Below are positions 1 to 35,550 of a stretch of 35,550 nucleotides of DNA, piece by piece. The notes beneath the pieces are model-generated. The model was not told the origin of the DNA, ran no database searches, and saw only the letters and a program-made list of their open reading frames with translations. Origin of the DNA: Candidatus Bipolaricaulis sp. (lineage in GTDB: Bacteria; Bipolaricaulota; Bipolaricaulia; UBA7950; UBA9294); the NCBI GenBank assembly GCA_028713635.1, contig JAQTNX010000007.1:1-35550 (forward strand), given 5' to 3'. The first letter of the stretch is position 1. The number at the start of each line of letters is the position of its first letter. The position numbers were made by a program, and so were the translations under genes.

Positions 1-220
1 GGAACACCAGAACGCTCCGTTCTTCATCCTCGACGAGATCGACGCAGCGCTCGACTTGATGAACGCGAGCCGCCTCGCGCGGATGCTGCAGCAGTATGCG
101 AAGCGCATCCAGGTGATCGTTGTCTCTCACAACGAGGAAACAGTTCGTCATGCGGATCGAGCGTACGGCGTGACAATCAAGCATGGTGCGTCGGAAGTGC
201 TGAGTCTCAAGCTGAACTGA
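1..220 (+). CDS. smc: Chromosome partition protein SMC, C-terminal end (5' truncated by window)
   Basis: Reads NAPFFILDEIDAALDLMNASRLARMLQQYAKRIQVIVVSHNEETVRHADRAYGVTIKHGASEVLSLKLN*: Walker B (FFILDEIDAALD) and the SMC C-terminal ATPase lobe; immediately followed by scpA/scpB. Confidence 0.9.
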   Translation, partial: EHQNAPFFILDEIDAALDLMNASRLARMLQQYAKRIQVIVVSHNEETVRHADRAYGVTIKHGASEVLSLKLN

Positions 221-234
221 AGGAGAACGCTGTC

Positions 235-960
235 GTGGAAGGACTGCGGATTGCTGCGATTCCCGTCGAGGAACTCGTCGGGCAGAGTTGGGAAGGTGTG
301 CTTCACCGCCTGACCGCCGACATGGACCCGTGGGACATCGACGTCTCCGAGCTCGCCCGGCGCTACCGGGACTACCTGCAAGCCCTGCGGGAGTTGGAGT
401 TCGAGATTCCAGGCCGCATGGTCCTCACCTGCTCGATCCTCCTGCGCATGAAGTCGGACCTTCTTCTCGCACAGGAGAGGGCGACGGATCGCGACGGACT
501 GGTCGCCGAGCTTGACGAGGCGGTGGACGAAGCGATGGAGGTCGGCAGCGACCCGGTCGACCCGGGCGGCTTCCGCCTCCCCATCCTTCGCGCGCCTCGA
601 CGTCAGGTCACGCTCCTCGACCTTCGCACCGCTCTCCAGGGAGCCATGAAGGTCAGCCGGCGGCGCGCCGAACGGCTCATCGACCACGTGGACATCGACG
701 ACGAGTACGATCCGTTCCAGGCGTTCGAGCTCGGCGGAGCCGACTTCTCGGAGCGCCTGCATGTCCTGCTCGAGCGGATCAAGAGCCTTCTCTCCGGCCG
801 GCGCGTCCTCAGCTTCTTCAAGCTGCTCGACCGGGGCGACAAGGAGGAGCGCGTCCACCGGTTCTTCGAGGTCCTTCACCTCGCCGCGGAAGGCCAGATC
901 TCCTGCACGCAAAAGGAGTTCCTCGGCGACATCTCGATCCGGCTCGAAGCGGAAGCCTAG
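235..960 (+). CDS. scpA: Segregation and condensation protein A
   Basis: 241 aa kleisin-like; typical 'DPWDIDVSELARRYRDYLQALRELEFEIPGRMVLTCSILLRMKSDLLL' N-terminus; lies between smc and scpB. Confidence 0.93.
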   Translation: MEGLRIAAIPVEELVGQSWEGVLHRLTADMDPWDIDVSELARRYRDYLQALRELEFEIPGRMVLTCSILLRMKSDLLLAQERATDRDGLVAELDEAVDEAMEVGSDPVDPGGFRLPILRAPRRQVTLLDLRTALQGAMKVSRRRAERLIDHVDIDDEYDPFQAFELGGADFSERLHVLLERIKSLLSGRRVLSFFKLLDRGDKEERVHRFFEVLHLAAEGQISCTQKEFLGDISIRLEAEA

Positions 961-987
961 CCCTCGTGCGGCCCGAAGGAGACGGAC

Positions 988-1575
988 ATGGATGACGCGA
1001 ACCGCGGAAACGACCTCGCCGTCGTCGAGGCGGCTCTGTTTCTCGCCACGCATCCGTTGACGCGGCGCGCCCTGGCCAAGATCCTCGGAGACGTTCCACT
1101 CGCCTACGTCGACCGCCTCCTTGAGGACCTGCAGAGCGTTTACGCCGACCCGGCGAGGGGAATCGAACTCCACGCCGAGGACGGCCGCGCCCTCCTCCGA
1201 GTCAAGTCCGCGTACGTCGAACGGGTCGCGCACCTCGCCCCGCAGCAGGACATACCTCAACCCGCGCTCCGCACCCTTGCCGTCATCGCCTACAACCAGC
1301 CGATCACGCAAGCCGATGTCGTCCGCGTGCGAGGGAACAAAGCGTACGAGCACATCAAGGACCTCGAGGAGCGGGGGCTCGTGCGCGGCGAGGAGCATGG
1401 ACGGACGGTTCTCCTCTCCGTCACGGAGGACTTCCTCCGCCATTTCGGCCTGAGTACAATCGACGAGTTTCGGTTCCACGCAGCCGGCGCGCCGACCGTC
1501 CAGGAGGCGGGGAGCCCGGAAGCGGAAGCGTCCGGTTCTCTAGACCAGGAGGTTAAGGATGGACAAGACAGCTAA
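988..1575 (+). CDS. scpB: Segregation and condensation protein B
   Basis: 195 aa winged-helix protein with '[39 protein letters not shown]', typical of ScpB. Confidence 0.93.
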
Positions 1576-1726
1576 GTGGGAGTGCACGGTCTGCGGGTAC
1601 ATCTATGACCCGGCGGTCGGCGATCCGACCACCGGAGTCAAGCCCGGCACGCCGTTCGAGAAGCTTCCCGACGGATGGACGTGCCCCGACTGCGGAGCCG
1701 GGGCAGAATTGTTCGAACAGATCTAG
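1559..1726 (+). CDS. Rubredoxin
   Basis: Short ORF not in the supplied track: [55 protein letters not shown] with both CxxCG/CPDCG iron-ligand motifs; overlaps the scpB 3' end in another frame. Confidence 0.95.
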
Positions 1727-1745
1727 ATCACAAGCCCAGTGAAAT

Positions 1746-1776
1746 CGCCCGCACCGACGCGGGCGGTTTCTTCTTG
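1746..1776 (+). terminator. Putative rho-independent terminator after rubredoxin
   Basis: CGCCCGC-accgac-GCGGGCG followed by GTTTCTTCTT. Confidence 0.75.
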
Positions 1777-1802
1777 CGTAAGTCGGACTCTTTTGGTAGG
1801 AT
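1774..1802 (+). promoter_or_regulatory. Putative sigma70-type promoter of the isc operon
   Basis: TTGCGT-N17-TAGGAT just upstream of iscS ATG (1820). Confidence 0.45.
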
Positions 1803-1819
1803 TTTGGCGGTGATCAACC

Positions 1820-2998
1820 ATGTCCGACCGAGTCTATCTGGACAACAGCGCGACAACGCCCGTCGCCCCTGAGGTCTTGGACGCCATGCGGCCGTACTTC
1901 GACTCCGTCTACGGCAACCCGTCCAGCTTGCACGCGTTCGGGCGCGAGGCTCGCCGGGCCGTGGAGGCAAGCCGGGCGACGATCGCCGAGTTCCTTCGCG
2001 TCCTCCCCGAGGAGGTTGTGTTCACGTCCGGCGCTACGGAGGCCGACAACCTCGCAATCCTCGGCTCGGCGTACGCGCCTCGTCGGAGCGGCGGGCACGT
2101 GGTATCGACGAAGATCGAGCACCACGCCGTGCTGCATTCCATCAACTGGCTCACCTCCCACGGCTTCGACGCCACCCTGCTGGATGTCGACGGCTCGGGC
2201 CGCGTCGAGCCCGATCAGGTTCGAGCCGCGCTCCGCAAGGACACCTTCCTCGTGTCCATCATCGCAGGCAGCAACGAGATCGGGACGCTCGAACCGATCG
2301 CCGAGATCGGCGCGATCTGCCGCGAGCGGGGGATCGCCTTTCACACCGACGCCGTTCAGGCCTTCGGAAAGATCGACCTTCCGACGCCGTCGGTGGACCT
2401 TCTGTCGGCATCGGCCCACAAGCTGCACGGGCCCAAGGGCGTCGGCCTCCTCGTCGTTCGCAAGAAAACGCACATCTCCCCGACAACGCACGGCGGAGGA
2501 CACGAGAGCGGGCGGCGAAGCGGGACGGAGAACGTGCCGGGGATTGTTGGATTCGCCGCCGCGACGCGCCTCGCCGCAAGAGAGCGCGACGAGGTCGGCG
2601 CTCGCATGCGGCGGTTCCGCGCCCGCTTGATCGAAGGGGTCGGCTCGATCCCGGGAACTCGCCTCAACGGACACCCGACGGACAGCCTTCCCCACATCGC
2701 GAACTTCAGCTTCCAGGGAATCGAAGGCGAGAGCCTTGTGATGCGCCTCGACGAGCATGGGATCGCGGCGTCGACCGGGTCGGCCTGCTCGTCGCCCGAC
2801 CTCGAGCCGAGCCACGTTCTCGTGGCCATCGGCGTGCCTCTGTCGATGGCGCACGGCAGTTTGCGCATCAGCACCGGACGACAGACGACGGACGCCGACA
2901 TCGATCGGTTGCTCGATGTCCTCCCGCGCGTCGTCAAGGATCTGCGCGACTTGTCTCCGTTCAAAGTAGGTGAGGCGACGTGTACACCGAGAGAGTAA
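1820..2998 (+). CDS. iscS: Cysteine desulfurase (IscS/NifS family)
   Basis: 'VYLDNSATTPVAPEVLDAM', PLP-lysine region 'SASAHKLHGPKGVGLLVVRK', catalytic Cys segment 'STGSACSSPDLEPSHVL'. Confidence 0.95.
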   Translation: MSDRVYLDNSATTPVAPEVLDAMRPYFDSVYGNPSSLHAFGREARRAVEASRATIAEFLRVLPEEVVFTSGATEADNLAILGSAYAPRRSGGHVVSTKIEHHAVLHSINWLTSHGFDATLLDVDGSGRVEPDQVRAALRKDTFLVSIIAGSNEIGTLEPIAEIGAICRERGIAFHTDAVQAFGKIDLPTPSVDLLSASAHKLHGPKGVGLLVVRKKTHISPTTHGGGHESGRRSGTENVPGIVGFAAATRLAARERDEVGARMRRFRARLIEGVGSIPGTRLNGHPTDSLPHIANFSFQGIEGESLVMRLDEHGIAASTGSACSSPDLEPSHVLVAIGVPLSMAHGSLRISTGRQTTDADIDRLLDVLPRVVKDLRDLSPFKVGEATCTPRE

Positions 2999-3507
2999 TC
3001 GAGCACTTCCGCCACCCCCACAACATGGGGAAGCTGGCCAACCCATCGGCCATCGGCAAGGTCGGCAACATCGTGTGCGGCGACGTCATGTGGCTCTACA
3101 TCCGAGTGGAGAAAGACGGCCAAGGGCGAGACGTCATCGCCGACGTGTCATGGGAGACGTTCGGATGCACGGCGGCCATCGCCACCTCATCGATGGTGTC
3201 CGACCTGGCAAAGGGAAAGACTCTTCTGGAGGCTATTGCCATCACCAACCAGGACGTCGCCCAGGAGCTCGGCGGCCTTCCCCCGGTGAAGATGCACTGC
3301 TCGGCGCTCGCCGCCGACGCGCTGAACGAAGCGATCCACAACTACCTGTCCGAGCACGGCATGCCCATCCCCGATGCCCTGCGCCGCCGACATGAGAAGA
3401 TCGAGAAGGACGTGGCGGCGCTCGACAAGCGCTACAAGGCCTTCCTCGACCGCGAACAAGCGAAAGAGGGCGCCGCCGCGGCCGGCGAGCCCAACTCATG
3501 CAACTGA
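2980..3507 (+). CDS. iscU: Iron-sulfur cluster scaffold (IscU/NifU N-terminal-like) with charged C-terminal extension
   Basis: 'MYTERVIEHFRHPHNMGKL..VCGDVMWLYI..TFGCTAAIATSSM..KMHCSALAADAL': three scaffold cysteines; overlaps iscS end. Confidence 0.9.
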   Translation: MYTERVIEHFRHPHNMGKLANPSAIGKVGNIVCGDVMWLYIRVEKDGQGRDVIADVSWETFGCTAAIATSSMVSDLAKGKTLLEAIAITNQDVAQELGGLPPVKMHCSALAADALNEAIHNYLSEHGMPIPDALRRRHEKIEKDVAALDKRYKAFLDREQAKEGAAAAGEPNSCN

Positions 3508-3899
3508 CGAAGAAGGCGAGCTACGGTCTGATCCTCATGCTCGAACTCGCCCGCCTGCCGGCCGACGAGTCGCTCTCCGCAGCCGCGGTCGCCGAGCGAT
3601 GCTCCCTTCCGCCTCCGTTCGTCGAGAAAATCCTCCACCGCCTGCGAACCGCCGGGTTGGTCGAGTCCCGGCAAGGCCGGGCCGGCGGCTACCGCCTTTC
3701 CATTGCGCCGGAGCGGCTGTCCGTGCGCCGCGTCCTCGGGGCCCTCGACGAGCCGATCGACCTGGTTCCTTGCCTCGGGGACGAGCCCCGCTGCGACCTC
3801 GTCTCGATTTGCCCGACGAAGAAAGCATGGGCGCGGATCAACGCCCGAGTGTCGGATCTCCTCGAATCCCTTTCCGTGGGCGACCTGCTCCGAGACTGA
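3498..3899 (+). CDS. Rrf2-family (IscR-like) transcriptional regulator
   Basis: 'MQLTKKASYGLILMLELARLP..AERCSLPPPFVEKILHRLRTAGLVESRQGRAGGYRL', with Cys cluster CLGDEPRCDLVSIC; overlaps iscU end. Confidence 0.9.
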   Translation: MQLTKKASYGLILMLELARLPADESLSAAAVAERCSLPPPFVEKILHRLRTAGLVESRQGRAGGYRLSIAPERLSVRRVLGALDEPIDLVPCLGDEPRCDLVSICPTKKAWARINARVSDLLESLSVGDLLRD

Positions 3900-3951
3900 T
3901 CCGCACCCTCCAGCGAAGGTCCAATGTTGCTTGGATTCAGAGTTACGCATC

Positions 3952-3973
3952 GTCGGTAATGCACATTACTGAC
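3952..3973. promoter_or_regulatory. Palindromic operator-like element
   Basis: GTCG-GTAATG-CA-CATTAC-TGAC: perfect 6-bp arms extended by GTC/GAC; overlaps the putative -35 at 3969. Confidence 0.45.
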
Positions 3974-3997
3974 GCTCCGCGCCGCATGTGGTATAGT
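3969..3997 (+). promoter_or_regulatory. Putative sigma70-type promoter
   Basis: CTGACG-N17-TATAGT. Confidence 0.45.
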
Positions 3998-4043
3998 CAC
4001 CCGGAGCGAAAAAGAACCCCCTCATCTTTTTCACCACCCGGAG

Positions 4044-4076
4044 AGGGCGGCCGAGCGAACCTAGCGCGGCCGCCCT
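4044..4076. terminator. Hairpin between convergent iscR (+) and cdsA (-); possible bidirectional terminator
   Basis: Perfect 10-bp stem AGGGCGGCCG ... CGGCCGCCCT; weak T-tract. Confidence 0.6.
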
Positions 4077-4126
4077 ACACTTTGTGCTTCGCTTCGAGGT
4101 CCCCTCTCCTCCGCCATAGGGCAGAT

Positions 4127-4981
4127 CTACAGGAACCGCAGGATGTAGTGGAAGTAGAAGTAGAAGACGGGCAGGGCGAACAGAAGCCCGTCGATGCGGT
4201 CGAGGGCTCCGCCGTGACCGGGGAGGAAGGTGCCCGAGTCCTTCACGTCCGCCGCACGCTTCAGTTTCGACGCGAACACATCGCCCAGCTGGGTCGCGCA
4301 GCTCACGAAGAGCCCGGAGATGAGGATGTGGTGGAATCCGTTCCAGAAGACGAGTTCCCTCCACACCGGGGACAGTGTCGCGCCGACGACGCCTCCCGCG
4401 ATCGCCACGACGAGGCCTCCGGCGACTCCCTCCCACGTCTTCTTCGGGCTGACGTTGGGAAACGCCTTGTGCTTCCCGAAGGCCGTTCCGACGAAGTAGG
4501 CGCCGGCGTCATAGCCCCACACCATCAGGAGGACGATGACCGCATTGACGCCGCCCACGTGTGGCGGGTATCCCGCGGCTCCCATGTAGATCAGGTAGAA
4601 GTAGTGCAGGAGCCAGGGGATGTACAGAAGGCCGAACACCCCTGCCACCGCCTGGAGGAACCCCGTCCGGTGCGGGAGGATGCCCAGGTATCGCAGCACC
4701 TGGTACGCGATGGCGAGGAGGAGAACGACCTCGGCATACCGGCCGCCGAATGCGACGTAGCTCGCGACAAGAATGGGAATCCAGATCAGGAACTCCGGCG
4801 CCGCGAGCGGAATGCCGAGCTTCCGCATGAGCTGCAGGTACTCGATCGCCGCGAGGTACGCAATCGCCAGGATGACGAACCCGGAAATCCAGCGGATGTC
4901 GAACCGGGCTCCCACGTAGAGCACCCCGAAGATGACGCCGCCGGCGACGACTCCGCTCGCCAGACGCTTGAGTACGTTCAT
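4127..4981 (-). CDS. cdsA: Phosphatidate cytidylyltransferase
   Basis: Polytopic membrane protein; 'SPKKTWEGVAGGLV' and C-terminal 'KRAADVKDSGTFLPGHGGALDRIDGLLFALPVFYFYF' signature. Confidence 0.94.
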   Translation of the reverse strand: MNVLKRLASGVVAGGVIFGVLYVGARFDIRWISGFVILAIAYLAAIEYLQLMRKLGIPLAAPEFLIWIPILVASYVAFGGRYAEVVLLLAIAYQVLRYLGILPHRTGFLQAVAGVFGLLYIPWLLHYFYLIYMGAAGYPPHVGGVNAVIVLLMVWGYDAGAYFVGTAFGKHKAFPNVSPKKTWEGVAGGLVVAIAGGVVGATLSPVWRELVFWNGFHHILISGLFVSCATQLGDVFASKLKRAADVKDSGTFLPGHGGALDRIDGLLFALPVFYFYFHYILRFL

Positions 4982-5724
4982 TCAGCCACCTCCGCCACGG
5001 CCCCGAACCGCCGCTCGCGCTTCTGGAAGTCGTCGATCGCCATGACGAGATCGGCGGGAGAGAAGTCCGGCCACAAGACGTCCGTGAAGTAGAGCTCCGC
5101 GTAGGCGGACTGCCAGAGGAGGAAGTTCGAGAACCGTCGCTCGCCGCTCGTACGGATCACGAGGTCCGGATCCGGAGTCCCCGCCGTGTCGAGTCGCCGG
5201 GCGATCGCTTCCGCGCTCACGTCGTCCGGAGTCAGCCGCCCCTGCGCGACGTCAGCGAGGATCCGTCGGCAGGCGTGCGTGATGTCCTGTCGTCCTCCGT
5301 AGGAGAGCGCGATCGTCACGTTGAGGTTCGTCCCACATGCCGTGGTCTCGACCGCATTCGCCACCGTCCTCTGCATTGCGACCGGCAGCGTCGACACGTC
5401 GCCGATCACGCGAAGTCGAATGCCCGAATCCACGAACTCGCCGAGGTGCTCGGCGATGAACCGATCGAGTAGGGCCAAGAGGAAGTCGACTTCGGCCTTC
5501 GGGCGCCCCCAGTTCTCCGCGGAGAACGCAAAGAGTGTGATGTAAGCGACTCCGAGTCTGCGACCGACAAAGCGTACCAGCCTCTCCGCGGCGCGAGCGC
5601 CGGCCTCGTGCCCCGCCGTCCGAGGGAGGCCCCGCGCTCGCGCCCACCGGCCGTTGCCGTCCATGATCAGGGCGACATGCCGAGGTACGCCGATTGAGGT
5701 GACCCGCTCGAGCAGCGTCTTCAT
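4978..5724 (-). CDS. uppS: Isoprenyl transferase (undecaprenyl diphosphate synthase family)
   Basis: 'VPRHVALIMDGNGRWARARGLPRTAGHEAG' and C-terminal 'DPDLVIRTSGERRFSNFLLWQSAYAELYF'; 4-nt overlap with cdsA. Confidence 0.95.
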   Translation of the reverse strand: MKTLLERVTSIGVPRHVALIMDGNGRWARARGLPRTAGHEAGARAAERLVRFVGRRLGVAYITLFAFSAENWGRPKAEVDFLLALLDRFIAEHLGEFVDSGIRLRVIGDVSTLPVAMQRTVANAVETTACGTNLNVTIALSYGGRQDITHACRRILADVAQGRLTPDDVSAEAIARRLDTAGTPDPDLVIRTSGERRFSNFLLWQSAYAELYFTDVLWPDFSPADLVMAIDDFQKRERRFGAVAEVAE

Positions 5725-6998
5725 CCGGCGCAGAGCTCCCGACGCGCCTCCGCAACAACTGTAAGAGACCCCGTCACCACCACCACGTCCTCCGCCCCCG
5801 CGCGGGCCACGACGTCCCGAACCGCCCGTGCGACCGAATCATAGCACGAGGGCTCCGTCGCGTACTTCCGGACGCGCGCCGCAAGATCGTCGACGCCAAG
5901 CGCCCGTGGGCTTTCGGAACGACACACGGCGACGTGTTCGAACACCGGGACGAGGGTGTCGACCATCGCGTCGACATCCTTGTCCGCGAGGATTCCGAGA
6001 ATGAGGCGACGGCGGCGCCGGTCCGGAGCCCAGCGGGCGACGTCACGCGCCAACTCCTCGGCGCCGGCGAGGTTGTGGGCTCCTTCGAGCACGACGACCG
6101 GTCGCCGGCAAACAACCTCGGACCGCCCCGGCCACTGCGCCGCGCCCATCCCCTGCCGAACCGCATCGGACGGAATCGCGACCCCGGAGGCGCGAAGGAG
6201 CTGCACGGCCCGCAGGACAAGCCTCACGTTCTCGAGCTGGTACCCCCCAACCAAGCCCAGCTCGATCCGCGTCGGCAGGCCGTCGCTTTCCACCACGTAT
6301 TCCACGCGATCCAGGTCGGAAGAACCTCGCGTCACGGCGAGGCGGTCGGCCGAATGGAGCGGCGCCCCGACGGCGACGCACTCGGCGCGTACAACGCCGG
6401 CAACGCCCTCCGGAAGCGGACCGACGAGGAACGGGACACCCTGCTTCGCGATCCCCGCCTTCTCCCACGCGATCTTCTCCGGGGTGTCGCCCAGGATCGC
6501 GGTGTGATCGAGGGTCACGTTCGTCAGGATCGAGAGCACGGGAGAGACGACGTTCGTCGCGTCGAATCGACCCCCAAGGCCCACTTCGACGACGGCGACA
6601 TCGACCTCGGCGCTCCGGAAGTGCTCGAAGGCGATCGCCGTGATGGCCTCGAACTGGCTCGGCACGTCCGGGTCGGCGAAGAGGGCCTCCGCGAGCCGGG
6701 CGGCTCCCAAGGCGAGGTCCACCTCAGAGATCCAGACCCCGTCGACGCAGATCCGATCGCGAAAGTCCTCAACCTCGGGAGACGTGTACCGCCCCACGCG
6801 ATACCCGGCCGTTCGCAGGATGTTGTCGAGCATCGCCACGACCGATCCCTTGCCGTTCGTCCCCGCGACATGAACCGAAGGGAATGCTCGTTCAGGATTC
6901 CCGAGAACTGCGAGCAGGCGCCGCACGCGCGCAAGCCCCGGCTTCACGAGAAGGCGAGGCAGGCGATCGAGGAGCGCCCGAGCCTCGGCGTAGTTCAC
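5721..6998 (-). CDS. folC: Bifunctional folylpolyglutamate/dihydrofolate synthase
   Basis: 'VAGTNGKGSVVAMLDNILRTAGYRVGRYTSPEVEDFRDRI', 'VEVGLGGRFDATNVV', 'LEGAHNLAGAEEL'; Mur-ligase-like. Confidence 0.93.
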   Translation of the reverse strand: MNYAEARALLDRLPRLLVKPGLARVRRLLAVLGNPERAFPSVHVAGTNGKGSVVAMLDNILRTAGYRVGRYTSPEVEDFRDRICVDGVWISEVDLALGAARLAEALFADPDVPSQFEAITAIAFEHFRSAEVDVAVVEVGLGGRFDATNVVSPVLSILTNVTLDHTAILGDTPEKIAWEKAGIAKQGVPFLVGPLPEGVAGVVRAECVAVGAPLHSADRLAVTRGSSDLDRVEYVVESDGLPTRIELGLVGGYQLENVRLVLRAVQLLRASGVAIPSDAVRQGMGAAQWPGRSEVVCRRPVVVLEGAHNLAGAEELARDVARWAPDRRRRRLILGILADKDVDAMVDTLVPVFEHVAVCRSESPRALGVDDLAARVRKYATEPSCYDSVARAVRDVVARAGAEDVVVVTGSLTVVAEARRELCAG

Positions 6999-9626
6999 CT
7001 AGCCTCCGAGCGAACGCAGATTCGCCCGAAGTCGGTCGCGCTTGTGGCTGAACTCGGCCTGCTTCCCTCGCTCCTTCTCGACGACATCCTCCGGGGCACG
7101 AGCGAGGAACCTGCCGTTCGCGAGCGTGGCCTCGACCTTGGCCAAGTCAGCCTCAGCGGCCGCGAGGTCGGCGCAAAGCTTCGCCCTCTCGGCGGCGATG
7201 TCGATCCACTCGGCCAGCGGGACGAACAGCTCGGCGTCGGCCAGCACCTGGCGCGCCGACCCGTCCGGCGGCGTCATCTCCGACGCCACCGTCCACGACG
7301 TTGCTCCCGAGAGCGACGCGAGCACGGCCTCCTTCTCCTCCAGGAGCTTGCGCAAGGCCTTGTCCTTCGTCTTGACCAGGGCGGCCAACTTGGCCGACGC
7401 CGGGACGTCCAGCTCGGAGCGAATCGAGCGAACGCCCACGACGATCTCCTGGAACGCCCGCATCAGCTCCTCGGCCTCGCCGTCTCGGTCACCGGCCTCC
7501 GGGAACGCCGCGATGGACACGGAAGCCGGCTCCTCGCCGAGGGCCTGCCAGATCTCCTCCGTCACGAACGGGACGAACGGATGCAGGAGCTTCGCGATCT
7601 CGCGAAGCAAGTGGTAGAGAATTCCTTTCACTCCGTCGTCGGGGGAGTCGGCAAGGCGCACCTTGACGATCTCGAGGTACCAGTCGCAGACGTCGTGCCA
7701 TACGAAGTTGTAGATCTCCTCGACGGCAAGGTGAAAGCTATAGGCCTCGAGGTGCGTTCGCGCCGCGGCAACGGTCGACGCCAGGCGCGAAAGGACGTAG
7801 CGGTCCTCGACCTCGGTGAGCCGCTTCGGGAGCGCAGGCCGCTCGTCGCCGAGGTTCATCAACACGAAGCGAGCCATGTTCCAGATCTTGTTCAGGAAGT
7901 TCCGCCCTTCCGTGAGGTCGCCCCACGGCATGCGGACCGTTCGTCCCTTGCCCGTCGTCCGCGCCATGGCGAGCCGCAACGCATCGGCGCCGTACTCGCC
8001 GATCAGGTCGATCGGGTCGACGCTGTTCCCCTTCGACTTCGACATCTTCTGTCCCTTGTCGTCGACGATGAGGGGCGTGATGTACACCGTGCGGAAGGGG
8101 ACGTCGTCCATGAAGTAGAGCGACGCCATGACCATCCGCGACACCCAGAAGAAGAGGATGTCGAACCCGGTCAACAGGAACGACGTCGGGAAGAACGTCG
8201 CAAGGTCGTCCGTCGTCTCCGGCCACCCCATGACCGAGAACGGCCACAGCCACGACGAGAACCACGTATCGAGCACATCCTCGTCTTGACGGAGCTCGAC
8301 CGAGCGCCCGTAGTGCTTCTTCGCCCGGACGACCGCCTCGGCCTCCGTCTCCGCCACGAACTCGCGCCCGTCCGGCCCGTACCAGACGGGGATCCGATGC
8401 CCCCACCACAGCTGCCGCGAGATGCACCAGTCCCGTATGTTCTCGAGCCAATCGAAGTAGAGCTTCGTCCACCGCTCGGGGACGAACTGGATCCGCCCCT
8501 CCTTCACGGCGGCGATCGCCTTCTCCGCCAGGGGCTGCATCCGGACGAACCATTGCGTCGAGAGAAGCGGCTCGACGGCGGCGTCACAGCGCTCGCAGTG
8601 GCCCACTGCGTGGCGATACGGTTCGATCTTCTCGAGCGCGCCCGCGGCCTTCAGCCGCTCGATGACGGCCTTCCGCGCTTCCTCGCGCCCCATCCCCTCA
8701 AACGGACCCGCGGCGGCGTTCAGGGTGCCGTCGCCGTTCAGGATGTTGATGAACTCGAGCCCTTCCTTCTTGCCGATCTCGAAGTCCACCGGGTCGTGTC
8801 CCGGCGTCACCTTGAGTGTTCCAGTGCCGAACTCGGGATCGACAGACTCCGATCCGACGATGGGAAGACGCCGTCCGACGATTGGGAGAGTCGCGAACGA
8901 GCCGATGAGGCCCTTGTGCCGCTCGTCTTGGGGATGCACGGCGATCGCCGTGTCCCCGAGCATCGTCTCCGGCCGGGTCGTCGCAATCGTCAGGTGCCCG
9001 CCCTTCTCCAGCGGGTACCGGACGTAGTAGAGGGCGCCGTCCTCGTCCTGGTGGTCGACTTCCAGATCGGAGAGCGCGGTCCGGCAGCGCGGGCACCAGT
9101 TCACGAGGTACTCGCCGCGATAGACCAGGCCGTCCTCGTAGAGGCGAACAAAGACGTGGCGCACGGCCTTCGACAACCCGTCGTCAAGGGTGAACCGCAG
9201 CCGAGACCAATCGCACGAGCAGCCGAGGGCCTTCAGCTGATCGATGATTTCCGAGCCGTACTTCGCCTTCCAATCCCACACGCGGGCCACGAACGCGTCT
9301 CGCCCCAGTTCGTGCCGGCTCGTTCCCTCCTTCGCGAGGGCCTTCTCGACGACGTTCTGGGTGGCGATGCCGGCGTGGTCCGTGCCCGGGAACCAGCATG
9401 CCGTGTCTCCCAGCATCCTCCGGTAGCGGATCACGACGTCCTGAAGCGTGTTGTTCAGCGCGTGCCCCATGTGGAGCCGGCCCGTCACGTTCGGCGGCGG
9501 GATGACGATCGAGAAGGGAACCCTGCTAACGACGCCGACCGACGCTCGGAAGTAATCTCCTTCCTCCCAGAAGCGGTAGTTCTTCGCTTCCACGTCTGCC
9601 GGCTGATAGCGTTTCGACAGTTCCAT
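6999..9626 (-). CDS. valS: Valyl-tRNA synthetase
   Basis: 875 aa; 'PPNVTGRLHMGHALNNTLQD', 'WWGHRIPVWYG', 'KMSKSKGNSVDP', C-terminal coiled coil. Confidence 0.97.
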   Translation of the reverse strand: MELSKRYQPADVEAKNYRFWEEGDYFRASVGVVSRVPFSIVIPPPNVTGRLHMGHALNNTLQDVVIRYRRMLGDTACWFPGTDHAGIATQNVVEKALAKEGTSRHELGRDAFVARVWDWKAKYGSEIIDQLKALGCSCDWSRLRFTLDDGLSKAVRHVFVRLYEDGLVYRGEYLVNWCPRCRTALSDLEVDHQDEDGALYYVRYPLEKGGHLTIATTRPETMLGDTAIAVHPQDERHKGLIGSFATLPIVGRRLPIVGSESVDPEFGTGTLKVTPGHDPVDFEIGKKEGLEFINILNGDGTLNAAAGPFEGMGREEARKAVIERLKAAGALEKIEPYRHAVGHCERCDAAVEPLLSTQWFVRMQPLAEKAIAAVKEGRIQFVPERWTKLYFDWLENIRDWCISRQLWWGHRIPVWYGPDGREFVAETEAEAVVRAKKHYGRSVELRQDEDVLDTWFSSWLWPFSVMGWPETTDDLATFFPTSFLLTGFDILFFWVSRMVMASLYFMDDVPFRTVYITPLIVDDKGQKMSKSKGNSVDPIDLIGEYGADALRLAMARTTGKGRTVRMPWGDLTEGRNFLNKIWNMARFVLMNLGDERPALPKRLTEVEDRYVLSRLASTVAAARTHLEAYSFHLAVEEIYNFVWHDVCDWYLEIVKVRLADSPDDGVKGILYHLLREIAKLLHPFVPFVTEEIWQALGEEPASVSIAAFPEAGDRDGEAEELMRAFQEIVVGVRSIRSELDVPASAKLAALVKTKDKALRKLLEEKEAVLASLSGATSWTVASEMTPPDGSARQVLADAELFVPLAEWIDIAAERAKLCADLAAAEADLAKVEATLANGRFLARAPEDVVEKERGKQAEFSHKRDRLRANLRSLGG

Positions 9627-9692
9627 CTCGACCTCCGTGCGACTGGGTTTGCGTCGAACGTTCTCGTCGGGGCGCCGTGCGCCCGAGGGGAT

Positions 9693-10142
9693 CTACGTCC
9701 AGACCCCCATGGTCATCTTGTAGCCGTAGAGCTCTTCGGGCTCAAAGAACAGGGCCAGCTCGCGTTGCGCCGAGGCCAACGAGTCGGATCCGTGGACCAG
9801 GTTCATCGTGAGGTTGAGCCCGAAGTCGCCGCGGATCGTCCCCGAGCCCGCCTTCTGCGGGTTGGTGACGCCCATGAGGTTCCGCACGACCTCGACGGCG
9901 TTCTCCCCTTCAACCGCCAGAGCGACGACCGGAGACGCGGTGATGAACGCGAGCAGCTCGGGATAGAACGGCTTCTCGAGGTGCTCGGCGTAGTGCCGCC
10001 CGGCCAGCTCTTCGTTCACCTGCAGCATCTTCAGCCCGGCGATCTTCAGGCCCTTCTCCTCGAAACGGGAGATGATCCGCCCGACGAAACCCCGCTGAAC
10101 GGCGTCGGGCTTGCACAAGACGAGCGTTCGTTGTATGGCCAT
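9693..10142 (-). CDS. ndk: Nucleoside diphosphate kinase
   Basis: '[34 protein letters not shown]', '[20 protein letters not shown]'. Start trimmed from the ORF track to the ATG at 10142. Confidence 0.95.
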
Positions 10143-10156
10143 TCCTGGTTTTCCTC

Positions 10157-11260
10157 CTACGGCTTGCGCGCGTAGCACCCTCCGTCCACCTCCACGACGA
10201 GATCCTCCAACTGAAGAAGGAGCAGGACGTGCGACGCTTCGGTGGGCGAGAGATCCGCGCGGGCAATGATATCGTCAATGTGGACCGGTTCAAGACTGAT
10301 CAGCTCATACACACGGCGTTCCCGATCGGTCAGGGTCACCTCGTCCGCGGCCTCCTCGACGGACGGTGCGCCACGGACGATCCGCCGCAGGTCGGCGAAC
10401 TCCTCGAGGATGTCGTCCACCGACTCGACGAGCTTTGCTCCCTGTTTGATTAAGCGGTTCGTTCCCGCCGACGTCGCCGTGGAGATGTTCCCGGGAACGG
10501 CGAACACCTCACGCCCCTGCTCGAGGGCGAGCCGCGCCGTGATGAGCGAGCCGCTCCGCTCCGGCGCCTGCACGACCACCACGCCGCGCGACAACCCGGA
10601 GAGGATCCGGTTCCGCTGCGGGAACGTCCACTTCGCCGGCCGCATCCCAAGCGGGTACTCCGAGAGCACGATCCCCTCGACGGCGATTCGCTCGTACAGC
10701 GGCTGATTGCGCTTCGGGTAGGGGACGTCGACGCCGCAGCCGAGAACCGCCACGGTAAGCCCTCCGACGTCGAGTGCTCCCTGATGGGCCGCGGCGTCGA
10801 TTCCGGCGGCGAGCCCACTGACCACGGTGATCCCGCGAAGCGCAAGCTGGCTCGCCAGTTTGGCTCCGACCATCTTCCCGTACTGCGTCCCACGACGGGT
10901 GCCGACAATCGCGATCGCCTTCGACGTATCGAGCGGAAGGCGACCGCGTGCGTAGAGAGCGAGCGGCGGATCGTCGATCTCGCGAAGCAACGTCGGGTAC
11001 TCCGCATCGACGAGCGTCACGATCTCTACCCCGGCCTTCTCCGCCTTCTCCATCTCCTGGTCGACGGCCGAATCGCTCCGTCCCGACGCAATGGCCTCTC
11101 CGAGCACAGCCGATCCGAACAGCTCGCAGAATCGGCCCGCCGGCGCGTCCCAGATCGCCGAGAACGATTCGAAGTGAGCGAACAGCCGCTTCGCCCGCTT
11201 CGGGGTCAGCTGCGGGATCAGGTTCAGCCCGATGAGACATTCCTTGTCTGTTCGGTTCAT
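10157..11260 (-). CDS. dprA: DNA processing protein DprA (SMF family)
   Basis: '[47 protein letters not shown]', '[31 protein letters not shown]', C-terminal winged helix. Confidence 0.94.
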
Positions 11261-11368
11261 GGCGCAGAAGCCTAGGATGCGTGGTCCGTTCGGTCAACCT
11301 CCTTCGACATTGTCATCGATGGCGACGTTCGATGCGATTCGGGGGCGCCCTGTCGAGCCCTCCCGATC

Positions 11369-11397
11369 TTGCTCGCCGGAGCGGATCGGACTATCAT
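11369..11397 (+). promoter_or_regulatory. Putative promoter for tmRNA
   Basis: TTGCTC-N17-TATCAT, about 22 nt upstream of the mature tmRNA 5' end. Confidence 0.55.
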
Positions 11398-11419
11398 CGC
11401 CGTGTGGTCTTTGACATCT

Positions 11420-11780
<361 letters not shown>

Positions 11781-11795
11781 GACGTGACTCCATGT

Positions 11796-11830
11796 AGAAC
11801 CGGGGAGCAGAGCTCCTCGGTTCTGCTTTT
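11796..11830 (+). terminator. Rho-independent terminator of tmRNA
   Basis: AGAACCGGGGAGC-AGA-GCTCCTCGGTTCT followed by GCTTTT. Confidence 0.8.
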
Positions 11831-12110
11831 CGCCACCGCCACTCCGTGCTGAATCGCCGCTTCATCTGCCGTTGCGCCGATGGCGGTGATCCGTCCCGCG
11901 AGGAAGCCCCTTCTCCCTGGGTCCATGGGCAGCCTCGATCACCGCTTGCGCCCAAGGTCCCGCCGGTGCCTTCGGCGCGAGCATGCCCGACCGCTCCGGC
12001 GATGACCAGTCGGAGGCCGCCCCACTCGCTCCAAGCTCTCTTCTCCCGTCCCTATCTCGTCTTTTGACATCCAGCGCGCTTGACCGATAATCCGGAAGCA
12101 AGGGATTGCG

Positions 12111-12914
12111 ATGGAAACGAAGAGAGGGCTCGTGATCGTGGGGGCGGTCGGACTGCTATCGCTGTGCGGCTGTTTGTTTGAGCCGGCAGAGCCAACCCTG
12201 TCGGTTGCCTTGATTCCCGCCGCGGGACACATCCCGTACTCGGCGGAAGTCATCGCTGAGGCGCCTGCCGGGACCTTCGTCTTCACGACTCCAGACGGAG
12301 CCGTCGAGCAGAAGGACGGGCGGCTCGCTGTCGAGGTCGGTCGGCTTGGTTGGTCATGCACCGTGACGTGGACGTCGGGCGATCATGTTCTCCACGAGAC
12401 GGTCACCGCGACCGCGACGAATCCGCTCCCCGACATTCACTCCCCGCAGATTGGCGGGACGGGCGGCGTATGGAAGCTGATCCCATTCCAGCGAACCCTC
12501 ATCGACTTCTCTCGATCCATCTACGATGGGCATCTTGTCTCGATCTCCGTGCGCGGAGACTACGTGGACACGCCCTATTCGATCTTCTACCCGCCATACG
12601 AGGAAGGCGTGTGCCACGCGGAGTTTCGCCAGATGATCGTCGATGAGGCCTGTATCGTGTACCCGTTCTATGCCAGCGTCGATTCAGGCGGACCGCTGCC
12701 TTACTCGCCGACCGGGTTCGACATCGGCTACCCCACATCGCACGGCAATCCCAATGCGTTGCGCTATCTGTACGGCAGTGCTGAATCGGGGATAGGCATC
12801 CCTGCACAGACTGGCACCATCACCGCGATCGCTGAGAACGACATCGGCCAGCGCGTGACACAGTCTTTCTCCATTCCCATTGAGGCCATCCACTTCGCGG
12901 ACACTGACGACTAG
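12111..12914 (+). CDS. Putative lipoprotein of unknown function
   Basis: 267 aa; signal METKRGLVIVGAVGLLSLCGC with lipobox-like LCGC; no recognised catalytic motif. Confidence 0.65.
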   Translation: METKRGLVIVGAVGLLSLCGCLFEPAEPTLSVALIPAAGHIPYSAEVIAEAPAGTFVFTTPDGAVEQKDGRLAVEVGRLGWSCTVTWTSGDHVLHETVTATATNPLPDIHSPQIGGTGGVWKLIPFQRTLIDFSRSIYDGHLVSISVRGDYVDTPYSIFYPPYEEGVCHAEFRQMIVDEACIVYPFYASVDSGGPLPYSPTGFDIGYPTSHGNPNALRYLYGSAESGIGIPAQTGTITAIAENDIGQRVTQSFSIPIEAIHFADTDD

Positions 12915-13195
12915 GCGCAGTCCACCGTCGTCCCGCCCGTCCCCGTCGCCCTCATCCCCGCACCGCGGATCGCCGCTACCGGGTCGGACGGGCTCGCGTC
13001 GAGGGTCACCGCGCAGTCGGCCACGTCGCACAGGGCTAGGCGAACGGTATCGTGCCGAAACCCGGGCGCGCTACGGGACCGGGACGCTCCGGCAGGAAAC
13101 GGGACACGACCCGGGTGGCCACGGTGATGAGCCCGACCCAGGCTGTGGAGGGATCGTCGGCGTGTACAGAACTGCCGCAACGGCATCCAGGTCAA
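12911..13195 (-). pseudogene. Possible decayed or frameshifted gene remnant
   Basis: C-terminal part reads plausibly (..HDTVRLALCDVADCAVTLDASPSDPVAAIRGAGMRATGTGGTTVDCA*) but upstream plausible peptide (STAWVGLITVATRVVSRFLPERPGPVARPGFG) is in a different frame. Confidence 0.25.
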
Positions 13196-13512
13196 CGTTA
13201 TCAGAACGCGTCGCCGTCCGTCGGGCCGCTGATCTCACCTCCCACCTCCGCGCAAGGCGACTCCCATTCCGTTGGCGCCACATGGAACATCGATGGCTGC
13301 GAGTGGAATGCAGGTTCAGAAGGTTCTTCTCCGCGTCGCGCGAGGTCCACCAGACGACGCGGCCGCCTGGCAGCCCGGCGCGTCGCGGAGGAATCGCCGG
13401 TCGTCGACGGAACCCGTCCTCTTCCGAGAGCCCACTCCTCACCCACGCTGGAACGGACACGCGGCCTTGCGCGCCGCGTCTCGCCCAACAAGAATGCTGA
13501 GACTGACACCGG

Positions 13513-14769
13513 GTGAGCGAGGGGATCATGGCAGACGAAGCGTTCGCAGGCTCGTTCGACGAGATCATCGACCGACGAGGCACCGACAGCACTAAGTGGA
13601 GCTCCTTCGACGTGGACATTCTCCCCATGTGGATCGCGGACATGGACTTTCCGTGTCCTCCCGCGATCCTCGAGGCGCTGAGGAGTCGCGTCGAGCACGG
13701 CGTCTTCGGGTACACGGTCGAGCCCAAGGACCTGCGTCCCCGCCTCGCCGAGTACCTGGAGCGCCACTACGCGTGGAGCGTGGCCCCCGAAGCGTTCGTG
13801 TTCCTTCCGAGCGTGGTCGTCGGCTTCAACCTCGCGTGCCAGGCCGTAGCCCGTCCGGGCGATGGCGTCCTCGTCCAGCCCCCCGTCTACTATCCCATCC
13901 TCGCCGCGCCGAAGAACGCTCGCGCCGTGGCCCAGCACTGCCCTCTGTCTCGGTCGACGGCCGGGCGCTACGAGATCGACTTCGATCGTCTCGAAGGCAT
14001 GATCACGAGCCGCACGCGCCTCTACATGCAATGCAATCCGCACAACCCCGTCGGGCGGGAGTTCTCGCCGGAGGAACTCCACCGCGTCGCGGACATTGCC
14101 GTCCGAAACAGCCTCATCGTGTGCTCGGACGAGATCCACGCAGGGTTCGTCTACGACGGTCGGCGGCACACGGCCATCGCCTCCCTCGGACCGGAGATCG
14201 AGGCGCGGACCATCACCCTGACGGCTCCGTCGAAGGCGTTCAACGTCGCAGGTCTCCACTTCGCCGTCGCCGTCATCCCGAACAAGGACCTGCGAGAGCA
14301 GTACATTCAGGCGAAGCGAGGCCTCGTTCCATCCGTGAACGCCCTCGGGTACGTCGCGGCCCTCGCCGCCTACCGAGACGGAGACGCCTGGTTTGCCCGG
14401 TTGCTCCAGTACATCCAATCGAATCGCGACTTCGTCGTTGACTACATCCGCTCCGAGATGCCGGGCGTCGAGGTCGGTCCCATCGAGGCGACGTACTTGG
14501 CGTGGCTCGACTGCCGAAACGCGGGGATCCCTGGGGACCCCTACGAGTTCTTCCTCCGCGAGGCTCACGTCGCGACGATCCCCGGCGCGATCTTCGGCCC
14601 GCAGGGTGAGGGGTTCGTCCGGTTCAACTTCGCGTGCCCCCGCGCCATGCTGATCGAGGGACTCGAAAGGATGCGAAGCGCGCTCCATGAGTGGCGAGAC
14701 CGCCCGACGCCGGACGTCGTTGACGAGGCCGCAGCAACCGCCTGGCACGCCTCCCGCGTAGCGGGGTAG
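13513..14769 (+). CDS. Pyridoxal phosphate-dependent C-S lyase / aminotransferase (MalY/PatB-like)
   Basis: 'FDEIIDRRGTDSTKWSSFDVDILPMWIADMDFPCPPAILEAL', 'QCNPHNPVGREFSPEEL', 'VCSDEIHAGFVYDG', 'TAPSKAFNVAGLHFA'. Confidence 0.9.
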   Translation: MSEGIMADEAFAGSFDEIIDRRGTDSTKWSSFDVDILPMWIADMDFPCPPAILEALRSRVEHGVFGYTVEPKDLRPRLAEYLERHYAWSVAPEAFVFLPSVVVGFNLACQAVARPGDGVLVQPPVYYPILAAPKNARAVAQHCPLSRSTAGRYEIDFDRLEGMITSRTRLYMQCNPHNPVGREFSPEELHRVADIAVRNSLIVCSDEIHAGFVYDGRRHTAIASLGPEIEARTITLTAPSKAFNVAGLHFAVAVIPNKDLREQYIQAKRGLVPSVNALGYVAALAAYRDGDAWFARLLQYIQSNRDFVVDYIRSEMPGVEVGPIEATYLAWLDCRNAGIPGDPYEFFLREAHVATIPGAIFGPQGEGFVRFNFACPRAMLIEGLERMRSALHEWRDRPTPDVVDEAAATAWHASRVAG

Positions 14770-14807
14770 ACTCTCGCCACTTCGGGCAAGGGGGAATCAA
14801 CTCCGCT

Positions 14808-15728
14808 GTGGACCGCACTGCGCTTCGCGTACAGGAGATTGTCAAGGACTTCGATGGACTCCGCGCCGTCGACGGGATCAGCCTCGAGGCGAGCCGCGGC
14901 GAGATCCTCGGCTTCCTCGGGCCGAACGGCGCGGGGAAGACGACATCCATCCGCATCATCCTCGGGATCTTCGAGCCCGACGAGGGAGAAGTCTCGATCC
15001 GCCTCGGCGGGCTCACCGGCCGCCTTCTGAAGGAGCGCACCGGGTACCTGCCCGAGGAGCGGGGCCTCTACTCGGACGCGACGGTGCTCGACGCGCTGGT
15101 CTACTTCGCCGAGCTCAAGGGCTTGCGTCGCGCCGACGCCCGCCAGCGTGTGCTTCGCTGGCTCGGCCGGTTCGACTTGGTCCCGTGGGCCCACAAGAAG
15201 GTCGAGAAGCTCTCGAAGGGCATGCAGCAGAAGGTGCAGTTCATCGCCGCCGTGGCCCACGAGCCCGACCTGCTCGTCCTCGATGAGCCGTTCTCCGGCC
15301 TCGACCCGCTCCACCAGGATCTTCTGAAGGACGTCATCCGCGAGCTGCGGGATGCGGGCGCCGCGATTCTGCTCTCGGCGCACCAGATGAACCAGGTCGA
15401 GGAGTTGTGCGACCGGGTCTTCCTGATCCACCGGGGACGCCAGGTCTTCTACGGAACCCTCGACGAGATCAAGTCCCAGAATGGCGAGCACGTCGTTCGC
15501 CTTCGATTTGAGGGATCGGCCGAGTCGCTCGCCGCGCTTCCCGGGGTTGAGAGCCTCGCGATCCGCGGCGATCGCGCGTCCCTCCGCCTCGGGCGGGGCG
15601 CGTCCCCCGACGCGTTCGTGCGCTCCTTGCCCGCGGCACTCACCGTGCGCGAGCTCTCCGTGACGAGGCCCCCGCTACACGACATCTTCGTGCGCGCGAT
15701 CGAGAAGGAGAACCATGAGGCTGCGTAG
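14808..15728 (+). CDS. ABC transporter ATP-binding protein (NatA-like)
   Basis: Walker A GPNGAGKTT, signature LSKGMQQK, Walker B LLVLDEPFSGLDP. Confidence 0.93.
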   Translation: MDRTALRVQEIVKDFDGLRAVDGISLEASRGEILGFLGPNGAGKTTSIRIILGIFEPDEGEVSIRLGGLTGRLLKERTGYLPEERGLYSDATVLDALVYFAELKGLRRADARQRVLRWLGRFDLVPWAHKKVEKLSKGMQQKVQFIAAVAHEPDLLVLDEPFSGLDPLHQDLLKDVIRELRDAGAAILLSAHQMNQVEELCDRVFLIHRGRQVFYGTLDEIKSQNGEHVVRLRFEGSAESLAALPGVESLAIRGDRASLRLGRGASPDAFVRSLPAALTVRELSVTRPPLHDIFVRAIEKENHEAA

Positions 15729-16560
15729 CGTCATCCGCTGGGAGTTCCTCCGCACGATCCGAAGCAAACAGTTCGTCATCATCTCCGTCCTCATCCCCGT
15801 CATCGTGGCCATCGCGATCTTTGCCGCCACCTCGGCCGACAAGGACGCGCAACAGAGCCTGCGCGAGCCGCCTCCCCCGTCCGTCGTCGCCCTGATCCTC
15901 GCGATGATTCTCTTCATGGGCGCCTTCCTGTCCGGCGTCATGACGCTCTACAGCGTGGTCAAGGAGAAGCAGGGCCGCGTCGTCGAGCTCGTTCTGTCGA
16001 GCATTTCGGCCCAGGAGATGATGGCGGGCAAGGTCATCGGCCTCGGCATCGCCGGCCTGATTCAGGTTGCGGTGTGGGTCGCCGCCGCCTACTTCGTGGC
16101 GAGCCGGTTCGCACCGATCTCCCTCGCCGCGCTCGGCCCTGTCCATTGGATCACGTACCCGCTCTACTTCATCCTCGGGTTCATGCTCATCGCCTCGATC
16201 TACGCCGCCACGGGCGCCGTGATGAAGGACGTTCAGTCCGGCGGTGCTTCAGGACTCGTCGGACTCATTCCCTACGTGCCCATCATGTTCATGGCCCTGA
16301 TCATCGAGAACCCGAACCACGTGCTCGTGCGCATCGCCGGGTTCATCCCGCCGTTCACCCCGTCGGTGATGCTGTTCCGCGTCGGCGTCGGGGCCGCCGC
16401 GACGTGGGAGATCGCGCTGAGCCTCGTCTCCCTCACAGTGGGGGTTCTTCTCACCATGCGGTTCGCGGCCCGCATCTTCGAGATCGGGCTCCTGATGTAC
16501 GGGAAGGCGCCGAGCGTCCGGGAGCTTTGGAAGTGGGGGAGGATGCGGCACACCCGCTAG
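15715..16560 (+). CDS. ABC-2 type permease (NatB-like, compact)
   Basis: Hydrophobic multi-TM protein overlapping the ATPase gene; 'VKEKQGRVVELVLSSISAQEMMAGKVIGLGIAGLIQV' motif of ABC-2 permeases. Confidence 0.88.
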   Translation: MRLRSVIRWEFLRTIRSKQFVIISVLIPVIVAIAIFAATSADKDAQQSLREPPPPSVVALILAMILFMGAFLSGVMTLYSVVKEKQGRVVELVLSSISAQEMMAGKVIGLGIAGLIQVAVWVAAAYFVASRFAPISLAALGPVHWITYPLYFILGFMLIASIYAATGAVMKDVQSGGASGLVGLIPYVPIMFMALIIENPNHVLVRIAGFIPPFTPSVMLFRVGVGAAATWEIALSLVSLTVGVLLTMRFAARIFEIGLLMYGKAPSVRELWKWGRMRHTR

Positions 16561-16561
16561 G

Positions 16562-17479
16562 CTACGCGGGATCCTTCCCGCGCAGACTTGCGAGCCGTTC
16601 GAGGAACCTGCGGGCGTCGGAGACCGGGATCTGACCTCGGCCGAACGCCAGAGCGCGCCCGTCGGGAAGCTGGATGCGGAGCTCTCCGTCTCGGAACTCG
16701 GCCTCAACCTCATCCAGCCGCTGCTCCAGCCCCCCTCCGTACCGCTGGAGGGTCGAGATCCACTTCGGCAGGTCCTTCGTCAGACGGTTCGCGAGCCTGC
16801 GCTTGAGGGCCGCGACCGCGCCCTTCTCCCCCTCCGCCGGTTCGAGCCGTACGCGGATCGCCTCGAGCGTCTCCTCAAGCGGTTTCGCGAACTGCAGGAC
16901 AAGCTTGTGGTCTTCGGTCAGGACCAGATCGAGGCTGTCGTCGGCGAGCGACAGCTTCTCGACCTCATCCCGCCAAACGAACTCGTACAAACGGCGCGGG
17001 CCGAGACCTTTGAGGTCTCTTTCCCCGAGGTCCCGGAAGTGCAGGTCCGCACGATGGCGTGTCTGCTCGACGATCGATCCGTCGACGACAATCTGACACC
17101 CCTTGGCGGCATCGGCCAGACGCTTCGCGAGGTTCACCGAGTTCCCGAACAGGTCGTCGCCCGTCCGAATCGCAGGCCCCCACGTGAGCCCGATCCCGGC
17201 GCAGGCGGCGTCGTCTCCGCGCGACTCGTTGTACGCGGACAGCGCCTCCTGGGTTCCGGCGGAACAGGCAATGGCGCTCTCGGCATCGCCGAACGAGGTC
17301 ATCACGCCGTCGCCGTAGGTCTTGAGGAGTCGACCGCCGTGCCGATCGACCTGCTCTTCCACGAGCCTCTGGAGGGCCCGCGCGACTTCGAGCGCCGCCT
17401 CGTCACCGCGCTGCGCCGTGAAGCTCGAGAACCCCCGCAGGTCGCTGAACCCCACCGCCAACGGCTCGTCGCCCGCCAC
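16562..17479 (-). CDS. Class III adenylate/guanylate cyclase domain protein
   Basis: 'VGFSDLRGFSSFTAQRGD', 'GGRLLKTYGDGVMTSFGD', 'FGNSVNLAKRLADAAKGCQIVVDGSI': both metal-binding Asp and Asn/Arg retained. GTG start at 17479 preceded by GGAGG (ORF track starts at 17536). Confidence 0.88.
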   Translation of the reverse strand: MAGDEPLAVGFSDLRGFSSFTAQRGDEAALEVARALQRLVEEQVDRHGGRLLKTYGDGVMTSFGDAESAIACSAGTQEALSAYNESRGDDAACAGIGLTWGPAIRTGDDLFGNSVNLAKRLADAAKGCQIVVDGSIVEQTRHRADLHFRDLGERDLKGLGPRRLYEFVWRDEVEKLSLADDSLDLVLTEDHKLVLQFAKPLEETLEAIRVRLEPAEGEKGAVAALKRRLANRLTKDLPKWISTLQRYGGGLEQRLDEVEAEFRDGELRIQLPDGRALAFGRGQIPVSDARRFLERLASLRGKDPA

Positions 17480-17542
17480 AACGCCTCCTTCTCCGCACCC
17501 AGCCGATTCTACTCCCGCGGGAGCGGGGCGCAGCAACAGAGA

Positions 17543-17574
17543 GGGCCGTCGGAACCTCGCGGAGCCGACGGCCC
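17543..17574 (-). terminator. Putative terminator of the surface-protein operon
   Basis: Perfect 10-bp stem GGGCCGTCGG ... CCGACGGCCC just downstream of the 17591 stop. Confidence 0.6.
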
Positions 17575-17590
17575 AGTACGCACGCAGTGT

Positions 17591-20500
17591 TTAGCGATTG
17601 ATGAAGAGGATGCCCTTCCCCGGGAACTCCTTCTCCCCGGAGGACGCCAGGACAACGTAGATGTAACCGCCGTTCGCCAGCGCATCTCCGTCGTTCGACC
17701 GACCATCCCATTCCACGGACAGGACGTCGCTCGCCGTCGTCGACCACACCAGATGACCGGCGAGGTCGTAGACGGAGACTGAGAAGGTCTCCGCGAGCCC
17801 CGCGCCGTGATAGGCGAAGCGAACCACGTCGTCAAATGGGTTTGGAGCCGTGTAGAACTCCTCCACGGAGAACTCGCCCGCGACGATCGGCACCGACGCC
17901 GAGCTCGTGTCGCTCGAGTCGCCCGGATCGCGGTACGTCGCCGTAGCCGTGTCCCCTGCCGCATAGCCGGCCGAGGCGAGATCGATTCCTTCGGTGATGA
18001 ACGCGCCCGCGGAGGCCGTCGCCAGGGGGGAGAGATCGAACGTGACGTCGTCGATGGTCACGGCATTCGGCACCGTTCCCGCGCCCACGAGCGTTGGGTC
18101 GTCGACACGAACGTAGACGAGGTCGCCTTCCACGTACGCGGAGACCGGCATTCCCAGCTCGTCGACGAACCGCGTCGTCGAGCCTTCGACCGGCTGTGTT
18201 CCGCCCACGGAGACCTTGATCGAGATCCACGCGATGTCCGAGTGGTTCGACGGGTCCTGGTACGCTGCGAGGATCGTGTCGCCCGGCAGGACGCCGAGGG
18301 ACGGCGCGCACTCGTACTGGCTGACGAGATCGACGCACGACACGCTCACGAAGTCGCCCGCGTTCGTCCCCGTCTCGAACAGGTCGGAGGACGCCCAGCG
18401 CCCATTCCGTGGGTTCAGGATGTAGATTTTTCCCCACGTGCCCGCGTCGAAGATGTTCGTGTCGCCAAGCAACTCGTTGACGATGTGCGTCTTCGAGTCA
18501 AGGAATCCGCAGCTATCTAGGTGGTTCTGGGCGTAGTTCATCGGGCCGTGCGGGATGTTCTGCCCCGCGCCCGCCGTCCCATCCCAGAAGGCCGCCACGC
18601 GCTCGCGCCGCATGGTGTCTTCGTTCTGATCTGGGTCGATCACCTCGATGAAGACGCAGTCGCTGTTCGCGTACCCGGAGACCCTGTTGCCGTTCCGATC
18701 GAGGAAGTACATCTCGACCGTCGAGCCGTCGTAGACCTGGGTGTCGGCGACTTCGAACACCGAGAACGCCACGTCGTTCGCCGAACGAACCGACTCGATG
18801 GCCGGCGGGAACGCCGTGGCCACGTCCCGATCCCCGAGCCCCGTGAGCGACGCGTCGGTGTACTTCACGTCGTTGTACCGGACGTAGATCGAATCCTCGT
18901 TGAACGCCTCGAGGGACCAGTTGTCGAGTTCGAGCGAGTAGCCGCCGTCCATGTTCGGATCCCCGACGCCTAAGGCATCCCACACCGAGAGCAGTTCCAT
19001 TCCTTGGTTGGTGAAGAAGACGGGCGAGTTGCTCGACAGCTCGTCAAGGATGAGCCACTCCGTGTCGTCGACCTCGTGGGGGTCGACGACCTGAACGACC
19101 ACCCTCTCCGGACAGCACGCCTCTTGGTTTGCATTCTCGTCGACGACTTCGACGTACACGGGGTCGCGCCCAAGCCAGAACAGGCTCTGGCTGTTCCGGG
19201 CGTAGTCCGTGAAGCGGAGGCTGCTGTGCTTCTTCTCGGAGATGTAGGCGAGCGACAGCTTGAAGTCGTCCTGGTCGTTCGGATCGAGGTAGTACGCGAC
19301 CAGAACGTCGCGCACGTTCAGCGTGCGGAACCCAAGATCGCGCAGGATGCTGTTTAGCTTCAGCTTGAACACCCCGGTGTCGGCTCCGGTCTCCGTGGCA
19401 TAGAACATGACGCGTGTGATCCCTGAGTCGCTCAGCGTGTCGAAGCTCACGAGCTGGTCGCTGTCCGCCGTCGGATACTGGATGTAGTACGTACCTTCCT
19501 TGTTCGGCTGGCGGCTGCCGAGATCGATGTACATCCCGCTGTCGTAGATGTTGCACCAGAGGAGCGACTGGCCCGCGGGCGTCCCAGCGATGTCAGCAAC
19601 GCCGCCCCAACGGTTGAGACCCCAGAAGTCCGAAGCGCTAGTAGCTTTGGTGCCCTGCCAGTTCCACGACCCCGGGTTGACGATGACGAAGACGGGAACC
19701 ATCTCGATGTCATTGCAGCTCAGGTTCTCGTCGTCATCGACGATCGTGATCGTCGCAGCCTCGTTCCCGTCCGAGTACACGCTTTCGTCCCAGCGGATCT
19801 CCGCTTCGGTATCTTCGATCTTCGCCAAGGCGAGGGCGACGTCGGACGGATCGTCCTGGTCTGCGTAAAGGCCGACCAGTGTGTCCATGTTCTCGAACCG
19901 CCCGAGCATGTACGCGCTGTTCAGGGCGCCAGGGTCCCCGTTCGGAAGATATGCGTCCCGTCCCGGGACAGGCGACGTCTGCGCATCCACAAACCCTGGG
20001 ATCGCCTTCCCTGCGGCGGGTGGGGAAAGCGCAGGCTTCGCACTGACCCAGACCCGGTCATCCCCCTCGTCGCCCGCATCGTTGTCGTCAGCGTACAAGT
20101 ACCCGCCCCACTGGAAGTCCGTCGGAGCGACGGCCCCGCCCGACGCCCTGTCGTACGGTCCGACAATGTGGGCATGGTCGCGCCCGTCGTGGGAATACTT
20201 GACCCGGGTTCCGATCTGGAACGGGCGGCTGCTCACGAAGAGCCCCGCGCCACGCTCGATCTCCTCGAGGTAGTCGGCCCCCGTCCAGCCGGCCGTCTCC
20301 CCAGGCCAGTGGCCCTTGTACGGCACATACTGAGCGTCGCCGAACACGAAGTTGTGCGCGTCGCCGCCAGGACTCTTGTAGCTCTTCCAGACGATGTGCG
20401 CTCCGGTCTTGGCATCGAAGACCTTGATGTCCGTCCACACCTTGTCGCGCACATCGCAGTCAATGTCCTCGTCTGGATCGTAGACAACGATCCAGACCTG

Positions 20501-20656
20501 TTCGCCCTCCCGCACCTTGGTCACCCGGGATTCGCCGTGGCTGTCGGCCGAGAAGTAGAGCTCGGCCTCCGTGGCCCAGGCGGTGGTGACGCAAAGCACG
20601 AGGAGGAGTGGCACAACAACCGTGGCGGCCCTTCCTGCTCGTTTCACCCTAGCCAT
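17591..20656 (-). CDS. Large secreted repetitive beta-sandwich protein with C-terminal FlgD-Ig-like domain (surface/S-layer-like)
   Basis: 1021 aa, signal peptide MARVKRAGRAATVVVPLLLVLCVTTAWA; repeated 'V(Y/F)(V/I)xVxDxxxNxD' and 'GDTxxAxYxDPxxxSD' motifs; C-terminal 'APNPFDDVVRFAYHG..VYDLAGHLVWS..VEWDGRSNDGDALANGGYIYVV'. Confidence 0.75.
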   Translation of the reverse strand: MARVKRAGRAATVVVPLLLVLCVTTAWATEAELYFSADSHGESRVTKVREGEQVWIVVYDPDEDIDCDVRDKVWTDIKVFDAKTGAHIVWKSYKSPGGDAHNFVFGDAQYVPYKGHWPGETAGWTGADYLEEIERGAGLFVSSRPFQIGTRVKYSHDGRDHAHIVGPYDRASGGAVAPTDFQWGGYLYADDNDAGDEGDDRVWVSAKPALSPPAAGKAIPGFVDAQTSPVPGRDAYLPNGDPGALNSAYMLGRFENMDTLVGLYADQDDPSDVALALAKIEDTEAEIRWDESVYSDGNEAATITIVDDDENLSCNDIEMVPVFVIVNPGSWNWQGTKATSASDFWGLNRWGGVADIAGTPAGQSLLWCNIYDSGMYIDLGSRQPNKEGTYYIQYPTADSDQLVSFDTLSDSGITRVMFYATETGADTGVFKLKLNSILRDLGFRTLNVRDVLVAYYLDPNDQDDFKLSLAYISEKKHSSLRFTDYARNSQSLFWLGRDPVYVEVVDENANQEACCPERVVVQVVDPHEVDDTEWLILDELSSNSPVFFTNQGMELLSVWDALGVGDPNMDGGYSLELDNWSLEAFNEDSIYVRYNDVKYTDASLTGLGDRDVATAFPPAIESVRSANDVAFSVFEVADTQVYDGSTVEMYFLDRNGNRVSGYANSDCVFIEVIDPDQNEDTMRRERVAAFWDGTAGAGQNIPHGPMNYAQNHLDSCGFLDSKTHIVNELLGDTNIFDAGTWGKIYILNPRNGRWASSDLFETGTNAGDFVSVSCVDLVSQYECAPSLGVLPGDTILAAYQDPSNHSDIAWISIKVSVGGTQPVEGSTTRFVDELGMPVSAYVEGDLVYVRVDDPTLVGAGTVPNAVTIDDVTFDLSPLATASAGAFITEGIDLASAGYAAGDTATATYRDPGDSSDTSSASVPIVAGEFSVEEFYTAPNPFDDVVRFAYHGAGLAETFSVSVYDLAGHLVWSTTASDVLSVEWDGRSNDGDALANGGYIYVVLASSGEKEFPGKGILFINR

Positions 20657-20677
20657 CCTTCCCTTGTGTCCAACCGC

Positions 20678-21295
20678 CTACCCCCGCTCGCTGCCCGCGG
20701 GCGCCGCTTCGCGCACACGGTCCGCGGGCACGCCGATCGGCGCACGGAGGTCACGCCAGAAGCGTCTCCACGCGCACGCCGAGAGAGCGACCCAAATCAG
20801 GACCGGCCCGGCCTCCCAGAGAACCCGAACCAGAACCTGCCATCCCTCCAGAGTCGCCGACAGGAACGCCCCCGCGGCCGAAAGCCCAGCGGCGGCGTAC
20901 GCCAGTTCTACCGCCACGACGAGGTATCCCACCTGGAGCACGAACAGAGCGACGACTCCCACCAGGGCGCGAATCGCGCGACGCCAGACTCCCAGTCCCG
21001 GCGTCGCCAAGAAGAGCGCAACAAGGGGGATCAGGGCAAAGAACGTATACCGATCGAAGTACAGGAACGGCGTCACCCGCTGTTCGTCAAGCCGACGGAG
21101 GATCCACACCTCTCCGGCCCTCGCATCGACGACGGTCACGTCCGCCCTCTCAACCGCATGGAACAGCGGCCTGGCGACCCCCACGACCCACCCGCCGTAG
21201 TACGGCACCGCAAGGCCCCACAGCGGTGTCAGCACAGCGAGCGCCAGCGCGAACAGGAGGAAGAACCGCCCCACGCGCCTCATGAGCCGATTCAC
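20678..21295 (-). CDS. Small multi-TM membrane protein, probable exosortase-associated protein
   Basis: VNRLMRRVGRFFLLFALALAVLTPLWGLAVPYYGG...; several TM segments; GTG start overlaps exosortase stop (GTGA). ORF track over-extends N-terminus to 21946. Confidence 0.6.
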   Translation of the reverse strand: MNRLMRRVGRFFLLFALALAVLTPLWGLAVPYYGGWVVGVARPLFHAVERADVTVVDARAGEVWILRRLDEQRVTPFLYFDRYTFFALIPLVALFLATPGLGVWRRAIRALVGVVALFVLQVGYLVVAVELAYAAAGLSAAGAFLSATLEGWQVLVRVLWEAGPVLIWVALSACAWRRFWRDLRAPIGVPADRVREAAPAGSERG

Positions 21296-21840
21296 GACGA
21301 TCCCCCTCGCCCGGGCCGCTGCGACGCCCGTCCCGCCCACAGAAGCCACATCGCGACGACGATCGCGATGACGAGCGACTGCCACACAACCTGGTGCACA
21401 ACGTCCAGAACGGACGCCCAATGCACCCCGACGTAGTACAGGCTGACGAGACGAACGACGTTGACAGCGAAGAGGACGCAGACGCCCACGACGCAGCCGG
21501 CAAGGCGCGCCCGCCACGAGGCCGGGAAGAGAAGCACAGCGATCAGGTAGAGGCCCGTGGCGAAGAGCCCGGTGCACGCGGTGACCACGGAGATGCCGAA
21601 CTGCCCGGACACAACGGATGTCCCCTGAGCCACCGTCGCGCACCCGAGGACCCCGAGCACCCCGCTCGTGACGACCGCGAAGGCGCGCTGCACCCACCCG
21701 AGGGCCGTCTCGTTCAGGAGCAGAGCGATCCACGCGCCGCCCACCACGGCAACGGCGGCAAACGTCGACGCGACGCGACCTCGCGACCGGGGCTCGTGTG
21801 CCGCGCGTCCCTCCGCAGCCACGCCACTCAAGGGTCTCAT
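21292..21840 (-). CDS. Exosortase (XrtH-like transpeptidase)
   Basis: About 182 aa multi-TM; Cys-Arg-His motifs 'TACTGLFATGLYLIAVLLFPASW', 'FAVNVVRLVSLYYVG', 'DVVHQVVWQS'; ATG (21840) overlaps stop of the preceding IPTL-CTERM gene (ATGA). Confidence 0.85.
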   Translation of the reverse strand: MRPLSGVAAEGRAAHEPRSRGRVASTFAAVAVVGGAWIALLLNETALGWVQRAFAVVTSGVLGVLGCATVAQGTSVVSGQFGISVVTACTGLFATGLYLIAVLLFPASWRARLAGCVVGVCVLFAVNVVRLVSLYYVGVHWASVLDVVHQVVWQSLVIAIVVAMWLLWAGRASQRPGRGGSS

Positions 21841-22889
21841 GGGTTGACCCGCCGACGCCGGAGCGTCCAGCCGAAAGCGATCGCCAAGAGGGAGGTGAGC
21901 GCGATCGCGCCCCACTCCGAAAGGCTCGGCGCGTCGATGGTTCCACAGAGCGGGATCGGCCCTACCGGCTCGTCCACCGTGAAGCACGTCGGGTCATCGT
22001 CTTCCGAGGTCTCCGGATCGTCCGTCGGCTCGGAGGCATCCGGCGTGCCGTCTCCGCTCTCGTCCCAATACGCAGTCCCCTGGTTGCAGATCTCGATGCC
22101 GATCTCGGCATCCTCCGCAACGGTCACTCGGTAGGTCAGCGTCACCGACCCGCCGGCCGGGATGCCGCCGTCCCAGACGATCGTTGTCCCCTCGAGGGCG
22201 ATCGTGCCACGCGTCACCTGCACGTACCCCGTGGGCGCGATCAGATCGGACAGCCCGTCGGTGTACTCGTGGCCGGGCCCGTTCTCGAGATCCTCGCACC
22301 CGTCGTTCACGATCACGACTTCGTATCGGATCGTATCGCCGGGGTTCACCGTACCCTCGTTCACGTCGATGTACCGCTTGGTAGCTTCGAGCATCGGCGC
22401 GTTCGGACGAACGAGGACGTCGAACGTGTACTCGTTGTTCGCCTCGTTGAGCTCGGCGACGGTCGATCCGGTGTCGGCTCGAACGATGATTGTGTGAGAT
22501 CCTGCCGGCACGTCGTCCGTGTCCCATGTGAACGTGAGTTTCACGAAGTCACAGCCGAGAAGTCCCCCCACGCGCTTCGTCTGGATCGGGTGCGAGGTGC
22601 CGTCCCAGTAGGCCGTCACGTCGAACGCGCCGGCGTCCCCGCAACTCAGGTTGTCGATCGTGACCGTGATCGTCACCGTCCCGCCTCGGCAGACGTCGCC
22701 CGAGATCTCCTGAACCGATGTGACGCCGCCCGAGAGGACGACGCCCGGCGCCGGAAACCAAAGATCCGGCTGCTTCAGACACGGATCCTCGGCGACAGCG
22801 CCCAGCCCGGCGAGCAGCACGACGGCGACCGCAAGTCCCCCCAGAAGCGCTCCCCTGTCTCGTCTCGAACGTCTCGTTCGATCGTTCAT
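21837..22889 (-). CDS. Secreted CARDB/DUF11-like protein with IPTL-CTERM-type sorting signal
   Basis: Signal peptide then Ig-like repeats; C-terminus 'APSLSEWGAIALTSLLAIAFGWTLRRRRVNP' = IPTLxxWG-like motif + TM helix + Arg cluster. Start placed at MNDRTRRSRRDRG (22889). Confidence 0.85.
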   Translation of the reverse strand: MNDRTRRSRRDRGALLGGLAVAVVLLAGLGAVAEDPCLKQPDLWFPAPGVVLSGGVTSVQEISGDVCRGGTVTITVTIDNLSCGDAGAFDVTAYWDGTSHPIQTKRVGGLLGCDFVKLTFTWDTDDVPAGSHTIIVRADTGSTVAELNEANNEYTFDVLVRPNAPMLEATKRYIDVNEGTVNPGDTIRYEVVIVNDGCEDLENGPGHEYTDGLSDLIAPTGYVQVTRGTIALEGTTIVWDGGIPAGGSVTLTYRVTVAEDAEIGIEICNQGTAYWDESGDGTPDASEPTDDPETSEDDDPTCFTVDEPVGPIPLCGTIDAPSLSEWGAIALTSLLAIAFGWTLRRRRVNP

Positions 22890-23094
22890 CGCACCACGTC
22901 CTTCGCGCACCCAGAGCCCCCGCCGCCGACGCGGGGCGCCGGCGGCCATCAAGCTCAAGAGTAGTTGGGAAAGGAAGAGCGAGGGGTGCTCCCCGGCGAG
23001 AGCGGGGGTGATCTTCATCACACCCAAGGCAGCGCGCGGGCGACATCAGAACGTAACCGATGTCACATTCGGGGGACGGGTGTCCGGGACTCCT

Positions 23095-24465
23095 CTACTG
23101 CGATGGGGACGTACAGCGCAGCCAGACGGCGGCCTCGGCCGCTACCCGCTCGCACAGAGTTGGGGCAAGGCCGGCGTACGAGGAGGGGCGGAGCGCCTTC
23201 ATCCGGGTCTTGAGCTTGGCGTCGACAGGCAGGCCCTCGATCCACTCGTGGAGTTCCGCCAGCGTGATCGTCTTCCCGCGCGTGAGACCTCGAAGGGCTT
23301 CGTACGGATCCCCTGTTCCCTCGGCTCGGAGCATGGTCTGGTATGCCTCGGCCAGCACGTCCGGAGCGGCGTCGACGCGCGCCCGCAGCTCGGCCGGATC
23401 CAGGTCGACGCGGCCGAGTCCGCCGAGCGTCTCTTCCAGCGCAAGGTAGGCGTGGGCCAGCGCGACCCCGATATTCCGCTTGGCCGTCGAGTCGGAGAGG
23501 TCGCGCTGCATTCGCGAGTGGGTCAGCTTGTCCGCGAGCGTGTGCAGGAGCGCCGTCGACACAGCGAGGTTCCCCTCGCTGTTCTCGAACCGGATCGGGT
23601 TCACCTTGTGGGGCATCGTCGACGATCCGACTTCGCCCGGAACGGCCCGATGGACGACATCGCCGCGCGAGATGTACTCCCACAGGTCGATGTCCAAGTC
23701 GAGAACGATGTTGTTGATCCGCGACGTCACCGCGAAGTACTCGGCGAGTCCGTCGCCGTCGTCGATCTGGGTTGTGCACGCCATCGGCTCCAGGCCGAGC
23801 GCCGCCACGAACCGCTCCGCAAAGTCAATCCAGTCGATGTCCGGGCGCGCTACGACGGCCGCGGCGTACGTCCCTGTCGCGCCCGACAGCTTCCCCCGGA
23901 GCCGAAGCGCCTCGAGCTGGCGCCCTTGGCGGACAAGGCGGTGGACGAAGACGGCCAACTCCTTCCCGAACGTCGTCGGAGACGCCGCTTGCCCATGCGT
24001 TCGTGCGGGGAACGACGCCGACTTCCACCGCTCCACACGCTCCGCAAGCGCGGCAACAAGGCGCCGAAGCTGAGGCAGCTGCTCCCTGTCCCGGTACCGC
24101 GCGAGAAGAAGCGCGTAGGCAAGGTTGTTGACGTCCTCGGACGTCAGCGCGAAGTGGATCCGATTCGGGTGCGCAAGCTCAAGCTTCTCGCGAAGGAAGA
24201 GCTCGCAGGACTTGACGTCATGGCGAATCGCCGACTCGATCTCTTTGATCCGCGCGAAGTCCTCGTCCGTGAACGCTCGAGCCGCCTCGATGCGCGCCTT
24301 CTCGGCGCGAGTCAGCTTCGGGAAGACGCCGACCTCGTCCAGAGCGACGAGGTACCGGAGCTCCACCTCGCACCGAGCCGCCATCAGGGCGAACTCGGAG
24401 AAGTACGCGGAGAGGTGACCGACGGCGCCGGCGTAGCGCCCGTCCAGGGGCGAGATCTCGCGCAT
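23095..24465 (-). CDS. purB: Adenylosuccinate lyase
   Basis: 'MREISPLDGRYAGAVGHLSAYFSEFALM..', 'TSEDVNNLAYALLLARYR', 'PARTHGQAASPTTFGKELAVF', 'GEVGSSTMPHKVNPIRFENSEGNL'. Confidence 0.95.
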   Translation of the reverse strand: MREISPLDGRYAGAVGHLSAYFSEFALMAARCEVELRYLVALDEVGVFPKLTRAEKARIEAARAFTDEDFARIKEIESAIRHDVKSCELFLREKLELAHPNRIHFALTSEDVNNLAYALLLARYRDREQLPQLRRLVAALAERVERWKSASFPARTHGQAASPTTFGKELAVFVHRLVRQGRQLEALRLRGKLSGATGTYAAAVVARPDIDWIDFAERFVAALGLEPMACTTQIDDGDGLAEYFAVTSRINNIVLDLDIDLWEYISRGDVVHRAVPGEVGSSTMPHKVNPIRFENSEGNLAVSTALLHTLADKLTHSRMQRDLSDSTAKRNIGVALAHAYLALEETLGGLGRVDLDPAELRARVDAAPDVLAEAYQTMLRAEGTGDPYEALRGLTRGKTITLAELHEWIEGLPVDAKLKTRMKALRPSSYAGLAPTLCERVAAEAAVWLRCTSPSQ

Positions 24466-24473
24466 GGTGCCTC

Positions 24474-25964
24474 CTACGTGCTCCAACTCGACAGGGAGTC
24501 GGCCTCGCCGCCGAGCTGCAGGATGTCGTGGACCTTTCCCTCTCGAATCGCCAGCGCCGACACCAGTTCCAGCTCGGCGTTCGCATGCAGCTCGGCGATC
24601 GTTCGGCAGCCGCACGACGACATCGCCGACTTCACCTTGCTGATCATGAGGGGGAGGTTGTCGCGCAGCTTCCCCGCATACTCGACGAATCCTTCGACGC
24701 CTTCCACAAAAGCGGCCTGCCGATATCGGGCGGGGCTCCACTCCCGCGCCCGCGCCGAACCCTCGCCCCAGTACGGTTTCATCACGCGGTCGTTGATGCG
24801 GACCGTCTCCGTCGGCGACTCCTCCATGCGCGCAAAGAAGCGCCCCATCATGATCGCGTCCGCCCCGAGGGCGAGCCCGATGATGACGTCCTTGGAGTTC
24901 ACGACACCGCCGTCCGCGATCACCGGGACGTGGACGCCCGTCTTCGCTTCATGGCGGTCGCGGGCCGCAACCACCTCCATCACCGCCGTGGCAAGCCCTC
25001 GCCCGGTGCCCTTTTGCTCCTGCGTGATGCACATGGAGCCGCCGCCCATGCCCACCTTCACCGCCCCCGCGCCGGCGGCGACGAGGTAATCGAACCCTTC
25101 GCCGGTGATGACATTCCCGCCGATCACCGGGAGGTTGGGAGCGCGACAGCGAATCCACTGCAGGGTGTCTCGCTGGAACGTTGTGTGACCGTCCGACGAG
25201 TCGATGACGAGGACGTCGACCCCCGCCTCGACAAGGGCCGGAACCCGGCTCTCGTAGTCGTGCGTGTTGACGGCGGCAAACGCCAGCAGGCGCTTCCTCT
25301 CGTCGACCACCTGGTCGGGGTTATCGAGGTGGTCCTCGATGTCCTTGCGAAAAACCAGGGAGAGCAGCCGATCGTCTCGATCGACGATGGGGAGCACCGC
25401 GCGATGTCCCTCGATGAGCAGCGCGTTCGCCGCTTCAAGGTCGGAGATCCCAACGCCGACGTCGAGCTGGGCCCGTGGAACCATTCGCTCCTTCGCCGGC
25501 ACGTCGGCGTGAATCCGCGCGTCGTAGTCACGACGCGTGATCAATCCGAGCAGCCGGCCGTCCGGCGACACGACGGGAAAGGTCGAGAACCCGTACTGCC
25601 TTCGGAGCGCCTCGACGTCTCGCAAGCGAACGTCCGGCCCGATCGTCCGCGGCTCGACGAATCCGGCCTTGTGCGCCTTGATCGCCGCGACCATCGCCGC
25701 CTCGTCGGCGATTGACTGCGAGCAGTACACGACGGCTGCCCCGCCGAGCCTCGCGAGCTCGATCCCCATCCGCGGGCCTGACACAGACTGCATCGCGGCC
25801 GCGAGAAGCGGCGTCTTGAGGGCGATCACCCCTCCATCAGGCCGCAGAACGAGCGGACTCTCGAGCGAGATGCGATCGATCGACGTCTCTCGTGTCGTGA
25901 GGCCGGGAAGGAGTCGGAACTCGGTCAACGTTCTCGAGGGTTCCATGCGTACGCGACGTGCCAT
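24474..25964 (-). CDS. guaB: IMP dehydrogenase with CBS domains
   Basis: CBS-pair region; 'VLVIDSSDGHTTFQRDTLQWIR', 'VKVGMGGGSMCITQEQKGTGRG', 'IADGGVVNSKDVIIGLALGADAIMMGRFFA'. Start at 25964 with GGGAGG RBS. Confidence 0.93.
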   Translation of the reverse strand: MARRVRMEPSRTLTEFRLLPGLTTRETSIDRISLESPLVLRPDGGVIALKTPLLAAAMQSVSGPRMGIELARLGGAAVVYCSQSIADEAAMVAAIKAHKAGFVEPRTIGPDVRLRDVEALRRQYGFSTFPVVSPDGRLLGLITRRDYDARIHADVPAKERMVPRAQLDVGVGISDLEAANALLIEGHRAVLPIVDRDDRLLSLVFRKDIEDHLDNPDQVVDERKRLLAFAAVNTHDYESRVPALVEAGVDVLVIDSSDGHTTFQRDTLQWIRCRAPNLPVIGGNVITGEGFDYLVAAGAGAVKVGMGGGSMCITQEQKGTGRGLATAVMEVVAARDRHEAKTGVHVPVIADGGVVNSKDVIIGLALGADAIMMGRFFARMEESPTETVRINDRVMKPYWGEGSARAREWSPARYRQAAFVEGVEGFVEYAGKLRDNLPLMISKVKSAMSSCGCRTIAELHANAELELVSALAIREGKVHDILQLGGEADSLSSWST

Positions 25965-26091
25965 CGAACCTCCCAGATTGTCCATGTCCCTTTGTACTCA
26001 GACGAGGTCCGCGCTGCAAGAAGCGCGTCTCGCGCGGTGCCGACAAAGGCGACGCGGCCGGCACGTCAGGCCGACCGCGCCTAGAGGTCTG

Positions 26092-26106
26092 CGGACTCCG
26101 AGTCCG
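26092..26106 (-). terminator. Hairpin immediately after the hydrogenase operon's last gene
   Basis: CGGACT-CCG-AGTCCG palindrome 3' of the stop at 26109; no clear T-tract. Confidence 0.35.
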
Positions 26107-26108
26107 GC

Positions 26109-27665
26109 TTACGCCGAGGCCGCTTGGAACTCCGATCGGAACCGGTCCACAGCGCTCTTCACCGGCAGAATCAGCGACTGCCCAAGCGGGCAGAGCGACG
26201 TCGCCTGCATCGTACGCGCAATGTCGACCAACCGATCCACGTCGCCCGGGCTCGCGTTCCCCGTCCGGATGGCCTCGGAGAGCTGGACGAGCGCGGCAGT
26301 CCCCGTGCGACACGGAGCGCACTGCCCGCACGACTCGTGCCGGAAGAACCGCAGGATCCCGTGCAAGAGCTCGACGATCGACGTGTCCTCGTCGACCACG
26401 AGGATCGCCCCCGACCCCAGCACGCCCGCGTACTCCTTGAGCCCGTCGAAGTCCATCGCAACGTCCAGCTGCGACTCATCGACGAACCCTCCCGCCGCGC
26501 CGCCGATCAGCGCTGCCTTGAACCTCTTCCCGCCGCGGACTCCGCCGCCACATTCCCAGATGATCCTACGCAGCGGCGTCCCCATCTCCACTTCGACCAG
26601 CCCTGGGGCTTCGACGTGGCCGAGGATCGTGTACACCTTGGTGCCGGGGCACGAGGCCGTTCCGAACGATCGGAACCACTCGGCGCCGCGCACGACGATC
26701 GGAGGGACGTTGGCCAACGTCTCGACGTTGTTCACGACCGTCGGGCGGGCCCAGAGCCCCACCGCGCCGGGGTACGGCGGCTTCAATCGTGGGTAGCCGC
26801 GCTTCCCCTCGATCGACTCGATGAGCGCGGTCTCTTCGCCGCACACGTACGCGCCCGCCCCCTTCTTGACCTCGACGTCGAATGAGAACGACGCGCCGAG
26901 GATCGAGTCGCCGAGAAGACCCGCAGCACGGGCGTCGTCGATCGCCTTCTGCATGCGCCGGATCGAGAGCGCGTACTCGCCGCGGATGTAGACATAGCCT
27001 TTCGTGGCGCCCACGGCGTAGCCGGCCAGCATGATCCCCTCAAGGAGCCGATGGGGATCCCCCTCCAGAATCAGCCGGTCTTTGAACGTCCCCGGCTCTC
27101 CTTCGTCGGCGTTGCAGACGATGTACTTGACCTCACCCGGCGCCGTGAACCCCCACTTCATGCCGGTCGGGAACCCCGCGCCGCCTCGTCCGCGCAGCCC
27201 CGATTGCTTCACGAGCGCCACCACGTTCGCGGGGCTCATCCCGGTTTCGATCACGTGGGCGATCCCTTCGTACGCTCCAGCGGCGATCGCCTCGTCGAGG
27301 TTCTCCGGGTCGATGACGCCGCAGTTGCGTAGAACGATGCGGGACCGCTCGCCCAAGGCCGTCATCGTCGCCGATCGTCGGGCAATCCGCAGGCGACGCA
27401 CCGGGCGTCCTTTGACCAGGTGCTCCTCGACGATCTCCTTCACGTCGGAGACCGCGACGCGCCCGTACGCGACCCCGTCAGGATGGACGACGAGAATGAC
27501 GCCGTGCCCTGCGATTCCGGGATCCCCGGTCTCGATCACCTGGACTTCCTCGCTGAGTCCGCGCTCGGCGAGCGCGGCGCGCAGAGCCCGTTGTACGTCT
27601 CGCACGCCCGCGAGAAGCGCCTCGTCGTTCACCGACACGAGTACGTGGGTTCTAGCGAGTCGCAT
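26109..27665 (-). CDS. Second NuoF/HoxF-like NADH-binding flavoprotein subunit with Cys-less N-terminal thioredoxin-like domain
   Basis: 'GLRGRGGAGFPTGMKWGF', 'CNADEGEPGTFKDR', 'HESCGQCAPCRTG...TSLCPLGQ' (FMN/NAD site and [4Fe-4S]); N-terminus 'THVLVSVNDEALLAGVRD..VIETGDPGIAGHGVILVVHPDGVAYG'. Confidence 0.92.
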   Translation of the reverse strand: MRLARTHVLVSVNDEALLAGVRDVQRALRAALAERGLSEEVQVIETGDPGIAGHGVILVVHPDGVAYGRVAVSDVKEIVEEHLVKGRPVRRLRIARRSATMTALGERSRIVLRNCGVIDPENLDEAIAAGAYEGIAHVIETGMSPANVVALVKQSGLRGRGGAGFPTGMKWGFTAPGEVKYIVCNADEGEPGTFKDRLILEGDPHRLLEGIMLAGYAVGATKGYVYIRGEYALSIRRMQKAIDDARAAGLLGDSILGASFSFDVEVKKGAGAYVCGEETALIESIEGKRGYPRLKPPYPGAVGLWARPTVVNNVETLANVPPIVVRGAEWFRSFGTASCPGTKVYTILGHVEAPGLVEVEMGTPLRRIIWECGGGVRGGKRFKAALIGGAAGGFVDESQLDVAMDFDGLKEYAGVLGSGAILVVDEDTSIVELLHGILRFFRHESCGQCAPCRTGTAALVQLSEAIRTGNASPGDVDRLVDIARTMQATSLCPLGQSLILPVKSAVDRFRSEFQAASA

Positions 27666-28113
27666 CGTCCCTCCCGAGTCGGTCGAGGATCGCAGCGACG
27701 CGCTCCGCCGTGAGGTTTCCATAGAGCTCCTCGTCGATCATCATCGCCGGCGCGACCCCGCACACGCCCAAGCAGCTCGTGCTCTCCAGCGTGAACACGC
27801 CGTCCGCTGTGGTCTCGCCGACCTCCACGCCGAGGTACCGACGGAGCACGTCCAGCAGCGTCTCCGCCCCCATCAGCAAGCATGGAGGTGACTCGCACAC
27901 CCGGATGATCCGTCGCCCGCGCGGCTTGAGACTGAACATCGAGTAGAACGTCGCCGTGCCGACGACGTCGGACAGCGGGGCGCCGACGTGCTCCGCCGCC
28001 GACCGGAGCGCCTCGGGGGTCAAGTACCGTCTCGGCTCGGCGTCCTGCAGGTCATGCAGGATGTCGAGCAGGTACTCGGCCGACCGAGGGTACTTCTCCA
28101 ACAGGGTTCTCAC
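27652..28113 (-). CDS. Second NuoE/HoxE-like [2Fe-2S] subunit
   Basis: 'VGTATFYSMFSLKPRGRRIIRVCESPPCLLMGAETLL..STSCLGVCGVAPAMMIDEELYGNL'; 14-nt overlap with the NuoF-like gene. Confidence 0.92.
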   Translation of the reverse strand: MRTLLEKYPRSAEYLLDILHDLQDAEPRRYLTPEALRSAAEHVGAPLSDVVGTATFYSMFSLKPRGRRIIRVCESPPCLLMGAETLLDVLRRYLGVEVGETTADGVFTLESTSCLGVCGVAPAMMIDEELYGNLTAERVAAILDRLGRDDATR

Positions 28114-28565
28114 GCATCCTCCTCGCTTGATTCCACCGCCGCGGATCTCAACCAGGCTTGCACTGCCTCGACGGCTTCGGGCAACGCCTTCTCCCCCTCC
28201 GGGCTGAGCCGCTCGGCTACATCAAACAGGCGACCGGGCACGGCAAGAAGCCACGCATCGGGAGCGCGGCCGAAGACGCGCTCGGTCCAGTCGAGCAAAG
28301 CCTCGGGGGACACGGCGTGGCCCAGACCATGCCCGCGTGCCGGCCGGATCCGCCGAACGAGCGTCCCCGCTTCCCCGGCGACGGCGGCGTCGACGAACAA
28401 TACGCGATCGGCGGTCCTCAGGCGGAGGGCAAGTTCCGGCGTCAGCTGGGCGACGCCGATGGCGTCCGCAGACGGCACCGGGCCGAGCTCCGCCACCACG
28501 CGGGGCCCAATCCCGTCGTCGCCCCGCAGCGGATTCCCGATCCCGATCACGAGGTCCACGTCCAC
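28110..28565 (-). CDS. Hydrogenase maturation endopeptidase (HyaD/HycI/HoxW family)
   Basis: 'LVIGIGNPLRGDDGIGPRVVAEL', 'RVLFVDAA'; located directly downstream of the large subunit. Confidence 0.9.
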   Translation of the reverse strand: MDVDLVIGIGNPLRGDDGIGPRVVAELGPVPSADAIGVAQLTPELALRLRTADRVLFVDAAVAGEAGTLVRRIRPARGHGLGHAVSPEALLDWTERVFGRAPDAWLLAVPGRLFDVAERLSPEGEKALPEAVEAVQAWLRSAAVESSEEDA

Positions 28566-28581
28566 CTCCGCGGCTTTCCCA

Positions 28582-30000
28582 CTACTCCTGACAGAGCGTC
28601 GTGCGGCGGCCGTCCGCCTCGACGATGTCGAGGCGAAGCGGCATGTGTCCCACGGCGTGCACCGAGCAGGACAGGCACGGATCGTACGCCCGGATGCCCC
28701 CTTCGATCCGGTTCAGGATCCCCTCGGTCACCTTGCCCTTCTTGATGTACGTCTTGGCGATCTCGCGCACCGCCCGGTTCATGGCCAGGTTGTTGTGCCC
28801 CGTCGAGACGATGAAGTTCGCCTTCTCGATCACACCGTTCTTGTCGACGTGATAGTGGTGGATCAGCGTCCCGCGCGGAGCTTCGTGAACGCCCACACCC
28901 TCGAGCTCGTTAATGCCCGCTTCGGCCCGGACGTGCGGCGACAGGATCGACGCGTCCGCGAGCACGACCTCCATCTGCTCGATCGCGCCAAGCATCTCCA
29001 GCAGGCGAGCATAGTGGTAGTCAAACACGCGTCCCGAACGCTTCTTCTCGCCGGCGCGGAACTCCTCGAGCTCCCGGTCCGCCATCGGCGTTCCAAACCG
29101 GTCGCAGACGTTGACGCGCCCCAAGGGGCCGACCCGGTACATGCCCTCCGGGTATCCCATCGGCTCGTAGTGCGGGAATTTCAGGTAGGTCCACGGCTCC
29201 GACGCTTCCTTGATGATCGTCGCGTACTGCGACGGGTCGAGCGCCGGGACGATCGCCTTCCCCTTCATGTCGACGAGCCGAAGGACTCCAGTGTAGTGCT
29301 CCCAGAGTCCGTCCGGGGTGACGAGCCCCAGGTACATGCTGTCGAAGGCGCCGAGCAGGTTGCGCAGCTCGGCGGACGCGAACGCCTTCTTGTACAGCGC
29401 CAGGGTCTCGAGAATGGTCGCCTTCGCCTCGGGGAGGTGCGAGACGATCCACGCGCGGTTCTCCGCCGACAGCGGCTGGTGCACGCCGCCGGGGACGGCC
29501 CACGCGGGGTGGATCCTCTTTCCGCCGAGGCGGTCGATGACCTCCTGCCCGAACGCGCGCAGCCGGATCCCCTTTCGAGCCAGCTCGGGGTTTGCCGCGA
29601 CCAGGCCGACAACGTTGCGTGTAGCGGGGTCGGCGTCCCATCCAAGGAGGAAGTCGGGAGCCGAGAGGTAGAAGAAGCTCAGCGCGTGCGACTGCACGAA
29701 CTGCCCTAGGTTCATCAGGCGTCGGAGAAGCTCGGCGGTCCTCGGAATCCGCACAGCGAGGATGGCGTCGCACGCCTTGGCCGAGGCCAGGATGTGGCTC
29801 ACGGGGCAGATCCCACAGATGCGCGCCGTCAAGCCCGGCATCTCCCAGAGCGTCCGGCCCTCGCAGAACTTCTCGAACCCGCGCAGTTCGGTGACGTGGA
29901 ACTGCGCGTCGCGCACGTCACCCTTCTCGTCGAGGAACACGCTGATCTTGCCGTGTCCTTCGATCCGGGTCACCGGCTCGATATGGATTTCGCGTTGCAT
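28582..30000 (-). CDS. hoxH: [NiFe] hydrogenase large subunit (HoxH-like, group 3)
   Basis: L1 '[11 protein letters not shown]', L2 '[33 protein letters not shown]' with an uncleaved C-terminal extension; N-terminal '[15 protein letters not shown]'. Confidence 0.95.
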
Positions 30001-30010
30001 GCCTCTCCTC

Positions 30011-30547
30011 CTACCCGAACTTGAGATCCGCACCGGCTAGTTCCGGCGTCTTCCCATCGAGAAGCGCCAGCACCGCCTTGGCGATCAGCCCCGCCGGCGG
30101 CGGACAGCCGTGCAGGAAGTAGTCCACCGGGATCACTTCGTGCAGCGGGCGGACCCGCTCGAGCAGCCGTGGGACCACTTCGTACGGAAGCGCCCCGTTC
30201 GTCGTCCGCGATGTTCCGTAGATCTCCTCAATCAGTTCCCTCGGCGGGATCCCGTTCCGCAGCGCTGGAACGTTCCCCGTCACGGCGCAGTCCCCGAGCG
30301 AGATCACGATCTTCGACTTCGCGCGCACCGTGCGAGCCAGCTCGAGCTGCTCCTCGTTCCCGATCGCACCTTCGACGAGCGTCACGTCGACCCCGCCCTC
30401 CGGGAAGACCTTGAGGTCCGTGATCGGGCTGTTGCAGAACTCGACTCGGCCCGCGAGGTCAATCAGCACTTCGTCAATGTCAAGAAGCGACATGTGACAC
30501 CCGGCACAGCCGCTGAACCAGACGGTGGCCACTTTCACCTTACCCAC
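30011..30547 (-). CDS. hoxY: [NiFe] hydrogenase small subunit (HoxY-like)
   Basis: '[17 protein letters not shown]', '[17 protein letters not shown]', '[16 protein letters not shown]': proximal [4Fe-4S] ligands. Confidence 0.95.
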
Positions 30548-31238
30548 GGGCCCTCCTTTCCGTCAGTTCCGCCACGAGGTCCGGGTGCTTGCGCATCTCG
30601 GCGTTGCTCGCACCCTTGCGGGCAATCGCCCCGGTCGGGCACACCTCGACGCACTTGCCGCAGCTTGTGCACGACTCGGCGGTTCCCCACGGCACGGCGA
30701 GATCGGTGATCACCCGCACGGTCGCGCCGCGCTCGGCGAAGCCCCACGTGTGCGCACCTTCGACTTCCTGGCACACACGCACACACCGTCCGCAGAGCAC
30801 GCAGCGATCGCGATCGATGAGGAAGCGCGGGTGCGTCGCGTCGACGCGCTCGCGCCGGTACGTGTACGGAACGCGAACCGAGTGCATCCCAAGCTCGCAC
30901 GCGAGGTCCTGCAGCTCGCACCCTCCGTTGGAAACGCAGAACGAGCAGACGTGGTTGCCCTCGGCAAACAGAAGCTCAAGGATCGTGCGGCGGTACGCGC
31001 GCACGGTTTCCGTCTGCGTACCGATCTCCATTCCGTCCGCGACCTTCGTGGTGCAGGACGTGACGAGCTGCCCGTACAGGTCGACGATGCATAGCCGGCA
31101 CGCCCCGACGTCCCTCAGGCCGTCGAGGTGGCAGAGGGTCGGAATGTGAATCCCGTTCTCCTCCGCCACCTCAAGGATCGTCTTGCCCGGGGCGGCCAGG
31201 ATCGTCCGTCCGTCGATCTTCACCCTCAGTTTGTCCAC
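30540..31238 (-). CDS. hoxU: Diaphorase subunit HoxU-like (NuoG N-terminal-like ferredoxin domains)
   Basis: 'CHLDGLRDVGACRLCIVDLYGQLVTSC' [2Fe-2S], 'EGNHVCSFCVSNGGCELQDLA', 'CVLCGRCVRVC', 'SCTSCGKCVEVCPTGA'. GTG start at 31238 with GGAGG RBS (ORF track over-extends). Confidence 0.92.
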   Translation of the reverse strand: MDKLRVKIDGRTILAAPGKTILEVAEENGIHIPTLCHLDGLRDVGACRLCIVDLYGQLVTSCTTKVADGMEIGTQTETVRAYRRTILELLFAEGNHVCSFCVSNGGCELQDLACELGMHSVRVPYTYRRERVDATHPRFLIDRDRCVLCGRCVRVCQEVEGAHTWGFAERGATVRVITDLAVPWGTAESCTSCGKCVEVCPTGAIARKGASNAEMRKHPDLVAELTERRARG

Positions 31239-31288
31239 CAGATCGCCTCCATCGGCGAGGTCCCGAACCCCCGGGCACTCGCCAAGAC

Positions 31289-34200
31289 CTACCGCGTCGT
31301 CGCCCCCGCGGCCTCCGCCGCAGACGACTCGCAGCACGCGCCGTCTTCCGTCTGCTTCCGATCGCAGTGCAGGCATCGGCGCGCTTCCTCCATCGCCTGC
31401 TCCTTCGCAAACCGCCCCCGAACCTCGGCGAACGAGTGGATGCGCGTTCGCACGTCCGCCATCGGCGGCACGGCGCGATCCAGCTCTTGGGTGTAGGCGT
31501 CTTCGTCGTAGCTCGTGGCCACCTCGACCCGCTCCTCGGGCTCGAAGGCTCCGGGTCCGCCGAGGAACCGGTCGATGGCGACCGCCGCTCGGCGTCCGGC
31601 CCCGATTGCTTCCACGACCGTCGCGGGTCCGGTCGTCGCATCCCCGCCGGCGAAGATCCCTGGACGGCTGGTCCGCATGGTCACAGGATCGACAACCACC
31701 AGACCGCCCTTCGCAACCTCAATCCCCGCGCTCCGGAGGAGTTCCCCGGTCGCCTCCTGCCCGACGGCAACGATGACCATGGATGCAGGGAGCACGATCT
31801 CCGGCCGGTCCGACGGCACCGGCCGCCGCCGTCCCGACGCGTCGAACGGCCCGGCCGCCATTGAAGCGCACCGCAGTCCCTCGACGCGTTCGCCGCCTAC
31901 CACTCCGACCGGCGAGGTCATGTCGAGGATCTCGACGCCCTCCTCGATGGCCTCGGCGATCTCCTCGGGAGACGCGGGCATGTCGGCCCTCGCTCGGCGG
32001 TAGGCGATGGTCACGCGTTTCGCTCCGAGCCGGAGCGCCGCGCGCGCCGAGTCGATGGCCGAGTTGCCTCCTCCGATCACGACCACCTCGTCTCCGACCT
32101 CCGAACCGCCGTCCACGTGGATGCCTTTCAGGAACTCGACGCCGGTCACGACGCCGCGCGGAAGTGTTTCGCCCAGCGCGACCGTTTGGCCCTTCATCGC
32201 TCCCGTCGCGACGAACACCGCCGCGTAGCCCTCTGCGAAGAGCTGCTCGAGGTCGTCGACCGCAGACAAGAGCTCGATTCGCACGCCAGCCTTCACGATG
32301 CGATCGATGTCCGCCTTCAGGATGTCACGCGGCAGGCGATAGGCGGGGATTCCCGTAGCCATCGTTCCCCCCGCGATCGGCAGCGCCTCGAACAGGACCG
32401 GCTCGTACCCCAGCTGCGCCAGGAAGTACCCGCAGGTGAGCCCGGCGGGACCCGACCCGACAACCGCCACGCGCAGCCCGTTCCGATCGACGGGCTTCGG
32501 GCCGGCAAGCTTGTGCTCCATCGCGTAGTCCGCCATGAACCGCTTCAGGTCGCGAATCGCCACCGATTCCTCGATTTGCGCACGCTGGCACTTCGTCTCG
32601 CAGAATGCGTAGCAGACGCGGCCGCAGATTCCGGGAAGCGGGTTGGTCTTCATGTGAACGTCGAACGCCTTCGCGAAGTCCCCGTTCGAAAGGTGAGCCA
32701 CGTACGCCGGGACATCGACGTGGGCCGGGCAGCTCGCCTCGCACGGAGCCACGAACAACGCCGCGCACACGGCGGCGGGACACGTCTTGTTCTGAATGTG
32801 CGCCTCGTACTCGTGGCGGAAGTACCGCAGCGTGCTCAGAACTGGATTCGGCGCCGTCTGACCCAGGCCGCACAAAGACGATCGCCGGATCGTGTGCGCC
32901 AGCTCCTCCAGAAGGGCCAAGTCCTCCATCGACCCTTCCCCGCGCGTGATCCGATCGAGAATGTCGAGCATCCGAACGAGCCCGCTCCGGCATGGGACGC
33001 ACTGTCCGCACGACTCCGAAGCCGTGAACTCCACGAAGTACCGCGCGAGGTTCACCATGCAGGTGTCCTCGTCCAGCACGATGACTCCGCCCGACCCGAC
33101 GATCGCGCCCAGCTCCTTCAGCGTCTCGTAGCTGATCGGCGTGTTCAGGTGCTGAACGGGGATGCAGCCGCCGGACGGCCCGCCCGTCTGGACGGCCTTC
33201 AGCTTCTTCCCGTTCGGCACACCTCCGCCGATGTCGTAGATCAGTTCGCCGAGCGTCGTTCCCATCGGAACCTCGACGAGACCCGTGTTGCGCACGTTGC
33301 CGGACAGCGCGAACACCTTCGTGCCCTTGCTCTCCCCCGTTCCGATCGATGCGAACCACGCCGAGCCGCGAGCGATGATGTGCCGAACATTCGCATAGGT
33401 TTCGACGTTGTTCAGGAGCGTTGGCAACTGCCACATGCCGGACGTTGAGGGGTAGGGAGGACGCGGATGCGGAACGCCGCGCCGACCCTCCAGAGACGCG
33501 AGGAGCGCCGTCTCCTCGCCGCAGACGAACGCCCCAGCCCCGACGCGGATCTCGATGTCGAATGAGAAGGCCGTGTCGAAGATTCGCTCGCCCAGGAGAC
33601 CCAGTTTCCGCGCCGCGTCCAACGCCGAACGCAACCGACTGATGGCGAGCGGGTACTCGGCGCGCACATACACGTAGCCGCGCTGCGCCCCCACCGCGTA
33701 GGCGGCAATCGCCAACCCTTCGATCACGGTGTGCGGATCTCCCTCAAGAACGGCTCGATCCATGAACGCTCCGGGATCGCCCTCGTCGGCGTTGCACACA
33801 ACGACCTTCTTCGGCGACGCCTCGCGGCGGACGAAGTCCCACTTCGTTCCGGTCGGGAAGCCCGCGCCGCCGCGTCCTCGCAGCCCGGACGCCTTCATCT
33901 CGGCCACAACGCCCTCGGGGGTCATGGTCGTCACGGCCTTGCCCAGCGCCTCGTACCCGCCGGCTCCGATGTACTCCTCGATGCTCTCGGGGTTGATGGC
34001 GCCGCAGTTCGCGAGGACGATCTTCATCTGCTTCTCGAAGAACGGGATCGATCGATGCTCGCGGATGATCTGATCCGCCGTCTCCGATCGGAACAGGAGT
34101 CGCTCGACCACCCGTCCCTTGAGGAAGTGCTCGGTAACGATTTCTGCGACGTCCGACGCCGCGACGTTCTTGTAGAGAACACCTTCGGGGTACACGAGAA

Positions 34201-34369
34201 CGAGAGGGCCGTGCTGGCACGGTCCCATGCAACCCGTCTCGACGATCCGAACCTCGTCCGTGAGGAGCTGGGTCTCGAGCTGCCGGACCAGTTCCTCCTT
34301 CATTTCGAGGCTGTGGGACGACATGCACGCACCGCCCGAACAGACCAGAACTTCCAAACGACCGGCCAC
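31289..34369 (-). CDS. Fusion: HoxF/NuoF-like NADH-binding subunit + GltD/NfnB-like NAD(P)-dependent flavin oxidoreductase
   Basis: 1026 aa single ORF. N-half: 'CSGGACMSS..TGCMGPCQHG', 'GLRGRGGAGFPTGTKWDF', 'SESCGQCVPCRSG'. C-half: 'PCEASCPAHVDVPAYV..GICGRVCYAFCETKCQRAQIEESVAIRDLKRF', 'VAVVGSGPAGLTCGYFLAQLGY', 'VVVIGGGNSAIDSARAALRLGAKRVTIAYRR', 'GIFAGGDATTGPATVVEAI'. Confidence 0.95.
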   Translation of the reverse strand: MAGRLEVLVCSGGACMSSHSLEMKEELVRQLETQLLTDEVRIVETGCMGPCQHGPLVLVYPEGVLYKNVAASDVAEIVTEHFLKGRVVERLLFRSETADQIIREHRSIPFFEKQMKIVLANCGAINPESIEEYIGAGGYEALGKAVTTMTPEGVVAEMKASGLRGRGGAGFPTGTKWDFVRREASPKKVVVCNADEGDPGAFMDRAVLEGDPHTVIEGLAIAAYAVGAQRGYVYVRAEYPLAISRLRSALDAARKLGLLGERIFDTAFSFDIEIRVGAGAFVCGEETALLASLEGRRGVPHPRPPYPSTSGMWQLPTLLNNVETYANVRHIIARGSAWFASIGTGESKGTKVFALSGNVRNTGLVEVPMGTTLGELIYDIGGGVPNGKKLKAVQTGGPSGGCIPVQHLNTPISYETLKELGAIVGSGGVIVLDEDTCMVNLARYFVEFTASESCGQCVPCRSGLVRMLDILDRITRGEGSMEDLALLEELAHTIRRSSLCGLGQTAPNPVLSTLRYFRHEYEAHIQNKTCPAAVCAALFVAPCEASCPAHVDVPAYVAHLSNGDFAKAFDVHMKTNPLPGICGRVCYAFCETKCQRAQIEESVAIRDLKRFMADYAMEHKLAGPKPVDRNGLRVAVVGSGPAGLTCGYFLAQLGYEPVLFEALPIAGGTMATGIPAYRLPRDILKADIDRIVKAGVRIELLSAVDDLEQLFAEGYAAVFVATGAMKGQTVALGETLPRGVVTGVEFLKGIHVDGGSEVGDEVVVIGGGNSAIDSARAALRLGAKRVTIAYRRARADMPASPEEIAEAIEEGVEILDMTSPVGVVGGERVEGLRCASMAAGPFDASGRRRPVPSDRPEIVLPASMVIVAVGQEATGELLRSAGIEVAKGGLVVVDPVTMRTSRPGIFAGGDATTGPATVVEAIGAGRRAAVAIDRFLGGPGAFEPEERVEVATSYDEDAYTQELDRAVPPMADVRTRIHSFAEVRGRFAKEQAMEEARRCLHCDRKQTEDGACCESSAAEAAGATTR

Positions 34370-34371
34370 GC

Positions 34372-34746
34372 CTACTCCTTCTCGGCGTCGACGATGGCGA
34401 GCACGTCGCCCTCGACGACCGTCCCGTGGATCACGTGTTCGACGACGACCCGACGCGCCTTCTCGGCGGTCATCCCCCCGTACACCACCTTGGGGCGGTC
34501 GCGCTCGATGACTTCGACGATCGGCTCCTTCGAGGCGAGGCCCTTCTCCCCGGACTGGGTCACGATGACGTCCGTCAGCTTCCGCTTCTCGATCTCGTCC
34601 AGGAACGCGCTCAGGACCTCCCGCGCCCCCGCGGCGATCCCCGACGTGCCCATTCCCACGACGATCTTCACCCGCGCCGCCCCTCCCCGGAGCCGCAGGT
34701 CGTTCTGCACCCGCTCACGGATCTTCCGGAGTTCTTCGAGCTTCAT
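34372..34746 (-). CDS. Thioredoxin-like ferredoxin-fold protein lacking all [2Fe-2S] ligand cysteines
   Basis: 124 aa: MKLEELRKIRERVQNDLRLRGGAARVKIVVGMGTSGIAAGAREVLSAFLDEIEKRKLTDVIVTQSGEKGLASKEPIVEVIERDRPKVVYGGMTAEKARRVVVEHVIHGTVVEGDVL; no Cys in the protein. Confidence 0.88.
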   Translation of the reverse strand: MKLEELRKIRERVQNDLRLRGGAARVKIVVGMGTSGIAAGAREVLSAFLDEIEKRKLTDVIVTQSGEKGLASKEPIVEVIERDRPKVVYGGMTAEKARRVVVEHVIHGTVVEGDVLAIVDAEKE

Positions 34747-34796
34747 CGTCCGTCCTCCCGTTCGGTCTGTTGTCGCGTTCCCGGTCCGTCCGGCCG

Positions 34797-35309
34797 TCAC
34801 GCTGCAGACGGCTTGGTACCCTCTCGATACGAGTTCAGGATCCTCATCGCCTTCGTCGGGCTGAGGCGTCCGTAGACCTCTTCGTCCACCATCATCACGG
34901 GCGCCAATCCGCACGCCCCGAAGCAGCGGGCGGTGTCGAGGGTGAACAAACCGTCGGGCGTCGTGCGCCCCTCTTCGACGCCAAGCTCCCGCTGGATCCT
35001 CTTCAGGATCTCCGCGCCGCCCTTGACGTAGCAGGCTGTCCCCAGGCACACGGACACGGTGTGCTTTCCAGCTGGGTCGAGGCGAAAGAAGTTGTAGAAG
35101 GTCGCCACGCCGCGCACGTCGCAGAGCGGGAGTTCGAGCTCGGAGGCCACGAAGCGAAGGACGTCAGAAGGCAAGTACCCGTACACGCCCTGCACCTTGT
35201 GGAGAACCTGAATCAGCGGCCCCGGCAGTCCTCTATACTCCTCGACAACCCTCTCGAGCTGCTTGCGCTGTGCCGCGCTGCCCGACGCCACATCGATCAA
35301 TCCCGTCAC
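34797..35309 (-). CDS. NuoE/HoxE-like [2Fe-2S] subunit
   Basis: 'LIQVLHKVQGVYGYLPSDVLRFVASELELPLCDVRGVATFYNFFRL', 'CLGTACYVKGG', 'ARCFGACGLAPVMMVDEEVYG'. GTG start at 35309 with GGAGG RBS chosen; ORF track extends to 35444. Confidence 0.93.
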   Translation of the reverse strand: MTGLIDVASGSAAQRKQLERVVEEYRGLPGPLIQVLHKVQGVYGYLPSDVLRFVASELELPLCDVRGVATFYNFFRLDPAGKHTVSVCLGTACYVKGGAEILKRIQRELGVEEGRTTPDGLFTLDTARCFGACGLAPVMMVDEEVYGRLSPTKAMRILNSYREGTKPSAA

Positions 35310-35550
35310 CTTGTCCTCCGTTTCGCATTCCCATTCCTGAGCCTTCACCGGGCGCGGCGACCGAGGTCTCGACGGGTCGGTCGGCGGCTCACGATCCGCC
35401 GGGTCCCGGGCGGCGATGGTACCGAGTCCGAGGCGATTCCTCATCCCGGAATCTGGGACGCCGCCCCCGGCGGGTCCAACGCCGGCGCCAAGCGTTCCTT
35501 CAGGTAGGATCTCAAGAATCCGATCCCGTCCGGGTGACCGAGCGGAACGT

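Follow-up and report, generated by a model that had tools for sequence, protein, structure and literature searches.

A cysteine-free HndB-type protein, probably a structural subunit, encoded in a NiFe hydrogenase operon of Candidatus Bipolaricaulis

The window analyzed here is a stretch of 35,550 nucleotides from Candidatus Bipolaricaulis sp. (contig JAQTNX010000007.1 of assembly GCA_028713635.1), and all of its genes described below lie on the minus strand. A small gene (34372-34746) is flanked by a NuoE/HydC gene (34797-35444) and a NuoF/HydB gene (31289-34369). It encodes an HndB/HydD-type thioredoxin-like protein of 124 aa, as judged from the ORF, the alignment, an AF2 model and Foldseek, and its ATG at 34746 agrees with the start of most homologues. 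The translation reads MKLEELRKIRERVQNDLRLRGG...VVGMGTSGIAAGAREV...VTQSGEKGLASKEPIVEV... and contains no Cys. The Cys ligands of the thioredoxin-like [2Fe-2S] ferredoxins are absent, and their columns in the alignment hold Ser (GTSGI), Glu (SGEKG) and Ala (GLAS). An earlier note on this DNA had described a 124-aa protein without Cys, with GTSG and SGEKGLAS at the ligand positions, and had expected Cys at three named positions of the family. The ORF and the alignment bear out the description, and relatives do show GT-C-GIA and TG-C-xGL-C. We assign the protein to the HndB/HydD type as a stand-alone thioredoxin-like protein of approximately 120 aa with NuoE and NuoF genes adjoining. In the profile search it matched NF041612 at 3.4e-8, which is under the cut-off of that profile, and gave no match to PF01257. 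It is 29% identical to the N-terminal domains of the window's own NuoF copies. A search of plasmids for characterized relatives found none.

The neighboring genes form a hydrogenase operon. The NuoE/HydC-type [2Fe-2S] subunit (34797-35444; PF01257, 2.3e-49) has its four ligand Cys. HydB and a GltD-type NAD(P)H oxidoreductase form one fusion protein (31289-34369; Pfam, PDB match 7t2r_B at 9e-225), with the oxidoreductase at the C-terminal place where a two-cluster ferredoxin domain is usual. The N-terminal thioredoxin-like domain of this HydB is intact and retains four Cys (CSGGAC...GCMGPC), and therefore the Cys-free HndB is an addition, not a replacement. Also present are a HoxU/HydA-type electron-transfer subunit without H-cluster domain (30540-31376; NF005745 HoxU, 5.7e-99), a NiFe hydrogenase small subunit of 178 aa (30011-30547; PF01058), a large subunit (28582-30033; PF00374), whose closest solved chain is 7t2r_D of the A. 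mobile NiFe-HydABCSL, and a hydrogenase maturation protease (28110-28565; TIGR00072). A second NuoE-type subunit (27652-28113; PF01257, 2.2e-46) is paired with a second NuoF (26109-27722), in which Pfam, the N-terminal sequence and the Cys count reveal no C-terminal ferredoxin domain and an N-terminal thioredoxin-like domain that is likewise Cys-free (VSVNDEALLAG...TGDPGIAG). By its gene content, the operon encodes an A. mobile HydABCSL-like NiFe hydrogenase, not a HydABC [FeFe] enzyme. The earlier note had described the family as usually encoded between NuoE and NuoF in HydABC-type operons. The small gene does lie between these two, but a HydABC [FeFe] type does not hold here, the catalytic subunit being NiFe. 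The NiFe-HydABCSL (NiFe-Bfu) gene set, comprising HydA, HydB, HydC and the small and large NiFe subunits, is complete, although HydA is of the short HoxU type and HydB is extended by the GltD fusion. The second NuoE-NuoF pair is additional. Since the second NuoF has a Cys-free N-terminal domain and lacks a C-terminal ferredoxin domain, one NiFe operon carries two NADH modules, one of bifurcating and one of non-bifurcating type. Coupling of H2 to NAD and ferredoxin by this operon is putative.

A scan of named genomes gave 60 loci, 46 of them Cys-free (two partial) and 14 with the three-Cys motif, one of the latter being a NuoF N-terminal domain. The Cys-free loci belong to Bipolaricaulota, Cloacimonadota, Acidobacteriota/Aminicenantes, WOR-3, Caldisericota, Aerophobetes, Syntrophorhabdales and Spirochaetota. 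The exact Ser/Glu/Ala-or-Ser variant, which was sought in other genomes, recurs across several phyla and was found in Bipolaricaulota, Cloacimonadota, Acidobacteriota, Spirochaetota, Caldisericota, WOR-3, Aerophobetes and Syntrophorhabdales. Approximately 1,480 whole genomes and the named loci yielded 228 non-redundant stand-alone sequences. All three ligand Cys are present in 121 of these and none in 107, with no intermediate (0/228). No Cys occurs anywhere in 104 of the 107 Cys-free domains, and exactly three occur in 116 of the 121 Cys-bearing ones. In the weighted alignment, the Cys-bearing group has 100% Cys in the three ligand columns, whereas the same columns in the main Cys-free group are S (100%), E (96%) and A or S, with Ala in about half. 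The residue after E is K/R in 100% of the main Cys-free group and A/I/M/V in the Cys-bearing group. The main Cys-free clade has fixed a new motif, GTSGIA...TGE[K/R]GL[A/S], and the pattern S-E-A or S-E-S is common to 98/228 homologues. Other replacements are V-N-D and P-S-D (Chloroflexota search), S-S-D and S-G-D (Spirochaetota search) and T-D-E (phylum of L056). The Cys-bearing HndB, the (2Fe-2S) ferredoxin domain-containing protein of HydABC-type operons, is as long as the window protein, sits at the same place in the operon and is similar to it in overall sequence (40-54% identity), but has three invariant Cys where the window protein has none. A His four residues ahead of the first Cys (VHMGTCGIA) is found in 50/121 Cys-bearing HndB (L168, L172-L175, L177 and similar), the others having mostly Gly, and is a possible fourth cluster ligand. 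At L300 (4817-6135), a Cys-bearing and a Cys-free (T-D-E) HndB flank one NuoE, and NuoF genes of both kinds are close by.

The Cys-free genes are under ordinary, strong purifying selection. Relaxed selection was looked for, and the median dN/dS of 35 disjoint close pairs is 0.089 (range 0.012-0.329, the highest pair thus at 0.33). The Cys-bearing genes have a median of 0.064 (23 pairs). Between the window and L004, also Candidatus Bipolaricaulis, dN is 0.18 and dS 0.92. All-pairs dN/dS was dropped in favor of close pairs because deep pairs gave unreliable synonymous distances. The former ligand loop is still tightly constrained in the main clade, as seen in the frequencies of S, E and the adjoining K/R given above. 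A tree of 118 columns, built without the ligand columns and with many deep forks open, needs six changes of Cys state, at least four of them forced by well-supported branches. Chloroflexota V-N-D/P-S-D and Spirochaetota S-S-D sequences nest inside Cys-bearing clades. On this tree, with its 118 columns and open forks, a single origin for the whole Cys-free set was rejected, Cys having been lost several times, not once. The earlier note had considered that close relatives might have Cys-bearing homologues while the Cys-free copy is under relaxed selection. The GTDB family of the window does include such homologues, but they occupy other branches of the tree than the Cys-free ones, and the Cys-free copies are not relaxed.

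The AF2 model predicts a thioredoxin-like fold plus an N-terminal helix, with a mean pLDDT of 83.1, lower in the helix. The best Foldseek match is the NfnB N-terminal domain (9n5u_B, 1.2 A over 89 columns). The N-terminal domains of NfnB (9n5u, 9bp5) and StnB (8oh5) fit at 1.2 A over about 90 columns with 31-40% identity, and the Aquifex thioredoxin-like ferredoxin 1m2d gives a TM of 0.83 normalized by target. The HndB-like N-terminal domain of StnB has three Cys in the alignment. This N-terminal thioredoxin-like (B5) domain of HydB/NfnB/StnB is the closest solved fold, but the window protein is a separate polypeptide and lacks the ligands. In some species HndB is fused to HydB and is therefore a fixed part of the enzyme there. 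A single ORF at L349 contains HndB, the usual HydB thioredoxin domain (TRX) and NuoF, and a single 729-aa ORF at L351 contains an HndB that is Cys-free at the ligand positions, TRX, NuoF and a ferredoxin domain. An HndB-type domain is the sole N-terminal domain of HydB in L344, L345, L347, L348, L350, L352, L353 and L354. At L352 (2864-4747), HydB has a C-terminal ferredoxin domain, and its only N-terminal domain is a Cys-free HndB; it adjoins a 953-aa GltD-type fusion protein. From these domains, L352 is apparently a bifurcating-type enzyme without a B5 cluster.

The role of the peripheral thioredoxin-like [2Fe-2S] domain in HydABC (Bfu) enzymes is disputed. In A. mobile, the HydB N-terminal domain stabilizes the HydC C-terminal domain, release is required for bifurcation, and the B5 cluster was regarded as a remnant with no function in electron transfer (PMC8880783). 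The B5 cluster has also been made part of the mechanism and called conserved in all Bfu enzymes (PMC9304861). This universality fails at the sequence level for L352 and L284-L287, if these are bifurcating as their domain make-up suggests. In L284-L287 (Chloroflexota), HydB has a ferredoxin C-terminus and its N-terminal ligands are down to one Cys, and the HndB there has lost three Cys. Because natural proteins keep the domain and drop the ligands (L352) or the full set of them (L284-L287), they provide a direct way to part the structural from the redox role. By description, the window protein is like HndB/HydD (HydD being about 15 kDa), a small fourth subunit of electron-bifurcating hydrogenases with NuoE-, NuoF- and catalytic subunits (PMC10084766, PMC6288185). 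It has already been proposed for single enzymes that this subunit type is without redox center. HndB of Hnd from Solidesulfovibrio fructosivorans, the fourth of four subunits, probably has none (PMC10084766), and A. woodii HydD was predicted to have no cofactor (PMC6288185). The N-terminal domain of FdsB, from the R. capsulatus formate dehydrogenase, has a thioredoxin-like ferredoxin fold that cannot bind a [2Fe-2S] cluster (PMC7171172); it shares its fold with the window protein, but belongs to a longer subunit, and the enzyme is non-bifurcating. New here are the conserved Cys-free clade, the repeated all-or-none loss and the bifurcating-type HydB without N-terminal cluster ligands. No description of the clade, of such loss or of a paired Cys-free NuoF was found in the open-access literature searched.

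We consider it probable that the 34372-34746 product is an HndB-type subunit without cofactor in the HydBC (NADH/ferredoxin) module of the NiFe hydrogenase, a relative of the HydB N-terminal domain kept as a structural part, possibly a clamp. All cluster Cys were lost and yet the protein is conserved across many phyla; its function is therefore probably a structural one, not the carriage of electrons. The earlier note had suggested a structural, regulatory or assembly role instead of electron transfer, and a non-redox, structural role gains support from the presence of Cys in the family and from the Cys-free copies not being relaxed. By analogy with A. mobile, the protein may dock alongside HydB and the C-terminal [2Fe-2S] domain of HydC, which is mobile. 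There, as a clamp or spacer that carries no electrons, it would stabilize the resting state and let go when the enzyme bifurcates. The conserved Glu-Lys/Arg pair may take the place of the cluster in the loop, contributing to packing or forming a salt bridge. However, HydB of this operon has an intact N-terminal domain of its own, and the clamp role is borrowed from a domain that, in the window's NuoF copies, has the low identity to this protein given above. Against a subunit also speaks A. mobile HydD, provided that HydD belongs to this family: its gene lies in the operon, yet the purified NiFe holoenzyme does not contain it, and a part in maturation or regulation was assumed for it (PMC8880783, PMC9304861). 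The Cys-free protein could, like HydD, be a factor that serves the HydBC module in assembly, maturation or regulation and stays outside the finished enzyme, and the small HATPase-like genes, possible regulators, adjoining in some loci fit this role. But HydB fusions make HndB a fixed enzyme part in some species, and HndB is listed among the four Hnd subunits (PMC10084766). We regard such a factor as unlikely, although assembly and subunit roles are not separable by sequence alone.

The Cys-bearing form itself may never have had a functional electron-transfer cluster, the Cys-free form then being the same structural subunit minus a dispensable non-redox site. The proposals for HndB and A. woodii HydD agree with this, as does the StnB cluster list, which has no N-terminal cluster (PMC10482914) despite the three Cys in our alignment; moreover, only three Cys are available, with the His at a possible fourth place in the 50/121 mentioned. 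The three Cys, however, are invariant in 121/121 and lost only together, which points to a shared cofactor or site, and we hold this explanation to be possible but somewhat unlikely. It is far less probable that a metal or cluster is still bound through Ser/Glu or other non-Cys ligands. Ser and Asp/Glu are rare Fe ligands. S and E are near-invariant in the main Cys-free clade, but its third position is Ala in about half, and the independent lineages with V-N-D, P-S-D, S-S-D, S-G-D and T-D-E have no common ligand set. A decaying gene or sequencing artefact, for which nothing was found apart from the Cys loss itself, is refuted by the sharing of S-E-A/S-E-S among 98/228 homologues and by the dN/dS of 0.089; in addition, the frame is intact and the operon position is kept in many phyla.

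A second NuoF without C-terminal ferredoxin domain and with an almost Cys-free N-terminal domain is present at 48/60 Cys-free vs. 5/34 Cys-bearing loci with enough flank (Fisher 7e-10 on raw counts). However, an independent-pairs test on the tree was not significant, there being 3-4 independent changes, and therefore the coupling was downgraded to an association, most of which phylogeny can explain. In the Chloroflexota, the HndB Cys loss coincides with the loss of most remaining HydB N-terminal ligands (CVDPxC/SRIGxC in Cys-bearing vs. SxDPxC/SRIGDP in Cys-free loci), while the bifurcating-type HydB of the main Cys-free clade retains its four Cys. It is conceivable, though doubtful, that the Cys-free HndB marks a two-headed hydrogenase, in which one NiFe or FeFe catalytic unit would be served by a bifurcating HydB and by a second, non-bifurcating NuoF with a Cys-free N-terminal domain, and the pseudo-ferredoxin domains would keep the NADH modules separate or aligned and determine which of the two is connected. 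A literature search found no double-NuoF hydrogenase. Small HATPase-like genes adjoin HndB in some loci. In three Spirochaetota loci (L295, L296 and L335), with no hydrogenase gene recognized among the neighboring ORFs, the set consists of NuoE, a small HATPase-like gene, a Cys-free HndB and NuoF.
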